A stretch of 64,000 bases of DNA from Furfurilactobacillus milii (GTDB lineage Bacteria > Bacillota > Bacilli > Lactobacillales > Lactobacillaceae): the NCBI RefSeq assembly GCF_009863985.1, contig NZ_WEZT01000015.1:20005-84004 (forward strand), read 5' to 3'. This document shows, piece by piece, positions 1 through 64,000 of this stretch. A program made the translations under genes and the position numbers. A model generated the notes under the pieces. The model made no database searches, was not told where the DNA came from, and saw only the letters and a program-made list of their open reading frames with translations. How positions within the stretch are numbered: position 1 is the first letter of the stretch; every line of letters begins with the position of its first letter.

Positions 1-346
1 TCGTCATCCGTTGCAGTTTGCCAAACAAACCACGACGCATGCAGTTCGTTGAGTAACCTGTAATGTAAGTAATTGCGATGTTCATGACGAATGTTCCCAG
101 GATACCGATGAAATAGAACAGACCCAGTAACCACACGAAATGAACGAACTCGCCTTTATTGCTGACGCCGTGCATTAGCCCGAATACATACTTAGCCAGG
201 GAAGTAACGGCCTTGCCCAGGTAAATGGGGGCCTTAACCTGGAAGTAGGTAGAGACGATGATAGCAATAATAACAATCGTAAAACTAATCTTATAACGTT
301 TCAGATAATGATAGAAGAAACGCATGGAGCGACCAACGTCTGACAT
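1..346 (-). CDS. ABC exporter half-transporter, N-terminal part (cut by window edge)
   Basis: The visible N-terminal ~115 residues start at an ATG whose A is the last base of the upstream gene's TAA stop, so the two genes are translationally coupled. The sequence begins [19 protein letters not shown] and continues into a hydrophobic first membrane helix and a second near the window edge. This is typical of a fused membrane/ATPase exporter subunit. The preceding gene is a half-transporter with a degenerate ATP site, so this one should carry the partner subunit of a heterodimeric exporter of the LmrCD, BmrCD or YheIH type. The nucleotide-binding domain lies outside the window. The family is clear and the substrate is not. 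Confidence 0.85.
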   Translation of the reverse strand, partial: MSDVGRSMRFFYHYLKRYKISFTIVIIAIIVSTYFQVKAPIYLGKAVTSLAKYVFGLMHGVSNKGEFVHFVWLLGLFYFIGILGTFVMNIAITYITGYSTNCMRRGLFGKLQRMT

Positions 347-2064
347 TAGGCTTCCCCCTTTCCCTTTTGTGTCTCGTAAATTTCTTGATAGAAGTGATTA
401 TTAGCAACCAGTTCTTGATGAGTACCTTCACCAACGAGTTTGCCGTTATCGAGGACTAAAATGCGATTGGCGTTGATTACGGATGAAATTTTTTCTGCAA
501 TGACAAACGTCGTTGTGCCTTTTAGTTCATGGTTCAAAGCTTCCTGAACTAGCTTTTCTGACTCGGCATCTAGCGCAGAAGTAGAGTCATCCAGAATCAA
601 AATCTTTGGCCGGCCAATCACGCCTCGCGTAATGGATAATCGTTGCTTTTGCCCACCAGAAAAGTTGCTGGAACGTTCCTCGATATTAGCATCATAGCGA
701 TTTGGCAAACGGTCAATGAACTCAGCCGCCTGCGAAATCTTGCTGGCTCGGTCCATATCAGCAATTGAAGCATTTTTGAGACCTTGCTGAAGGTTATGCG
801 CAACGGTACCGGAAAATAGGATGGCCCGTTGCAGTACAAAGGCGACTGTTTTACGTAGTGAACGTTCGTTGACATCTTTCAAGTTAACGCCGCCAACACT
901 AACCGTACCGCTTTGCGGGTCAAACAAACGGGGAATAAGCTGAGCTAGAGTGGATTTGCCAGCCCCAGTAGCACCAACAATGCCGATCATTTCGCCGGGT
1001 TTAACGTCGAAGGAAATATCTGACAGGGTTGGTTGGTCATCACCATCATAAGTGAAGGAGACGTGATCGAATTTAACAGATCCGGTTAAGTCTTGCTCCG
1101 GCACATCCTTCTTGTAAACGATGTTCGGCTCAGTGTTCATGATTTCGTTTAACCGGTTTAAGGACACCATTGCACGAGCAGAGAAGGTGAGCATCATACC
1201 ACCATTAATAATGGCAAACATGATTTGCATGAGATAATTAATAAATGACGCAATGGCGGCAACAGCACCGGGGTGTGTTTGGGCAATGTCGCCAGTGAAG
1301 TAGATGGCGGCAACCACTGCCATGTTCCCAATCAACATAAAGGCGGGAATCATTAATGAAAAGAGAATACCGACGCCAATATTTTGGTCATTCAGTTTGT
1401 CAGAGACAGTATTGAATCGCTTTTGTTCATTATTTTCTTGATTGAATGACTTAACTACGCGGACTCCAGTTAAGTTTTCCTTAGCCAGTTCGTTGACGCG
1501 GTCAATCAGGGTCTGCATTAAACCGAAGCGGCGTCCCATTCGACCAAACGTACTGAGAACGACGAGCATAACAAGCACGATTTGAATCACAATAATCCAC
1601 CAAAGTTGAGGCAGCGTGTTCAGTGCGAGAATCAGCGCACCGACAAACATGATAGGAACTCGGATCAGCGCTTGAAGGACCGTCATAATCAGGTTCTGAA
1701 CCTGGTTGATGTCATTAGTTAACCGAACAACTAAACTGCCGGCTGAAAAACGTTCGATGTTGCTAAAAGAAAATGCCTGAATTTTGCGATAGGCCATTTC
1801 CCGAATCGATGCGGCCATTCCCATAGCTACTTTAGCGGAGAAGATAGTGTTCAAGACACCGGCAATCAAACCAACGAGCGCGATGACGATTAATGTGATT
1901 CCGATCGTTAGTATTTTATGATTGTTGTTGGCGATGATGGCATTGATCACGTTTTGCAGCAATTTAGGTTGCCACAAACTGGCGGCAGCCATTACGGCCG
2001 CCGAAAAAACGGCCCAGAAGATCCCCCAGGCAAAGGGTTTTATGTTGGCGCGGATAATTTTCAA
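346..2064 (-). CDS. Heterodimeric multidrug-type ABC exporter, degenerate-site subunit
   Basis: A 572-residue half-transporter with six membrane helices in about residues 1-310, then an ATPase domain. Visible motifs are Walker [10 protein letters not shown], a Q-loop AFVLQ, signature FSGGQKQR and Walker [13 protein letters not shown]. Asp replaces the catalytic Glu after Walker B, and the switch His is replaced in VIAEKISSV. These are the marks of the non-hydrolysing site in heterodimeric exporters such as LmrCD, BmrCD and TM287/288. The start is TTG at 2062-2064 behind an AAGAAGG site. It overlaps the next gene by one base. Drug or peptide export is a family-level inference. Confidence 0.9.
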
Positions 2065-2109
2065 AGTTAATTAACCTTCTTTCTATGAACTATTGCTAAT
2101 TTGATTTTG

Positions 2110-2335
2110 AGTGTCGGGCTTACGCTATCGGTTGTCAACATTGAAACTTCGCTGTGGGACCGGTTCAAGCCGGGAGTGTACCGTCTTTCACCTCGCCGCC
2201 AAGCCTCTGAGAACCGCGAGTCTTGGCGACCGTCCGTGCTGTAAATTCGAGAAGCCCATTCGAATTAACACCACTTTCACTGCTTCGTTTCAATGTTGAC
2301 GCCCTTTCGCTCACATCTTGCATTAAAACAGCTTT
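2110..2335. repeat. Family A structured intergenic repeat, copy A1
   Basis: This is one of three ~200-nt copies (others at about 7660-7855 and 49395-49600) with the same plus-strand orientation. A long outer stem joins GTCAACATTGA to TCAATGTTGAC. Inside are a CCGG hairpin, a GCCAAG/CTTGG arm flanked by conserved TTTCACCTCG and GACCGTCCG boxes, and an AATTCGA/TCGAATT hairpin. Stems are kept between copies by paired changes. The copies do not sit at a fixed position relative to genes, and this one lies between divergent genes. I cannot assign it to a known RNA family. Confidence 0.75.
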
Positions 2336-2416
2336 ACTAACACTGTTTACAATTGAGTTTGTGACAGACTATTACTATTCGGAGTTTTTATTGAAATGTG
2401 AGTGGAGGCAAACAGG

Positions 2417-2572
2417 GACAGAGTTTCGTGGTAGCAATACTTAGTGGGCGTACTTGGGCCACTTAGTATTGCAGGGCGACTTCTGAGGTCGGGTTATGAG
2501 CTCAGAATCGAGACCTAAGACCGTCTTATGGGCTTGGGTCGGTCCCACGAAACGGCGTCCCTGTTTGCTGTA
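2417..2572. other. Putative structured RNA element closed by a long stem
   Basis: GCAAACAGGGAC and GTTTCGTGG at 5' pair with CCACGAAAC and GTCCCTGTTTGC at 3', separated only by short internal loops. Inside lies a 14-bp near-perfect hairpin (GCAATACTTAGTGG against CCACTTAGTATTGC) and smaller arms around GACTTCTGAGGTC and AAGACCGTCTT. No other copy is seen in this window. The strand is unknown. On the minus strand it would lie just downstream of the 49-residue ORF at 2604-2753. Confidence 0.5.
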
Positions 2573-2603
2573 ACGGTCAGTCTTGAAAAAACTGAATAGA
2601 TGC

Positions 2604-2753
2604 TTAGTGTCGCCGATGAAGATAAATGGCGACAATGATAACAATGATGAGGAGCAGAATGATGGTGCTCCGCGAATCATGCCCCAAAGCCTGTCGAAGC
2701 AAACGGAAATACCCAATCCCGTGAGGCAAAAAGACGCCTGAAATGGACCACAT
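2604..2753 (-). CDS. Small single-pass membrane protein (49 aa)
   Basis: An ATG at 2751-2753 follows an AGGAGG site 8 nt upstream, and a consensus -10 TATAAT lies at 2787-2792 on the minus strand. The product starts MWSISGVFLPHGIGYFRLL. It ends in a strongly hydrophobic helix (TIILLLIIVIIVAIYL) followed by a basic HRRH tail. This suggests a single membrane anchor with an N-terminal amphipathic segment. I do not recognise the family. It diverges from cardiolipin synthase. The ribosome binding site, promoter and protein composition support a real gene. Confidence 0.65.
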   Translation of the reverse strand: MWSISGVFLPHGIGYFRLLRQALGHDSRSTIILLLIIVIIVAIYLHRRH

Positions 2754-2920
2754 GTGTGTTGCCTCCTAAATTACTTTGTTTGACTTATTATACGCATTAC
2801 AAAAATTATGAGAAAGCAATAAGTTGTTTGTGAGCAAATTTCCACAAAAAGGGGTCGCGTTGCTTCCTAAAGATGAGTAAGATGAAATTAGCATTTATGC
2901 GTATTGGAGGACCAATCCAG

Positions 2921-4366
2921 ATGAACTGGGCACATTTTATTTTTGAAACAATTATCTATGTAAACGCGGTGTTGGCGTTTATTACCGTGTTCCGTGAACC
3001 GCGTGATATTTCAGCGACCTGGGCCTGGCTACTGGTGCTGGTGTTCTTGCCAATCATCGGTTTCATTGCCTACGCCTTTGTCGGTCGGCGATTGCCGAAG
3101 AATCGATTATTTCAAATTCAAGAGCAGGAACAACTGCAGCTTGATGAGCAGCTAGCGCTCCAGCGAGCGGAGCTATCATCAGAGCGAAATGACGCGGATG
3201 ATGTAACCGCCACTGCTTTGGGTACAGTTAATTTGTTTATTGAGTCGGATCAAGCCTTTTTAACTCGCAACAACCGGGTGCACATCATTTCTGATGGGAA
3301 AGTGCTGTTCCACCAGATGTTTGAAGACATTGAGCGGGCTAAACAGAGTATCCATATCGAGTTTTACACGATCTATAACGATGACATTGGTAACGAATTG
3401 TTGCGTTTATTGATTCGTAAGGCCGAAGCCGGCGTGGCTGTGCGAGTATTGTACGATTCATGGGGTTCGATGGGTGTTCGGCCCAAATTCTATGATCCAT
3501 TACGGGCCGCTGGTGGGGAAGCATATCCCTTCCTGCAAACGCGCAGTGCGCTAGTGGATTTCCGGTTGAACTTCCGTGATCACCGTAAAATTGTCGTGAT
3601 TGACGGAGCTATTGGCTATACCGGTGGTTTTAACGTCGGTGATCAGTATTTAGGCCGTAAAGAAAAGTTTGGTTACTGGCGTGATACGCATCTTCGCATC
3701 GTTGGGGCTGGCGTTTACGGGCTTCAGTCACGCTTTATCCGTGATTGGAATGCTACCAGTCGTACCAAACCACTAAACGTTACCAATGATTTCTTCCATA
3801 TCACTAAGGTGAAGGGCGAAACCAACATGCAGATCGTGTCATCTGGTCCCGATTCTGATAAAGAGCAGATTAAGATGGGCTACTTACGATTGATTAACTC
3901 AGCACGCAAACGGCTGTGGATCCAGTCGCCGTACTTAATTCCAGATGACTCTGTCCTTGATGCGCTTCGAGTAGCGGCCGGCAGTGGCGTGGATGTCCGC
4001 ATTATGATTCCAAGCAAGCCGGATCATGCCTTTGTGTACCGGGCAACCGAGTATTACGCGAAGCAGTTGTCTCGTAACGGGGTAAAAATCTTCAAATATC
4101 GCAACGGTTTTATCCATTCTAAAACGATGGTCGTTGACGATGGGGTCGCATCTGTTGGATCGGCAAATTTAGATTTTCGTAGTTTCAAACTAAACTTTGA
4201 GGTCAATGCATTCCTGTATGATCCTAAAGTGACTGCTGAGTTGGCTAAGTTGTTTGAAGCTGATATGCGCGTGAGTGAGCTGACGACTTACGAGACGTTC
4301 GCCCAACAATCGTATTGGCGTAAGTTCAAACAAATATTTTCACGCCTATTGTCACCAATTTTGTAG
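2921..4366 (+). CDS. cls: Cardiolipin synthase (PLD superfamily)
   Basis: This membrane enzyme condenses two phosphatidylglycerol molecules into cardiolipin and glycerol. Two N-terminal membrane helices (IYVNAVLAFITVF and WAWLLVLVFLPIIGFIAYAF) are followed by two PLDc domains. Each has an HKD motif: HRKIVVID in the first half and HSKTMVVD in the second. At about 481 residues it has the usual family length. An in-frame ATG exists at 2873, but the ATG at 2921 is preferred because GGAGG lies 10 nt before it and the protein then begins at the usual membrane segment. It is a monocistronic gene ending at a strong hairpin. Confidence 0.93.
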   Translation: MNWAHFIFETIIYVNAVLAFITVFREPRDISATWAWLLVLVFLPIIGFIAYAFVGRRLPKNRLFQIQEQEQLQLDEQLALQRAELSSERNDADDVTATALGTVNLFIESDQAFLTRNNRVHIISDGKVLFHQMFEDIERAKQSIHIEFYTIYNDDIGNELLRLLIRKAEAGVAVRVLYDSWGSMGVRPKFYDPLRAAGGEAYPFLQTRSALVDFRLNFRDHRKIVVIDGAIGYTGGFNVGDQYLGRKEKFGYWRDTHLRIVGAGVYGLQSRFIRDWNATSRTKPLNVTNDFFHITKVKGETNMQIVSSGPDSDKEQIKMGYLRLINSARKRLWIQSPYLIPDDSVLDALRVAAGSGVDVRIMIPSKPDHAFVYRATEYYAKQLSRNGVKIFKYRNGFIHSKTMVVDDGVASVGSANLDFRSFKLNFEVNAFLYDPKVTAELAKLFEADMRVSELTTYETFAQQSYWRKFKQIFSRLLSPIL

Positions 4367-4388
4367 AGAATAACTATCACAATAGAAA

Positions 4389-4425
4389 GGGACCGGTTTC
4401 GTAGCTAGACTGCGAAACCGGTCCC
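4389..4425. terminator. Bidirectional terminator between cls and dapF
   Basis: A 13-bp perfect inverted repeat (GGGACCGGTTTCG / CGAAACCGGTCCC) with an 11-nt loop lies between convergent genes. A short T-rich tract (TCTTT) follows on the plus strand. Confidence 0.8.
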
Positions 4426-4437
4426 TCTTTAGCAAAC

Positions 4438-5469
4438 TTAGTGTTCATCTGCAGTTGGGCGGACATCGCCAAATGACCAATGTGGTAACTGTGATACGAA
4501 TTGATGATAGGCGGTCTCTTCTTGTGTTGCCGCGACTTCTGCACTGGCGAGGTTCCCAGCGTGCAAGTCAGCCTCGCTCAAACGCAAATGATCAGTAAAG
4601 GTCGCGTTGCCGATTAGGTCGATAGTGTACGCGGCGTTTTGATGATGGACACGCGTTTGAACCATCCCGCCTGGATTATAAATGGTCAGGAGTTGGTCAA
4701 ACTGAGCGGCTGCGTGAGTCAGCACCCAAATTAGCGATGTGGCCGACATGCCAGTACCACAGGCGTTTGTAAAACCAACGCCGCGTTCAAACGTCCTCAC
4801 AAAGAGGGTAGTGTCGTTGATTTCCCAACTAAAGCTGACATTGACGCCGTCAGGGAACCACGGGTTTTGACCGTTTAATTGTTGTCCGAGTTGCCCTAGG
4901 AACGCGGTTGTTAAGGCATTAGGATGGTTATGGTCTGTGAGACTAATCAAATGTGGGTTTGGCACTGCCACAGCGGAAAAGGTTGCAGTGGAATTTGTTG
5001 CAAACGGCAAGCTGTTTTGATTTAAAAGTGGTGTTGTCGGGATTTTATGTAAGCCAATCGAAGTCGCATCGAAACTGACGGGTTGGATGCTGACACTGAA
5101 TGCAGGCACATCTGGCGCAAACGGAGTGACTTGATGAACTGGTAAATCAGCCGCATCTGTTTCAACTTGGAAGTCCGTTTGGTGCGTTTGTTCTGCAAGA
5201 TAGCGGCTGACGGTTCGTAGGCCATTGCCACACATGCTTGCTTGACTGCCATCGCGGTTAAAAACCTGCATCCGGCCGATTGCGTTGGGATGCTGACTGT
5301 CACTGACGACCAGGACACCATCTACTTCGCCTAGACCTGCTGGTGCTGTGTCGTTGACTTGTTTTGCCAAACGACTGAGTTCAGCCGTGGTGAGGGCATG
5401 TTTAAGTTGCCGTTGATCGAGCAGGTAAAAACTATTTTCCGAGCCATGAACACGAATTAAATTAACCAT
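4438..5469 (-). CDS. dapF: Diaminopimelate epimerase
   Basis: This enzyme converts LL- to meso-diaminopimelate, the penultimate step of lysine synthesis. The two catalytic cysteines sit in the expected motifs, SMCGNGLR and NACGTGMSA. The protein is 343 residues. The ATG at 5467-5469 is chosen because AGGAGG lies 6 nt upstream and the protein then begins MVNLIRVHGSENSF as in the family. A longer reading frame upstream only overlaps lysC. The start overlaps the lysC stop by 8 nt, indicating translational coupling. It is the distal gene of the lysC-dapF operon under the minus-strand lysine riboswitch. Confidence 0.93.
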   Translation of the reverse strand: MVNLIRVHGSENSFYLLDQRQLKHALTTAELSRLAKQVNDTAPAGLGEVDGVLVVSDSQHPNAIGRMQVFNRDGSQASMCGNGLRTVSRYLAEQTHQTDFQVETDAADLPVHQVTPFAPDVPAFSVSIQPVSFDATSIGLHKIPTTPLLNQNSLPFATNSTATFSAVAVPNPHLISLTDHNHPNALTTAFLGQLGQQLNGQNPWFPDGVNVSFSWEINDTTLFVRTFERGVGFTNACGTGMSATSLIWVLTHAAAQFDQLLTIYNPGGMVQTRVHHQNAAYTIDLIGNATFTDHLRLSEADLHAGNLASAEVAATQEETAYHQFVSQLPHWSFGDVRPTADEH

Positions 5470-6871
5470 GAGTGACCTCCTGTGCTGGTTGACGAAGTGG
5501 CAAGCTAACTGGTTGGTTAAAGAAGTCATTGTAGATGAGGCGAACAGCATCATCAGCCTGCGCTTCCCGAACACCGATCATGATTGAAATCCGTGACGCC
5601 CCCTGGTTGATCATTTGAACACCGATATGATGAGTGGCTAGTGGGTGCAAGATCCGGTCAATGACGCCGACCTGATTGCGCATGCCTTCGCCAACCACCA
5701 TCAAAATCGCGTAATCATCGATCCACTGAAGACGATCGGGTTGCAATGTTTCTTTGATATCTGCTAGCAAACGAGGGAGAACATCCGTCGGAATTTGATT
5801 GCGATCAAAGATGATCGTTAAATCGTCAATTCCTGAAGGCATATGTTCGTAACTGATGTGGTAGCGGAAGAGGATTTTGAGCAACTTTAATGTGAAGCCA
5901 ACTTCCCGGTTCAATAGATAACGATGCAGGTAGAGCGCTGCAAACCGTTTGGAACTGGCCACTCCCGTAATTAATCGCTTAGGCTGCGATTGATTCGTTG
6001 GTACAATCAGTGTTCCTGGCGCACTAGGATGGTTGGTATTCTTGACGCAAATGGGAACCTGGCCTTCAATGGCTGGAATAATTGCCTCATCGTGAAAAAC
6101 TGAGAAACCGGCATATGAAAGTTCCCGCATTTCGACGTAGCTCATCTTAGTAATTGGTGCTGGGTTAGCGACAACGTTAGGATTGGCAGCGTAAATGGAG
6201 TCGACATCCGTAAAGTTCTCGTATTCAGTCGCATGCAAACCACGAGCAAGAATGGCACCTGTGATATCTGAGCCACCACGGGAAAAGGTTACCAGTTGAC
6301 CGCCGGTTGTATAGGCAAAGAAACCAGGAACGACCCACAGTTTGTCTTCCGCTAGAAGCTCCTGACGGGCAACGGCCAGGTGTGTGTATGTCTGAGATAA
6401 AATGGTCGCGTTGTTTGGTTCCTGCGTAGCAATTAAGCCGAGTTCGTGTGGGTCAACGTAACGGGCACTTAATCCTTGTGTATTTAACACCAGCGCCAGT
6501 AACTGGGCGTTTAACTTTTCGCCGTGGGCCTTAAACGCAGCCATTCTAAAGGCTGGGCCACGAAATGATGTCGTTGGTAGGGCCAAAATTTGGTCCGCCA
6601 ATGGTTTAAATTGAGCTGCGGAAATATTAAACGCTGTTGCGATTTCTTGATATCTGTCGATGATTTGCTGACCGATCGACTGTTGTGTTTTACCATGCGC
6701 ACGTGCGTAGTCAATCAGTAAATCGGTAACTTTTTCATCGTTCTCATTTCGTTTGCCGGGTGCTGAAACAACAACCACGCGGCGTTGCCTATCCATTCGT
6801 AAAATCTGCATTACGTCACTAAAATGCGTCGCATCTGCCAAAGAACTGCCACCAAACTTAATTACTTTCAT
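5462..6871 (-). CDS. lysC: Aspartate kinase
   Basis: This enzyme phosphorylates L-aspartate, the first step toward diaminopimelate, lysine, threonine and methionine. The N-terminus KVIKFGGSSLA is the signature of the amino-acid kinase fold, and VVVVSAPGKR and FSRGGSDITGAILA follow. The C-terminal ~150 residues should be the paired ACT domains. The length (469) and these motifs resemble the Bacillus YclM/ThrD-type monofunctional enzyme more than the ~405-residue LysC/DapG forms. The gene lies directly behind a lysine riboswitch and terminator, so lysine limitation should induce it. The ATG at 6871 follows GAGGTTAGGA. Confidence 0.93.
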   Translation of the reverse strand: MKVIKFGGSSLADATHFSDVMQILRMDRQRRVVVVSAPGKRNENDEKVTDLLIDYARAHGKTQQSIGQQIIDRYQEIATAFNISAAQFKPLADQILALPTTSFRGPAFRMAAFKAHGEKLNAQLLALVLNTQGLSARYVDPHELGLIATQEPNNATILSQTYTHLAVARQELLAEDKLWVVPGFFAYTTGGQLVTFSRGGSDITGAILARGLHATEYENFTDVDSIYAANPNVVANPAPITKMSYVEMRELSYAGFSVFHDEAIIPAIEGQVPICVKNTNHPSAPGTLIVPTNQSQPKRLITGVASSKRFAALYLHRYLLNREVGFTLKLLKILFRYHISYEHMPSGIDDLTIIFDRNQIPTDVLPRLLADIKETLQPDRLQWIDDYAILMVVGEGMRNQVGVIDRILHPLATHHIGVQMINQGASRISIMIGVREAQADDAVRLIYNDFFNQPVSLPLRQPAQEVTHG

Positions 6872-6975
6872 CGATCCTAACCTCGCTTACCACGGTCGTT
6901 TGTCCAAACAGACCATTGTTTTTGATGTTAGAAGGGGAATCGACACTGAAATCATTCACACCCACGATTACATTT

Positions 6976-7023
6976 AAAAAGCGCACCCAATGACTTTGTT
7001 TAACGAGGTCATTGGGTGCGCTT
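6976..7023 (-). terminator. Riboswitch-controlled intrinsic terminator upstream of lysC
   Basis: On the minus strand, an 18-bp stem (AAGCGCACCCAATGAC / GTCATTGGGTGCGCTT) ends in a run of T. It follows the lysine aptamer and precedes lysC, so it is the expression platform. Confidence 0.9.
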
Positions 7024-7061
7024 AGTCTAATCGAACGTAATCGATATAGTACCGGTTATGT

Positions 7062-7240
7062 ATGGTCGTAGATAGCGCCCCGCAACTTTTTTGTTAGTTG
7101 CGACAGTCCTTGGGCTGTTAACCCGAGTCCCAACCCTAACTGAGACGAGTCAGTCAAAGTTTCGGCGAATCATCCTTTCACTAAGCGTCGTTAACCTCGT
7201 CGATTTCCTCTTAGTTACTTTTAATCTTCGCAACCTCTTC
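7062..7240 (-). promoter_or_regulatory. Lysine riboswitch (L box) controlling lysC-dapF
   Basis: The minus strand shows the L-box signature boxes in order: AGAGGTTGCGAAG, AAGTAACTAAGAGG, TAGTGAAAGGATGA, TTCGCCGAAAC, a long arm with GGGACTCGGGTTAAC, then GGACTGTCGC and GGGGCGCTATC closing P1. A perfect terminator follows within 40 nt. In this family lysine binding favours the terminator and turns the operon off. The target operon (aspartate kinase and DapF) fits exactly. Confidence 0.92.
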
Positions 7241-7254
7241 TATGATTACTGGCA

Positions 7255-7282
7255 ATTATAGCGAATTAGTTTTCAATTACAA
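7255..7282 (-). promoter_or_regulatory. Promoter of the lysC-dapF leader
   Basis: On the minus strand, -35 TTGTAA (7277-7282) and -10 TATAAT (7255-7260) are separated by 16 bp. Transcription would begin just before the aptamer. Confidence 0.75.
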
Positions 7283-7354
7283 TAGCTAAATGAAAATAAA
7301 TGTAAACGCGTTGGTACAGCGCTTTACTTGGGAACATAAAATTTAAATGGGGAC

Positions 7355-7383
7355 TTGACGGGTAATGAAAAGAGCGATATGCT
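7355..7383 (+). promoter_or_regulatory. Promoter of the lysA operon leader
   Basis: -35 TTGACG (7355-7360), a 17-bp spacer and -10 TATGCT (7378-7383) lie about 20 nt before the plus-strand aptamer. Confidence 0.75.
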
Positions 7384-7399
7384 CATTAAAATTAAATGT

Positions 7400-7572
7400 G
7401 AAAAGAGGTTGCAACCAACAAGAGTAATCAGCGGAGTCGGGTCACGACATAGAAACTGATGAAAGGGGCGGTTGCCGAAGCTGGACGATTGACCATCGCT
7501 TTGGCTGGGATGTTGATGAATAATCAGCAAACTGTCGTGATGAAAAATTCATCGCGGGGCGCTTACGACATT
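7400..7572 (+). promoter_or_regulatory. Second lysine riboswitch (L box) controlling lysA-asd operon
   Basis: The plus strand carries a second, divergent copy of the L-box core: AAGAGGTTGCAACC, AAGAGTAATCAG, CTGATGAAAGGGG, GGTTGCCGAAGC, GGCTGGGATGTTG, AAACTGTCGTG and GGGGCGCTTAC. It differs from the minus-strand aptamer in its peripheral arms, so it is not a recent duplication. The terminator at 7597-7640 follows. It controls the seven-gene diaminopimelate operon in the same OFF-with-lysine sense. Confidence 0.9.
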
Positions 7573-7596
7573 CAGAAACGAAATGAATTTATTTTC

Positions 7597-7640
7597 GGGA
7601 CTCTTTTGCGTACGCACCTATGCAAATGAGCCCCTTTTTT
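7597..7640 (+). terminator. Terminator of the plus-strand lysine riboswitch
   Basis: GGGACTC and TTGC pair with GCAA and GAGCCCC around a ~12-nt loop, followed by six T. It sits about 25 nt after the aptamer. Confidence 0.8.
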
Positions 7641-7659
7641 CGTGCTATGTTTCTGTGCT

Positions 7660-7855
7660 TTCGGTTGTCAACATTGACACACTCGACCTGGGACCGGTTC
7701 GAGCTTCTCAAGTTCGGAGTCTTTCACCTCGCCGAATAGCCCCGTGGGAACCCGGGTCTCTTCGACCGTCCGTGTTGTAAATTTGAGGAAACCGCTCAAA
7801 TTAACATCACTTTCAGGACTCGGTATCAATGTTGACGCCCTTCAGTTCACCTTGC
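7660..7855. repeat. Family A structured intergenic repeat, copy A2
   Basis: This copy has the same architecture as 2110-2335: GTCAACATTGA / TCAATGTTGAC closing stem, GACCGGTTCGAG arm, TCTTTCACCTCG and GACCGTCCG boxes, and an AATTTGAG / CTCAAATT hairpin. In the other copies that hairpin reads AATTCGA(G), a compensated change. It lies in the leader of the lysA operon, between the riboswitch terminator and the lysA start, so any read-through transcript contains it. Confidence 0.75.
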
Positions 7856-7934
7856 AAAAATGATCGTCGTATAGGCAAAGCGCATAACCATTTGGACAGA
7901 CACATAACTTCTAAAAACTAAAAGGAGCAAAAAA

Positions 7935-9266
7935 ATGACAACAACAGTTGAGTCAACGACAAATCATTTAATGATCGGCGGCATGGACACTGTCAAACTG
8001 GCTGAGCAGTTTGGCACACCGCTGGTTGCTTACGATACGCAGGATATCGTTCGTCAGGTGAAGGCCTTTCAACAGACGTTCGCTAACCACCGAATTGATG
8101 GCGTCGTGAGTTACGCGTCGAAGGCCTTCTGCGTGAAGGGAATCTATCAGCTGTTGGCGCCACTTGGCGTACATGCAGACGTTGTATCGGCAGGAGAAAT
8201 GGCAACCGCGTTTGCGGCCGATTTTCCTGCATCTCGACTGAGTTTTCATGGGAATAATAAGTCTGTGGATGAACTAACAATGGCATTGGATCATCACCTT
8301 GGCACGATCATTGTTGACAATTTCGTTGAACTTCATTTGTTACAACGTTTGCTAAAGGAACGGGACGAAACCATTGCGATTCAAATTCGGGTGACCCCCG
8401 GCGTTAGTGCTCATACGCATCAGTACATTCAAACGGGTCAGGTCGATAGTAAGTTTGGTTTCGACATCGGTTCTGGTCAAGCGGATCAGGCACTGAAAGA
8501 GGCTTTAGCGGATGATCATCTAAATGTTCGTGGCGTTCATGCACATATTGGATCACAAATTTTTGAGAGTACCGGCTTTGTAATGGCAGCCGAGAAATTG
8601 ATTGAACTGTTGACCCATTGGCATGAGGCGTTTGGCTATTCGGCCCAAGTGCTAAATCTAGGCGGTGGGTTCGGCATTAAATATGTAGAAGGTGACGATC
8701 CACAATCACCGGAGGCCCAGCTTGACACCGTGTTAACGACGATTGAAGCCAGGTTAGGTAATCATCACTTAGAAATGCCGGATATTTGGATTGAACCTGG
8801 CCGGTCGTTGGTTGGCCCGGCAGGAATCAATTTATATCGGGCTGGCGCAAACAAACGCGTCCCCAGCTTATTGCCTTACGTGGCTGTTGACGGCGGCATG
8901 GGGGATAACATTCGACCAGCGCTGTATCAGGCTGAGTACGAACCAGTATTAGCCAATCATGTGGAAGATTCATCTAAAGAAACCATCCATATTGTCGGTA
9001 AATATTGTGAGTCCGGCGACATTCTAGTAAAAGAAGCGACGTTGCCGGTTACGAAAACGGGCGATGTGATTGCCCTCTTAGCTACCGGTGCCTACGGTTA
9101 TTCGATGGCCAGCAATTACAACCGCAATCCACGTCCAGCCGTCATTTTTATCGATCACAAACAAGCCAGTATCGTCGTCCGGCGTGAAACCATCCGCGAC
9201 ATGCTCGCATTAGATGAGGATTTTAAGAAGAGTGGCACCGAAGCCCTGGGAGAAGTTGAGCAATAA
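7935..9266 (+). CDS. lysA: Diaminopimelate decarboxylase
   Basis: This PLP enzyme decarboxylates meso-diaminopimelate to L-lysine. The PLP lysine is in YASKAFCVKG. Further family motifs are HAHIGSQI, LGGGFGIKY, EPGRSLVGPAG, the substrate-contacting CESGDILVKEATLP, and GAYGYSMASNYN near the C-terminus. The protein has 443 residues and a full-length fold. The ATG follows AAGGAG. It is the first gene of the seven-gene operon. The last codons (SGTEALGEVEQ) fall inside a short repeat also found at the 3' end of the Rrf2 gene at 51416, so the C-terminal tail is repeat-derived. Confidence 0.95.
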   Translation: MTTTVESTTNHLMIGGMDTVKLAEQFGTPLVAYDTQDIVRQVKAFQQTFANHRIDGVVSYASKAFCVKGIYQLLAPLGVHADVVSAGEMATAFAADFPASRLSFHGNNKSVDELTMALDHHLGTIIVDNFVELHLLQRLLKERDETIAIQIRVTPGVSAHTHQYIQTGQVDSKFGFDIGSGQADQALKEALADDHLNVRGVHAHIGSQIFESTGFVMAAEKLIELLTHWHEAFGYSAQVLNLGGGFGIKYVEGDDPQSPEAQLDTVLTTIEARLGNHHLEMPDIWIEPGRSLVGPAGINLYRAGANKRVPSLLPYVAVDGGMGDNIRPALYQAEYEPVLANHVEDSSKETIHIVGKYCESGDILVKEATLPVTKTGDVIALLATGAYGYSMASNYNRNPRPAVIFIDHKQASIVVRRETIRDMLALDEDFKKSGTEALGEVEQ

Positions 9267-9475
9267 CGTGGAAGGCGTAGCATTCGGTGGGCTGCCGGAT
9301 GAAACGACTTTCGGGTTATGCGCAGGCTTCTGGGCAACAGGTGCACGTTTAGGAAGAGTGCCGCCGAAGCTCGGTAAGGCTCGAGCAACAACGTAAAGGT
9401 GACAGCTTTGGGTTGTGCACAGGGCCTTGAGCGGACAGGTGCACGTTTAAAAGAGTGCCGCCGAAGCTCGGTAAC
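9231..9475 (+). repeat. Cluster of family C short 3'-end repeats
   Basis: Three imperfect copies lie between lysA and dapH at about 9231-9276, 9356-9393 and 9453-9475. The core reads AGTGCCGCCGAAGCTCGGTAA, followed in the longer copies by GAGCAATAACGT. An accompanying unit, GGGTTRTGCRCAG...ACAGGTGCACGTTTA, is repeated twice. Related copies occur at gene 3' ends near 11385, 44134, 45692 and 51935. No gene is seen in this spacer. Confidence 0.65.
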
Positions 9476-9497
9476 GCAATCATTAAGGAGGATTCAA

Positions 9498-10211
9498 ATG
9501 GCAGAATTAGATGCGACACAGATTATTCATACGATAGCGACTGCTAAGAAACAAACGCCGGTTAAGGTCACTGTTAGTGGCGATCACTTACGTCAACTGA
9601 CGATTCCAGATGGCATTGAAGCGTTTATGGAAGATCACACGGGGACGTTGTTTGGGAGTTGGCCGGTAGTGAAACCATTTCTTGAATCACACCAAGATGT
9701 GATTGTGCAAACGCATGTGGAAACCAATGCTACTAATTCAGCTGTTCCGTTATTAGATGCGCGTGAAGTTAATGCCCGCATCGAACCAGGTGCCATCATT
9801 CGTGATCAAGTAGTGGTTGGTGATCACGCTGTCATTATGATGGGTGCACTGATCAACATCGGCGCTGAGATTGGCGCTGATTCCATGATTGATATGGGTG
9901 CCGTACTTGGTGGCCGGGCAATCGTTGGCAAACATTGTCATATCGGTGCCGGCGCGGTCCTAGCTGGTGTAATCGAACCGGCTTCTGCAGAACCCGTGCG
10001 CATCGATGATGATGTGTTGATTGGAGCTAATGCAGTGGTTATTGAGGGTGTTCATGTCGGTGAACACGCGGTGGTCGGTGCTGGCGCCGTGGTAACTGAG
10101 GATGTGCCAGCCAATACCGTTGTTGCCGGTGTTCCAGCTAAGGTGATTAAAGTAAACGATGCAAAAACGCAGGCTAAAACGAAACTGCAAGATTCGTTAC
10201 GAAAGCTCTAG
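9498..10211 (+). CDS. dapH: Tetrahydrodipicolinate N-acetyltransferase
   Basis: This enzyme acetylates tetrahydrodipicolinate using acetyl-CoA, committing the pathway to the acetylase route. The protein is 237 residues. The C-terminal half is a left-handed beta-helix with hexapeptide repeats ([46 protein letters not shown]). The ATG at 9498 follows AAGGAGG 8 nt upstream. An upstream in-frame extension would encode the family C repeat and is rejected. The downstream deacetylase and aminotransferase genes confirm the acetylase variant. Confidence 0.93.
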
Positions 10212-10241
10212 CACGTTTGACTGAAAGAAAGCTGGTACTGC

Positions 10242-11390
10242 ATGTCTGAAACGTTAGATTTAATTCATATTCGCCGTCACTTGCACCAAATTCCAGAGTT
10301 GGCACTTCGTGAAACTCAAACAGCTGCATATCTGCGGCAAGTTATTGAAGCGATGCCTCAACAATGGTTGACCACGCATCACATCCCAAGTTTGCCAACG
10401 GCCTTGATGGTTAAAGTTCAAGGAAGTAAGCCGCAACGGTGTATTGGATACCGCACTGATATTGATGCCTTGCCAGTTACAGAAGCGACTGGATTGCCAT
10501 ATGCGTCGACAAATCCCGGTAGGATGCATGCTTGCGGGCATGATATTCATATGACGGTGGCCCTAGGGGTGCTCAATTACTTTGCGAATCATCAGCCAAA
10601 AGATGACTTATTGTTTTTCTTTCAACCGGCTGAAGAAAACGACAACGGCGGCAAGTTGGCCGTTGAAGCTGGCGCCTTTACTGGCGAATGGCGACCAGAT
10701 GAGTTTTATGGGTTGCACGTCAATCCAGAGTTGCCTGCAGGCGTGATTGGATGTCGCAATGGCACGTTATTTGCCGGCACGACTGAAATTAACGTGGACT
10801 TTATTGGCAAGGGTGGGCATGCGGCTTATCCGCATTTGGCTAATGATATGGTAGTTGCCTGCGCTAGCTTTATCATGCAAGCCCAGACCGTTGTCTCTAG
10901 AAGCGTTGACCCAATAGAAGGCGGCGTGGTGACGTTTGGCAAACTGAATGCCGGTAGTATCCGTAACGTCATTGCTGGCCGTGCCAGGCTAGAAGGGACC
11001 ATTCGCGGACTAACGCAAGCGATGATTGAACACATTGATCAGCGGTTACAGGCAATCGCCAATGGTATTGCTACGAGTTTCGAGTGTGAAGTCAATGTTG
11101 AACTGAATCAGGGCGGTTACTTGCCGGTAGAAAATGATCCCCAATTGACGATCCCGTTCATTCAATTTATGAAAAGTGCACCCGATGTGGACTTTGTTGA
11201 AACGGCACCGGCCATGACCGGCGAGGACTTCGGATATATGCTGCATCAATTTCCTGGCACGATGTTTTGGTTAGGGGTGGACGGTCACGCACCGTTGCAC
11301 TCTGCCAAAATGACGCCGGACGAGTCCGCTATTAGCAAGGGTGTCACCGCCATTACCGAGTTTTTGGAGGATCGGATGACAAGAGAGTGA
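10242..11390 (+). CDS. dapL: N-acetyldiaminopimelate deacetylase (M20 family)
   Basis: This enzyme removes the acetyl group from N-acetyl-LL-diaminopimelate. It is an M20 metallohydrolase of 382 residues. The metal ligand motif is MHACGHDIHMT, the catalytic Glu pair follows in FQPAEEN, and GKGGHAAYPH belongs to the dimerisation domain. ETAPAMTGEDFGYML and LGVDGHAPLHSAKM lie near the C-terminus. Position and partners favour the diaminopimelate enzyme over a general amidohydrolase. The ribosome binding site is weak (GAAAGAAAG), suggesting dependence on upstream translation. Confidence 0.9.
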   Translation: MSETLDLIHIRRHLHQIPELALRETQTAAYLRQVIEAMPQQWLTTHHIPSLPTALMVKVQGSKPQRCIGYRTDIDALPVTEATGLPYASTNPGRMHACGHDIHMTVALGVLNYFANHQPKDDLLFFFQPAEENDNGGKLAVEAGAFTGEWRPDEFYGLHVNPELPAGVIGCRNGTLFAGTTEINVDFIGKGGHAAYPHLANDMVVACASFIMQAQTVVSRSVDPIEGGVVTFGKLNAGSIRNVIAGRARLEGTIRGLTQAMIEHIDQRLQAIANGIATSFECEVNVELNQGGYLPVENDPQLTIPFIQFMKSAPDVDFVETAPAMTGEDFGYMLHQFPGTMFWLGVDGHAPLHSAKMTPDESAISKGVTAITEFLEDRMTRE

Positions 11391-11421
11391 TGCTCGACTT
11401 CGGTTGAATCCGAGCAATAAG
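11385..11421 (+). repeat. Family C short 3'-end repeat
   Basis: GAGTGATGCTCG...CCGAGCAATAA overlaps the stop codon of dapL and can fold as a GCTCG/CGAGC hairpin. It matches the element after lysA, the alcohol dehydrogenase at 43019 and the Rrf2 gene. Confidence 0.5.
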
Positions 11422-11482
11422 AAGCAAAACAAATGATTCGGTGGTTTTCCGAATAGTTCTCACCAATAGGGAGGAATTTAAA

Positions 11483-12397
11483 ATGTTTGAACAAAATGAT
11501 TTATTAACAGCGATCATCACACCATTTACCGAAGATGATCATATTGATTTCGAGGCATTAACGCGATTAACAAATATGCTCATTGAAACTGGTTCACGCG
11601 GGTTTGTCATCGGTGGGACGACGGGTGAGACACCAACGCTAACGCACGAAGAAAAGATTGAACTCTATACCCGTTTTGAACAGATTGTGGCCGGTCGTGG
11701 TGTCGTTATCGCTGGGACAGGCAGCAATAATACAGCTGCGACAATTGCCCTAAATCAGGAAGTCGATGCGATTGACGGGATTGATGCGACGTTGGTCGTT
11801 GTCCCTTATTACAACAAACCTAATCAACGGGGGATGATTGCTCATTTTACAGCGGTTGCTCAAACTGCTACTAAGCCGATCGTCATTTACAACATTCCTG
11901 GCCGAACTGGTGTCAACATGACGAACGAAACGATTCTCCAACTTGCACAAGTGCCGAACATCAGTGGTGTTAAACAGTGTGGTAGTGATGCAGATTTGGC
12001 GGCGTTAATTAATGATGCGCCGACAGGTTTTGCTGTTTACAGTGGCGAAGATGCCCAAGCGTTATTAGTGAAGGCACTGGGTGGAACTGGCGTTATTTCC
12101 GTTGCCAGTCACGTATATGGTCCAGCTATGCGACAGGAATACGACGCACTAGAACAAGGTAATGTTACACGTGCCGGTCAGATTCAACGTGACTTGATGC
12201 CAAAGATGGCTGCGTTATTCATGTATCCATCACCATCACCAGTCAAGGCCGTTTTAAATGCTCAGGGACTACCGGTTGGTAACCCACGTTTGCCAATCGT
12301 TCCTCTGAATGACACTGAGCAAACCATTTTGGCACAACGCTTAGGCGTTCACCAACTAAGCGATATTCCGTTGGCAGAAAACACGGAGGCGGTATAG
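11483..12397 (+). CDS. dapA: 4-hydroxy-tetrahydrodipicolinate synthase
   Basis: This enzyme condenses pyruvate with aspartate semialdehyde. It is a 304-residue TIM barrel. Visible motifs are [27 protein letters not shown] (catalytic Tyr), [11 protein letters not shown], and GVKQCGSD holding the Schiff-base Lys. The ATG at 11483 follows GGGAGG 8 nt upstream. The in-frame ATG at 11441 lacks a site. The stop is 3 nt before the dapB start, so the two are tightly coupled. Confidence 0.94.
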
Positions 12398-12400
12398 AAA

Positions 12401-13189
12401 ATGAGTGAGTCAAAGATTCGTGTTATTGTCGCTGGCTTTCGTGGCAGTATGGGGACTGCTAGCTGCCAGGCAATTTTAAACGATGAGCGGTTTGAATTGA
12501 CTGGTGTGTTTGATCCTCATGCTGCACTAACGGACGGGAATGACACACATTTGCCAAGCCAAGTTGTCGTTGCCACTACGGAAGACGAGTTGCCTGAGGC
12601 GGACGTTTGGTTAGACTTTACAACGCCCACTGTAGTTGAACACAACGTTGAAGTGGCCCTGCAACACGGGTTAGTCCCATTGGTTGGCACGAGTGGCTTA
12701 ACGACAGTACAAATAAAATCATTACAAGCATTGGCTGCCTCAGCTCATTTAGGTGGGTTGATCGTTCCCAACTTTGGATTGTCAGTGGTGTTACTAACTC
12801 AGTTTGCTAAACAGGCGGCTAAGTATTTTCCGAACGCGGAGATTATTGAAATGCACCATGCCGATAAACGGGATGCACCATCTGGTACGGCCGTTGCTAC
12901 TGCCCATGCAATCGCCGCTGGTCGGCAACAACAGCCAGATCCCGATCATACTGAAAGCAGCGTGGATGGCGTGCGTGGCGGAATTGTCGACAACGTTCCG
13001 ATTCATGCAGTCCGGTTGCCTGGTTATCTAGCACATGAACAAGTGTTGTTTGGCGGAACGGGCGAAGCGCTGACGATTCGGCAGGACACGTATGATCGTG
13101 AGTCATTTATGGTTGGCGTCAAGCTAGCATTGAGCAAAGTGACAACATTAACAGAATTAAAGGTTGGTTTGGAACAGGTTTTAGATTAG
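12401..13189 (+). CDS. dapB: 4-hydroxy-tetrahydrodipicolinate reductase
   Basis: This NAD(P)H-dependent reductase acts on the DapA product. The N-terminal nucleotide-binding loop is VAGFRGSMG, the TTP motif is LDFTTPT, and the catalytic region is HHADKRDAPSGTA. At 262 residues it has the usual length. The GGAGG site lies inside the last codons of dapA. Confidence 0.94.
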   Translation: MSESKIRVIVAGFRGSMGTASCQAILNDERFELTGVFDPHAALTDGNDTHLPSQVVVATTEDELPEADVWLDFTTPTVVEHNVEVALQHGLVPLVGTSGLTTVQIKSLQALAASAHLGGLIVPNFGLSVVLLTQFAKQAAKYFPNAEIIEMHHADKRDAPSGTAVATAHAIAAGRQQQPDPDHTESSVDGVRGGIVDNVPIHAVRLPGYLAHEQVLFGGTGEALTIRQDTYDRESFMVGVKLALSKVTTLTELKVGLEQVLD

Positions 13190-13228
13190 CGTCGTACCGC
13201 GAATTGATACGGTCAAAGGAGAATGTAT

Positions 13229-14425
13229 ATGCCAGAATTAGAAGCTCAGTTAACGGGGATGACACGGCCCGTGTTTGACCAAATTGTGCCATCAGCGATT
13301 CGTCAATTTGATAATCAAATAAAGGATATTCCTGGCATCCTGAAATTAACGCTTGGTGAGCCAGATTTTAACGCGCCAGACCATGTTAAGCAGGCGACCA
13401 TCGATGCAATCAATCAGAATCGCTCTCATTACGCACCGGCTGCCGGGTTACCAGAGCTACGAGAAGCGATTAGTACATACTTAACCAAATTGAATCAGGT
13501 TACTTACGATCCCCAAACGGAAATATTGGTAACAGTGGGTGCCACAGAAGCGATTGCGGCCGCGATGGGAACTGTTTTGGGAGCGGGCGACGAGGTGATT
13601 ATTCCAACACCCATTTTTCCGTTGTACATTACGACTGCCCAGATTGATGGCGCTACGCCAGTGTTGGTTGATACTTCAGCAGATGACTATGTATTAACAC
13701 CGGCTCGGCTAACGGCTGCATTGGCTGCCCATCCGCGTGCAAAGATGTTGGTTTTGAATTATCCAACCAATCCAACTGGTGTCACTTACACAGACTCGCA
13801 GTTGCAAGCATTGGCCGCAGTGATTCGTAAGCATAAGTTGCTCGTGTTGGCTGATGAAATCTATTGTGAATTAGCCTACGACCAGCCTCATGTATCCATT
13901 TCCACATTGTTACCAGAGCGGACAATCGTGATTAATGGCGTTTCCAAGACGTTTGCCATGACTGGTTACCGGGTTGGTTACTTAGCGGCACCGGCTGCAC
14001 TAACCCAGCAGATTGCCAAACTACATGGCGCCTTGGTTACCACCGCACCGACACCAATGATGGCGGCGGCCACTGATGCTTTGCAACATGGGGCAGCAGA
14101 CACGGCAGCCATGAAGGCTCAGTATCACGAACGTCGTGATTTTCTGGTACAGGCGCTCAATCAACTGGGCTTTACCACGGCTCAACCAAATGGCGCTTTT
14201 TATGTGTTTGCCAAAATACCGGCGGAGGAACAAGATGACCGAACTTTTGCACTTAAGGTCGCTCAACAGGCAAAGGTAGCCGTTGTTCCAGGCAGCTGTT
14301 TCGGACCTGGTGGTGAAGGCCACGTTCGGTTGTCATACGCCGCCGACATGGACAAATTGCAGGAAGCTGTCAAACGACTGGCAGCCTATCGTGCCAATAA
14401 ATTATCGGTTGATGTTTCGGCTTAA
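13229..14425 (+). CDS. patA: N-acetyldiaminopimelate aminotransferase (class I)
   Basis: This PLP aminotransferase supplies the amino group to N-acetyl-2-amino-6-oxopimelate. The PLP Lys is in VSKTFAMTGYRVGY. LNYPTNPTG, ADEIYCELAYD and HVRLSYA are class I motifs. The ATG at 13229 is preferred over 13223 because AAAGGAG is 7 nt from it and only 1-2 nt from the earlier one. The product is then 398 residues. The sequence alone cannot exclude a general aspartate or aromatic aminotransferase. Its place between dapB and asd in a complete acetylase operon makes the lysine role likely. Confidence 0.85.
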   Translation: MPELEAQLTGMTRPVFDQIVPSAIRQFDNQIKDIPGILKLTLGEPDFNAPDHVKQATIDAINQNRSHYAPAAGLPELREAISTYLTKLNQVTYDPQTEILVTVGATEAIAAAMGTVLGAGDEVIIPTPIFPLYITTAQIDGATPVLVDTSADDYVLTPARLTAALAAHPRAKMLVLNYPTNPTGVTYTDSQLQALAAVIRKHKLLVLADEIYCELAYDQPHVSISTLLPERTIVINGVSKTFAMTGYRVGYLAAPAALTQQIAKLHGALVTTAPTPMMAAATDALQHGAADTAAMKAQYHERRDFLVQALNQLGFTTAQPNGAFYVFAKIPAEEQDDRTFALKVAQQAKVAVVPGSCFGPGGEGHVRLSYAADMDKLQEAVKRLAAYRANKLSVDVSA

Positions 14426-14467
14426 CTAAATGATCGAGTGGAGTGAAACTTGAAAGGAAGCAATTTA

Positions 14468-15535
14468 ATGCAATCATTTAATGTCGCAATTCTTGGTGTT
14501 ACTGGTGCAGTTGGCACACGGATGTTACAACAATTGGAAAAGTCTGATATCGCGGTTGATCGATTGGTGCTGTTGGCATCAGCACGTTCAGCTGGTCAAA
14601 CACGCACCTTTCGTGGCCAGTCTTATACGATTGAAGAGGCCACAACGGACTCGTTTAAAGGTATCGATATTGTCTTGTCGTCAGCTGGCGGTTCAGTTTC
14701 CAAAGCATTGCTACCAGCAGCGGTGAAGGCAGGAGCCGTTTGTGTCGATAACACCAGTGCCTTTCGGATGGAGCCGGATGTCCCTTTGGTCGTGCCTGAA
14801 GTGAATCCAGAAATGTTGAGTCAGCATCAAGGTATTGTTTCCAATCCAAACTGCAGTACCATTCAAATGGTTGTTGCGTTGGCACCGATTGATCGTCAGT
14901 ATAAGTTACATCAAGTCCTAGTTTCGACTTATCAAGCGGCTTCTGGTGCTGGTCAACGGGCAATGAACGAGTTATTCGATGAGGCCCAACAACGTCATGA
15001 AGGCGAAGAGGAGACGGCTGCCATCTTACCCGTCAAGGGTGCTGAACATCACTATCCATTGGCGTTTAACTTGTTGCCACAGATTGATGTCTTTGAAGAT
15101 GATGGTTTTACTCACGAAGAATGGAAGATGATTCACGAAACTAAAAAGATTTTGCGTGGCGACATGAATGACACAGAACTCAAGGTGTCTGCAACCTGTG
15201 TCCGCGTGCCTGTGCCAATTGGCCATGGTGAAAGCGTTTATTTTGAAACGCACCAAACACCAGCTGTACCAGACATGCAGGATCTACTGGCACATTCAAA
15301 GGGTGTCGTGCTGCAGGATGATCCCGCACACCAAGTTTATCCGCAACCGATTAACGCAGCTGGTCATGGCGAAACGTTTGTCGGCCGGATGCGAGCAGAC
15401 CGGGAAAATCCAGGCGCTTATCACATGTGGGTCGTTGCTGATAACCTACTTAAAGGGGCAGCATTGAATGCGGTTCAAATCGCACAGGAACTGATTAAAC
15501 GTGATTTAGTGCGTGTTCCTGAAGTAACTAAATAA
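14468..15535 (+). CDS. asd: Aspartate-semialdehyde dehydrogenase
   Basis: This enzyme reduces aspartyl phosphate to aspartate semialdehyde with NADPH. The protein has 355 residues. NADP loop GVTGAVGTRML, catalytic Cys in SNPNCSTIQM, SGAGQRAMNE, and catalytic His in VPIGHGE are visible. The ATG at 14468 follows AAAGGAAG. It is the last gene before the terminator at 15546, so the operon ends with the enzyme that feeds DapA. Confidence 0.94.
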   Translation: MQSFNVAILGVTGAVGTRMLQQLEKSDIAVDRLVLLASARSAGQTRTFRGQSYTIEEATTDSFKGIDIVLSSAGGSVSKALLPAAVKAGAVCVDNTSAFRMEPDVPLVVPEVNPEMLSQHQGIVSNPNCSTIQMVVALAPIDRQYKLHQVLVSTYQAASGAGQRAMNELFDEAQQRHEGEEETAAILPVKGAEHHYPLAFNLLPQIDVFEDDGFTHEEWKMIHETKKILRGDMNDTELKVSATCVRVPVPIGHGESVYFETHQTPAVPDMQDLLAHSKGVVLQDDPAHQVYPQPINAAGHGETFVGRMRADRENPGAYHMWVVADNLLKGAALNAVQIAQELIKRDLVRVPEVTK

Positions 15536-15545
15536 AGTGCAAAAA

Positions 15546-15580
15546 ACATCACGCTGATTTTTTAATATCAGCGTGATGTT
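15546..15580. terminator. Bidirectional terminator after asd
   Basis: A 13-bp stem (ACATCACGCTGAT / ATCAGCGTGATGT) is flanked by A-rich and T-rich tracts on both sides, between convergent genes. Confidence 0.88.
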
Positions 15581-15630
15581 TTAGGTTACTTTGATTACAT
15601 GATGTTGAAACAATTAACCAGTTAATGAGA

Positions 15631-17124
15631 CTAAGAAACGTGGATCGAACTCGACTTAGTTGCCGCAGTGACATAGAAATGAGGGTCATCGCCGACAGCA
15701 CCATCTTTGAAGTTAGTCGTATTGTGATCGTAGATGGCGTTGTCAGGACCGGTGATAGAACCACTCTTGGCGTCTAAGTCAAAGTTATACTCGACGCCCT
15801 TAGCGAATTCTAGTTTGATTGAACTGGAGTGCGCTGTGGTATCAAGGTTGCCAGTGAGGTCACTGAAACTTAGGCTAATTGACCCTGAATTGGCGTTGAA
15901 CGCACCAGCACCGATTAAGTTAGTGCCGCGGACAGAGCCTGAGTGTGAGTCAACATCGAACTTAGCAACCGTAGTGTCAGCCAAACGAATTGAACCGCTA
16001 TGAGCACGAGCACGTAATAGACCCGCAACAGTGGTTTGCTTAATGCGAACGGAACCAGAGGATGCGTTGACATCCAAATCTTTAAAGTGGGCACCATTAA
16101 TGCGAATGGAACCACTGTTTGCTTCCAAACGAACCTGGTTCAGAGCACCGGTATGGCTGAAATTAACGCTGCCTGAGGCACTGTTAACCAGTAAATCACC
16201 TGCAAAGGATGCTGGAATGAGTAGTTGAACACGAACCCGCAGTGGTAACAGGTGAGGCCGTGATCCGTTATAAATCGACAGGGTACCATTCTCCAACTTA
16301 GTTTGTGCAAGATAGCTGTCATTAGCACGATTCATGTATTCCCGGAAGATGATGTGATCATCATCGGGATTGCTTAAAATTCGGACGCTACTGTCAGCAT
16401 ATTTAAAGTCGATTCGCTGAACTTGATCGGCAGAAAATTGTTGTTCGTTGGCAAGCGCTAAACTGTCCACGTAGATTTCAGTATCGACCGGTTCTTGTTC
16501 ATTAAATTGCTGATCGAAGTTTGAAAATGTGTCGTCATTGGCATGGGGATCGAACTTGTCAGTATGTGGTTGCTGCTTTTTTTCCGCAAACGAACCGGCA
16601 ACTGTTTTGCCGCCGTCCGTGTGAATGCCACGATTGTCGATTACAAGATTACCCATCCGAATACCGTCGTTTGTGACAGTAAACGTACCGTTATTGATGT
16701 TGATGCCATCGCTATCAATATTCACTGCTTTGCCACCGTTAACTTTAATACCATTGTCGTCGATGCTGAGCACTTTGCCACCATCGATAATTACCTTGCC
16801 ATCAGCAATATCGATGTGGTGACCGTGACTGTAGGCATGCTCATGTGACGTTTGTTTGGCATCGTCGGAATGAGTATCTTGATCAGTAGCATTTTTTTCG
16901 GCGTTAATTTCATCCACTAAGTCGTCGAGATTGCCTAATCCTTCAAAAGCTCTGTTGACGGCGTCCGTGATGGTGGCGCCTTTTTTTTCATTGTCGTGGG
17001 CGGCCTCACTTAAATCAGCAGCCAACTCTTCACGTAATTCATGCATTTCTTCCGTGTCAGGATAAGCCTTAAACGTTTCATCCAAACGCCGGTTAACCAT
17101 CGTATCAATTGTGTCCATTGTCAT
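15631..17124 (-). CDS. DUF4097 / beta-helix protein with N-terminal HAAS-like domain
   Basis: A 498-residue protein with no signal peptide or clear membrane helix. The first ~75 residues are an acidic helical module resembling HAAS/DUF1700 domains that usually partner PadR regulators. A linker with His- and Asp-rich stretches leads to beta repeats (GKVIIDGGKV, NGIKVNGGKA, NGTFTVTNDG). The last ~270 residues are a DUF4097-type beta solenoid with repeated SGSVRI / SGSIRI turns. Enterococcal LiaX, a daptomycin-response surface protein, also has DUF4097 domains, so an envelope-stress role is plausible. It overlaps padR by 20 nt. The start could be 17124 or 17118. Confidence 0.8.
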   Translation of the reverse strand: MTMDTIDTMVNRRLDETFKAYPDTEEMHELREELAADLSEAAHDNEKKGATITDAVNRAFEGLGNLDDLVDEINAEKNATDQDTHSDDAKQTSHEHAYSHGHHIDIADGKVIIDGGKVLSIDDNGIKVNGGKAVNIDSDGININNGTFTVTNDGIRMGNLVIDNRGIHTDGGKTVAGSFAEKKQQPHTDKFDPHANDDTFSNFDQQFNEQEPVDTEIYVDSLALANEQQFSADQVQRIDFKYADSSVRILSNPDDDHIIFREYMNRANDSYLAQTKLENGTLSIYNGSRPHLLPLRVRVQLLIPASFAGDLLVNSASGSVNFSHTGALNQVRLEANSGSIRINGAHFKDLDVNASSGSVRIKQTTVAGLLRARAHSGSIRLADTTVAKFDVDSHSGSVRGTNLIGAGAFNANSGSISLSFSDLTGNLDTTAHSSSIKLEFAKGVEYNFDLDAKSGSITGPDNAIYDHNTTNFKDGAVGDDPHFYVTAATKSSSIHVS

Positions 17125-17461
17125 CAATCCTCCCGGTAATCAGGTCATCAATAATCTTTTTGGCAAACGCCCAGTCTGCGACGTTTTTTGCGAGTAGGCG
17201 GGTACCTTGTTCGGTTAGTTTATAGTATTTTCGGCGGCCACCCTGAGTCTCGTCGCCCCAATAGCTTTCGATATCACCATTGCGTTCCATGCGGCGAAAA
17301 GCAGTGTATAAAGTGGCTTCGTTTAATTCATATGCATCGTGGCTCAGTTCGCGGACGGCCTTAGCAATTTCATAACCGTAACTGTCGCCCTGGCTAAGAA
17401 TATTAAGAATGATGGTCGTCGTGTGTCCCCGAATGATATCTTTAGAAATTTCGGGTTTCAT
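17105..17461 (-). CDS. PadR-family transcriptional regulator
   Basis: A 118-residue winged-helix protein. GHTTTIILNILSQGDSYGYEIAK and NEATLYTAFRRMERNGDIESYW are the PadR DNA-binding helix and wing, and GGRRKYYKLTEQG completes the wing. The ATG at 17461 follows GGAGG at 7 nt. It is the first gene of a two-gene operon with the DUF4097 protein, an arrangement common in Firmicutes where PadR represses its own operon. Confidence 0.92.
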   Translation of the reverse strand: MKPEISKDIIRGHTTTIILNILSQGDSYGYEIAKAVRELSHDAYELNEATLYTAFRRMERNGDIESYWGDETQGGRRKYYKLTEQGTRLLAKNVADWAFAKKIIDDLITGRIDDNGHN

Positions 17462-17498
17462 GAATGTACCTCCAGTAGTTGTTCGTTTGATTGAGTAT

Positions 17499-17527
17499 AA
17501 TTTATCACCAATTACTGTGTGTGTCAA
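17499..17527 (-). promoter_or_regulatory. Promoter of padR operon
   Basis: On the minus strand, -35 TTGACA (17522-17527), a 17-bp spacer and -10 TAAATT (17499-17504). The rest of the 17528-17800 spacer, between divergent regulators, is AT-rich and shows no further gene. Confidence 0.65.
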
Positions 17528-17800
17528 AGTATTGTTTAAGGTTTTCTGTTCAAGTTTCAAATGCAGCCGCCTAGTTACTGTGCTCACTGTTGACGGCCCT
17601 GTCGCTGAGATAGTGGACAATTTCTTTGAAATACCTGATACTCGTAAATTAAAAAATTGGTGCAATTCTATTCACATCAATGCTAATGTATAACTTAGCA
17701 ATTATGATTTCATTTTGGTCTACAAACACTGTGCTAATGCGGATGCAAGCGTTCCTTGCTCGTCAATGAAGCAAGCTACTGGTACCTTTTAGGAGTGAAG

Positions 17801-18364
17801 ATGATGCAAACAAAAGGTGAAATTCTCTCGGCCAATTTAAAGAGGGCACGTAATCAATTACGGCTCACACAGTCTGAGGCTGCTAAACAACTAAATGTTT
17901 CACGTCAGGCTATTTCTAACTGGGAGACAGGGCGCAATCTGCCAGATGTTTTATTGCTGCAACAAGCGGCAGACGTCTATCAAACGTCTGTTGACGCATT
18001 GATGAATGCTTCCGCAGTGACAACGATATCGGCTAAGTTCTCAAAAGTCTTGATCGTAATCGCAGAAACTATCTTGGTAACTATTCGGATGACACAGTTA
18101 TCCACAATTGCTGGTCTAAGAATGATGGATGGTTTGATTGTGATTGTGGCAATGTTGCTATTTATATTCAAGATTAGAAGAACGCAACTTGTTTCTGCAA
18201 CGATATTGATAGGTGTGTTAAACCTTATTGCCGCGTGGCAGTCGCAGATCGACTTAAATTTTGGCATGCGATTTGCTTGTTTTGTAGCAGGCATTTTGCT
18301 GCTGTTACAAGCTATTATTGGTTTGACTAGGAGGATCACTGAGAACCATCATTTTCAACATTGA
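17801..18364 (+). CDS. XRE-family regulator with membrane-spanning C-terminus
   Basis: A 187-residue protein. Residues ~8-62 form a Cro/CI helix-turn-helix (LTQSEAAKQLNVSRQAIS, NWETGRNLPD). The C-terminal ~100 residues contain about four hydrophobic helices (GLIVIVAMLLFIF, LIGVLNLIAAW, FVAGILLLLQAIIGL), so the regulator is probably membrane-tethered. The ATG at 17801 follows TAGGAG. The gene directly downstream encodes a small two-helix membrane protein and is probably co-transcribed. The target is unknown. Confidence 0.85.
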   Translation: MMQTKGEILSANLKRARNQLRLTQSEAAKQLNVSRQAISNWETGRNLPDVLLLQQAADVYQTSVDALMNASAVTTISAKFSKVLIVIAETILVTIRMTQLSTIAGLRMMDGLIVIVAMLLFIFKIRRTQLVSATILIGVLNLIAAWQSQIDLNFGMRFACFVAGILLLLQAIIGLTRRITENHHFQH

Positions 18365-18382
18365 TGTTCGGGGTGGTTAGCG

Positions 18383-18589
18383 ATGAAACGATTGTGGTGG
18401 TTGGTGACTATTGTCTGGAGCTTTCTGCTTGGATGCGCAGTGGCAATTGTCATGACACGTACGGTGGATGGGGCAGGTGTGACACAAACGCCTGCGTTGC
18501 GAATTATTTCACTGGTAATCTTAGGGATAGTTATTGCTTTCGTTTGTGCCTGTCAATTGATTTGGTGGCTAATTATGCGCCGGCATTGA
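18383..18589 (+). CDS. Small two-helix membrane protein (68 aa)
   Basis: Two hydrophobic helices (LVTIVWSFLLGCAVAIVM and ISLVILGIVIAFVCACQLIWW) flank a short hydrophilic loop, and the tail is MRRH. The ATG at 18383 lies 19 nt after the XRE stop, with GGGGTGG nearby. Its position suggests an accessory to the membrane-tethered regulator. The family is not recognised. Confidence 0.65.
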   Translation: MKRLWWLVTIVWSFLLGCAVAIVMTRTVDGAGVTQTPALRIISLVILGIVIAFVCACQLIWWLIMRRH

Positions 18590-18609
18590 GACCTTAATTT
18601 AAATCAGAC

Positions 18610-19065
18610 CAAAAAGCCGCCCATCAATTAAGATGGACGGTTTCTCTGTCATCCGGTCATCGCAAACATCTCATGACGCTGTTGCCAAGTTGATCTTTGC
18701 TCACGGATTACTGCCGGTCACACACCGGCTGTTTAATTGTGCGACCCCGCGGGAGTCACTTATATTGGTGGCGGATTCTAGGTTGCCGCCTGCCTGTTAT
18801 CAGCTGATGAACAACTTCATCCAACTGACCCTGTGGTTCTTAGGAAGGAATCTTTCTAAGGCCAACGCTTTTTTCGTGGTCATGATTCACTCACTGGCCA
18901 TTCGTCTAAGCGTCTAATTGTAATGGGATGTTCGCTCCCTGGACGATGTTTATCAGAACAATACCATTTCACGGTGAAGTGACTTCATGATGTCTAACAC
19001 CAACCATTCCGACACGTAGTCCAAACTGTGTTCTAAACTCATTAAAGGCCAACTTCCTTCCTCAC
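18610..19065 (-). ncRNA. Putative ~455-nt structured RNA with own promoter and terminator
   Basis: There is no coding gene in 18590-19227. On the minus strand an extended -10 (TGCTATACT, hexamer 19071-19076) is followed by ~455 nt rich in hairpins: TTCACCGTGAA, CTTAG/CTAAG, GATGAAGTTGTTCATC, GGCGG/CCGCC, GACTCC/GGGGTC and GCCGGTGTGTGACCGGC. A terminator ends it (CCGTCCATC / GATGGGCGG then CTTTTTGG, 18609-18640). A cre-like box overlaps the -35 region. It lacks the RNase P, tmRNA, SRP and 6S signatures I know. The promoter and terminator are seen; the RNA itself is inferred. Confidence 0.6.
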
Positions 19066-19087
19066 TTAGAAGTATAGCAAACGTTGA

Positions 19088-19102
19088 ATGAAAGCGCTAC
19101 CA
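19088..19102 (+). promoter_or_regulatory. cre (CcpA) box at the ncRNA promoter
   Basis: ATGAAAGCGCTACCA fits the cre consensus WTGNAANCGNWNNCW at every position. It overlaps the -35 region of the minus-strand promoter. It lies 125 nt before rexB, so the RNA is the likelier target. Confidence 0.6.
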
Positions 19103-19227
19103 TTATTTACTATTTTCGATATTAAAATTTAAATCGAACAAATGTTTGTACATCTATTTCACCGAGAATCAGATTCGGGTAAAATGGATACAACGAGTTA
19201 GTTCCGCAGAAGAAAGGGGCAAAAAAC

Positions 19228-22200
19228 GTGTCGTTAAACTTTATTTTGGGCCAAGCCAAATTTGATCATCGTCAGGAAATGATTGAGCAAATGCGTGCCT
19301 CCATGGCTGAGCATCCAAAAGATCAATACTTCGTTTTGGTTCCTAACCACATTAAGTTCAATGCTGAGGTTGGTGTATTAAATGCATTGAAAGAAGCCAC
19401 GGATAAGACGAACCAGTCACTCTATGCAAATGGCCAAATTCAAGTATTTTCGTTTACTCGATTAGCTTGGTATTTTATGAAAAACACGCCGACTTATCAA
19501 CTACCGCGTTTATCAAACGCTGGGTTAAGTATGCTGATTTATCACATTATTGCGCAACACCAGGCTGAATTGACCGTTTTTGCCGGTGAACTTAACCAAA
19601 CCGGTTTTATTAATCAGCTGGTTCGCCAATTTTCCGAGTTAAAGGTCGGTCAGGTTAGTGCGGCGGATTTGCAACATATCGCGGGTTCTTTGGAAACTAG
19701 TGAACAGGCAGATCTAGGCGGCAAACTCCATGATTTGGCAATTGTATATGAGGCATACACAGAGACTTTAAGCGGCAATTATGTCGATAATGCTGACCTA
19801 GTGAACCAGTTAACTGATTTTTTGGCGCAGGGCAATGAACTTAAACACGCCCATATTTATTTAGACGGATACGCTACTTTTTCTGCACAGGAACAACAAT
19901 TAGTCACCGTAATGATGAAACAGGCTGCTTCGGTCACCGTTTCGTTGGTTATGCAGCGTGCTCCGAAACAAACGCCTGAATTAGGTGATCTATTTTATGA
20001 GCCGTCATTGACGTATTTGAAACTAGTTCAGTTAGCTCGTGAAAACCAGATTCAGATTAAGTTAGACACGACTGCTAAGAAATTGCGGGTAAGCACTGAA
20101 TTAGCTAAGTTAGACGATTATTGGGTCGCCAGCGTTCCCGCCAAACGCCTGCCGGTTGAGCAACTCTCAGCTCAAACGAATTTACGTGTGTTCACTGCTG
20201 AAACACGTTTGGACGAACTTAACCAAGTTGCCCGCCAGATTCGAACGATGGTTGCCCAACAGCCTGAACGGTATCATTATCGTGACTTTTTAGTGTTGAG
20301 CCGACATTTAGCACCGTATGAAAACTTTGTTGGTCCAGTGTTTGATCAGATGGAAATTCCTTATTTCGATGATTCAGACAAACCGATGGACAAGCACCCA
20401 CTGATTGAATTAATCAGTGCTTTATTTGACGTACGCGACCATTATTACCGTTATCAAGATGTGATGCGGTTGTTAAAAACGGAGCTGTTAATTCCCCGTA
20501 CATTGGGACAGGAAATGTCAGTCAAAGATTTTCGACAGGCGTTGTCGCTAACGGAAAATTGGGTATTGAAAACCGGTATTGAGGGCTCTCGTTGGGTTGA
20601 AAAAGAAGATTGGACGTATTGGCGTTTACAACATGTCGATGATGAGACCCTCACGGAAGCAGACGTTGAGGTTCAACGTCAAATAAACGTTATTCACCAT
20701 TTCATTGGGGCCGTCTTGCCCCCCTTTTTCAAAAAATTAGATAAAGCCACTAATGGTACCGAGACAGCCAAGATTTTGTATCAGTTTTTAGCTGATAATG
20801 GGGTGATTGATTGCCTGAATTCATGGCGGGTAACGGCTACCGATAACGGAGACTTAGATCGTGCAAGCCGCAATGAGCAGGCATGGAATACATTTACCGG
20901 CATTTTGGACGAGTATGTCAGTCTCTTAGGAGAGGCTGCTGACTTTGATGTCGATGAATTTGCTGCGTTGCTGTTGAATGGATTCGAAGGCACCAATTAT
21001 ACTCAAATTCCGGCAACCTTAGACCAAGTGACTATTTCAGAAACGGGAATTGTCCAACTAAATGATTATCAGGTTGTTTTCCTAATCGGGGCTACTGATG
21101 ATGTTATGCCAGATCAGGTCGCTGAAAGTAGTATTTTAACCGATGGTGATCGAGACCGATTAGCCCCTAAACTCGCGGATAATCAATTTTTAACGTTAAG
21201 CGCGGGTACGCGAATGACATTTGATCCATATATTAACTACATGGGATTCCTGACTGGATGCCAGCAATTGATCTTATCGTATCCGCAAGGAGGAACTGAT
21301 GAAAACGGCCTTCAACCGTCACGCTACGTCACGAGCATTGTGAACCACTTTCAATTGCCTGTCGTTACCTACACCGCCACTCCAAATGTGGCAACGCAGC
21401 AAGCCAGTGCACTGCAACCGTTTATTGGCTCGCCACGATTTGCACTGACTAATTTGATTAAGGTTAGCTATCAGGCCAAAGAGACCCAGTTACCGTTGCC
21501 AAAGCCATGGGTGTTCGTGTACCGCTGGTTGCGATTGTCTTCCGTTAAAACGTTAACGGATCAATTATTAGCGGGAATAGATTACCGAAATACACCACAA
21601 CCATTACGGCCTGATATTGTACAAGGTCTTTATGGTGATCAGTTAAATACTTCCATTTCACAGCTTGAGACATTCTATAGAAATCAGTATGAGTACTTTC
21701 TTAAGTTTGGGCTACGTTTAAATGAACGAGATGAATTCGAATTATCTGCCGCTAGCACTGGGGAGTATTTCCATATGGCGCTGGATCAGCTGATGAAGTT
21801 GGTAGTCAGTCGGCAACTAGATTTAAGTCAGCTGAGTGAATCTGCCATCAATGATCTCGTAAGTGAAGTGATGCCAACGGTCAATGACCAACCGCAATTT
21901 GCTATTCTTAACAGTTCCCACCGCATGGGATATATTCGCAATCAGTTAATTGAAACCATCAAACGGATGGCGACGGTTATCGGGCAACAACAGCAAATTA
22001 CGCCGATGCGGACGTTAGCTACGGAAGTATTGTTCGGCCATGTTGGGGCGGATTCAGGGATGCCAGCTTTGTCGTTCAAACTGCACGGGGATCGTCACAT
22101 TAACGTGCGTGGAAAAATAGACCGAGTTGATGGAATGAATGTTGGCAGTAAAGAATACTTGAGTGTTGTGGATTATAAATCTGGCCGACGTACATTTGAT

Positions 22201-22836
22201 TTTGAGCAAGCCTACTACGGGCTATCAATGCAGATGCTGACGTACCTTGATGCCCTTCGCCAAGATGCCGATTCAGTGAGCCCTAGTCAGTTAAACTCAC
22301 TAGCAGGTGCTTTATACCTACACATTCAAAGTGCAGGCATTTCGCTAAATAAACTGGGTAAGGGTAAACGTTTGGACCTAAATGACTTGGCATCTATCAG
22401 CGATGCGTTGCTGTCAGCCCACAAGTACCAAGGTGTGTTGGTTGCTGATCCTGTCATTCTGACAAACTTAGATCAGGACATTGCAGATGGCGGCCACTCA
22501 AAAGTTTATCCATTGGCTCTAAAAAAAGATAAAACATTGTCCGCGACGGCTAAGACAGTCATTACTGCTGAACAACTGAATGATTTATTGTCATACGAGG
22601 AACAACTCATTGTTAACGCGGGTAATCAGATTTTTGCCGGATCAGATAAGCTCAATCCATTCCAAAATGCCCGCAAACAGACAGGGTTGCAGTATTCACC
22701 ATACACTGCGGTTATGCGATTTGACGCAATGCTACCTGAAAATCGCTATCACGTGTTGGATAAATTAACGCCAGCAGATGTGCTTCATCGCATTGATCCA
22801 AAGCAACAGGAGGATGATAAAGATGGCAACAACTAA
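19228..22836 (+). CDS. rexB: ATP-dependent helicase/nuclease subunit B (RexB)
   Basis: This is the nuclease and recombination-hotspot subunit of the AddAB/RexAB end-processing complex. The protein has 1202 residues. The N-terminus (FILGQAKFDHR) lacks the Walker A present in Bacillus AddB, as in lactic acid bacterial RexB. The C-terminal RecB-type nuclease has VVDYKSGRRTFDF. The four Cys that hold an Fe-S cluster in Bacillus AddB are absent here: the equivalent stretch reads KQTGLQYSPYTAVMRFD. The GTG start at 19228 follows GAAAGGGG. The stop overlaps the rexA start by 14 nt. Confidence 0.92.
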   Translation: MSLNFILGQAKFDHRQEMIEQMRASMAEHPKDQYFVLVPNHIKFNAEVGVLNALKEATDKTNQSLYANGQIQVFSFTRLAWYFMKNTPTYQLPRLSNAGLSMLIYHIIAQHQAELTVFAGELNQTGFINQLVRQFSELKVGQVSAADLQHIAGSLETSEQADLGGKLHDLAIVYEAYTETLSGNYVDNADLVNQLTDFLAQGNELKHAHIYLDGYATFSAQEQQLVTVMMKQAASVTVSLVMQRAPKQTPELGDLFYEPSLTYLKLVQLARENQIQIKLDTTAKKLRVSTELAKLDDYWVASVPAKRLPVEQLSAQTNLRVFTAETRLDELNQVARQIRTMVAQQPERYHYRDFLVLSRHLAPYENFVGPVFDQMEIPYFDDSDKPMDKHPLIELISALFDVRDHYYRYQDVMRLLKTELLIPRTLGQEMSVKDFRQALSLTENWVLKTGIEGSRWVEKEDWTYWRLQHVDDETLTEADVEVQRQINVIHHFIGAVLPPFFKKLDKATNGTETAKILYQFLADNGVIDCLNSWRVTATDNGDLDRASRNEQAWNTFTGILDEYVSLLGEAADFDVDEFAALLLNGFEGTNYTQIPATLDQVTISETGIVQLNDYQVVFLIGATDDVMPDQVAESSILTDGDRDRLAPKLADNQFLTLSAGTRMTFDPYINYMGFLTGCQQLILSYPQGGTDENGLQPSRYVTSIVNHFQLPVVTYTATPNVATQQASALQPFIGSPRFALTNLIKVSYQAKETQLPLPKPWVFVYRWLRLSSVKTLTDQLLAGIDYRNTPQPLRPDIVQGLYGDQLNTSISQLETFYRNQYEYFLKFGLRLNERDEFELSAASTGEYFHMALDQLMKLVVSRQLDLSQLSESAINDLVSEVMPTVNDQPQFAILNSSHRMGYIRNQLIETIKRMATVIGQQQQITPMRTLATEVLFGHVGADSGMPALSFKLHGDRHINVRGKIDRVDGMNVGSKEYLSVVDYKSGRRTFDFEQAYYGLSMQMLTYLDALRQDADSVSPSQLNSLAGALYLHIQSAGISLNKLGKGKRLDLNDLASISDALLSAHKYQGVLVADPVILTNLDQDIADGGHSKVYPLALKKDKTLSATAKTVITAEQLNDLLSYEEQLIVNAGNQIFAGSDKLNPFQNARKQTGLQYSPYTAVMRFDAMLPENRYHVLDKLTPADVLHRIDPKQQEDDKDGNN

Positions 22837-25800
22837 GTTAAATTTCACACCGGCCCAGGATGCCGCCATTCATCATGCCGGCCACAATGTTTTAGTTTCA
22901 GCTTCAGCTGGTTCTGGGAAAACCCGTGTATTAGTCGAACGTGTAATTACCAAATTATTGGATGAGAGCAATGATACAGACATCACTAATTTACTGGTGG
23001 TGACGTTTACTAATGCAGCAGCTAAAGAAATGCGTGACCGTATTCAAACCACATTAAGGCGTGAAATAAATAAAAATGACGGTGAAGATGCCGACAGTAA
23101 CAAACGGCGTCGTCAGCTGTTACATCAGTTAAATCTGCTTGGCAGCGCCGATATTAGTACCTTGGACGCATTTTGTTTGCGACTAGTTCAGAAATACTAT
23201 TATGTCATTAAACTTGATCCAGTTTTTCGTCAGCTGGCCGATGAAACAGAAGCCCAGTTACTAAAAGAAGATGTTTGGGGCGATTTACGTGAAACCTTGT
23301 ACGCCAACGATAATAATGGTCGATTTGCTGAGCTAACCCGTAATTTTTCTAACGATCGTGATGATGAGGGATTACAGGACCTAGTCTTTAGACTCGCAAC
23401 GTTTGCCACTGCAAAAGCTAAGCCTGATGCATGGCTGGAGAGTTTAGTCAATCAGTACAAATTATCCGATGGAAGTCTTTGGGAAAGCGATTTAGCGCAG
23501 CAATACATCCAGCCGAGTGTGACCAGCGCAATTCAACAGTGTTTGGCAGATATTCAAACGGCTAATAACATTGTTGCTGGTTTCTCAAGTGATGACTATA
23601 TTGCCAAGTGGCAGAAGGTCCTAGCGCCCTTAACCGACCGATTTACAAAGTTGCAGGATGAACTAACGACGACAAACTGGGATTCACTGCGAGATGAATT
23701 GGCTAGTGTTGATACTGGTCGGGCACCTGGGCTAAGAAAATTAGAAGCCGATGATCAACGTGTTCATGATCAGTTAAAAACGTTACGAGGTGGTTTGAAA
23801 AAGCGCCTAGAACAGCTAATTGATCGTTACTTTGTTTTAAACGAAGCTGACATTAAAAAGGTTAACCAGCATGCGAGTGAATTAGTTGCGCAACTTGCTG
23901 ACGTGGTAAAGCAGTTTATGTCAGCCTTTGCAGCTGCAAAACGTCAACGACACTTAGTTGACTTTGGTGACCTAGAACATTTTGCGTATCAAATTTTGCA
24001 AGATGACAGTGTCCATCAAGAAATTACGAAAAAGTATCACGAGGTACTCGTTGATGAATACCAAGATATCAATGAGCTGCAAGAATCAATTTTGCAATCA
24101 GTGGCTAGCCAGACGGCTGGTCACGGAAACATGTTCATGGTGGGCGATATGAAGCAATCAATTTATCGCTTTCGCTTGGCTGATCCAACGTTATTTTTAA
24201 AAAAATATAATACGTTTGATACTCATGACCAATTGGCCGAAAAGCCAAATAGCGATGGTGAGCGGATTATCCTGGCCGATAATTTTCGTTCGATGAAGAA
24301 TGTTGACGCCTTTACAAATTTGATTTTTTCACAGTTAATGGACGAATCTCTTGGCGAAATGAATTATGCCGGGGATGCTGAATTGCAATATGGACCAAAG
24401 GATTATCCGGAGAAGGATGTTCCAAAAACGCAGGTTATGATTTATGAGAGCGGCACTGACGATGAGTCTGCGGATAGTGATGATGACGAAGAGGACGTCA
24501 CTGACGCTTTGACCATTAATGATCGCGCAGAAGGTCAAATCGTGATGGTAGCAGCTAAAATTCGTGATATGGTAGCCGAAAAGACACAAATTTTTGATCG
24601 CCAGCAAGGCACCAATCGAGACATGACGTATGGGGATGTCGCATTACTTGTTCCAACCCGTAACAACAATCTGTTACTTCAAGAGCAATTTGCTAAGCTG
24701 GGGGTTCCTCTAGAAGTCCGCGATACTGCGAATTACTTCCAAACAACCGAAATTCAAATTATGATGGCTCTTTTACGAATTATTGATAACCCATACCAAG
24801 ACATTCCATTAGCAGCTGTTTTGCGTTCTCCGATTGTCGGTTTAAATGAAAATGAATTGGCCTACCTACGCATTCAAAACAAAACAAGTGATTACTACCA
24901 AGCCCTGCTGGATTTTGAACAACGTGTTCAATCAGAACCTGATAAGATAGGTGACTTTGGTCAGCGTGTCCATGAACGTTTGCAACGTTTTTTAAAGCAG
25001 TTAGATCACTTTAGGGATATTGCTCGTCAAAATCAGTTGGTAACGTTAATCTGGACTATCTATCAAGATACTGGCTTTCTTGATTATGTTGCCGGAATGC
25101 CAGGTGGACAACAACGGGCAAGTAACTTACATGCACTATACGCACGGGCAGCTGATTATGAAAACAGCAGCTTTAAAGGCGTCTTTCAGTTTGTTCACTT
25201 CATTACGGAAATGCAAAAACGCGATAAGGATTTGGCTGAGGTTAATACGACAAGCAATGACAATGCTGTTTCAGTAATGACAATCCACGGTAGCAAAGGC
25301 CTGGAATTTCCAGTGGTATTTGTCATGGACGCGTCCCACGGTTTCAATCTATCGGATCAGCGGAGCGCTGTGGTGTTGGACGACCATCTTGGTATTGGAA
25401 TCACGTGGTACGATCAAAGTCGTCATTTGAAGATAGATACACTGCAGAAAAAATTGGTTGCCAGCGAGTCACTCAAAAAGACTTTATCTGAAGAAATGCG
25501 GGTGCTGTACGTTGCTCTGACACGAGCACAACAACGTTTGTTTGTGGTTGGCACGTATAAGGATCAGGATGATCTATTAAAGCATTGGCAAAAAGCAGCT
25601 AACAATGCGGCCTTAACGTTAAATACGACACTAAGATCGGAAACTAAGAACTTCATGGATTGGATTGGGATGGCTCTTTTACGATTGCCGTCAGTGGCCA
25701 AACAATTAGGAGTGGATGACTTTGTGATTCCGTTGTCGTCTGAGGTTGTGAACGACACGCGGGCGGATAGCTTCGAATTGGTCTTAAAAACGAAAGCTGA

Positions 25801-26668
25801 TTTAGAGGCTGCCGGCATTTTACAAGCAGCGGATGACGAACAACAAACTTACTTGGATGAATTACGTGAAACGGCCAAACAAACCAAGTTTGGTGACCTT
25901 AACGTTGATGCGTTAGAGCAGGTATTGTCTTTTAGCTATGCAAACGAAGCCGCAACGAAAACGACTGCGTATCAATCTGTCTCAGAATTGAAGCGATTGT
26001 TCGAAGAACCCGACCAGAATCAGTTTGGTACGCTGGAATTAGACGATCAGGCCAAGGCTCGGTCACGGGTTACTAACAACGAATTAAGGACACCACAGTT
26101 TATGCAAACGGTCACGGCGCCGAAGCCTACTGAGATTGGGACAGCGACTCATCTAGTTCTGCAGGAAGTAGACTTAAGCGCTGGTCAACCTAGTCCCGAA
26201 GACTTGCAGAATCTTGTTAATCAACTGGTTAAAGATCATGTGTTGACTGATGCGGTGGCTTTGAAAATCAACTTGTCTCAGATTGAGAGCTTCTTTCACA
26301 GCGATTTAGGCAAGCAGGTGCTTGAACATGCGAATGAGGTTCATCGTGAAGCGGCCTTTTCTTTGCTAATACCTGCTTATCAGTTATATCAGGGCATTCA
26401 TCAGCCAGAAGATGAGACGAAGGCTGAGCAAGTGCTCATTCACGGAATTATCGACGGTTATTATATCAAGGATGACGAGGTCACGTTATTTGATTACAAG
26501 ACTGATTATATTGACCCTGCACATCAAGATGAGGGACTTCAAAAGTTGGTTGAGCGCTACCGAGGCCAATTGAACCTTTACGCTGCCGCGCTGACAAACA
26601 TGACTAGATTACCTGTAACGCACAAAATTCTTTACGCGTTAGATGCCAGCCGACCGATTGAAATATAA
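22823..26668 (+). CDS. rexA: ATP-dependent helicase/nuclease subunit A (RexA/AddA)
   Basis: This is the motor and second nuclease of the double-strand break processing complex. It has 1281 residues with UvrD-type helicase motifs: SASAGSGKTRVLVE (Walker A), VDEYQDINELQ (II), MTIHGSKGLEFPVVFV (V) and ALTRAQQRLFVVG (VI). The C-terminal nuclease motif is LFDYKTDYID. The ATG at 22823 lies inside the end of rexB with AGGAGG 9 nt before it, so translation is coupled. Confidence 0.94.
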   Translation: MATTKLNFTPAQDAAIHHAGHNVLVSASAGSGKTRVLVERVITKLLDESNDTDITNLLVVTFTNAAAKEMRDRIQTTLRREINKNDGEDADSNKRRRQLLHQLNLLGSADISTLDAFCLRLVQKYYYVIKLDPVFRQLADETEAQLLKEDVWGDLRETLYANDNNGRFAELTRNFSNDRDDEGLQDLVFRLATFATAKAKPDAWLESLVNQYKLSDGSLWESDLAQQYIQPSVTSAIQQCLADIQTANNIVAGFSSDDYIAKWQKVLAPLTDRFTKLQDELTTTNWDSLRDELASVDTGRAPGLRKLEADDQRVHDQLKTLRGGLKKRLEQLIDRYFVLNEADIKKVNQHASELVAQLADVVKQFMSAFAAAKRQRHLVDFGDLEHFAYQILQDDSVHQEITKKYHEVLVDEYQDINELQESILQSVASQTAGHGNMFMVGDMKQSIYRFRLADPTLFLKKYNTFDTHDQLAEKPNSDGERIILADNFRSMKNVDAFTNLIFSQLMDESLGEMNYAGDAELQYGPKDYPEKDVPKTQVMIYESGTDDESADSDDDEEDVTDALTINDRAEGQIVMVAAKIRDMVAEKTQIFDRQQGTNRDMTYGDVALLVPTRNNNLLLQEQFAKLGVPLEVRDTANYFQTTEIQIMMALLRIIDNPYQDIPLAAVLRSPIVGLNENELAYLRIQNKTSDYYQALLDFEQRVQSEPDKIGDFGQRVHERLQRFLKQLDHFRDIARQNQLVTLIWTIYQDTGFLDYVAGMPGGQQRASNLHALYARAADYENSSFKGVFQFVHFITEMQKRDKDLAEVNTTSNDNAVSVMTIHGSKGLEFPVVFVMDASHGFNLSDQRSAVVLDDHLGIGITWYDQSRHLKIDTLQKKLVASESLKKTLSEEMRVLYVALTRAQQRLFVVGTYKDQDDLLKHWQKAANNAALTLNTTLRSETKNFMDWIGMALLRLPSVAKQLGVDDFVIPLSSEVVNDTRADSFELVLKTKADLEAAGILQAADDEQQTYLDELRETAKQTKFGDLNVDALEQVLSFSYANEAATKTTAYQSVSELKRLFEEPDQNQFGTLELDDQAKARSRVTNNELRTPQFMQTVTAPKPTEIGTATHLVLQEVDLSAGQPSPEDLQNLVNQLVKDHVLTDAVALKINLSQIESFFHSDLGKQVLEHANEVHREAAFSLLIPAYQLYQGIHQPEDETKAEQVLIHGIIDGYYIKDDEVTLFDYKTDYIDPAHQDEGLQKLVERYRGQLNLYAAALTNMTRLPVTHKILYALDASRPIEI

Positions 26669-26670
26669 AT

Positions 26671-26737
26671 AAAAAACTGATTTTCTTGATGACTTACACG
26701 TTAACTGGCGTAAGCACAGAAGAAAATCAGTTTTTTT
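26671..26737. terminator. Bidirectional terminator after rexA
   Basis: AAAAAACTGATTTTCTT pairs with AGAAAATCAGTTTTTTT around an inner GCTTAC/GTAAGC arm, between convergent genes. Confidence 0.85.
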
Positions 26738-27257
26738 ATTGTTGATTAGCATCAATTACACGATGCAGAGCCTTTTTAGCGGAGAGCCAAAATAGAAAGG
26801 CTTCCAGTGCGTCATAACGAATAACCTCTGCGGCAGACATTTCTTGCTGTTGCTGTTCGGCCAAACGAAAATGTTTGAAGGAGTCGTTAGCAGCTTCTCG
26901 ATTAAATAGTGTTATGAAATGATCGTAACTTTTTTGCGGTGACTCATTGTCGATGATGTATTGAAGGGCAACTCTAAGCTCTTCAAGCGAAAAAATGTTT
27001 TTTAAGAGACCAACAATGATAGCACCTGCTAAATGAATCTTATGATAGCTTTTTTTGTCGGGTGCGACTAGAACGTCAGCCTTAAAGTAATTATGCATCA
27101 TTGTTTTAGTCACTATATCGCCGGTAATAGGGCGTAAATACCCATTTGTGAGTTCAATCAGCTGGTCGAGATGAAGGTCGAATCCAGGTAGGTCTGACCA
27201 ATGTGGCAGAATCATCAAATTATTATTTTCGAATGATTGATTCAATGGCTTTGACAT
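26736..27257 (-). CDS. DUF1836 family protein
   Basis: A 173-residue cytosolic protein resembling the DUF1836 family. The central segment (ITGDIVTKTMMHNYFKADVL, then KKSYHKIHLAGAIIVGLLK) is the conserved part and looks like a MerR-type helical DNA-binding arrangement. Function is unknown in the literature I can recall. It lies 24 nt downstream of degV on the same strand and is probably co-transcribed. The start at 27257 has an AAAGGA site at a long spacing. Confidence 0.75.
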   Translation of the reverse strand: MSKPLNQSFENNNLMILPHWSDLPGFDLHLDQLIELTNGYLRPITGDIVTKTMMHNYFKADVLVAPDKKSYHKIHLAGAIIVGLLKNIFSLEELRVALQYIIDNESPQKSYDHFITLFNREAANDSFKHFRLAEQQQQEMSAAEVIRYDALEAFLFWLSAKKALHRVIDANQQ

Positions 27258-27281
27258 ATTAATGGGGCGTCCTTTCTGACA

Positions 27282-28142
27282 TTAACCTACCTGTACCGCG
27301 ATACCGACAAGTCCGGGACCAGTATGAACGCCAAGGGCAGGGGAAATGTTTCCTGTCTCAATATTAAGTGATGGAAAGCGGTTTTGTAAATCCCCTGTTA
27401 CCTGATTTAATAGCGGTTCATTGAGACCTTGAGCTACAGCTACCCGCGCGTTTTTGTTGGCGGCGATTTTTTGAGAAGCAAGTTCGACCATTTTCTGGAT
27501 AGCCTTCTTTTCTGTGCGCGCTTTAGCGATAGCTGTATAAACACCATCTGAATCACAAGTAATAATCGGTTTAATGTTAAGTGCTGCACCAAAGAATCCG
27601 GCAACACGGCCGATTCGACCTCCGGCTCTTAGATATTTTAATGTTGGAATATAAATGTAGACGGAACTTTTAGGAACGGAGGCATTGAGCTTATCGATGA
27701 TTGTGGTAAATGGCAATTGTTGGTCAATGAGCGATTCTGCGTAGCTGGCAAACAGGCCACTACCAACACCAATGTTTTTAGTATCGATAACTACCATTTG
27801 CACGTCGTCCTGTGACTCTGCGATCTGTTTGAAAAGGCTGTTGGTTACCGATAGTGCGCCAGATATGGTGATTCCAATGACATGGGTAAAACCGTGGCTT
27901 TTTAGTGTTGCGAGGCGATTAATGACATCGCCCATCACGGGGCTGGCAGTTTTAGGAAGCTCTTTAGCAGTGGATTGTAAACGATAAAAGTCATCTGGTT
28001 CAATGGTTTCACGGTCGGCGTATGTTTTGCCATCGATCATTAACTGCATTGGCACAGCAACGATGTTTTGATAGTGTGTAAAAATATGTTCAGGCACATC
28101 GGAGGCCGAATCTACGAGCAAAGCAATTTTTTCTTCTGTCAT
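27282..28142 (-). CDS. DegV family fatty-acid-binding protein (FakB-like)
   Basis: A 286-residue DegV protein. The N-terminus LLVDSASDVPEHI, the TASPVMGDV loop, GITISGALSVTNSLF and LRAGGRIGRVAGFFGAALNIKP are typical. DegV proteins such as FakB bind a fatty acid and present it to the FakA kinase. FakA is not in this window. The ATG at 28142 is preferred over the TTG one codon upstream. A perfect 31-bp palindrome lies 44 nt upstream. Confidence 0.92.
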   Translation of the reverse strand: MTEEKIALLVDSASDVPEHIFTHYQNIVAVPMQLMIDGKTYADRETIEPDDFYRLQSTAKELPKTASPVMGDVINRLATLKSHGFTHVIGITISGALSVTNSLFKQIAESQDDVQMVVIDTKNIGVGSGLFASYAESLIDQQLPFTTIIDKLNASVPKSSVYIYIPTLKYLRAGGRIGRVAGFFGAALNIKPIITCDSDGVYTAIAKARTEKKAIQKMVELASQKIAANKNARVAVAQGLNEPLLNQVTGDLQNRFPSLNIETGNISPALGVHTGPGLVGIAVQVG

Positions 28143-28185
28143 CAAGAGTTTACCTTCTTAGTCGTATTTGAAACGATATTGATTT

Positions 28186-28216
28186 CATTAATATAGTATT
28201 GAATACTATATTAATG
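28186..28216. promoter_or_regulatory. 31-bp perfect palindrome upstream of degV
   Basis: CATTAATATAGTATT-G-AATACTATATTAATG has 15-bp arms around one central base. It lies in the degV/HIT divergent region with no T-run after it, so it resembles an operator rather than a terminator. Confidence 0.6.
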
Positions 28217-28393
28217 ATCGTGTTTTGTCCAATTTCGGCTTAATTCATTTAATTTTAATAATTGAATAAGAAATTAATTTGAACTCGTCTAGCATTTGAA
28301 AATGTGATACTTTACTGATTGAGAAAGTAATTGATGGCATAACTGCGAGTCTCATGGGGAGAGAATCGACATTATATAGAGAGGGTGGATGAA

Positions 28394-28873
28394 ATGATGA
28401 ACGATAACTGTGAAATTTGCAGACGGATTCAAATGATTAAGGATGGGACGAATCCCTATTTTGTTGCTGAATTATCAACAGGGTATGTAGTAATTGGCGA
28501 CAATCAGCACTTTAAGGGATACACCTTGTTTTTGTGCAAACAACATGAGACAGAATTGCATTTTTTGCCACGCGATTTTAAAGAGCAATTTTTGCACGAA
28601 ATGAGTTTGGTAGCGGAGGCTGTTTACGACGCGTTCCATGCTGAAAAAATGAACTATGAGTTATTAGGAAATGGCGACACCCACGTTCACTGGCACCTAT
28701 TCCCTCGCCGAAAAGGCGATACGAAAACACCGGGGCCAGTTTGGTGGTTAGATCGTAACGTTATGTTCAGTGACGGCAACCGGCCAACACCTGAAGAACT
28801 TGACAAGATGAAGCAAACGCTGAAGGCAACACTAACTAAAGTGCTGGCGGCGGATGCTGAAGCGGCAAATTAA
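28394..28873 (+). CDS. HIT-family hydrolase
   Basis: A 159-residue histidine-triad protein. The N-terminal NCEICRRIQ resembles the Cys-x-x-Cys start of HIT hydrolases, and the triad is THVHWHLFPR. The family cleaves dinucleoside polyphosphates or nucleotide phosphoramidates. The exact substrate cannot be told. The ATG at 28394 is preferred because GAGGGTGG sits 5 nt before it. A GTG at 28385 is possible. Confidence 0.88.
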   Translation: MMNDNCEICRRIQMIKDGTNPYFVAELSTGYVVIGDNQHFKGYTLFLCKQHETELHFLPRDFKEQFLHEMSLVAEAVYDAFHAEKMNYELLGNGDTHVHWHLFPRRKGDTKTPGPVWWLDRNVMFSDGNRPTPEELDKMKQTLKATLTKVLAADAEAAN

Positions 28874-28882
28874 ATAGAACTC

Positions 28883-28934
28883 AAATAGCGGCAACGTTCG
28901 CCCGAATTACTTCGCGTGAATGTTGCCGCTATTT
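28883..28934. terminator. Bidirectional terminator after HIT gene
   Basis: AAATAGCGGCAAC pairs with GTTGCCGCTATTT, extended by TTC/GAA, between convergent genes. Confidence 0.8.
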
Positions 28935-28945
28935 GTTATCTTTGG

Positions 28946-29896
28946 TTACTCAATTAATTTTAAACGATGATGAACGATCACTAGATCAACAGTGTCATCA
29001 TCGTAAACGAAAGCAGCTCCGTAAATATCGTCGCGGTCTTCTCCCCAACCTGGAATTGGTTTGCCCGCAAAGAAAAGCCGTTTCGTTTCTATTTCACACG
29101 TGATTGAGTCACGGGCAAAAATAGTGACACCGCTGACGTGTGTTTGCAGGGGATGACCGGTTTCAGGACTCAACAAGTGGTGGTAACGATGACCGTTCTT
29201 AACTAAAACGCGTTCGTAGGTGCCTGACGTGACGGCGGAACCAGCTGGCATTAGCACAGTCAGAAGATCCTCACCACGTGCTTTTGTTGGTGCCTGAACG
29301 CCAACCAGCCATTGACCATTATCGCGTTTAGGCGAAGTACCGACAAATTCAACGTTTCCGCCTAGGTTGATGATACCTGCTTGCACGCCATTGGCACGCC
29401 ATAGATCGCGAATGCGATCAGCAATGTAGCCCTTGGCAATACCGCCTAGATCCAGTTCCATCCCTGGCTCAGTGAGGTACACGCTCTGATCGGCGTCATT
29501 TAGAATGACATTTGCTCCATTAGACAGTGCTAGCCGTTTGGAAATATCCGTTTCATTGGGAACGTTTGCTCCAGCAAAGCCAATTTTCCAAAGTTTAACG
29601 AGTGGTCCAATTAGAGCATTGAAGCCAAAATGTTGGTGGCTCTGCTCAACGGCAGTTTTGATGAGTGCAAACGTGCTTGGGGATACTTGTACAGCATGTT
29701 TGCCGGACGCATTGTTGACTGCCATAACTTCGGAAATAGGGGCATTAACGGTTAGCTGTTGTTCGTACAGCTGAATGAGCGCGATGCTGTCATCCAGTAC
29801 CTTTTCATCTGTCTCACCCATGACCGTTAGCACAATGCGAGTGCCGAGCGCATGGGTTGTTTTTGTTAGTTTTTGCGATGCGAGATTATTAATCAT
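28946..29896 (-). CDS. apbE: FAD:protein FMN transferase
   Basis: ApbE enzymes attach FMN covalently to Thr or Ser of extracytoplasmic flavoproteins, as in flavin-based extracellular electron transfer. The protein has 316 residues. The motifs ELDLGGIAKGYIAD, AGIINLGGNVEFVG, and VTSGTYERV with HHLLSPETGHP are characteristic. No signal peptide or lipobox is evident, as in many Firmicute forms. No acceptor flavoprotein gene is adjacent. A promoter with TTGACG, 18 bp and TATAAT (29953-29982, minus) lies 57 nt upstream. Confidence 0.92.
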   Translation of the reverse strand: MINNLASQKLTKTTHALGTRIVLTVMGETDEKVLDDSIALIQLYEQQLTVNAPISEVMAVNNASGKHAVQVSPSTFALIKTAVEQSHQHFGFNALIGPLVKLWKIGFAGANVPNETDISKRLALSNGANVILNDADQSVYLTEPGMELDLGGIAKGYIADRIRDLWRANGVQAGIINLGGNVEFVGTSPKRDNGQWLVGVQAPTKARGEDLLTVLMPAGSAVTSGTYERVLVKNGHRYHHLLSPETGHPLQTHVSGVTIFARDSITCEIETKRLFFAGKPIPGWGEDRDDIYGAAFVYDDDTVDLVIVHHRLKLIE

Positions 29897-29952
29897 AGTT
29901 TGGGTCCTATTGGTTATCTTTCAGTAAGTTCAAAATGTCAGTGTTAATTGAT

Positions 29953-29982
29953 ATTATAGGTCGTGGTCGTTTTTACCGTCAA
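29953..29982 (-). promoter_or_regulatory. Promoter of apbE
   Basis: On the minus strand, -35 TTGACG (29977-29982), an 18-bp spacer and -10 TATAAT (29953-29958). The stretch from 29983 to 30160 is AT-rich and shows no gene. Confidence 0.75.
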
Positions 29983-30162
29983 TGTCAGTATGGATGAGTA
30001 CTCAACATTAATAAATTAATAAATAAACTTTGAAGTTTAGTAAAGACACTACTGATATTAACCAGCTAAAAATATTATGCGGTAATATCACAGTGTACCC
30101 AAAGAGATAAAGATGTTTCCATTTTTACTAGTCAACGGATGTCTGACGTTTGTGAAATTACC

Positions 30163-30191
30163 TTGAATCTTCTTTGGAACAGGGTTATATT
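30163..30191 (+). promoter_or_regulatory. Promoter of the tRNA-like gene pair
   Basis: -35 TTGAAT (30163-30168), a 17-bp spacer and -10 TATATT (30186-30191). The -10 ends 29 nt before the first tRNA-like gene. A weaker candidate (TTAGCG, 17 bp, TATAGT) precedes the second copy. Confidence 0.75.
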
Positions 30192-30220
30192 TTTCTATGG
30201 CGGTATTTTTAAGGCCTTAT

Positions 30221-30306
30221 GGAGAGTTACCCAAGTCTGGTTGAAGGGACACAATTTCGGTTGTGAGGTCAGCAATGACGCAGAGGTTCAAATCCTTTAC
30301 TCTCCT
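30221..30306 (+). tRNA. Serine-type tRNA-like RNA without an anticodon, copy 1
   Basis: This 86-nt class II tRNA fold has a 7-bp acceptor stem (GGAGAGT / ACTCTCC), a D arm CCC...GGG with GG in the loop, a variable arm GTCA-GCAA-TGAC, and a T arm AGAGG-TTCAAAT-CCTTT. The anticodon stem CACAA/TTGTG (30250-30265) encloses only TTTCGG. That is a 6-nt loop or a UUCG tetraloop closed by U-G, with no readable anticodon. The acceptor stem and long variable arm resemble bacterial tRNA-Ser, and SerRS does not read the anticodon. The discriminator is T and no CCA is encoded. It probably cannot translate. Confidence 0.85.
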
Positions 30307-30384
30307 TTATGAATCCATGGTAACGTCGGATTAGCGTTAGTGCCTAGCATTCATATAGTTGCATAATTTAACAGTTGTAAATAT

Positions 30385-30470
30385 GGAGAGTTACCCAAGT
30401 CTGGTTGAAGGGACACAATTTCGGTTGTGAGGTCAGCAATGACGCGGAGGTTCAAATCCTTCACTCTCCT
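30385..30470 (+). tRNA. Serine-type tRNA-like RNA without an anticodon, copy 2
   Basis: Identical to copy 1 except for two bases, which together form one compensatory pair in the T stem: A30282-T30298 in copy 1 becomes G30446-C30462 here. The anticodon loop TTTCGG (30419-30424) is unchanged. It ends 64 nt before the Fem aminoacyltransferase gene and is followed at once by an intrinsic terminator. Retention of structure argues against pseudogene decay. Confidence 0.85.
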
Positions 30471-30472
30471 TC

Positions 30473-30497
30473 TTGGGCATCGAAGTTCGGTGCCTTT
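30473..30497 (+). terminator. Terminator after the tRNA-like pair
   Basis: GGGCATCGAAG / TTCGGTGCC hairpin with a wobble pair, followed by five T. It lies between the second tRNA-like gene and the fem gene. Confidence 0.8.
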
Positions 30498-30534
30498 TTA
30501 ATATCTAACTTTGTAGTATATAAAATGAAATGGT

Positions 30535-31794
30535 GTGAAAACTTTGCAAAAAGTACGCGAATTAACAGTTGAAGAATTCAGAACGTTTGAAGAGAAATGT
30601 CCCTATGGTTCTTTTTATCAATCTGTGGAACAGGGTAACTTGATGCTAAAAGAAGGCCATAAAGCGGTCTATATGGGTCTTGTAGAAAACGATCAGATTA
30701 TCGTTGCCGGATTAATCGTTGGGATGAAGGTGCACTTTGGTTACCGGTTTGACATTTATGGTGGTCCATTGTTTATGCCCGGTTCAGAAACTAAGGCTAA
30801 TTTAGCTGCTTTTGTAAAGCCAGTTGAAAAATATGTTCGTCAGCAGAATGGGATGTTCTTGCGACTGATTCCTAACTTAGCTTTTAAAACATACAAGGAC
30901 GATGGCGAACTAATTGCGAGTCATTTTGACACGTTACCTGCATTATTTAAAGAATTAGGATATAACTATCAGAGTTACCACAGCGCTGGTTATGACGAAG
31001 CAACTCATGTGACCCATTACGAGTATAAAAAAGACGTTCGTGATATGACGGAACAGACGTTGGAAAAAAGCTTCGACAAGAAAGCGCGCTATAACGTTAA
31101 GAAAGCCAAAGAATTTGGTGTTAAGTTACGCGATATTTCTTACGATGAATTACAGGAATTCAAGAAAGATACTGCACTTACGGCTGAACGGTTACACTTC
31201 CCAGATAAGTCACTAGATTACTATCAGAATGTGTACCGTGAGTTTGGTAATAAAGTTCGCTTTGTGGTTGCTGAAATCGATTCAAACGAATATATCGATT
31301 CGTATCAAAAAAAGATTGCTGCTACCGATGATAAGATTGAAGCGCTCAAACAAAAAAACAAGGGCTACGAACAGCATAAAATCGATGACCTTGAACGTCA
31401 AAAGGCTAACCATCAAAAGAAAATCGATGTCGCCAAAGATCTTCAAAAACGTTATCCTGCCAAGTTTAATGTTGCCAGAGCGATGTTTGTGATTCAACCA
31501 CAAGAAATCGATTACGTATTTAGTTACACGAATGAAGAATTCAAAACGTTCAAGGGTCCATTCATGTTGCAAGATGCCATGATGAAGGCCGCTGTTGACC
31601 AAAATATTCCGACGTACAACTTCTTGGGTGTTGCCGGACTCTTCGATGGTAGTGACGGTGTGTTTGAATTCAAACAAGGTTTTAATGGCTACACTGACGA
31701 AATGATCGGTGAATTCTCCAAAGTGTTGATTCCACGGCGTTACAAGTTGTTGAACGCTATTAAGACAGTGTTGGGGCGTAGCAAACGTTTCTAA
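30535..31794 (+). CDS. FemABX-family peptidoglycan bridge aminoacyltransferase
   Basis: Fem/Mur ligases move an amino acid from aminoacyl-tRNA to the Lys side chain of a peptidoglycan precursor. The protein has 419 residues. The N-terminal GNAT-like half contains EEKCPYGSFYQSVEQ and YRFDIYGGPLFMPG. The C-terminal half holds KARYNVKKAKEFGVKLRDI, a two-helix coiled-coil insertion (about residues 260-310, rich in Lys, Gln and Glu) as in FemA and MurM, and NFLGVAGLFDGSDGVFEFKQGF near the end. The start is GTG at 30535 with no good ribosome binding site. Two anticodon-less Ser-type tRNA genes lie directly upstream and are the likely donors. Confidence 0.92.
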   Translation: MKTLQKVRELTVEEFRTFEEKCPYGSFYQSVEQGNLMLKEGHKAVYMGLVENDQIIVAGLIVGMKVHFGYRFDIYGGPLFMPGSETKANLAAFVKPVEKYVRQQNGMFLRLIPNLAFKTYKDDGELIASHFDTLPALFKELGYNYQSYHSAGYDEATHVTHYEYKKDVRDMTEQTLEKSFDKKARYNVKKAKEFGVKLRDISYDELQEFKKDTALTAERLHFPDKSLDYYQNVYREFGNKVRFVVAEIDSNEYIDSYQKKIAATDDKIEALKQKNKGYEQHKIDDLERQKANHQKKIDVAKDLQKRYPAKFNVARAMFVIQPQEIDYVFSYTNEEFKTFKGPFMLQDAMMKAAVDQNIPTYNFLGVAGLFDGSDGVFEFKQGFNGYTDEMIGEFSKVLIPRRYKLLNAIKTVLGRSKRF

Positions 31795-31818
31795 AAAGTT
31801 GAGATTTGAAAGATAAAG

Positions 31819-31872
31819 AAAATAACCGTTTGAAAATTACAAGTTGCACAGTAATTTCCAAACGGTTATTTT
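31819..31872 (+). terminator. Terminator after fem gene
   Basis: AAAATAACCGTTTG and AAAATTAC pair with GTAATTTC and CAAACGGTTATTTT, a near-perfect ~21-bp stem. It overlaps the spacer before the GNAT gene. Confidence 0.85.
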
Positions 31873-31906
31873 AGTAGCGTTAAATAGAATTGAATGGAGA
31901 AACAAA

Positions 31907-32341
31907 ATGTCTATTATTTCCCATCATGTTAGGACAGAAGACTATGACGCACTAACTATACTGTGGCGTGAAACGGTTGTAACAACGCATAAATTTTTGA
32001 AGGTGGCAGATATTGACCAGATTCAACGAATGTTGCCAGTGTACTTTGATGCAGTTAATTTATTGACATGGTTTGACGGCGAAAAACTAATTGGTTTTTC
32101 TGGCACTAAGAATTATAAACTTGAAATGCTGTTCCTGGACGTTCGTTGTCTGCATCAGGGCTACGGAAGTCAAATTTTGGAACGTCTGATCAATGAGGAC
32201 CACATTCAAACAGTGGATGTTAACGAACAAAATCCTGATGCATTAGCCTTTTATCAACATAATGGGTTTCACATTGCGAACCGTGATGCTGAGGATAATC
32301 AGGGACGTTCATTTCCAATTTTGCATTTAAAGTTAACCTAA
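31907..32341 (+). CDS. GNAT-family N-acetyltransferase
   Basis: A 144-residue single-domain GNAT protein. The acetyl-CoA loop region is FLDVRCLHQGYGSQILERL, followed by VDVNEQNPDALAFYQHNGF. It resembles the YjaB/YjgM-type group of GNAT proteins. The substrate is unknown. The ATG at 31907 follows TGGAGA. An upstream in-frame ATG at 31844 would lie inside the fem terminator and is rejected. Confidence 0.85.
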   Translation: MSIISHHVRTEDYDALTILWRETVVTTHKFLKVADIDQIQRMLPVYFDAVNLLTWFDGEKLIGFSGTKNYKLEMLFLDVRCLHQGYGSQILERLINEDHIQTVDVNEQNPDALAFYQHNGFHIANRDAEDNQGRSFPILHLKLT

Positions 32342-32480
32342 GTATGCTATCGAGGACAATAAAGCCAGTGCGCTCAAAACTCACCTGTATTCCTAATCCA
32401 ATTAAGGCAAACATTCCTGTAAAATCTCTATTGTAGTCGATTCCGGCTCATCGCATAAAAACGGTGAGAGGAGGACGAAT

Positions 32481-32579
32481 ATGTTACAAATGTTTTTGAC
32501 TATTATAGTGGGCCCGCTTGTTGTCGGCGTACTGCTTATCTTATTTAAGCAGTGGTTGGATCGAAATGATAAGTGGTAA
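32481..32579 (+). CDS. Fst-family type I toxin (32 aa)
   Basis: A 32-residue peptide: MLQMFLTIIVGPLVVGVLL, then ILFKQWLDRNDKW. One membrane helix with a central Pro and a charged tail containing WLDR is typical of the Fst/Lpt toxins of enterococci and lactobacilli, which damage the membrane. AGGAGG lies 6 nt upstream. A 15-nt segment spanning the start codon (32474-32488) is repeated exactly beyond the terminator (32662-32676), as in par-type loci. GTAGTCGATT in the leader matches inversely AATCGACTAC after the stop. This supports antisense control. Confidence 0.88.
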   Translation: MLQMFLTIIVGPLVVGVLLILFKQWLDRNDKW

Positions 32580-32621
32580 TCGACTACTAATCTAACCCGT
32601 CCGTTTAAGTACATATTATTC

Positions 32622-32684
32622 GAAAAAAGAACCCCGAAGAGTGGCAGCGCTTCGGGGTTTTGACGAATATGTTACATTTAACTA
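32622..32684 (-). ncRNA. Antisense RNA antitoxin of the Fst locus
   Basis: A minus-strand promoter (TTGCTC 32714-32719, 17 bp, TATTTA 32691-32696) would give a ~63-nt RNA ending at the shared terminator. The RNA contains the complement of GACGAATATGTTACA, which covers the toxin start codon. This copies the par RNAI/RNAII layout. The promoter is only moderate. Confidence 0.6.
32631..32660. terminator. Shared terminator of toxin mRNA and antisense RNA
   Basis: ACCCCGAAG / CTTCGGGGT stem with a T tract on the plus side and a run of T (from GAAAAAAG) on the minus side. Confidence 0.85.
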
Positions 32685-32908
32685 TCGGTGTAAATACAGT
32701 TTATCATGTTTTTGAGCAAATGCGAAGTAATAGGGTAAATGTCATTTGAACATGTCTGTGTCAAACACAAGCACATAACTTACCATAGATCATTTGGATA
32801 GTTCAGCTAGTAGCCGTTTTAGTGTATGAGACAGGTGAACATTCTTACACGCTGCTATGACTGTCAGTGCCGACACCAAGGATAATTGATAATCAATTTT
32901 AAATAAAT

Positions 32909-32963
32909 AAAAATCCTGTTCACAGTTAAGATTTTAACGTCTTAACTATGAACAGGATTTTTT
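32909..32963. terminator. Terminator of gnd
   Basis: AAAAATCCTGTTCA and AGTTAAGA pair with TCTTAACT and TGAACAGGATTTTT. The stretch from 32697 to 32908 holds the antitoxin promoter and no gene. Confidence 0.85.
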
Positions 32964-33018
32964 GTCTAATCTAAATGCATTCAAACAAATAGATTACTCA
33001 CAACATTTAATCCGAAGT

Positions 33019-34461
33019 CTATTGTTCTTCGTACCAAGTGTAGTGGAAGTTACCAGGGCGGTCAGTACGTTCGTAAGTGTGAGCACCGAAGTAGTCACGT
33101 TGTGCTTGCAACAAGTTAGCTGGCAGAACTTCTGCACGGAAACTGTCGTAGTAAGTGATGGCAGCTGAGAAGCTAGGAACTGGAACCCCAGCCTTAACAG
33201 CCATGGCAACAACGTCACGAACTGATTCTTGGTACTTAGCAGCGATGTCCTTGAAGTAGTCGTCGAACAACAAGTTAGTCAGCTTAGGATCCTTGTCAAA
33301 GGCATCAGTGATGTTTTGAAGGAAGCCGGCACGGATGATACAACCTGCGCGCCAGATTTGTGCTAATTGACCAAATTGTAAGTCCCAGTCATAAGTTTCA
33401 GAAGCAACACGCAATTGTTCGAAACCTTGTGCGTAGCTCATTAACTTACTGAAGAACAAAGCTTGACGAATCTTTTCGATGAATTCTTTCTTGTCACCGA
33501 TTTCAGCTTTACCTTGGCTCTTAGCTGCTGGTAAGACTTTAGAAGCTTTAACACGTTCGTCCTTCATCATTGAGATGTAACGAGCGTAAACGGATTCAGT
33601 GATAACAGATTGTGGTACTTGGATGTTCAAAGCATCTTCTGAACTCCACTTACCAGTACCTTTGTTGTTACCACGGTCCAAGATCATGTCAAGGATAGGC
33701 TTTGTCTTGTCGTCGCCTAAGTCATCTTTATGAGTCAAGATGTCGGCGGTGATTTCGATTAAGTAACTGTCCAATTCACCCTTGTTCCATTCTTTAAAGA
33801 TGTCAGCCATTTCATCAACAGAAATGCCGGCAACGTTACGCATGATGTTGTAGCTTTCGTCGATCAGCTCTTCATCACCATATTCGATACCGTTGTGGAC
33901 CATCTTAACGTAGTGACCAGCACCGTTAGGGCCGATGTACGCTACACATGGTTTGCCATCTTGAGGTGCCTTGGCAGCAATCTGTTCAAGGATTGGGGCA
34001 ACTAAGTCATAAGCGGCCTTTTGACCACCAGGCATTAGTGAAGGACCTTGAAGGGCACCTAATTCACCACCGGATACACCCATGCCGATAAAGTTAATCC
34101 CGGACTTGTCCAGTTCAGCGTTACGAGCCATGGTGTCGTGGAAGTTAGTGTTCCCACCATCGATTAAAACATCACCCTTGTCGAGTAATGGTAATAATTC
34201 TTGAATAACGGCGTCCGTTGGGGCACCAGCTTTAACCATCATCAAAATCCGACGAGGTGTTTCAAGAGACTTAACGAAATCTTCAATCGTATAACTAGGA
34301 ACTAACTTTTTGTCGCCGTGGTCCTTCATCATGTCATCGGTCTTTGAACGTGAACGGTTGTATACACCTACAGTGAAACCGCGACTTTCAATGTTTAGGG
34401 CCAAGTTCTTACCCATAACTGCTAAACCAACAACACCAATTTGTGCTTTTTGATCTGCCAT
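33019..34461 (-). CDS. gnd: 6-phosphogluconate dehydrogenase (decarboxylating)
   Basis: This enzyme converts 6-phosphogluconate to ribulose 5-phosphate, CO2 and NADPH. With zwf at 47619 it forms the oxidative branch that heterofermentative lactobacilli use for hexose breakdown. The protein has 480 residues. Motifs are [27 protein letters not shown], the catalytic [20 protein letters not shown] and the C-terminal [14 protein letters not shown]. The ATG follows AAGGAAGG. A Fur-family-like box overlaps the promoter. Confidence 0.96.
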
Positions 34462-34489
34462 GATAAACCTTCCTTGTTATGTTTTATTG

Positions 34490-34530
34490 TGAAAATCATT
34501 ATCATTATGGGCACAAACCCGTTATGTCAA
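34490..34530 (-). promoter_or_regulatory. gnd promoter with Fur/PerR-like box
   Basis: On the minus strand, TTGACA (34525-34530) is followed after 16 bp by ATAATG (34503-34508). TGATAATGATTTTCA (34490-34504) differs at one position from the 7-1-7 Fur-family consensus TGATAATNATTATCA and overlaps the -10. PerR or Fur repression is an inference. Confidence 0.5.
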
Positions 34531-34780
34531 CGATGTTCCACAATTGTGAAGAGCAACACTATTACAGCTATTATGGTAGTTGATACGCTTACATTTTTCA
34601 ACCGCTAGGGGTTCGTTTAATGAAATTAGTTGTGAAATAAATTTACGCGGACAGTTTATAAAACTTGGTTACAATCGTTTGTCATTGTTCTTAAATAATT
34701 GCCGTAATATTCGACATCGGTTAGACTTGGAATTACTTGTGAAAAAGAAGCAGTCAAACGGAGTAGAAAGAGGGAGACTC

Positions 34781-35959
34781 ATGGACGACGTTGTTATCGT
34801 CAGTGCTGTGCGCACACCTGTAGGAAAAATGGGTGGCGCATTGGCCAGCTTTAGTGCAGTTGAATTAGGGACCTTAGCGGCTAAGGCTGCAATTAAGCGG
34901 GCAAACGTTGATCCAAGTATCATTGATCAAACGATTGTCGGCAACGTCTTACAGGCTGGCTCAGGGCAAAATGTTGGTCGTCAAATTGGAATCAACGCTG
35001 GCGTTCCGGAAAGCAGCCCAGCGATGACTGTTAATGAAGTTTGTGGATCAGGTTTAAAAGCGATTCGATTGGGTCAATCAGCCATTGTTATGGGTGATGC
35101 CGATGCAGTCTTAGTAGTTGGCACGGAAAGCATGACCAATGCACCTTACCTGACGAATGGCATGCGATTGGGGACTAAGTTTGGTGACACAACGATGGTT
35201 GATAGCATGGAGCATGACGGCCTGACGGATGCCTTTTCAAATCAGCCGATGGGTGTGACTGCCGAGAACGTTGCAGAGCAGTACCACGTTAGTCGCGAAC
35301 AACAGGATGCTTTTGCATTGGCCTCACATCAGCACGCAGCCAAAGCCAGTGACGATGGTGCGTTTGCCGATGAAATGCTGCCACTAACCGTTAAAAATCG
35401 GCATGGAGAAACCGTTATCGACCGCGATGAAACGATTCGTGAAGATACCAGTCTTGAGAAGCTGGCTAAACTTAAGCCGAGCTTTGAACTGGGCGGTACT
35501 GTCACGGCCGGCAATGCGTCGCCACTGAATGATGGTGCTGCTGCCATGATCTTGATGCGTAAAAACAAAGCTGCCGAGTTAGGTTTGAAACCATTGGCGA
35601 CCATTAGGGGTTATCAAGAGGTTGGCGTTAATCCACAAACGATGGGCTATTCACCGGTTAAAGCAGTCAGCGAGTTACTTGATAAACAGCATCAGACGGT
35701 GTCTGATATCGACTTGTTTGAGCTGAATGAAGCTTTTGCAGCACCAAGCGTGGCAGTTGCCCGCGACCTGAAGATTCCGGCAGACAAATTAAATCCAAAC
35801 GGTGGTTCGATTGCCATTGGTCATCCCCTTGGGGCGACGGGTGTTCGGATCGTAACGACACTGATTTATGCTTTGAAGCATGCCAATCAACATACAGGCG
35901 TTGCCGGTTTATGTATTGGTGGCGGACTGGGCATTGCGCTTTCTGTGGAAGTTAATTAA
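34781..35959 (+). CDS. Acetyl-CoA C-acetyltransferase (thiolase)
   Basis: This enzyme condenses two acetyl-CoA to acetoacetyl-CoA, the entry of the mevalonate pathway in lactobacilli, or runs thiolysis. The protein has 392 residues. Catalytic residues are Cys in [11 protein letters not shown], His in [10 protein letters not shown] and Cys in [10 protein letters not shown]. The ATG at 34781 follows GAGGGAGA. A 67-codon upstream extension lacks family sequence. The spacer 34531-34780 shows no gene. Confidence 0.93.
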
Positions 35960-35969
35960 AACCTTTAGT

Positions 35970-36150
35970 ATGAGAGAGCGGGACATCACACGCTTTGGCT
36001 TTCTCAGGTAACATAAATCCGGCGTTTATGGGTGTTTTTCCCATGAGCGCCGGATTTATGTTAGATGAGCAAAAGTCAGTGTTATGTCTCGCGTTTGCGG
36101 CAATTTTTCATCCGCATGAACTTTTGCAATTGAAGAAAAATTGCTTACCG
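35970..36150 (+). repeat. Family B structured intergenic repeat, copy B1
   Basis: It follows the thiolase gene. A stem-loop AACATAAATCCGGCG...CGCCGGATTTATGTT is followed by a conserved ~85-nt block. There GCAAAAGT pairs with ACTTTTGC, and GCAATTTTTC pairs with a downstream GAAAAATTGC. The two pairings cross, so they make a pseudoknot or alternative folds. B2 (42172) shares the block. B3 (46244) shares the hypervariable stem. Confidence 0.7.
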
Positions 36151-36252
36151 AAACAACCTGCTACCATTTTGCTGAAATAAAAGTTGAGCAAAATGACTCA
36201 GACTTTTAATTTCTATGCTAATTGTGACTGTTAACGACTCTTTTTCATCAAT

Positions 36253-37716
36253 TTAGTTTTGACTTAGCCTGTAAATAACGAGGCCAGCAAGCGAGATAAT
36301 ACCGACAATAATCAGCGAAATGCTAATTTGCTGACCGGTGTGTGGCAAAGCCTCTGCCAGAGAATCCTTCTGTTTTGCAGATTCTTTGGTTGAAACGAAT
36401 TGTCCAGTAGATGGCGCATTTGAGGACGAATTTGATGGGCCTGCAACTATTGTTTGGTCACGATTGTCGGATGTCGAAGAGTGGTTGCTGGATGTTAGGT
36501 GACTAGCGCTTGAATCGTTAGAGACAACCACAGAGTTATCCGTTGAACTTTCGTTAGTGTGATTAGTATCTACGTGATGACTGTCTGAATGATCATTGTT
36601 TTCAACAGAACTGCTGTCACTATTTTCTGATGAACTGTTATTTGAGCTTTCAGAGGCACTATTGGATTCGCTAGTCGAACTTTCATTGGAATCGTTGTTG
36701 TCCGAGCTACTGTTTGATTCTTCGCCAGAGTTATTATTCTCAGAACCACTACCTGTTCCTGAACCAGCAGTTTGTTTCACGCTGGCAGTGGCCTTTTCAG
36801 TATTAGACCCACTGCCGTTTGTTCCCCAGCTCATTGTGGCCGTATTTTTGAACACGGAACTGCCATCAGAGGCAACGGTTGGGTCCTTAAACGTTGTTAG
36901 ATAATCAATGACAACCATCTGTGAATCGAGTTTAGCAAACGTTGTTTCAAAACTGTCGCCAGTCACTGACACTGTGTAATCTGCTCCAGCAGTCAGGGTT
37001 TCATCACGCTTATAGCTTGCTTGTGTGGTGGAGTCTGTCCAATGTCCATTAGACACAGTGATGCTGCCAGGGACTAATTGTTGACCAGCATCAGTGATGA
37101 TATCTGAAACTTTTACATTTTCCATCAGCAGTTCATTACGGTTAACCAGAATAGTCCATTTGATTGCGGGGTTGCCGGTGCTGTCAGTCGTGAAACTCCC
37201 CTTTTTGGACAAGTTATTTGTGGATGGACTGACAATCACTGGGCTTGTTAACGTCCCATTGTTAGTTTCAAACGGCACGTTTTGTTCACCTAATCCGATT
37301 GCTGCCGCATTGAGTTTGGTCGAAAAGGTAATGGTGCCATGGAGGTTACTCAGGGTTGCTGCAGTTTCGTTAAACGTAACCACCATTGTGCCATCAGTCT
37401 TTACGTCGACAGTTCCTAACGCCGTGCCATCGTCAGCAAGCAGCGGAAAAGTTGATTCCTTTGAGACACGAAGGGCGTCTGGCAATTGAATTTTCATTTG
37501 GTCGTTAGCAACGATGTGAACGTCGTTTGGCACTGCCCAGTCGTAGCGCACGTTGACGTTACTAGCATAGCTAAAATTAGGTCCATTTGTAATTGTTCCG
37601 CTAGTGATGAATTCGTTGCCGTATGTTGCGGCTTGTGCGACTTGAGTGTTAAAAAGGAAGCCAATCATCACGGTGAGCACCACAAGTAGCCAGTTTATTA
37701 ATCGAGAACGTTTCAT
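36253..37716 (-). CDS. LPxTG-anchored adhesin with collagen-binding-type domains
   Basis: A 487-residue surface protein. A signal peptide (LINWLLVVLTVMIGFLF, cleavage near AQA-A) precedes two beta-sandwich modules resembling the A-region domains of Cna-type MSCRAMMs (about residues 30-165 and 165-315). A Ser/Asn/Glu-rich wall-spanning linker follows, then LPHTG, a membrane helix and a short tail for sortase anchoring. The ATG at 37716 follows GGGAGGAAG. A longer reading frame adds 25 non-family residues. The ligand is unknown. The adjacent Mga-like gene on the same strand may regulate it. Confidence 0.88.
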   Translation of the reverse strand: MKRSRLINWLLVVLTVMIGFLFNTQVAQAATYGNEFITSGTITNGPNFSYASNVNVRYDWAVPNDVHIVANDQMKIQLPDALRVSKESTFPLLADDGTALGTVDVKTDGTMVVTFNETAATLSNLHGTITFSTKLNAAAIGLGEQNVPFETNNGTLTSPVIVSPSTNNLSKKGSFTTDSTGNPAIKWTILVNRNELLMENVKVSDIITDAGQQLVPGSITVSNGHWTDSTTQASYKRDETLTAGADYTVSVTGDSFETTFAKLDSQMVVIDYLTTFKDPTVASDGSSVFKNTATMSWGTNGSGSNTEKATASVKQTAGSGTGSGSENNNSGEESNSSSDNNDSNESSTSESNSASESSNNSSSENSDSSSVENNDHSDSHHVDTNHTNESSTDNSVVVSNDSSASHLTSSNHSSTSDNRDQTIVAGPSNSSSNAPSTGQFVSTKESAKQKDSLAEALPHTGQQISISLIIVGIISLAGLVIYRLSQN

Positions 37717-37876
37717 AATTCTATCTTCCTCCCAAATTACTCTTGGAAATAGCGTACGAGAGAAATGAGAGGATAATATCTCAAACTTCACGGCCAGTTC
37801 GATTTTTACGAGAAATCCAATTGGTGAAAAATTGATATACCTAGAAAAATGATAAATTTATGATATTCGGCGCCGA

Positions 37877-39454
37877 TTAAAGGACGCTCTTTGGCGTTCG
37901 ATGGCATGGTGGGGTCGTTGCCGATAGTTCGTGGGGATGCTCAGTTAAGCCTCGATTATTTGGGGTAGCTTGGAGTAATTCAGTTATTTTAGTCAAATCA
38001 TCTTCAGATCCTAGATCCGTCAAAATATACGTTTGGGTAGCTTGAATAACAGGTTGATCGGGACAATGATCGGATAAATAAAGATCGTATTGTTTATTTG
38101 GGTCAAAGACCTCAACTGTCGTTCGCAGTGTTTGATTAAAGTAGTTTTGGCAAATTTGAATAAAGGGTTCGAGCCACATCTCACCAATTTCCGGATCGAC
38201 GGCAATTCTGTAGGTTGGGGCAAATCGCTGTCTCAACGTTAAACGTAGTAGTACCATAAGCTGTTGGACATATCCTGGATCGACAGAAATCTTAAATTTG
38301 TTTGCTAAGGATGAAACGATGACGCGAGTAAGCTCGTGGGCCTGACGGATGATCAATTCATTATGAAGGCGTTGGTAGTAACGTGTTGTTGTATCTGGCC
38401 GCATAACGTTGATATGACCAGTACAGACGGTGAGGTTGACCAATGTGCGATAGAGAGTAGCGACACTGTATCGCGTAATGGTTGGCGTGTCTAAATTGAG
38501 CATTGGCTGAACATGTTTTTGGTGAATAGTTTGCGCCGTGCTTGCCAAGGAATCGGTGGGATTGACCATGTCCACAGCGGGTTGCCAAAAGGCGTCGTCA
38601 ATGGGAAAAACTTCATGAGCAATACAAAAGATCAATAAACTTTGCTCAAGTTCGGTCTTCTCGATTCGCTGCATAAACGTCGGCATCGAATCCTGTAATT
38701 GCCGCCACAGCTGTTGAAAATGGGGCGCATCCACCATGGTCTTATAGACTTGGCGAGCGAGGGGCGATAAGGTCATTGTCGTGTTCGCATGTCGGTTGCG
38801 CAGCCGAATAATCAGCAGCCATGTATACAGTTTGCGAGGCCCGTCAGCTGCTAGATATTTATTAGACCCATCGATTAATAAACGATGCATTGTCTCCGCT
38901 AAGGGACTGTTGCGCTGCAAATAACGACGGTAAACGTACTGGTCTTTTGGGCAAACATTCCATAGCAGTTCATACATTAAATGTTGAATAGCGAGATCTG
39001 GGCCAGTGAGCTGCAGTTGGTTGATCTTGACGTGAAATGGCGCTAAAAGATCATTGAGTTCGGCAATCTTACGGTAAAGAGTAGCCACGCTGAAGTTAAG
39101 TTTCGTGGCCAATTGAATGCTGGTTAGATTGGGATTAAGGACGATGTTTTCGATAATACTAATTTTGGGTGTTTGGCGATAGTACGAGAAAATGAGCGTT
39201 TTTAAACTCATTTGACCGTTGATGTGTAAATGAACTTTTTCATTGTTCCATTTAAAGGAAATATCATATTGGATTAGTGAAGGTCTCAGCACCATTTGGA
39301 TGGCTTGCAGGTCGTCCATTAATAAATTGCGGCTTGAAAAAGGTAAGGCGTTCGCAATTTTCGAAATTTTGGCCTCGCCATTATTACGGTATAGATATTG
39401 CAAAATCCTAATCTGTCGCCGTTCAAACGGCTCTAAAAGATCTTCTTTGTTCAT
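37877..39454 (-). CDS. Mga/AtxA-like transcriptional regulator
   Basis: A 525-residue protein with two N-terminal winged-helix domains (KISKIANALPFSSRNLLMDD and SIQLATKLNFSVATLYRKIAELN), the second typical of Mga. The long middle region resembles PRD domains and the C-terminus an EIIB-like fold (PNKQYDLYLSDHCPDQPVIQ), as in Mga and AtxA. Mga proteins activate surface adhesin genes in streptococci, and an LPxTG adhesin lies next to it. Control of that gene is inferred. The ATG follows GAGGTGG. Confidence 0.85.
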   Translation of the reverse strand: MNKEDLLEPFERRQIRILQYLYRNNGEAKISKIANALPFSSRNLLMDDLQAIQMVLRPSLIQYDISFKWNNEKVHLHINGQMSLKTLIFSYYRQTPKISIIENIVLNPNLTSIQLATKLNFSVATLYRKIAELNDLLAPFHVKINQLQLTGPDLAIQHLMYELLWNVCPKDQYVYRRYLQRNSPLAETMHRLLIDGSNKYLAADGPRKLYTWLLIIRLRNRHANTTMTLSPLARQVYKTMVDAPHFQQLWRQLQDSMPTFMQRIEKTELEQSLLIFCIAHEVFPIDDAFWQPAVDMVNPTDSLASTAQTIHQKHVQPMLNLDTPTITRYSVATLYRTLVNLTVCTGHINVMRPDTTTRYYQRLHNELIIRQAHELTRVIVSSLANKFKISVDPGYVQQLMVLLRLTLRQRFAPTYRIAVDPEIGEMWLEPFIQICQNYFNQTLRTTVEVFDPNKQYDLYLSDHCPDQPVIQATQTYILTDLGSEDDLTKITELLQATPNNRGLTEHPHELSATTPPCHRTPKSVL

Positions 39455-39644
39455 TATTCCACCTCAGTGTCGTAAATAACTGTTGCCATTAATTAATTTA
39501 CCCACTAAACTAAACGTGTGGTTCTCAAATTTTTCGATAATTTTTGAATTATTGCAAGGCAGTTTTAATCTTCAATTTGTATCTTTAGAATAACGGAAAT
39601 GATTTTATTAAGACATTTTTGTGCTTAGGAGGCAAATAGCAGTC

Positions 39645-39860
39645 GTGGAGAAATTAAAGGCTTCATTAACAAACAAGAAACAGTATCATGATGACCAACT
39701 TGGCGATTATAAAATGACCGCTTTGGAGTTGGGCAGTGGCTTTTTTCAGTTCGATATTGATAGTTTGATTTATCAAGGAAGAATTGTTGAATCGCGTCGG
39801 AATGATGGCACGTTTCTAACCACGCTTGGCGATCAAGAACGTGTTATTGAAATCGAGTAG
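39645..39860 (+). CDS. Small conserved-looking protein of unknown function (71 aa)
   Basis: A GTG at 39645 follows AGGAGG with an 11-nt spacer. The product starts MEKLKASLTNKKQYHDDQL and is hydrophilic, with a predicted beta-rich C-terminus (GFFQFDIDSLIYQGRIVES). There are no membrane helices or recognised motifs. It stands alone between Mga and the alcohol dehydrogenase. The next 297 nt hold a cre-like box and no gene. Confidence 0.6.
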   Translation: MEKLKASLTNKKQYHDDQLGDYKMTALELGSGFFQFDIDSLIYQGRIVESRRNDGTFLTTLGDQERVIEIE

Positions 39861-40041
39861 TTAAGATTGTTAGTAATTGAATAAATGATTGTTGATGGCA
39901 TCAGTTACTTTTGTTACTGGTGTTTTTTTGCGCGATAGGAACAACGAATTGTTGGTGAAATGATCAATTTGCGAACCTGTTGAGTGTTAGTAAGGTGACT
40001 TGCCGAACTAAAATGTTTGCACGAGCAAATAAATAGTCAAA

Positions 40042-40056
40042 ATGAAAACGGATTCT
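40042..40056 (+). promoter_or_regulatory. cre-like box upstream of alcohol dehydrogenase
   Basis: ATGAAAACGGATTCT matches WTGNAANCGNWNNCW fully and lies ~100 nt before the gene at 40158. CcpA control is inferred. Confidence 0.5.
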
Positions 40057-40157
40057 AGCGAAGATTGCCCCAAAATTGTTACGATACTCATGTGAGATAA
40101 CTTACAAAGCATTTGATGGTCAATTTGTGTACACAGCAAAGATAAGGAGTACAAATC

Positions 40158-41258
40158 ATGCAAATTACAGCAGCTGTTGCGCCAGCTAAAGGTGAATCTT
40201 TAGTTGTTGAACCCGTTGAATTAGATGACACATTACGCGGTGATCAATTGTTAGTTAAGGTCGTTGCCGTCGGCGTTTGTGGCGCAGATATCATGCGGGC
40301 CAAAACCGGTATGGGACGTAGTGAATTTCCGATTATTTTGGGGCATGAAGGTGCCGGCATTGTCGAGCAGGTCGGTGAAGATGTTCGTGAATTTGAAGTT
40401 GGTGATCATGTGGCAATTTCATATGCTAGCTGTGGTCATTGTCGCCAGTGCTTAGCTGGTCGCCCATATGCGTGTGAACGCTCAGATGAATTGAATTTTG
40501 GCGGTGTTGATTACTACGGTGGCAGCCGTTTTACTTTAAATGGTCAGCCAGTAACGTCGTTCTTCCAGCAATCGTCGTTTGGTACCTATGCGAAGGTTCA
40601 GGAACGAAACGCTGTCAAAGTAACCAAGGACGTTGATGTCAGTCTGCTCGGGCCACTGGGATGTGGTTTACAAACGGGGGCTGGTACCATTATGCACATT
40701 CTTAAACCCGAAGTTGGCAGTTCAATGGCAGTGTTCGGTACTGGAACGGTCGGCGATGCAGCCATTATGGCGGCCAAGGCGATGCACGTTGCCAAAATCA
40801 TCGCTGTTGATATCTTTGATACACGGTTGGCAGAAGCCAAGGCACTTGGGGCAACGGATATTATTAACAGCAAGACAGTTGATGATGTGCCCGCAATGAT
40901 TCAAGAAATGACTGACGGTGGTGTGGATTATGCGGTTGTTTCGGCTCCTGCTAATGGATTACCAGAGCAAGCCATCCGCAGTACGGGGATTCTCGGTCAT
41001 ACCGCAATCATTGGCGGCGCAGCACATGCGGACTTGAGCATGATGAATGACATTCTGGTGCCGGCTCGCCAAGTCACGGGTGTGTTACAAGGATTCTCAC
41101 TGCCTAAGTCGTTTATTCCTCAACTGATTCAGTTGTATCAACAGGGTGATTTTCCGTTTGATAAACTGGTTAAGTTTTACGACCTAAAAGATGTTAACCA
41201 AGCTTTTGAAGACTCATTAAACGGAACCACAGTGAAGGCCATTTTGCGGATGCCTTAA
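40158..41258 (+). CDS. Zinc-dependent alcohol dehydrogenase (aryl-alcohol type)
   Basis: A 366-residue MDR-family dehydrogenase for NAD(P)-linked alcohol/aldehyde interconversion. Catalytic zinc ligands are Cys in GVCGAD, His in GHEGAG and Cys in GPLGCGLQTG. The structural zinc site is CGHCRQCLAGRPYAC. The Rossmann motif is AVFGTGTVGDAA. The long insertion with Tyr and Phe near residue 115-140 is typical of benzyl-alcohol dehydrogenases. It is ~45% similar by eye to the gene at 43019. The ATG follows AAGGAG. The NmrA-like gene is 58 nt downstream. Confidence 0.9.
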   Translation: MQITAAVAPAKGESLVVEPVELDDTLRGDQLLVKVVAVGVCGADIMRAKTGMGRSEFPIILGHEGAGIVEQVGEDVREFEVGDHVAISYASCGHCRQCLAGRPYACERSDELNFGGVDYYGGSRFTLNGQPVTSFFQQSSFGTYAKVQERNAVKVTKDVDVSLLGPLGCGLQTGAGTIMHILKPEVGSSMAVFGTGTVGDAAIMAAKAMHVAKIIAVDIFDTRLAEAKALGATDIINSKTVDDVPAMIQEMTDGGVDYAVVSAPANGLPEQAIRSTGILGHTAIIGGAAHADLSMMNDILVPARQVTGVLQGFSLPKSFIPQLIQLYQQGDFPFDKLVKFYDLKDVNQAFEDSLNGTTVKAILRMP

Positions 41259-41316
41259 TCAGCGGAAATGACATCAATAAAGCGGAAATCAAAAATTTAA
41301 TCGGGAGGTAAGCATA

Positions 41317-42162
41317 ATGATTTTAGTAACCTCAGCAGCTGGTCACACTGGTCGCGTGATTGTGAGCAAACTAGTAGCCGCTGGATTCGACGTAAAAGCA
41401 ACGGACATTAATCCAGCCGTGAAAGATTTGCCAGGTATTCGTGAAGGGGTCATTGCAGATTTAACCCGTGCAGATGAAATCGATAAACTGATTGCAGATG
41501 TTGACAGTGTCGTCGAAATTCCACCCTTGTTTGTCGCAGAAGAAGCGGATATTGGCAAGTATTTGACGGACCAGTTGGCTGCTGCCCACAAACAATTTAT
41601 CTTTATTTCGGTTACGCATCCAATTCTATCTACGTTGCGTCAGCATTTGATGAAACGTGATGTGGAAGAGCACATGATTTATACCGGGATGGTTAAGGAT
41701 TATCAATACACGATTTTACAACCGATGCACTATATGCATAATTTCAATCCAAACGTGGTTTATGAAACGGGTGCCTACAATATCTTTTATGATATCAATA
41801 CCAAACTTTCCTATGTGGCACCGGAGGACGTTGGTGATGTGGTCGTAGAGGTTGCCCAAAATCCTGAAAAGCATAATAAAGCCACGTATGAATTGGTAGG
41901 TACGGATTACGCTTCACCGGTAGATCTAGTAGCATTGTATAACCGGTTAACAGGCGAGCATGCCGTTGCCAAGCGTGTCGATATGACAGAGTTTCTTAAT
42001 CAGGCAGGTATTCAAAATGTTTATTCACGAGATGCCTTTCGCCACCTAGCAGATACGTATAGTAAGTGGGGACTCGACGGTAACTCGAATGTCCTACGCT
42101 TGTTACTTGGACGCAAACCGACAAGTTATGAAGATTATATGAAGCAGCAGATTAAATTTTAA
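41317..42162 (+). CDS. NmrA-like NAD(P)-binding protein
   Basis: A 281-residue atypical short-chain dehydrogenase. The nucleotide-binding motif is VTSAAGHTGRVI. The catalytic Tyr-Lys pair of true SDRs is not evident, so it may be a redox sensor or an atypical reductase of the NmrA/HSCARG kind. The ATG follows GGGAGG. It is probably co-transcribed with the dehydrogenase at 40158. Confidence 0.85.
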   Translation: MILVTSAAGHTGRVIVSKLVAAGFDVKATDINPAVKDLPGIREGVIADLTRADEIDKLIADVDSVVEIPPLFVAEEADIGKYLTDQLAAAHKQFIFISVTHPILSTLRQHLMKRDVEEHMIYTGMVKDYQYTILQPMHYMHNFNPNVVYETGAYNIFYDINTKLSYVAPEDVGDVVVEVAQNPEKHNKATYELVGTDYASPVDLVALYNRLTGEHAVAKRVDMTEFLNQAGIQNVYSRDAFRHLADTYSKWGLDGNSNVLRLLLGRKPTSYEDYMKQQIKF

Positions 42163-42171
42163 ATGTTGAAA

Positions 42172-42393
42172 CAGAGCGCGCCGACATAACAAGGTTTGTT
42201 TTCTCAGGTAACGTAAAATGGATGTTTACGGGTGATTTCCCGCGAACATCCATTTTATGTTAGATGAGCAAAAGTCAGTGTTATGTCTCGTGTTTACGGT
42301 AATTTTTCATCCGCATAGCCTTTTGCGGTTGAAGAAAAATTGCTTGTTGCAGTTTCACTTAAATTTAAATCGAGGTGTTATGCCCTGCTTCTT
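42172..42393 (+). repeat. Family B structured intergenic repeat, copy B2
   Basis: The hypervariable stem here reads CGTAAAATGGATG...CATCCATTTTATG, quite different in sequence from B1 but equally paired. The ~85-nt block after it is nearly identical to B1 and keeps both crossing helices, including a G-U in place of an A-U pair. GACATAAC at the start pairs with GTTATGCC near the end. Confidence 0.7.
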
Positions 42394-42401
42394 TTTGATT
42401 T

Positions 42402-42597
42402 GGGCAAATTCTATAATTAATCCGAACAGAAATTAAAAAGCCCAAAGCAATCACTTACAATGGTAGTAGCTAATTCCAACCAATATAGGGAGTGATTACT
42501 TACTTGAACTAATTAATCAACGACCATTAAAAATACATCATCAACAGACTGCCATTGAAAGATTCCGGGCTTGTTCGGATTAAACTTGTAATTTGCC
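42402..42597 (+). mobile_element. MITE-like IS30 derivative (~196 bp)
   Basis: Ends are imperfect ~27-bp inverted repeats (GGCAAATT...TTAATCCGAACA at both ends). Inside, the plus strand encodes a transposase C-terminal remnant, LELINQRPLKIHHQQTAIER, ending in SD-stop at 42581-42583. This parallels the NQRPLKILDWQTPY tail of the IS30 element at 63906. There is no intact transposase. Confidence 0.7.
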
Positions 42598-42859
42598 TTT
42601 GCAAAAAAGAGTTTGTACGGTCAGCTTACAATTTCAGAATTCATTTTTTTATTTGGTCGTTCAATAGTTAAAAACTTGTCACAGTTATGCGCAGTAAGAC
42701 AGACGTAAATCGGTTTTAAACATGAATCTTAATCAGATTTTGAGGAATAATATGTTTTGCTCAATGGTTCTCAAAGATACTGAAGATAAACGATTTTATT
42801 TCACTGAATTATTCATACGGGGGTTGAAACCGATTACATTTCGAAATATCATAAAGTCG

Positions 42860-42884
42860 TGGAACGTTCCAAAGTAGCTATAAT
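42860..42884 (+). promoter_or_regulatory. Promoter with palindromic operator for second alcohol dehydrogenase
   Basis: TGGAACGTTCCA (42860-42871) is a perfect 12-bp palindrome at the -35 position. TATAAT follows at 42879-42884. No good -35 hexamer is seen, so an activator or repressor may bind here. The stretch 42598-42859 shows no convincing gene. Confidence 0.55.
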
Positions 42885-43018
42885 TACATATCGACAATGT
42901 GCATAAAAAGATAAACAAGCACATAAAGATGTTATTACAGTTGCTCTTAATTGAAGTTGTTCTTGGCGAGCTCATTTGCTCAAAAATTCACCAAATAATC
43001 ATTTGGAGGAAAAACATC

Positions 43019-44140
43019 ATGAAAATTAAAGCAGCAGTTGTTGAAAAAAAGGGTGGTCCGTTTGTTATCAAGGATGATGTTGAGTTATCCGAAATGCAGG
43101 CCGATGATTTACAAATTCACATGGTTGCCAGTGGCATTTGCCATTCAGACGAAGCCTTAAGAAAAGGTGATGCTGAAATCGGCTACCCAATTGTTTTGGG
43201 GCACGAGGGTTCAGGAATAGTTGAAAAGGTAGGCCCAGAGGTTAAAAACTTCAAGGTCGGTGATCACGTTGTTTTGTCATTCTACGGCTGTGGTAACTGT
43301 GAAAATTGTTTGAAGGGGATGCCGACCCGCTGCCTCAATTACGCAGCTAATAATTTGTCCGGTGTTCGTCCGGATGGCAGTGATCACTTTACTGAGGATG
43401 GTCATCGTGTCAGTGACATGTTTGATCAGTCATCATTTACGACAACCACTGTTGTTCGCGAACGTAACGCGGTTAAGGTTCCTAAGAACTTGGATTTGCG
43501 CCGTCTTGGACCTTTAGGTTGTGGTTATGTAACTGGTAGTGGGACTGTTTTGAATACATTGAAACCAAAGCCTGGCGACACTATCGCTGTGTTTGGGACC
43601 GGGGCCGTTGGTTTAGCTGCGATGATGGCTGGCAAGATTTCTGGTTGTACCACTGTCATTGCCGTTGATGTTGTCGATTCACGTTTGCAATTAGCCAAGG
43701 AACTTGGCGCAACTGACACAATCAACAGCAAGAACGAAGATGCCGTTGCTAAAATCAAGGAGCTAACGGATGGCAAGGGTGTCGACTATGCAGTTGATAC
43801 CACTGGTGTGACGAAAGTTATGGAAGATTCCATTCAGGCACTCGCCCAGGGTGGAACAACGGCAACCATTGCTGTTACAGCTAACCACATTGACCTAGAT
43901 ACATGGAACGACCTTTGCACAAACGATCGCTCCATCATTGGGGTCAACATGGGCGATTCCATTCCACAAGTCGACATTCCTCGTTTGATCAAGTTCTACC
44001 AGATGGGCATGTTTGACTTCGACAAGACAGAAAAGTTCTATCCATTTGAGCAAATTAACGAGGCCAATGCTGATTCCGGTAGCGGTAAGACCATCAAGCC
44101 AGTTTTGGTAATTGATGATCAGTATAAGCCAGAAGAGTGA
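43019..44140 (+). CDS. Zinc-dependent alcohol dehydrogenase (aryl-alcohol type), second copy
   Basis: A 373-residue MDR dehydrogenase. Zinc ligands are Cys in GICHSDE, His in GHEGSG and Cys in GPLGCGYVTG. The structural site is CGNCENCLKGMPTRC. The coenzyme motif is AVFGTGAVGLAA, and IAVDVVDSRL suggests NAD preference. It is paralogous to 40158. The ATG at 43019 follows GGAGG at 9 nt. A 40-codon upstream frame is rejected. The next gene is an aldehyde dehydrogenase, so the pair could oxidise an alcohol to the acid. The substrate is unknown. Confidence 0.9.
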   Translation: MKIKAAVVEKKGGPFVIKDDVELSEMQADDLQIHMVASGICHSDEALRKGDAEIGYPIVLGHEGSGIVEKVGPEVKNFKVGDHVVLSFYGCGNCENCLKGMPTRCLNYAANNLSGVRPDGSDHFTEDGHRVSDMFDQSSFTTTTVVRERNAVKVPKNLDLRRLGPLGCGYVTGSGTVLNTLKPKPGDTIAVFGTGAVGLAAMMAGKISGCTTVIAVDVVDSRLQLAKELGATDTINSKNEDAVAKIKELTDGKGVDYAVDTTGVTKVMEDSIQALAQGGTTATIAVTANHIDLDTWNDLCTNDRSIIGVNMGDSIPQVDIPRLIKFYQMGMFDFDKTEKFYPFEQINEANADSGSGKTIKPVLVIDDQYKPEE

Positions 44141-44167
44141 TGCCGAAGCTCGGTAAGGGCCGAACAA
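44134..44167 (+). repeat. Family C short 3'-end repeat
   Basis: GAGTGATGCCGAAGCTCGG then TAAGGGCCGAACAA overlaps the stop codon of the alcohol dehydrogenase. Confidence 0.55.
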
Positions 44168-44228
44168 AATTCAAAAGACGTTTTTAGGTTTCCTTGCCAC
44201 AAGCGACAAGGCAGAAAGGAAGCACATT

Positions 44229-45701
44229 ATGTCTGAAGCAATTGCGTTAAAGCATTATCAAATGTATATCAATGGTCAGTTTGTTGATTCGAAATCAGGT
44301 AACACACTAACTGTCATTAACCCCTCCGATGAACAACCAATCTCAACTGTTCCAAGCGCAACGGTTGAAGAAACGCGTGAAGCAATCGATGATGCGTTTG
44401 AAGCACAAAAGTCATGGAAAGAGGTCCCAGCCGCAACCCGCGGTGCATATCTGCACAAGATTGCTGAAGAAATTCGGAACCAAGAAGACGATCTAGTTTC
44501 CATTTTGATGGAAGAACAAGGGAAGATTAAGTCCTTAGCTCAAACGGAAATCATGTTCTCAGCTGACTATTTTGACTACATGGCTGCCGCAGCACGGATG
44601 TATGAAGGCGAAGTTCTTCAATCTGATAACCCTAACGAAAATATCATGATTGCCAAACAACCAATCGGTGTTGCTGCTGGGATTTTACCGTGGAACTTCC
44701 CATTCTTCCTGATTGCGCGGAAGATGGGACCAGCTTTGGTAACTGGGAACACCATTGTGATCAAGCCAAGTTCCGATACACCAAACAACGCTCTGGCGTT
44801 TGCTAAGATTTGTGACAAGGTTGGCCTACCAAAGGGTGTTGTGAACTTTGTTACTGGTCCTGGTGCAGTTGTTGGCAGTGAATTATCCAAGAACAAGAAG
44901 ATCGGCATTATCAGTTTGACTGGGTCCGTTGACTCTGGCCGTCGAGTCATGAGCGATGCTGCTGACCACTTAGCTAAGGTCTCACTTGAATTAGGTGGGA
45001 AGGCGCCTGCCATTGTTTGCAAGGATGCGGACATTGACTTGGCTGTCCAAGCAATCATCGATTCACGTGTCGACAACAATGGGCAAGTTTGCAACAACGC
45101 TGAGCGGGTTTACGTACAAGAGGATGTTGCAGACGAATTTGTTAAGAAGCTGACCGACAAGATGAGCAAGATTACTGTCGGTGACCCGAATAAGGATGAG
45201 ACCATCGGCATGGGGCCACTGATCAACAAGGCTGCTTTGGATAACGTTGACGGCATGGTTCAACGAGCGGTCAAGGCTGGCGGCAAAGTCACTACTGGTG
45301 GTCACCCAGCTGACATTGATAAAGGGTTCTACTACTTGCCAACGGTTATCACAAACGTTAAGCAGGATTCTGAGATTATCCAGCACGAAATCTTTGGACC
45401 AGTGCTTCCAATCGTCACCTTTAAGACGTTGGATGAAGCCATTGAGATGTCAAATGACAACGACTTGGGCTTAACTTCATCCATCTTTACTGAAAACTTG
45501 GATAACGCCGCTAAGGCTGCCAACGAATTGCAAGACGGTGAAACATACATCAACCGTTACAACTTCGAGGCTATTCAAGGCTTCCATGCCGGCTGGAAGG
45601 AGTCCGGTGTTGGTGGTGCTGATGGTAAACACGGTTTGGATGAATTCTTGAACACCCACGTTGTTTATTTGCAGAGGCACCCGGAAAAGGGGAGAGCGTA
45701 A
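44229..45701 (+). CDS. NAD(P)-dependent aldehyde dehydrogenase (AldA-like)
   Basis: A 490-residue aldehyde dehydrogenase. Visible motifs are GILPWNFPFFLIARK, LELGGKAPAIV with the catalytic Glu, and NNGQVCNNAERVYV with the catalytic Cys. The Cys motif resembles lactaldehyde/glycolaldehyde dehydrogenases. The ATG at 44229 follows GAAAGGAAG. It lies 88 nt after the alcohol dehydrogenase and is likely in the same transcript, which ends at the hairpin at 45733. Confidence 0.92.
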   Translation: MSEAIALKHYQMYINGQFVDSKSGNTLTVINPSDEQPISTVPSATVEETREAIDDAFEAQKSWKEVPAATRGAYLHKIAEEIRNQEDDLVSILMEEQGKIKSLAQTEIMFSADYFDYMAAAARMYEGEVLQSDNPNENIMIAKQPIGVAAGILPWNFPFFLIARKMGPALVTGNTIVIKPSSDTPNNALAFAKICDKVGLPKGVVNFVTGPGAVVGSELSKNKKIGIISLTGSVDSGRRVMSDAADHLAKVSLELGGKAPAIVCKDADIDLAVQAIIDSRVDNNGQVCNNAERVYVQEDVADEFVKKLTDKMSKITVGDPNKDETIGMGPLINKAALDNVDGMVQRAVKAGGKVTTGGHPADIDKGFYYLPTVITNVKQDSEIIQHEIFGPVLPIVTFKTLDEAIEMSNDNDLGLTSSIFTENLDNAAKAANELQDGETYINRYNFEAIQGFHAGWKESGVGGADGKHGLDEFLNTHVVYLQRHPEKGRA

Positions 45702-45732
45702 ACAAGCCCGGTTAAAAGCCGAGCAATAACAT
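45692..45732 (+). repeat. Family C short 3'-end repeat
   Basis: A diverged copy (GAGCGTAAACAAGCCCGG, then AAGCCGAGCAATAACAT) spans the aldehyde dehydrogenase stop codon. A CGG/CCG hairpin is possible. Confidence 0.4.
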
Positions 45733-45778
45733 AAAATAAGCGTTGTAAAGGTGAACTTTCCTTTACGACGCTTATTTT
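45733..45778 (+). terminator. Terminator after aldehyde dehydrogenase
   Basis: AAAATAAGCG and GTAAAGG pair with CCTTTAC and CGCTTATTTT. The following 45779-45994 spacer holds no gene. Confidence 0.85.
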
Positions 45779-45994
45779 GGGTTATGCACAGACTTTTGGG
45801 GTTGTGAGCGCGTTTGCGACAATGTAACAGGAAAAATTTGGTTTCGTAAAGTCCCTCCCCTCCATGTGCAGGCACATTTTTTCAGCAAATCACCTTGTTT
45901 GTGACAGCACTTAATCTACAAGCCCTAATCAAAATTTACCGTGTTTGTTAATTGAGGTGCTATACTCAATGCAAACATAAGGAGGCGCTTACAA

Positions 45995-46222
45995 ATGCAA
46001 AATTTCACTGTGGATGAACTAAAGCAATTTGATGGCAAAGATGGTCATAAGGCCTATGTGGCCGTGGATGGCACTGTTTATGATCTGACGAGTGTTGATG
46101 CTTGGCAGGGTGGCCAACACCACGGTCTGACGGCCGGCAGAGACCTCACGGAAATGATTAAAAAATCTCCGCATGGTAAAAAAACATTAACTGATAAACC
46201 AGTCGTTGGGCAATTGATTTAA
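45995..46222 (+). CDS. Cytochrome b5-like heme-binding domain protein (75 aa)
   Basis: A single small domain. FTVDELKQFDGKDGHKAYVA and VDGTVYDLTSVDAWQGGQHH are the cytochrome b5 N-terminal strands and first heme-ligand region, followed by GLTAGRDLTEMI. One His ligand is plausible (QHHG) and the second could be SPHGKK. There is no membrane anchor or signal peptide. AGGAGG lies 10 nt upstream, and an extended -10 (TGCTATACT) precedes it. Heme or other hydrophobic ligand binding is inferred. Confidence 0.82.
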   Translation: MQNFTVDELKQFDGKDGHKAYVAVDGTVYDLTSVDAWQGGQHHGLTAGRDLTEMIKKSPHGKKTLTDKPVVGQLI

Positions 46223-46243
46223 TAAAAACATCAAATACTACAA

Positions 46244-46407
46244 TGAGGTTGTGACATAAGTTTATTGGGACGAATAATATGAGCAATATCGCGCTCCAAA
46301 GTCCTGAGAATTCCGCTTAACTCAAAACTGACCCATTCCCAAAGTTCGGGAATAGGTCAGTTTTACGTTAATGCTCGTTCTCAAACCAGACTTGTGTCAC
46401 AGCTCCG
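46244..46407 (-). repeat. Family B structured intergenic repeat, copy B3
   Basis: Read on the minus strand it has the family layout: outer stem GAGCTGTGACACAAG / CTTATGTCACAACCTC, then TTAACGTAAAA, a 16-bp hairpin AAAACTGACCTATTCCC / GGGAATGGGTCAGTTTT, and GAGTTA. The pseudoknot block of B1 and B2 is absent or strongly changed. Confidence 0.55.
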
Positions 46408-46435
46408 TTCCAAATCATGCGTCTTCATTGTTTGG

Positions 46436-46626
46436 TAGATTGCAAATTTAATCCGAATTTTTGGACAAATTTGTCAGCATGATCTGATAAGGTGTTTGCC
46501 AGTCAAGTATTTTAAGTGGTCTCTGATTAAAGATCAGCTCCTAAAAGATGGGTTTGTGGTAAACACCATTTTAAAGGAAGCTGATCTTTTTTGTCCGAAC
46601 AGCGTTCGGATTAATTTTACAATCTA
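46436..46626 (-). mobile_element. MITE-like IS30 derivative (191 bp)
   Basis: Terminal inverted repeats TAGATTGCAAATTTAATCCG and the complement of CGGATTAATTTTACAATCTA match at 20 of 22 positions over the full ends. The first ~95 bp are identical to the IS30 end at 63906-64000 and encode the same transposase tail. The interior is reduced to an AAAGATCAGCT...AGCTGATCTTT hairpin. It is therefore an internally deleted, non-autonomous copy. Confidence 0.85.
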
Positions 46627-46755
46627 TCGTTTAAACATCTGTTAATCAATAGCAATAACGTTGAAAGGCTGTGTAGTTAGCCTTTATACTTTGTGGGTAG
46701 TTCAAGGAATTTGTCTCGTTTGGAAAGTGAGTTTGGCTCACGCGAGGTTATGATT

Positions 46756-47538
46756 ATGCGTAAGAATTATTTGGGCCGACTTGTAGGACTCGTTGTCGTG
46801 ATTATTGGCGGCACACTGTTTTTACAAAATCACCCACTACTGGAAAAGCAACTTTCTGCCCAGGTTAGTCCGGCCAACATTCAACGGTCATTTCAAAAGG
46901 TTCACGAACAAGTAAATACTTTTTTTACGGACGTTACATTAAACGCCAATGCTGGCCCCCAGAATTCAACGGCCTCACAGGCGACATCGTCTAGCAGCAG
47001 GCCGTCACCACACGTTGCGGCGTCTAAAGACAATTCGACTGCCACTGATGCAACGCCAGTTGAATCGATTGTCAGCAATGTTCATTTGCAATCCACGTAT
47101 TACTACGAGTACGCAGCTTCTGATTCGCCGGCCGTGCGTTTGGCGTTTGATACTGCCGTGCAAACGTATAATGCGACCGGGATCGTCACCCTTAAACCCG
47201 GTCACGCGGGGAGTGGACAAAACCAGTTGACGTTTAGCACCTATCATGAAGTTTCAAAAGCAGCCAGCGATGGTGCGGTCGAGGTAGGTCATGGCGGTCC
47301 AGAAATTTATCAAACGAATTTTAGTGGTGCTAACGCAACGAATCATGGAAGTGCCAAGCTGAATACAGCCTATTTGAGTTCATACAATGATGCTGTGGCC
47401 ATTCACGAGGTGGGCCACGCATTGGGGCTTGATCATAGTAGTGATCCGAATTCTGTCATGTACCCAGTGACGCAGGGCCGGGTGCAGTTAACCAGTGGGG
47501 ATATTGCTGGCTTGAAGGCGATTTATTCACAAAACTAA
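46756..47538 (+). CDS. Secreted matrixin-type zinc metalloprotease
   Basis: A 260-residue protein. One N-terminal membrane segment (RLVGLVVVIIGGTLFL) acts as signal or anchor. A Ser/Thr-rich linker leads to the catalytic domain with HEVGHALGLDH, the three-His zinc motif, and the Met-turn SVMYP. The ATG at 46756 is preferred over 46750 because GAGG lies 9 nt before it. Such proteases occur in many lactobacilli. The substrate is unknown. Confidence 0.88.
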   Translation: MRKNYLGRLVGLVVVIIGGTLFLQNHPLLEKQLSAQVSPANIQRSFQKVHEQVNTFFTDVTLNANAGPQNSTASQATSSSSRPSPHVAASKDNSTATDATPVESIVSNVHLQSTYYYEYAASDSPAVRLAFDTAVQTYNATGIVTLKPGHAGSGQNQLTFSTYHEVSKAASDGAVEVGHGGPEIYQTNFSGANATNHGSAKLNTAYLSSYNDAVAIHEVGHALGLDHSSDPNSVMYPVTQGRVQLTSGDIAGLKAIYSQN

Positions 47539-47570
47539 ATTTCAAATTAAATAAGTCTGAAACTGACAAA

Positions 47571-47607
47571 AAGGTCACATCGCCATTTTTCTGCGATGTG
47601 ACCTTTT
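47571..47607. terminator. Bidirectional terminator between matrixin gene and zwf
   Basis: AAGGTCACATCG / CGATGTGACCTT stem with T tracts on both sides, between convergent genes. Confidence 0.87.
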
Positions 47608-47618
47608 AATGTTTTAAA

Positions 47619-49109
47619 TTAACGGTTTAAGCGATATACCCAAGCCCGGTGATCACGTTGCAACAGTTCATCTGATGCAGCTGGTCCCATAGAACCGGAG
47701 ATGTAGTTAGGGAAGTCTGGTGTTTCTGAATCCCATAACTTCTGGATAACATCAACGAACTTCCATGCGTATGAAACTTCATCCCATGAGGCAAAGTTAG
47801 TTTGGTCACCCTTCAAGGTGTCATGCAACAAACGTTCGTATGGTTCTGGGGTTTCTTCCTTTTGAGCAACATCTTGCTGGAAGTCCAAGTGGATTGGTTC
47901 CGTTTCGAAACCTTGACCAGCAGTCTTAGCGTTCAATTGGAGAGAGAAGCCTGAGTTTGGTTCAACATAGATGGTTAAAACGTTTGGTGCTAATGAGTTA
48001 TCACGGTTTTGTGGGAAAGCGAAGATGTCGATCAAAGGCTTCTTGAAGACAACGTCGATCCGTGTAAACTTGTCAGCTAAACGCTTACCAGTCCGGACGT
48101 AGAAAGGTACACCTGACCAACGATAGTTGTCGAATAATAATTTACCGGCAACAAATGTATCGTTGTGTGAATCCTTTGGTACGTTTGGTTCATCACGGTA
48201 AGCAGGTTCAGTATCGTTAGCACCGTATTGGCCGCGGATAAAGTTCTTAGCAGCTTCGGCTGGGCTGTAAACCCGGAGTGAACGCAATGCCTTGATCTTT
48301 TCAACACGAACATCGGCGTCAGTGAATGAAACAGGTTGTTCCATTGCTAACTGAGAAACGATTTGCATGATATGGTTTTGAACCATGTCACGTAATGCAC
48401 CAGCAGTATCGTAGTAACCGGCACGGTCTTCAACACCAAGTTTTTCACTTAAGGTAACTTGAACGTTGTCGATGTAACGGTTGTTCCACAAGGATTCAAC
48501 GAAGGTGTTACCGAAACGCAAAGCTTGAATGTTTTGAACCATTTCCTTACCAAGGTAGTGGTCGATTCGGTAGATTTGCTTTTCGTCAAACGCACCTGAT
48601 AATTGATCGTTTAAAGTTTTAGCAGTCGTAAAGTCGGTACCAAATGGTTTTTCAATAACCAAACGGTTGGAACCGTCATCAGAGAGTAAACCTTCAGACT
48701 TCAAGTTGAGGGCAACTTCACCAAAGAAACGTGGTGCCATGGACAGATAGAAGATCCGGTTACCGTTGATGCTGTATTGTTTGTCCAGCTTTTCAACGAG
48801 GTCCTTCATCACAGCGTAGTGCGCCTTATCCGTAACATCGTGTGCAATGTAGTAAAAATGAGACACGAAGATTTCTGCCGCGTGCATATCTGCATCCGGT
48901 TGGTCATCCTTAATGGATTGTGTTACGACTTCACGGAATTTGTCGTCGGTCCAGCTATCACGAGCAGTTCCGAGAACGGCAAAGTGTTCGCCTAAGTTTC
49001 CGCGAACGTAAAGTTTGAAGAGGGATGGGTACAGTTTACGTTTGGCAAGGTCACCAGTACCACCAAAGAAAGTAAACAATGAGCTGTATTCTGTTGCCAC
49101 GGTTTTCAC
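47619..49109 (-). CDS. zwf: Glucose-6-phosphate 1-dehydrogenase
   Basis: This enzyme oxidises glucose 6-phosphate to 6-phosphogluconolactone and partners gnd at 33019. The protein has 496 residues. FGGTGDLAKRKLYPSL is the coenzyme-binding start, RIDHYLGKEMVQN holds the catalytic region, and VIEKPFGTD is conserved. A family A repeat lies upstream in the 49110-49715 spacer. A -10-like TATAAT precedes the gene. Confidence 0.96.
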   Translation of the reverse strand: MKTVATEYSSLFTFFGGTGDLAKRKLYPSLFKLYVRGNLGEHFAVLGTARDSWTDDKFREVVTQSIKDDQPDADMHAAEIFVSHFYYIAHDVTDKAHYAVMKDLVEKLDKQYSINGNRIFYLSMAPRFFGEVALNLKSEGLLSDDGSNRLVIEKPFGTDFTTAKTLNDQLSGAFDEKQIYRIDHYLGKEMVQNIQALRFGNTFVESLWNNRYIDNVQVTLSEKLGVEDRAGYYDTAGALRDMVQNHIMQIVSQLAMEQPVSFTDADVRVEKIKALRSLRVYSPAEAAKNFIRGQYGANDTEPAYRDEPNVPKDSHNDTFVAGKLLFDNYRWSGVPFYVRTGKRLADKFTRIDVVFKKPLIDIFAFPQNRDNSLAPNVLTIYVEPNSGFSLQLNAKTAGQGFETEPIHLDFQQDVAQKEETPEPYERLLHDTLKGDQTNFASWDEVSYAWKFVDVIQKLWDSETPDFPNYISGSMGPAASDELLQRDHRAWVYRLNR

Positions 49110-49394
49110 TCCTTAAATGCCTGTAAATGTAGGGTTGTATTGACAGAAAACGTAACCGCTTTCCGTCGTTGACTGGTTCATTATATAACAATATCTAGCG
49201 CGATGCACCACCGTGAGCAACCGGTTTCATTAGGTTCAGGCCGTGAATTAGTTATGAAAACTTATCATATCAACGATTAGCATTGGTCTGGTCCACCAAA
49301 ATGAATTTCAAAAAAATTTACATTTATGGAAAACATTGGTGAAAAAAGTTTTCTACAAGGTCTGGTGATTGATTCGATATTATCTTTGGGTGAG

Positions 49395-49600
49395 AGGCTG
49401 ACGCCTACGGTTGGCAACATTGACACGCTCGCCGTGGGACCGGTTCAAGCCGGAAGTTCACCGTCTTTCACCTCGTCGTAAAGCCGAAGTTCACGTCTTC
49501 ACGACCGTCCGTAACCTAAATTCGAGCAAACCACTCGAATTAACGTTACCTTCACGTCTCGGTGTCAATGTTGCCGCCCTTCGGCTCATATAGCAACGCA
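49395..49600. repeat. Family A structured intergenic repeat, copy A3
   Basis: The closing stem reads GGCAACATTGA / TCAATGTTGCC, a compensated U-A to G-C change against copies A1 and A2. The GACCGGTTCAAGCCGG arm, CCGTCTTTCACCTCG box, GACCGTCCG box and AATTCGAG / CTCGAATT hairpin are present. The neighbouring sequence 49110-49394 and 49601-49715 shows no gene. Confidence 0.75.
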
Positions 49601-49715
49601 ATCGACTAGCTATCAGTCAACAGTCCTGTGTTCTTCTGCAAAATGCCACTAAAAAACTGCTGAATCCATTATTAAGGTGGACCAACAGTTTAGAAAATTA
49701 AAATTCATCGTTTGA

Positions 49716-51221
49716 TTATAGTTTGAATAATTCTGTTGCTTTGACCGCTGTTTGCCAGCCTTGATATAAACGTTGACGGTGGTCCTCAGGCATATTGGGG
49801 GAGAATGTCTTGCCCTGTTGGTAGATAGCCTGAAGGGCGTCGACATTATCCCAAAAGCCAACGGCGAGACCTGCTAGAAAGGCCGCACCGAGTGCTGTTG
49901 TTTCCTCATCAGCGGAACGATCAATTTCCATATTGAGAATGTCAGCCTGAAATTGCATAAGATAAGTGTTTCGTGATGAGGCGCCATCGGCCTTCAAACG
50001 GGGGATGGCAAGCTGCGTATCTTTTCGCATTGTTTCGATAACATCACGTGTTTGGTAGGCAATCGATTGCAAAGTGGCCTTAACAAAATCGTTTTGAGTT
50101 GTCCCACGCGTGATTCCATAAACAGCGCCACGAGCAGCATCGTCCCAATAAGGAGCACCTAAGCCAGAGAAAGCGGGGACTACGTAGACTTCGTCGTGAT
50201 CGGTTGAGGCTAACGCGGCTCGTTTGGCGGCTGGTTCGTCCGGAATCATTTTCATTTCATCTTGTAGCCAGCCAATCGCTGAACCGGCCACGAAGATAGA
50301 GCCTTCAAGGGCGTATTGCACACTGCCATTTAGACCATAGGCGATGGTTGTGAGCAGCCCGTTGTTTGAAATCAACGGCTCATCACCCGTATTCATCACG
50401 ATGAAGGCACCAGCACCATACGTATTTTTGATGACACCCTTATCGAAGCCCATCTGGCCAAACAAAGCGGCCTGTTGGTCACCAGCGAGAGCAGCAATGG
50501 GGACTTCGGCACCGAAGAATTGATAATTTTGGGTGTGACCGTAGACTTCAGAGGATGATTTAACCTCAGGCAACATTGCGCGGGGAATATTCATCAGCTT
50601 GAGAATTTCATCATCCCAATCCAATGTGTGAATGTTAAACAGCATCGTTCGACTAGCATTGGAGTAATCAGTGACATGCAGCGCACTGCCCGACAATTTC
50701 CATGCCAGCCACGAATCAACTGTGCCAAAACAGAGCTCACCTTTTTCAGCGCGTTCTTGCGCACCTTCGACGTGATCAAGCAGCCAGCAAATTTTGGCGG
50801 CTGAGAAGTAAGAATTAATAAAGAGTCCTGTTTTTTGGTGGATCATCTCGCCGTAACCATCTTTGATGAGTTGCCGGGTGACGTCGTCCGTTTGCTTAGA
50901 CTGCCAACCAACAGCCGGTGCAATTGGCTCACCAGTTGTTCGATCCCAAATGATGGTCGTTTCACGTTGTGTGACGATACCGACACCGTCAATTTGGTCC
51001 GGATGGATACCAGCGTTAATCAAAACAGACGAAATGACTGATTGAACGGAATTCCACAGTAAGTTCGGATCATGTTCCACCCATCCGGGATGGCGATTGA
51101 TTTGTGGTAATGGTTGGGAAGCCGCGGTAACCCGTCGGCCATTTTTGTTGATGATAATTGCCCGCGATGCAGAGGTGCCTTGATCCACGGCCAAAATGTA
51201 ATGTTCAGTGACGAATGCCAT
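49716..51221 (-). CDS. glpK: Glycerol kinase
   Basis: This enzyme phosphorylates glycerol to glycerol 3-phosphate. The protein has 501 residues. [15 protein letters not shown] is the N-terminal phosphate loop, with [30 protein letters not shown] and [15 protein letters not shown] following. No glpO or glpF is adjacent. A cre box directly after the predicted transcription start suggests catabolite repression. Confidence 0.96.
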
Positions 51222-51246
51222 AGTTTGCCTCGTTTTTATTTTGCCT

Positions 51247-51276
51247 TTGTAACCGGTTACTAATGCTGTCAGTATA
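51247..51276 (-). promoter_or_regulatory. glpK promoter and cre box
   Basis: The minus-strand -10 TATACT is at 51271-51276, with TTGTTC 17 bp upstream. TTGTAACCGGTTACT (51247-51261, plus) matches the cre consensus and contains the perfect palindrome GTAACCGGTTAC. It lies just past the likely start site. Confidence 0.7.
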
Positions 51277-51320
51277 GCGAATCAATGGGCAATGAACAAA
51301 CTCCAAATTAAAATTTAATC

Positions 51321-51354
51321 TTGTATTTATTTTTAAACGGGATATTATATATCC
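51321..51354 (+). promoter_or_regulatory. Promoter and palindromic operator of rrf2-MMPL genes
   Basis: -35 TTGTAT (51321-51326), 16 bp, -10 TATTAT (51343-51348). GGGATATTATATATCC (51339-51354) is a near-perfect palindrome covering the -10, fitting autorepression by the Rrf2 protein. Confidence 0.55.
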
Positions 51355-51415
51355 TGTTAATAAAAAGGATACCGAATGTCGTGTTTATAAACGCACATTT
51401 CTGGAGGATATCGCA

Positions 51416-51970
51416 ATGAAAGTTAAACCAAGTTTGGAACAAGCCATCTGTGTGTTGATGCTTTTGGCGATTCAAAAACGTGAAATACCATTACACAGTA
51501 CTTTGATTTCACAACGGCTGGGACTATCAGATTCATATACCAAAAAAGTTATTCAACATCTGTCCCGAGCCGGCTTAGTTCGATCTGTTTCTGGGAAAGA
51601 CGGTGGCTTCGTGATCAATCGCGAGCCGGATCAAATTACGATGCTGGACGTTTTTAACACTATTGAAGGAACTGACCCGTTCGGTGTTTCATCCGGACTT
51701 GCCGACCACGTTTTCGGCATGTCCAAGGATCCGTCATTTGATGCTTGTTATCACATGGGACGCCTGGATGAAGGCCATAATCCTGGGGATGTCAAGGAAG
51801 AGGCGTTGGCCATCTTTGCGGAGGCCGAGAAAAGTTATCGTGACAAGTTAGCTGCGTCCACGCTCAATGAGTTGTGCCCGCATCGTGACGGCAAACTGAT
51901 TACGATCGACTGGTCGCCATGGTTGCAAGCGAAAAGTGATGCCGCAGCCCAGGGAGAAGTTGATCAATAA
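51416..51970 (+). CDS. Rrf2-family transcriptional regulator
   Basis: A 184-residue protein. The winged helix is visible in ISQRLGLSDSYTKKVIQHLSRAGLV and RSVSGKDGGFVINREPDQITMLDV. Cys residues lie at FDACYHMG and ELCPHRDG, not in the IscR cluster spacing, so an Fe-S ligand is uncertain. The ATG follows GGAGG. The last codons (AAAQGEVDQ) lie in a family C repeat that matches the lysA 3' end. The gene precedes the MMPL transporter by 34 nt and probably controls it. Confidence 0.88.
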   Translation: MKVKPSLEQAICVLMLLAIQKREIPLHSTLISQRLGLSDSYTKKVIQHLSRAGLVRSVSGKDGGFVINREPDQITMLDVFNTIEGTDPFGVSSGLADHVFGMSKDPSFDACYHMGRLDEGHNPGDVKEEALAIFAEAEKSYRDKLAASTLNELCPHRDGKLITIDWSPWLQAKSDAAAQGEVDQ

Positions 51971-51979
51971 CGTGGAAGA
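51935..51979 (+). repeat. Family C repeat shared with the lysA 3' end
   Basis: AGTGATGCCGCAGCCCAGGG, then AGAAGTTGATCAATAACG, matches 9231-9276 at most positions and in the same reading frame, including the TAA stop. Confidence 0.65.
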
Positions 51980-52004
51980 TAGGTTTTAGGAGGTTAGAGA
52001 GAAC

Positions 52005-55000
52005 ATGAAGTGGATGACTAAAAATCACGTTTGGGGATTATTAGGGTGGCTGGTCGTTTTAGTGGTTGCCATCATGATGACGCCTGACACGGGGAAGCTG
52101 GTGGCCGACAAGGGCCAAATTAAGATTCCTAGTACATATCAAAGTGTCCGCGCTACGCAGATGCAAAAAAAGTGGGGTAGCGATCAGAAAAATACGACGG
52201 CAGTTGTCGCGGTGTTCAGTAATGGTGATGACAAACTGACGCCCGCACAGAATGCTGCGATTGATCGAACTATTGATAAGCTAAAGTCCGATAAGTCAAA
52301 GTATCAGATTAAGGGCATTACAACTGCTCAAGACAGTGCTACCGCTAAACAACAATTGGTATCTAAAGACAAGACAACGCAGCTGGTTCAGTTAAACGTT
52401 AAGTTGAGTAAAACGCACACGCGAAGTTTAATCCGTGATCAATTGACGAAAGCGGTTAAAACGAGCGGTGTGAAAACCTATGTCACTGGTTCAGATATTT
52501 TGAACCAAGACTTTTCGGATGCCACTCAGGCTGGGGTGCGAAAGACTGAAGTTATTGCGGCGATTTTCATTTTCGTGGTGTTACTGTTAGTCTTCCGTTC
52601 ACCGATCACACCGATTATTTCTTTATTAACCGTCGCAGTATCGGGCCTGGTATCCATTAGTGTGGTTACCAACTTGGTCCAGCACTTCAACTTTCCGTTT
52701 TCAAACTTTACGCAAGTGTTCATTATCATTGTGCTGTTTGGGATTGGGACGGACTACAACATTCTCCTATACAATCAATTTAGGCAGGAAATGGCGCATG
52801 GCAAGAATCCGCATGATGCAACTGCCAGTGCGATCAAGATCGGTGGTCGGACCATTCTATATTCTGGATTATCCGTATTAATCGGGATGTCCGTGTTGGC
52901 GTTTGCCAAGTTCTCCCTGTATCGTTCGGCGGTCGGCATTGCCGTTGGGGTCGTTGTGTTACTGGCAGTTTTGCTCACACTGAACCCGTTCTTTATGACC
53001 GTTCTCGGGCCAAACATGTTCTGGCCGGTTCGTAAGTCAGCTGGTGAAGGTGACAGCAAGCTGTGGCACGCGCTCGGCAGTACGGCCATGATTCGTCCGA
53101 TTTTGACGCTAGTTGTGATGGCGATCGTGATGGTTCCGTTAGCCTTAATGGGCCACGGTACGTTGGATTATGACAATACCGTTGAAATTGGTGACAATGT
53201 CCCTGCCAAACGTGGTTTTCAAGTGGTTCAAAAACACTTTTCAAAGGGGACTGCTGAACCGACAACGATTTACATTCAGAGTGATCACCGTTTGAACAAC
53301 GAACAGTCGCTTCAAATTATCGATCGTTTGACCAAACAATTGCAGAATTCGGCCGGCGTTAAAACGGTTTTGTCCGCATCGCAGCCTGGTGGATCAGCCA
53401 TTAAGGCACTGTACGTTCGCAACCAGATGGCAACGGTCACCAGTGGTTTAACTAAGTCACAACAAGGGCTGGATAAAATTAATAGTGGTCTGGGATCAGC
53501 AAAACAACAGTTGGACGGTGCTAATATCAGTGGTGGCGTTGATTCTGCTAATCAGTTAGCGTCTGGTTCGCAACAGGTTGCTGCTGGGACATCAACCTTG
53601 AGTTCCGGAATTAACCAAGTGACCCAAGGTGTGAATGAACTGAACGCACAGCTTCAAAATAGTACTAGTGGCAGTCAACAGGCACAGTTGCAACAGTTAA
53701 CGACGTCATTACCACAATTGAATCAGGCCATCAGTAGTTTGAACGATCAGGTTAACGCTGCCTCAACTGGTTCGACCAGTGGCGTGACGAATTCCCTGAC
53801 TAGCATCGGTAGTTCCGCCAGTGATATTGGCAGTCAACTAGGTGCCATTCAAAATGCGATGAAGGGCATCAGCACGCCAAATGTTAACGCCGGTCAGTTA
53901 GTTGCAGCAATGCAGGGCCAAGGTGCTAACTTAAACGCTCAGCAGCAACAAGTTGTCACAGCGACGATTGATGCCGCGCTGAAACAGCAGAGTCAGGCCA
54001 GTGCTGGTTTGCAACAAACATTGGCAGGTTCATTAAGCAAAATTGGTGCTGATGCGCAAAACATTGGTAGCAGTGATCAATCCGTTGCTAGCCAATTACA
54101 GAGCTTGCAAGGGTCAACGCAGCAATTGCAACAAGCTGTTAGTCAGTTGAACACAGCCTCGAATCAAGTATTGCCGGCGTCTGCGACAGCAATCACGCAG
54201 TTGAGCGGTGGTCTCTCACAATTGAGTAGTAGCACCAATCAGTTAGCCAGTGCGATGGGTACGATCAATGGCAATACTGGTCAACTAGTCAGTGGCGCTA
54301 ACCAAGTTGCGAGCGGAAACCAAGAAATGGCTTCGAAACTGTCACAACTTGGCGGTCAAACAGCTAGTTTGTCCAATGGCTTAGGCACCGCGACAGACGG
54401 GCTCAGCAAGATTTCCGCTGGTTCAGGTCAGGCAAATAAGTACTTGAGTGGTTTGCAACATGCCAGCGCAGCGGAAACCTACTATATTCCAGCTGCGCAG
54501 TTAAAGAGCAAAACGTTTGCCCCAGTCCTTAAAACGTACTTCTCGCCGGATCGCAAGATCACGAAGATGACGGTCATTCTTAAGGACGATCCAAGCTCAC
54601 AGACTGCGATGAAACGTTTGCCACGGTTGGAAGGCATCGTTCGTGGCGCTCTTAAAGGAACATCGATGAATAATGCCAAGGTTGCGTTTGGTGGTAGTAC
54701 CTCGCAAACCAATGATATCAATGAAATGGCGGCTGGAGACTTCAGTCGTACCGCCATCATTATGTTAGCTGGCATCTTCATTGCGTTGATGTTTGTAACC
54801 CATTCATTGGTTCAACCAATCGCGATTGAGGGAACCTTGTTGATTGCTTACAGTGGCGCAACGAACATCGTACACTGGCTGGTGAAGGCCTTCCTAGGTC
54901 AAAGCATGCTGACCTGGAACACACCATTCTTTGCCTTCATTATGTTGGTTTCACTGGGTGTTGATTACAGTATCTTCCTCATGGCGAAGTACCGTGAGTT

Positions 55001-55262
55001 CCTGCATCAGCCGATTTCGACCGATGCTAAGATGCTCAAAGCTACGACAATTATTGGAACCGTGGTTATTTCAGCGGGAATTATCCTGAGTGGAACATTC
55101 GCAGCACTGATTCCGTCTGGTGTGATGACGTTGATTCAAGTGGCGCTAGTAGTGATTGTCGGGATCCTGTTACTAGTTATTTTGATTCCGATTATCATGC
55201 CAGCAGTGATGAAGATTACGTATCCAACACCGGAGTCACGGTTGAATGATGATCAAAAATAA
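52005..55262 (+). CDS. MMPL/RND-family transporter
   Basis: A 1085-residue integral membrane protein with two repeats of the RND/MMPL fold. One helix lies at residues ~8-26, then five around 180-340. A large extracytoplasmic region (about 380-890) is rich in Gln/Ser/Ala heptads, resembling the YhgE/Pip-like coiled coil. A second helix cluster runs from ~900 to 1070. GIGTDYNILLYNQFRQE and SLGVDYSIFLMAKYRE are the paired MMPL motifs. It probably exports lipids or amphiphiles. RBS TAGGAGG. Likely co-transcribed with the Rrf2 gene. Confidence 0.9.
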   Translation: MKWMTKNHVWGLLGWLVVLVVAIMMTPDTGKLVADKGQIKIPSTYQSVRATQMQKKWGSDQKNTTAVVAVFSNGDDKLTPAQNAAIDRTIDKLKSDKSKYQIKGITTAQDSATAKQQLVSKDKTTQLVQLNVKLSKTHTRSLIRDQLTKAVKTSGVKTYVTGSDILNQDFSDATQAGVRKTEVIAAIFIFVVLLLVFRSPITPIISLLTVAVSGLVSISVVTNLVQHFNFPFSNFTQVFIIIVLFGIGTDYNILLYNQFRQEMAHGKNPHDATASAIKIGGRTILYSGLSVLIGMSVLAFAKFSLYRSAVGIAVGVVVLLAVLLTLNPFFMTVLGPNMFWPVRKSAGEGDSKLWHALGSTAMIRPILTLVVMAIVMVPLALMGHGTLDYDNTVEIGDNVPAKRGFQVVQKHFSKGTAEPTTIYIQSDHRLNNEQSLQIIDRLTKQLQNSAGVKTVLSASQPGGSAIKALYVRNQMATVTSGLTKSQQGLDKINSGLGSAKQQLDGANISGGVDSANQLASGSQQVAAGTSTLSSGINQVTQGVNELNAQLQNSTSGSQQAQLQQLTTSLPQLNQAISSLNDQVNAASTGSTSGVTNSLTSIGSSASDIGSQLGAIQNAMKGISTPNVNAGQLVAAMQGQGANLNAQQQQVVTATIDAALKQQSQASAGLQQTLAGSLSKIGADAQNIGSSDQSVASQLQSLQGSTQQLQQAVSQLNTASNQVLPASATAITQLSGGLSQLSSSTNQLASAMGTINGNTGQLVSGANQVASGNQEMASKLSQLGGQTASLSNGLGTATDGLSKISAGSGQANKYLSGLQHASAAETYYIPAAQLKSKTFAPVLKTYFSPDRKITKMTVILKDDPSSQTAMKRLPRLEGIVRGALKGTSMNNAKVAFGGSTSQTNDINEMAAGDFSRTAIIMLAGIFIALMFVTHSLVQPIAIEGTLLIAYSGATNIVHWLVKAFLGQSMLTWNTPFFAFIMLVSLGVDYSIFLMAKYREFLHQPISTDAKMLKATTIIGTVVISAGIILSGTFAALIPSGVMTLIQVALVVIVGILLLVILIPIIMPAVMKITYPTPESRLNDDQK

Positions 55263-55282
55263 AATATGTTATGTGGATTGGA

Positions 55283-55321
55283 AAAAGGAGGCAGCTCTCA
55301 GCTTGAGAGTTGCCTCCTTTT
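55283..55321. terminator. Bidirectional terminator after MMPL gene
   Basis: AAAAGGAGGC and GCTCTC pair with GAGAGT and GCCTCCTTTT, between convergent genes. Confidence 0.87.
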
Positions 55322-55323
55322 CG

Positions 55324-55899
55324 TTATCGTTGTGGTGTTTTTGGTTGCGAGGGTAGGTAAGCGTAACCGACTGTCAACACAACAGCGATGATGACGGTCG
55401 TTAGCATGATTGTTGCGGTATTAGCTGGCCATAAATTACCGAAAATAATAATTGAGTACCCTGCTACCGCCAGAAGCCAACCGCCGAAGTAATTCACTTT
55501 ATGCCACATTTCAGGTGACCTGTAGGTTGGTGGAATGCGAATGCCCATCAGATGATTTTGTGGTATGAATAGACTGCCAACGCCAATTAAGAAAAATAGT
55601 ATGCCGATGCCAGTTGCCAAACTTGGTTTTAGGAAACTTGGCCAAATAGCGAAAATTAATAGTAATAAATCAAAACTCAACGTGTAATTTGTCGGAACCT
55701 CTAATCCCTTTGCAAAATTAGTTTGATGATTATCCATCCAAATAGCGCCGATACTTGTGAGAGCGGCCCCAGTGACCAAGATGCCCATTAGCGGTAGTAA
55801 TGTTTGTTTAGTTGATCTAAATAACAGAAAAATAGCTAGTAAACCATAGATGACAATTAGTGTGATGAAACTTGCTCGTTTTTGTAGAAGTTTTCGCAT
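55324..55899 (-). CDS. SdpI-family membrane protein
   Basis: A 191-residue protein with about six membrane helices. The motif MGIRIPPTYRSPEMWHKVN and the following GGWL segment are the SdpI signature. SdpI in Bacillus gives immunity to the SdpC toxin and acts in signalling. No sdpC-like gene is seen here, so immunity is not established. The start at 55899 (AGAGAGG at 8 nt) is preferred to 55905. Confidence 0.85.
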   Translation of the reverse strand: MRKLLQKRASFITLIVIYGLLAIFLLFRSTKQTLLPLMGILVTGAALTSIGAIWMDNHQTNFAKGLEVPTNYTLSFDLLLLIFAIWPSFLKPSLATGIGILFFLIGVGSLFIPQNHLMGIRIPPTYRSPEMWHKVNYFGGWLLAVAGYSIIIFGNLWPANTATIMLTTVIIAVVLTVGYAYLPSQPKTPQR

Positions 55900-56177
55900 A
55901 TCCATGACCTCTCTGGTATGGTGTGACGTAGTATTTTCAGCGCTAGTATACGACAAAAAGCGAAATAGCAGTTGGAAAAGTTTCACTACAAAGATGGATT
56001 TTATAACACGCCCTGAATTAATTTCACAAAGTGTTTTTAAACGTTTTGATGAGAACAAACAACGCTTGTGAAGAAGCGCTATATCAGAGTGCAAGCGTTG
56101 ACATTTACTAGTAGTATGGTTAAATTAAATTGTACACAATATAAAAACAATAACTAGAAATTTTGGAGGCCTTCACC

Positions 56178-57527
56178 ATGAAAGTAATCATCGTTGGTGC
56201 TACACATGCAGGTACGTTTGCCGCTCAACAGATTTTGACTGAACATCCGGATTATGACGTCACAGTTTACGAACGAAACGATAATTTGTCCTTCTTGTCC
56301 TGTGGGATTGCTTTGTGGGTTGGAGGTCATGTATCAGACCCAGACAAAATGTTCTATTCAAGTCCAGAAGCCTTAGCCAAACTTGGTGCAGATATGGAAA
56401 TGAAGCATGATGTTACCGACATCGACACGGATAATCAGACCGTTACTGTTAAGGATTTGGAATCAGGCGAAGTTAGCGAGGTCGCTTACGATAAACTGGT
56501 CGTTACAACTGGTTCATGGCCCGTTATTCCGCCAATCGACGGGATTGATAACAAGAATGTTTACCTATGTAAGAACTGGACGAACGCTAACGAATTGAAG
56601 AACTTGGCTGGCAAAATCAAGAGTGCTGTTGTGATTGGTGCTGGCTACATTGGTGCGGAACTGGCAGAACAATATGCACTGACGGGTAAGCAAGTGACCT
56701 TGATCGATGGTTTGCCACGAGTTTTGGCGAAGAACTTTGATAAGGACATCACGGACCGTGTGGAAAAAGAATACACGGATCACGGTGTCAAACTGGCACT
56801 GGGCGAAATGGTAACTGGTTTCAGCGGGGATGATCAAGTAACGGTCACCACTGACAAGGGCAGTTACACCGCGGATATCGCCATTTTATGTACTGGATTC
56901 CGTCCACACACGGAATTGATGAAGGGCAAGGTCGACATGTTGCCAAACGGTGCTATTGTGACCGACGAATACATGCAGACGAGCTTACCAAACGTCTTTG
57001 CAGCCGGTGATTCAGCTGCCGTTCACTATAACCCAACGCACAAGAATGATTACATTCCATTGGCTACTAATGCGGTTCGCCAAGGCATTCTAGTTGGTCA
57101 CAACATCGAAAAGCCAACGGTTAAATACCTTGGTACACAATCGTCATCAGCCGTTGAGTTGTTTGGCAAGACGATTGCTGCATCAGGTTTGACGACAGAG
57201 GGCGCCAAGGCTCGCAACGTTAATGTGGACTCTGTGACAATTGAACAGGATTATCGCCCAGACTTCATGTTAAGCACGACACCAGTTCAATGTAGCTTAA
57301 CATGGGATCCTGAAACACACCGTGTCCTTGGCGGTGCCTTCTACAGTGACCACGATGTTTCACAATCAGCTAATGTCATTTCAATGGCCATCCAAACGGA
57401 AATGACCATTGAAACCTTATCCATGGTTGACATGCTGTTCCAGCCAAACTTTGATCAGCCATTAAACTGGATCAATGCGGTTGCAATGGCCGCGGTTGCT
57501 AAGGCTAACGAGAAAGTAACGAACTAA
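56178..57527 (+). CDS. nox: NADH oxidase (CoA-disulfide reductase family)
   Basis: This flavoprotein oxidises NADH with O2, usually to water in lactobacilli. The protein has 449 residues. FAD loop IIVGATHAGTFAA, the single redox Cys in SFLSCGIALW, the NAD loop VIGAGYIGAELAEQYA and the second FAD motif VFAAGDSAAVHY are visible. The one-Cys active site fits H2O-forming Nox. The ATG at 56178 follows TTGGAGG. A promoter-like TTGACA, 17 bp, TAAATT lies upstream. Confidence 0.93.
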   Translation: MKVIIVGATHAGTFAAQQILTEHPDYDVTVYERNDNLSFLSCGIALWVGGHVSDPDKMFYSSPEALAKLGADMEMKHDVTDIDTDNQTVTVKDLESGEVSEVAYDKLVVTTGSWPVIPPIDGIDNKNVYLCKNWTNANELKNLAGKIKSAVVIGAGYIGAELAEQYALTGKQVTLIDGLPRVLAKNFDKDITDRVEKEYTDHGVKLALGEMVTGFSGDDQVTVTTDKGSYTADIAILCTGFRPHTELMKGKVDMLPNGAIVTDEYMQTSLPNVFAAGDSAAVHYNPTHKNDYIPLATNAVRQGILVGHNIEKPTVKYLGTQSSSAVELFGKTIAASGLTTEGAKARNVNVDSVTIEQDYRPDFMLSTTPVQCSLTWDPETHRVLGGAFYSDHDVSQSANVISMAIQTEMTIETLSMVDMLFQPNFDQPLNWINAVAMAAVAKANEKVTN

Positions 57528-57543
57528 TTTTATGAAATAAAAG

Positions 57544-57599
57544 AAACTGATTCATTATCAGGGCTTAAGACTAAGGCCATGATAGTGAATCAGCTTTTG
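57544..57599. terminator. Terminator after nox
   Basis: AAACTGATTCA and TATC pair with GATA and TGAATCAGCTTTT around a ~20-nt loop. Confidence 0.75.
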
Positions 57600-57763
57600 T
57601 GATTACCTTTGAAAATTGTGTAATATCCTAGAACTTCCAACAAGATTGCAAAGTATGCAGCCTGAACAATGACATTATCGAAACCAATGACAAAAGTACC
57701 AAATAACGCGATAAAAACAGTGATGAGTACCAGCAAACGTAGTATGAAATCTTTTATCTTCAT
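57590..57763 (-). CDS. Small two-helix membrane protein (57 aa), paralogue 1
   Basis: Two hydrophobic helices, the second ending in LLEVLGYYTIFKG. It is clearly paralogous to the gene just upstream: FGTFVIGFDNVIVQAAYFAI here against FGTLFIGNNSLIVQLSYITI there. The ATG at 57763 follows GAGG at 8 nt. An earlier ATG (57781) overlaps the upstream stop. The function is not known. Short tandem membrane pairs can be immunity or envelope factors, but nothing nearby confirms it. Confidence 0.7.
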   Translation of the reverse strand: MKIKDFILRLLVLITVFIALFGTFVIGFDNVIVQAAYFAILLEVLGYYTIFKGNHKS

Positions 57764-57773
57764 TTTCTGGGCC

Positions 57774-57938
57774 TCATTCATCGTCAAAGATGGTGTAATA
57801 ACCAAACATTTCGGCCAAAATGGTGATATAAGATAACTGGACGATTAGACTATTGTTTCCAATAAACAACGTGCCGAAGATTGTTGTTAGTGCTGTCACC
57901 AAAATGAGTAGATTTAAAACAAGCGCCTTTTTTGTCAT
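57774..57938 (-). CDS. Small two-helix membrane protein (54 aa), paralogue 2
   Basis: Starts MTKKALVLNLLILVTALTTI and ends AEMFGYYTIFDDE. The ATG at 57938 follows ACGAGG at 8 nt. It shares the G-F/L-I-G...IVQ...GYYTIF pattern with the downstream gene, from which it is separated by 10 nt, so the two form a tandem duplication and probably one transcript. Confidence 0.7.
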   Translation of the reverse strand: MTKKALVLNLLILVTALTTIFGTLFIGNNSLIVQLSYITILAEMFGYYTIFDDE

Positions 57939-58046
57939 AATTAGACCTCGTTTCATTGAGAGTAGTTAAATTGTACAAAATGATTATATTTGAACATTGT
58001 TTTACTACGATCAACAAAATAAGGGTACTAATTTGTTTCGAACTGT

Positions 58047-58376
58047 TTAGTTACTTGGCCAAGTATTGACTGTATTAAAATTATTCAAACCTTGCCAAGC
58101 TGATTTAGGTTGTGCGGCATCACCGATCTTTTTAAGAGCCGCGCCTTCATCGGCAGTTAGCTTGAGATGATCAGCCAAGCACATCGTGTTGATGTTCTGA
58201 TAGACAGAGCGTGCTTCGTTTTGTGGCGTCTGTTGTTGATGGGCCAGCTTTTTGCTGGATTGATCGATGATTTCTAATAAGTGTTGGCGATTGTTCTCTT
58301 GCTCGTTAGCAGTGGCAACAGCCCGTTTGAATTCACTGAAAAGGCCGAGGATGGTTTCTTTATCGTTAGTTGGCAT
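58047..58376 (-). CDS. Hypothetical helical protein (109 aa)
   Basis: A hydrophilic, helix-rich protein (ETILGLFSEFKRAVATANEQ, then NNRQHLLEIIDQSSKKLAHQ) with no membrane segment. AGGAGG lies 7 nt before the ATG. The length and helical make-up are reminiscent of small bacteriocin-immunity proteins, but I see no family motif and do not assign one. Confidence 0.6.
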   Translation of the reverse strand: MPTNDKETILGLFSEFKRAVATANEQENNRQHLLEIIDQSSKKLAHQQQTPQNEARSVYQNINTMCLADHLKLTADEGAALKKIGDAAQPKSAWQGLNNFNTVNTWPSN

Positions 58377-58502
58377 AGTTATTCCTCCTGTGAATATTAT
58401 GTATGATTAATGATTCAATAATAATGTACCACTGAGAGCCTAGATCATGCCAGTTGTAGTTATACGTGACGTGTGTTACCGTATTTGTATCAATTAAAAC
58501 GA

Positions 58503-58612
58503 GGTTGGGCTGTATGAGTGTGATTAATCTTTAGTAACTAGTTTTTGAACGAACCCGAAACAAGGGTTAGTTTGTGCTGGACTAAAGGTTAGGACACTCG
58601 CACGCCAAACAA
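58503..58612 (+). ncRNA. Rod-like structured RNA with downstream terminator
   Basis: Nested helices are separated by internal loops: GGC/GCC and GAGTGT (58516-58521) / ACACTC (58594-58599), CTTTAGT (58529-58535) / ACTAAAG (58581-58587), and GAACGAACCC / GGGTTAGTTT at the tip. A strong terminator follows at 58634-58675 and the mutS2-like gene starts 50 nt beyond. This could be a cis-regulatory leader or a separate small RNA. It does not match a riboswitch class I recognise. Confidence 0.5.
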
Positions 58613-58633
58613 AATGGAGTCAATTCATGATGG

Positions 58634-58675
58634 AGACCGTGTGAGTTGCTGAAACGCAATAAGCACGGTCTTTTT
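58634..58675 (+). terminator. Intrinsic terminator upstream of mutS2-like gene
   Basis: GACCGTG / CACGGTC stem with a loop of about 23 nt, followed by TTTTTG. It lies between the structured element at 58503-58612 and the coding gene. Confidence 0.75.
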
Positions 58676-58724
58676 GTGCACTTTTTCCGGCACGAATGCG
58701 GAATTGTAGGAGAATCAAACCATC

Positions 58725-60620
58725 ATGAATGAAGAAACTTATCAAAAAACGGACTTTAACGTTATTCGCCAGCAGGTTGCCAAACTTGCGACGAGTGAAG
58801 CAGCGCAGACACGTTTGCAACACATGACGATCCTAACGAACTTAGCTGAAGTTCAAGCGTTACAAGCTGAAACGGTTGAGGCTAGGCAGTTACTTGATGC
58901 TAATGTGCATTTACCATTTCTAAGTTTGGATACGGTCCAAAATTTATTAACTAAGTTACACCGTGGTTATCTACTGACTGCTGAACAACTCGTGCAAGTT
59001 GCTGACTTTGTTCGAGGCAATGCTGATGTAGCGACGGTGCTCAAACGAAATGCCACGATTGCACCGACATTAGCTAGTTACGCGGACGCCTTAACGTCAG
59101 TGACCGAATTGGCGGACGATATTTATAACGTGATTCGTAACAACCAGGTTATCGATGATGCAACGGGGAATCTGCGAAAGTTGCGGCGCCATCAACGCGA
59201 TGTTCAGGCACAGGTTCAAGCGGTTGTGCAGAAGGCGAGTCAGCGATACGCACGGATGCTACAGGAACGTTTGCCAGTTACGAAGGCTGATCATCTTGTA
59301 CTAGCTGTTCAAGCCACGTTTAAAAACCAAGTTCCAGGCATGGTTGTCGGTAGCTCTGCGACGGGCTCGACGATCTACATTGAGCCACAGACGGCTAGCA
59401 AACTGAATAGTGAACTGGCCGAAGTTACCAGTGGTGTCGAAGCTGAGGTTTATCAGATCTTGGCCAGCTTAAACGGTCGCGTCAGTGAATATGAAACTAC
59501 AATCCTACGTAATCTGGACGTCATCACAGCGCTAGATGAAATCATGGCTCGCGGTAAGTACAGTGCATCGATCAATGGCGTGCGACCACGTTTGAATGAA
59601 CGTGATCAAGTGAGAATCGACGAAGGCCGTCATCCACTATTGGGCGAACATGCGGTACCACTATCTGTCCGGTTGGGATATGACCATCGTGGTTTGATTA
59701 TTACCGGGCCAAACGCCGGTGGGAAGACAGTTGTGCTAAAGACGATTGGCCTCTTCATCATCATGGCGCAGTGTGGATTACAAGTACCAGCTGCCGACAC
59801 AACTGAATTACCGATTTTGCAGCAGATGTTTGCTGACATCGGAGATGACCAGAGCATTGAGAATGCGTTGAGCACTTTCTCGAGTCATTTGACTAATTTA
59901 ACGGCCATCACGAATGCGATTAAACCACATAGTTTAGTCCTGCTCGACGAAATTGGTAGCGGAACTGAGCCGAATGAGGGGGCAGCACTGGCTATTGCGG
60001 TGATTGAATATCTGTATCAGCATGGCGCACTCGTCGTTGTCACAACACACTATGGTGAAATCAAACGGTATGCTCAGCAGCATCCTGCCTTTACCACTGC
60101 GGCGATGGCGTTTGATGAAGCGACTTTGATGCCGAAATATCAGTTATTGATGAATGAGGTCGGCGATAGTAATGCCTTTTGGCTGGCTCGTCGTTTGAAA
60201 TTAAATCCAAACATTATCCAGCAAGCAGATCATTATCTAACCGACCATGATTATCGGACGGATATCTACCAGATGAAGGCCGTCCAACACGTTGAAAAAC
60301 GTGAGCAAATTACTTATGCACAAGGGGACCGGGTGCGTCTGAACACGGATGGTCGTCAAGGACTCGTCTATGCTCAAGACAAGCGGGCTGAGACGGTGAC
60401 TGTTTATGTGGATGATCAGTTTGAAACGATTCCGGAACGGCGGTTAACTCGACTAGGTAAAGCGGCCGATTTGTATCCGGCAGGGTATGATATGACGCGG
60501 CTATTTAAGAAGTACGATGACTATAAGTTCCAGCGGGATCTGGATCGTGGTTCAATGAAGGCGCAGAAGAAGTTGGATAAACAGATGCGGCAGCTACAAG
60601 ATGATTGGCGCCAGTCATAA
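58725..60620 (+). CDS. MutS2-like ATPase lacking the Smr nuclease domain
   Basis: A 631-residue MutS family protein. A helical core/lever region (about 1-300) precedes the ATPase with TGPNAGGKTVVLKTIG (Walker A), FADIGDDQSIENALSTFSSH (signature) and LVLLDEIGSGTEPNEGAAL (Walker B), then VVTTHYGEIK. MutS2 proteins are usually ~780 residues and end in an Smr endonuclease. Here the C-terminus is a Lys/Gln/Arg-rich helix, with no Smr motifs. It is more likely a shorter paralogue than a truncation, since the frame ends cleanly. The ATG has only a weak site (AGGAGAATC). Confidence 0.85.
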   Translation: MNEETYQKTDFNVIRQQVAKLATSEAAQTRLQHMTILTNLAEVQALQAETVEARQLLDANVHLPFLSLDTVQNLLTKLHRGYLLTAEQLVQVADFVRGNADVATVLKRNATIAPTLASYADALTSVTELADDIYNVIRNNQVIDDATGNLRKLRRHQRDVQAQVQAVVQKASQRYARMLQERLPVTKADHLVLAVQATFKNQVPGMVVGSSATGSTIYIEPQTASKLNSELAEVTSGVEAEVYQILASLNGRVSEYETTILRNLDVITALDEIMARGKYSASINGVRPRLNERDQVRIDEGRHPLLGEHAVPLSVRLGYDHRGLIITGPNAGGKTVVLKTIGLFIIMAQCGLQVPAADTTELPILQQMFADIGDDQSIENALSTFSSHLTNLTAITNAIKPHSLVLLDEIGSGTEPNEGAALAIAVIEYLYQHGALVVVTTHYGEIKRYAQQHPAFTTAAMAFDEATLMPKYQLLMNEVGDSNAFWLARRLKLNPNIIQQADHYLTDHDYRTDIYQMKAVQHVEKREQITYAQGDRVRLNTDGRQGLVYAQDKRAETVTVYVDDQFETIPERRLTRLGKAADLYPAGYDMTRLFKKYDDYKFQRDLDRGSMKAQKKLDKQMRQLQDDWRQS

Positions 60621-60720
60621 TTCTAAATTGACGCGGTCGTAAAACTGTCAATCAGTCCGAAACGGCGATAAACTATGAGCATGATTTATTTTAAAAACAT
60701 CATTTAATGAGGTTATGTAA

Positions 60721-61191
60721 ATGGCATATAAAGTTGATTTTAAAGAAGTTTCACCAGTTGGTTTGGAAAGTTCACCGGTCGCCGATGCACTGGCAGGTTT
60801 GCGAGCAAATGAGGCCCGTTATTTCTGGAACAAATATAAGTTTGAATACGTGACCTACCCAGCCAGTGAAAAGCAGGAAGAAGTAGCCTGGTTTGAAAAG
60901 CTAATTAAGGCGGAACGCGATTTAACATTCAGTGAGAAACTGTTAGAAGTCGCCGTTTATGAAGACGATGATCTTTACTGGCCAGAATTTTACTTTGAAA
61001 ACGGCATGGTATTGAACGTGCTGTATGAGAAAAAGGGTGAAAAGCCAAAACGTGCCGTTGGTATCAAGTTAGCAGTTGGTGCACCAGTACCACCTGAGTT
61101 GGAAGGCAAATTTAAGTTTGCTCATCAACGTTCTAAGCTAGCAGGCGAAATTCGAGGCAGCTTCTTTAAGGTAAAACAAACTTGGTTGTAG
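60721..61191 (+). CDS. Hypothetical protein (156 aa)
   Basis: A soluble protein rich in Lys and Glu with aromatic clusters (ANEARYFWNKYKFEYVTYPA, DDLYWPEFYFENGMVLNVLY). It has no membrane helix and no motif I recognise. GAGG lies 8 nt before the ATG. It stands alone between the MutS2-like and polytopic membrane protein genes. Confidence 0.7.
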   Translation: MAYKVDFKEVSPVGLESSPVADALAGLRANEARYFWNKYKFEYVTYPASEKQEEVAWFEKLIKAERDLTFSEKLLEVAVYEDDDLYWPEFYFENGMVLNVLYEKKGEKPKRAVGIKLAVGAPVPPELEGKFKFAHQRSKLAGEIRGSFFKVKQTWL

Positions 61192-61292
61192 AAAATCACA
61201 CATCAATAACGGATTCTCATGTGGTGTTCATTTTGTCTTCACTTTAACTATGGTTAGATACCAACGTTATTTTTAATTTTGGGGTGAACATT

Positions 61293-62930
61293 GTGGACTA
61301 TCGTGAATCATTAATGGCACAAGGAAGTCAGCATCAACGAACGGCTGGCTTCTATGGTTGGGCCAGAGAACACCGGCAACTCTGGTTATGGTTAACGTTT
61401 GTACTCGTCGCCATAGCAGTGGAGCTGCCGTTTTTATTGAATAATCACCTGTTCGGCGGGTGGGACCAACAATTCCACGTCAATCGTATCGAAGAACTGT
61501 ATCTCTCTGCTAAAAATGGCGTATGGCATAACGCGATTAGCACATACACATTTCGTGGGTCTGGTCTTGGTATTCAAATCTTTTATCCATATGTCTTTCT
61601 GTATCCGTATGCGATATTGAGGTTGGTCGGTCTGCCAGGGATTATGGCGTTGTACCTAGGCAATGCTTTTTATATCGTCGCAAGTTGCTGGATTTCATAC
61701 TGGTGTATGCGCGTATTTCTAAAACTGCGAGCAGCACGGCGGCCAATCTCTGGAGCGTGGTTATTCGCCATCTTGTATAACCTTTCTGGCTACATGGTCT
61801 TTAATGAAACAGTGCGTTTCGACTTACCCGAAGCACAATCAATGATGTGGTATCCCATCTTATTTTTGGGCTTATACCTCACACTGACTGAACACCGACG
61901 TGGCTGGTTGTTGACAACGCTGGGTGCGACGATGCTTGTATACACGCACGTCTTGTCAGCTTTGTTGGCAGCTGGGATGGTCGTTGTCGTTCTAGCAATT
62001 GGTTGGCACTACCTTAATCGGTGGCAAACATGGCTGGATTTAGTACTCACAGCAGTGGCAACCGGCCTACTGAGTTTGCCAGAGCTACTGGGGATGCTTG
62101 GTACCACGAAACAAGTAACGGTGGCCTCACCGTTGATCGGATCGTTGGCAAAACAGGCTATTTCATCCTTCGTCGCAGTCGTCTTTGGTCTTGGCAATGT
62201 CACGAAAACGGGCTTGTTGACGCACGGCGTGACCTTGGGCACGATTGTCTTATTGGCACTTGTGGCGCTATGGATCGGTTTTCGTCATCTTGATCGGTTT
62301 GGCAAAACACTGGCGATTTTAAGCACGGTTCTGTTCTGGATGACGACAAAACTCTTTCCATGTCGTTTTCTGGAACATACGCCGATCAACCTAATTCAGC
62401 ATCCATGGCGGTTTTACACGTTTATCAGTTTCTTCGTCCTAGTCGCTTTTGTGCTCCTCGTTGATCGTACGCAATTACGTTTCAACTGGCAGGGCTGGAT
62501 TGTTGGCTTGTCACTGTTACTCACGATGGTGACCGGATTCGTCTACGCTGGTGTATCATCGCTGAAAGTGAGTGCCGATAGCTATGAACAGTTTGCAACG
62601 GATGCGAATTATTTCGATTACGCGCCCAAACGTAGTGTGCCTCGTCTGAAAGCTATCTATGCACATCAGGCAGTGGTCTTTGAAGACGGCAAAGCCATTA
62701 GTCATCCACATGTGAAAATGACTGCACAGCCTAATGGGATGACCATTCGGTTGCCAAAAACAGCAAGTGGTCACCAGGTAGACTTACCGGTTTTTAACTA
62801 CGGCAGTCAGCATTATGTGGTAAAAACGGATGATGCCAAAGGATTGCATGTGAGCGTCTCTGAACGTGGGACGGTACAGGTTCACGTGCCTGAGGGTGCA
62901 AAGAGAGTTTCTATTGAGTACCATAAATAA
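61293..62930 (+). CDS. Polytopic membrane protein (PTPS-related/YfhO-like)
   Basis: A 545-residue protein with about 11-12 membrane helices and a C-terminal soluble beta domain (about 420-545). The segment FGGWDQQFHVNRIEELYLSA, with Asp and His after the first helix, and GSGLGIQIFYPYVFLYPYAI are typical of membrane proteins annotated as 6-pyruvoyl-tetrahydropterin synthase-related, which resemble GT-C glycosyltransferases. It may act in envelope glycosylation, but this is inference. GTG at 61293 is preferred (GGGG at 8 nt). GTG at 61284 is possible. Confidence 0.75.
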   Translation: MDYRESLMAQGSQHQRTAGFYGWAREHRQLWLWLTFVLVAIAVELPFLLNNHLFGGWDQQFHVNRIEELYLSAKNGVWHNAISTYTFRGSGLGIQIFYPYVFLYPYAILRLVGLPGIMALYLGNAFYIVASCWISYWCMRVFLKLRAARRPISGAWLFAILYNLSGYMVFNETVRFDLPEAQSMMWYPILFLGLYLTLTEHRRGWLLTTLGATMLVYTHVLSALLAAGMVVVVLAIGWHYLNRWQTWLDLVLTAVATGLLSLPELLGMLGTTKQVTVASPLIGSLAKQAISSFVAVVFGLGNVTKTGLLTHGVTLGTIVLLALVALWIGFRHLDRFGKTLAILSTVLFWMTTKLFPCRFLEHTPINLIQHPWRFYTFISFFVLVAFVLLVDRTQLRFNWQGWIVGLSLLLTMVTGFVYAGVSSLKVSADSYEQFATDANYFDYAPKRSVPRLKAIYAHQAVVFEDGKAISHPHVKMTAQPNGMTIRLPKTASGHQVDLPVFNYGSQHYVVKTDDAKGLHVSVSERGTVQVHVPEGAKRVSIEYHK

Positions 62931-62940
62931 AAGTTTGCTG

Positions 62941-62971
62941 AGTGCTGTTCAGAAATGGACAGCACTTTTTT
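62941..62971 (+). terminator. Terminator after the polytopic membrane protein
   Basis: AGTGCTGTTC / GGACAGCACT stem followed by TTTTTT. Confidence 0.85.
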
Positions 62972-63050
62972 ATTGCCCAGACGAAAATGTTGATCAAATT
63001 ACGTATGTTTAGATATGAATTAAAAATAGCCTCAATACGTGCTTAAATAA

Positions 63051-63079
63051 TTGAAAAACAAACGTGTAGTACGTATAAT
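63051..63079 (+). promoter_or_regulatory. hicAB promoter
   Basis: TTGAAA (63051-63056), 17 bp, TATAAT (63074-63079). ACGT-containing inverted segments (TACGTGC ... GTACGTA) around it may serve as the HicB operator. Confidence 0.65.
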
Positions 63080-63097
63080 CTGAAAGAAGATTAAATT

Positions 63098-63331
63098 ATG
63101 ACATCACTATCTAAATTTCCACAAACGAGTCGAGAATTGATCAGATTATTAAAACAATATGGTTGGCAGGATGCATTAGGTGCTGACCACGGTGATCACC
63201 ACTTCATGACGCGACAGTATCAACGTACAAAGATTCCTATCAAGATGAGCCCAAGCAAGCTGCCCAAAAGCTACGTTAGGCTGGTTTTGTCTGAGGCGGG
63301 GTTAAAAGATTTATTTAAAGGAGGAAAGTAA
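63098..63331 (+). CDS. hicA: HicA-type mRNA interferase toxin
   Basis: A 77-residue protein with the HicA fold: TSRELIRLLKQYGWQ, then the catalytic His region GDHHFMTR, and IPIKMSPSKLPKSYVRLVL with SEAGL at the end. HicA cleaves mRNA when HicB is lost. It is the first gene of the pair, 2 nt before hicB, with a weak ribosome binding site that would keep toxin levels low. Confidence 0.88.
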   Translation: MTSLSKFPQTSRELIRLLKQYGWQDALGADHGDHHFMTRQYQRTKIPIKMSPSKLPKSYVRLVLSEAGLKDLFKGGK

Positions 63332-63333
63332 TT

Positions 63334-63729
63334 ATGTCTAAGGATGAAGTATTTTATCCCGCTATTTTTCACCATCAAGAAGACGGTGCTTTCACCGTTA
63401 AAGTGCCGGATTTAAAAGGTGCAGTGACGTATGGTAACGATATGATGACAGCGTTTCACAGCGCCCAAGATGTTATTGGCGGCTATTTGTTTTCTGAAAA
63501 ACACTATCCAGAGCCAACTGATGTCGCTGAAATCCCACTCGTTCCAGGCGACCAACTAGTAATTGTGCCATTGGATCTCAATGAATATCGTAGTCGGGAG
63601 CAACAAACCAAAAAGGTGAAGGTGACTGTGACGATTCCTGAAGGTTTACGCGATGAAGCCCGAGAACGGCACATTGTGTTATCGCATGTGCTGACCGAAG
63701 GGTTACGCAGAGAACTTGCCAATGACTAA
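63334..63729 (+). CDS. hicB: HicB-type antitoxin
   Basis: A 131-residue antitoxin. The N-terminal degenerate RNase H-like domain is YPAIFHHQEDGAFTVKVPDL with AVTYGNDMMTAFHSAQDVIG. The C-terminus (VKVTVTIPEGLRDEARERHI, then LSHVLTEGLRREL) is a ribbon-helix-helix DNA-binding domain. A strong AAAGGAGG site overlaps the end of hicA, so antitoxin should be made in excess. Confidence 0.9.
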   Translation: MSKDEVFYPAIFHHQEDGAFTVKVPDLKGAVTYGNDMMTAFHSAQDVIGGYLFSEKHYPEPTDVAEIPLVPGDQLVIVPLDLNEYRSREQQTKKVKVTVTIPEGLRDEARERHIVLSHVLTEGLRRELAND

Positions 63730-63807
63730 AATTCTGATTTATTTTCAAACGAGGTCAATGGTATGCTTGATGTACTATTAGTGAAACATGTTATATAAGT
63801 GATAATA

Positions 63808-63841
63808 GACAACCTAGAATCTGCTATTCTAGGCTGTTTTC
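63808..63841 (+). terminator. Terminator after hicB
   Basis: ACAACCTAGAAT / ATTCTAGGCTGT stem followed by TTTTC. Confidence 0.8.
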
Positions 63842-63859
63842 ATATTTAGGGGGATGCAA

Positions 63860-63905
63860 GTGGAAATTCAATTAGACAATTTAGGGATGAAATTTGGTCA
63901 GATGG
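63860..63905 (+). pseudogene. ABC transporter ATPase gene start, interrupted by IS30
   Basis: GTG at 63860 follows AGGGGG at 6 nt and opens a frame reading MEIQLDNLGMKFGQM. This resembles the first strand of many ABC ATPases (LDNLGKKFG). After 15 codons the IS30 inverted repeat begins at 63906. The rest of the gene lies beyond the element and outside the window. ABC identity from 15 residues is tentative. Confidence 0.5.
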
Positions 63906-64000
63906 TAGATTGCAAATTTAATCCGAATTTTTGGACAAATTTGTCAGCATGATCTGATAAGGTGTTTGCCAGTCAAGTATTTTAAGTGGTCTCTGATTAA
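63906..64000 (-). mobile_element. IS30-family insertion sequence, one end (cut by window edge)
   Basis: Starts with the inverted repeat TAGATTGCAAATTTAATCCG. The minus strand carries the last codons of an IS30 transposase, NQRPLKILDWQTPYQIMLTN then LSKNSD-stop (63918-64000). It is identical to the end of the MITE at 46436-46626. Whether the element is complete cannot be told. Confidence 0.85.
63918..64000 (-). CDS. IS30-family transposase, C-terminal fragment
   Basis: The visible tail NQRPLKILDWQTPYQI matches the conserved C-terminal NNRPRK...GWKTPYE region of IS30 integrase-type transposases. The stop TAA (63918-63920) lies within the terminal repeat. The rest of the gene is outside the window, so its integrity is unknown. 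Confidence 0.85.
   Translation of the reverse strand, partial: NQRPLKILDWQTPYQIMLTNLSKNSD

Follow-up and report, generated by a model that had tools for sequence, protein, structure and literature searches.

Conserved anticodon-less, serine-type tRNA genes beside Fem ligase genes in the genus Furfurilactobacillus

Diversion of aminoacyl-tRNA to the cell wall

The tRNA-Gly that Staphylococcus aureus sets aside for its cell wall keeps its anticodon. This non-proteinogenic tRNA is proposed to serve FemXAB in the synthesis of the pentaglycine bridge, and it is distinguished by the weak EF-Tu pairs A49-U65 and A51-U63 as well as by changes in G18G19 (PMC4052509). The tRNA genes of Furfurilactobacillus described here resemble it in the proposed supply of Fem ligases and the proposed avoidance of EF-Tu, and A49-U65 and A51-U63 are both present in copy 1 of the window. 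They differ from it in keeping G18G19 (CUGGUU in all 10 sequences), in having a capped hairpin for an anticodon arm, in belonging to class II, in their predicted amino acid, serine, and in lying beside fem genes. For the bridge ligases other than those of S. aureus, the available sections of the same review name no special tRNA; MurM is stated to use alanyl- or seryl-tRNA, the FemX of Weissella to need G2-C71 and to exclude serine through its active site and not through poor recognition of tRNA-Ser, and the diversion of aminoacyl-tRNA from translation to the cell wall to be unclear in most instances (PMC4052509). The two ligases of interest below, fem-B and fem-D, belong to the same FemAB family (PF02388) as FemXAB, MurMN and BppA1-A2.

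An aminoacylated tRNA body without an anticodon is also found in the tRNA-like domain of tmRNA, which carries alanine and works on the ribosome; unlike tmRNA, the RNAs of Furfurilactobacillus are cloverleaves with all arms and have no mRNA-like part. The tRNA-Other of Bacillus cereus likewise resembles a tRNA, stands outside translation and has a cell-wall phenotype, but it has a Trp anticodon, is poorly charged in vitro and is thought to be regulatory, no fem neighbour being mentioned in the available part of its description, which also states that some pseudo-tRNAs serve peptidoglycan synthesis (PMC3399842). Within the open-licence literature that we searched, as far as its accessible text goes, no anticodon-less tRNA beside a fem gene has been recognised. 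Dedicated cell-wall tRNAs are already known in staphylococci; the lack of the anticodon, the serine type and the linkage of a tRNA to its own fem gene were not found in the literature searched.

Anticodon-less tRNA genes and their fem neighbours

The window, by which we mean the whole 64-kb stretch of DNA analysed, contains exactly two tRNA genes detectable by ARAGORN, copy 1 at 30221..30306 and copy 2 at 30385..30470, both 86 nt long, on the + strand and called 'tRNA-???' with no anticodon triplet. They score 42.1 and 42.5 bits against the Rfam tRNA family RF00005 and so lie over its gathering score of 29. Each has a class II cloverleaf as its minimum-energy fold, with UUCG on a 6-bp stem at the anticodon position: in both copies the arm that follows the D arm and precedes the variable arm reads CACAAU-UUCG-GUUGUG, that is, six pairs and a UUCG cap (30250..30265 on the + strand with UUCG at 30256-30259 in copy 1; 30414..30429 on the + strand with UUCG at 30420-30423 in copy 2). 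Since this arm comprises 16 nt, an even number, a symmetric stem cannot leave a normal 7-nt loop, and with no anticodon in the fold no codon is readable. The original prediction had described two 86-nt class II tRNA folds with a short loop or UUCG cap and no anticodon; both the folds and the capped 6-bp stem proved real by ARAGORN, RF00005, the predicted structures and the comparative pairing described below. Copy 1 has the acceptor stem GGAGAGU/ACUCUCC, U73, no encoded CCA, and the T-stem pairs A49-U65, G50-U64 and A51-U63; copy 2 differs from it by a compensatory G49-C65.

Downstream of the pair lies fem-B (30535..31794, + strand), which encodes a FemAB-family aminoacyltransferase of 419 aa when read from a GTG, its start codon being uncertain between 30535 and 30544. 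The protein matches PF02388 with 324.9 bits (cut-off 24) over profile positions 1-405 of 406, i.e., over the full length, and its closest solved structure is S. aureus FemA (1lrz, E 1.2e-41); no NCBIfam model gave it a name. The tRNA genes end 228 and 64 nt before fem-B and begin 314 and 150 nt upstream of 30535, its first possible start, in agreement with the earlier placement of both within 320 nt upstream of a FemABX-family gene. An intrinsic-terminator-like hairpin of 9 pairs with a T tail (30475..30499, + strand) stands between copy 2 and fem-B, and a promoter-like site, TTGAAT-17-TATATT (30163..30191, + strand), precedes copy 1. One terminator-like hairpin was found against 1.3 expected by chance, making this hairpin alone not significant, and the 8 promoter-like sites found are not above chance either (6.4 expected). 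Apart from the two tRNAs, the only Rfam matches over threshold in the window are two divergent lysine riboswitches, at 7064-7247 (- strand, 99.9 bits) and 7395-7572 (+ strand, 84.2 bits), with 5' ends about 150 nt apart.

When the window's own genome (G000) was searched with the tRNA family, 57 matches were obtained, the lowest of which (32.4 bits; G000:C6:6880-6967) is a third tRNA gene without an anticodon according to ARAGORN. It is 88 nt long, differently built and located at a locus unlinked to the pair. Its arm consists of 7 bp capped by UUUU, and the corresponding aligned arm in G001, a second genome of the genus, of 7 pairs capped by UUCG. The minimum-energy folds of this third type are not full cloverleaves: that of G000 is without a standard D stem, and that of G001 is a different structure. 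As in the pair, a 7-nt loop with an anticodon was found neither by ARAGORN nor in the folds.

The neighbour of the third gene is fem-D, also a match to PF02388. In F. milii C5 and F. rossiae DSM 15814, fem-D is intact (418 aa) and divergent to the third tRNA, from which it is separated by about 100 nt. The fem-D of G000 (L067 6073-6696, on G000:C6) has lost its N-terminal half; despite this truncation, the third tRNA, about 40 nt before it and the T-tailed hairpin after it match F. rossiae. This hairpin, recognised by eye 3' of the tRNA (L067 6980-7011), resembles the one at 30475. In G001 the contig with the third tRNA starts with a 22-nt word that recurs near the end of the contig with fem-D; the shared word is compatible with the same arrangement across an assembly gap and is no proof of it.

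Conservation and distribution in and outside the genus

Copy 1 is identical to its counterparts in F. milii FUA3430, F. milii C5 and F. rossiae at 85, 84 and 85 of 86 positions, respectively, and copy 2 at 84, 84 and 83 of 86. In the same three comparisons the spacer between the tRNAs agrees at 53, 52 and 53 of 78 positions and the third codon positions of fem-B at 275, 267 and 269 of 416, which gives 97-99% for the pair, 67-68% for the spacer and 64-66% for the fem third codon positions. All substitutions in the tRNAs preserve the fold (GCAA/GUAA in the variable loop, A-U/G-U in the capped arm and the double change G49-C65/A49-U65). The region upstream of copy 1 (30000-30220) is also conserved in the two other F. 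milii genomes (210 and 211 of 221 positions; 141 of 195 aligned positions in F. rossiae), so the contrast for copy 1 holds against the spacer and fem-B and not against all flanks, and copy 2 makes the clearest case for selection. The likeness of the two copies to each other could be maintained by exchange between them. In 150-base windows, identity to F. milii FUA3430 is 89-100% outside approximately 30300-31350, and within that stretch it drops to 75-84% in all three relatives. The stretch covers the spacer between the tRNAs and fem-B up to two thirds of its length, with copy 2 inside it, and identity rises again after it; judged from these alignments, it is perhaps a divergent, exchanged allele in which the tRNAs have been held nearly constant.

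Taken as single sequences, the window pair folds only mildly better than shuffled versions (z of -1.52 and -1.87). A chance fold is ruled out by the comparative test, in which all 175 of 175 cells, from 25 pairs in the 7 distinct of 10 sequences, are standard pairs, with 4 pairs changed on both sides, against 46-54% paired in controls with slid partners. The shuffle control is inflated by relatedness, and further pair types were no more numerous than in shuffles (357/500); it is therefore the slid control and the compensatory changes that carry the argument for the fold.

Six Furfurilactobacillus genomes were compared, namely G000, G001 (87% complete), F. milii C5, G003, F. rossiae DSM 15814 and F. 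milii FUA3430. The pair and fem-B occur together in G000, F. milii C5, F. rossiae DSM 15814 and F. milii FUA3430, and neither is found in G001 or G003. The third tRNA and fem-D occur together in G001, F. milii C5 and F. rossiae DSM 15814, and neither in G003 or F. milii FUA3430; G000, with its third tRNA and fem-D remnant, is counted with the former. Each tRNA type is thus found only alongside its own fem gene (4/4 for the pair with fem-B and 4/4 for the third type with fem-D), and the second, unlinked pairing strengthens the coupling. A normal anticodon loop at this locus in relatives had been named as grounds for abandoning the idea; F. rossiae DSM 15814, F. milii C5 and F. milii FUA3430 instead carry the anticodon-less pair beside fem-B.

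The fem-B and fem-D proteins are about 37% identical and fall in separate starred clades of a tree comprising 24 of 25 rows (the truncated fem-D was omitted, and the fem-B rows of the relatives have 458 aa, from an upstream start). Their nearest fem relatives are fem-C for B (about 51%) and fem-A for D (about 48%). We take from the tree only that B and D are separate, since the FemX-type rows sit on very long branches; a single origin of the tRNA linkage at B and D may nevertheless be compatible with the tree. No anticodon-less tRNA lies in the fetched flanks of fem groups A, C and the FemX-like E, the last of which scores 397 bits against the FemX alanyltransferase model (cut-off 500). F. rossiae DSM 15814 (G004) has an extra gene, fem-F (L094, G004:C8:41113-42330), about 1 kb upstream of its pair, which was not found in the other five genomes. 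Weak fem-like stretches below cut-off, each with one internal stop, are present in F. rossiae DSM 15814 (G004:C18:43251-43667, 19.4 bits) and in F. milii FUA3430 (G005:C24:45303-45716, 18.2 bits; L107), and perhaps represent a further degraded fem relative.

Outside the genus, a covariance model of the fold (R1) was run on 397 Lactobacillaceae genomes, 391 of them from other genera, drawn from a larger group. Among the matches listed, 12 at 95.9-114.7 bits all belong to Furfurilactobacillus and the next scores 75.9 bits, so that the family-wide search proposed with the original prediction returned comparable matches in this genus only. At least 385 of the 397 genomes have some match at 1e-4, and the best 25 outside loci, when fetched, were each an ordinary tRNA-Ser(UGA), with no anticodon-less gene among them. 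In 398 Bacilli genomes, also drawn from a larger group, only the window's own genome passed E 1e-14. R1 is a search for this fold, and anticodon-less tRNAs based on a different amino acid would escape it. Matches to fem were obtained in 10 of 39 other genera, with a single genome per genus (in one of the ten, below the family cut-off), and none of the 26 fem-match loci (about 16 genes) in these 10 genera has a tRNA within up to 1.5 kb (less at contig ends); Fem ligases there thus work without such neighbours. A mobile origin was considered and rejected: plasmid and phage records yielded no match, and a 28-nt pattern was not found in viral contigs.

Proposed function, serine identity and alternative readings

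Judging from sequence comparison, we consider it quite probable that these conserved anticodon-less serine-type tRNAs are charged by the ordinary SerRS and used only by the neighbouring Fem ligases for the peptidoglycan cross-bridge. With very slightly less assurance, we also regard it as probable that the genus has split its tRNA-Ser into a ribosomal pool and an anticodon-amputated, tetraloop-capped pool for Fem ligases, each beside its own fem gene. The tRNA genes would be transcribed and their products receive CCA, ordinary SerRS would serylate the RNAs, the anticodon not being needed, and Fem-B and Fem-D would donate serine to the lipid II / peptidoglycan cross-bridge. The missing anticodon would shield this Ser-tRNA pool from the ribosome, and the weak EF-Tu pairs of the T-stem might be a second barrier. 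This latter point is suggestive only: A49-U65 and A51-U63 are both present in window copy 1 and in both copies of the three relatives, while copy 2 of the window has A51-U63 only and the third type of G000 has neither; among the ordinary tRNAs, Ser(UGA) and Ser(GGA) share A49-U65 and Ser(CGA) shares A51-U63. With single elements present in ordinary tRNA-Ser, and G49-C65 in copy 2, the T-stem argument is weak. As to the product, an L-Lys-L-Ser-L-Ala2 bridge in F. rossiae, a sourdough species, would, if correct, fit the donation of serine. The F. rossiae bridge entry in one table, as far as that source was available, reads 'not available' (PMC7488000), and the accessible description of F. entadae gives meso-DAP as absent in that species (PMC12397155).

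The alternative that survives best, although we think it unlikely, is that the RNAs are regulatory, tRNA mimics acting in cis or in trans on fem expression with no amino acid transferred, for example as a sensor of SerRS or as a signal for processing or attenuation in which the 30475 hairpin is the switch. It would suit the position of the pair, which occupies the 5' region of fem-B and is separated from the gene by a terminator-like hairpin, and the available text on B. cereus tRNA-Other describes a pseudo-tRNA proposed to be a regulatory RNA with cell-wall effects, albeit one that retains its Trp anticodon (PMC3399842). It agrees less well with the divergent orientation of the third tRNA and fem-D, which are therefore not in one transcript, and with the retention of the acceptor stem, the D and T loops and the variable arm. 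Moreover, a T-box would read the anticodon, which is missing here, and no Rfam T-box reaches threshold in the window, upstream of fem-B or elsewhere.

A clearly more remote alternative accepts serylation but assumes another acceptor, such as a natural product, a lipid or the N-terminus of a protein, and takes the fem neighbour as coincidental or indirect. Aminoacyl-tRNA does have several uses outside translation, according to the sections of the review at hand (PMC4052509), and the third tRNA of G000 has persisted after fem-D lost its 5' half; the intact fem-B of that genome could, however, use this tRNA in trans. That two unlinked loci lie beside fem genes, with presence and absence matched in six genomes (including one fem-D remnant and the 87% complete G001), speaks against coincidence.

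Equally improbable in our estimation is that the Fem role is correct and the amino acid is not serine, another synthetase charging the altered body. The comparison for identity was made with the ten class II tRNAs of G000, four Ser, five Leu and one Tyr; two of the four Ser types (UGA, L071; CGA, L075) have U73 and not G73. The best match of all three anticodon-less types is tRNA-Ser(UGA), with 62/85, 60/85 and 61/87 aligned positions, and for each type the four Ser tRNAs all outrank the five Leu and one Tyr. The acceptor stem is identical to those of Ser(GGA) and Ser(CGA). The doubt arises from U73 in place of G73 and from the variable arm, whose mere 4 bp make it shorter than that of the ordinary tRNA-Ser in this genome; U73, on the other hand, is common to ordinary Ser(UGA) and Ser(CGA). 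AlaRS takes G3-U70 as its signal, which is lacking here since pair 3-70 is A-U, and GlyRS and ThrRS read the anticodon. According to the available part of a review, serine identity does not depend on the anticodon and is determined chiefly by the variable arm, G1-C72 and G2-C71 being conserved, and A73 is a feature for LeuRS and TyrRS (PMC9976931). The anticodon-less tRNAs have the class II variable arm, G1-C72 and G2-C71, and no A73; both the serine type and the independence of SerRS from the anticodon, as originally proposed, thus agree with the published rules, within the text available. Given that the size of the variable arm is the main signal for SerRS and the arm is short, serylation could be poor. 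Each of the six genus genomes has one SerRS match over the model cut-off, and no dedicated second SerRS was found in them, other matches being far below the cut-off.

Finally, decay of tRNA-Ser genes lying near fem by chance, which would account for the absent anticodon in genes dispensable for decoding (four ordinary tRNA-Ser types were found in G000), was rejected and is given practically no weight, as the conservation beside a diverged spacer and the fold-preserving, compensatory substitutions, read from the alignments, argue strongly against it, and as the anticodon is missing in two gene types of different arm length, with fem linkage at two loci.

If the proposed use by Fem ligases is true, the bacterium would gain Ser-tRNA that is not drained by protein synthesis, in a pool whose size is set by its own gene copies. 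It would represent a natural translation-orthogonal aminoacyl-tRNA, obtained by deletion of the decoding part and not only by weakened binding to EF-Tu, and would offer charging chemistry a natural scaffold with no leakage into proteins. For one genus, it would explain how aminoacyl-tRNA is diverted to the cell wall, and removal of the genes would then test this diversion directly in a food bacterium.
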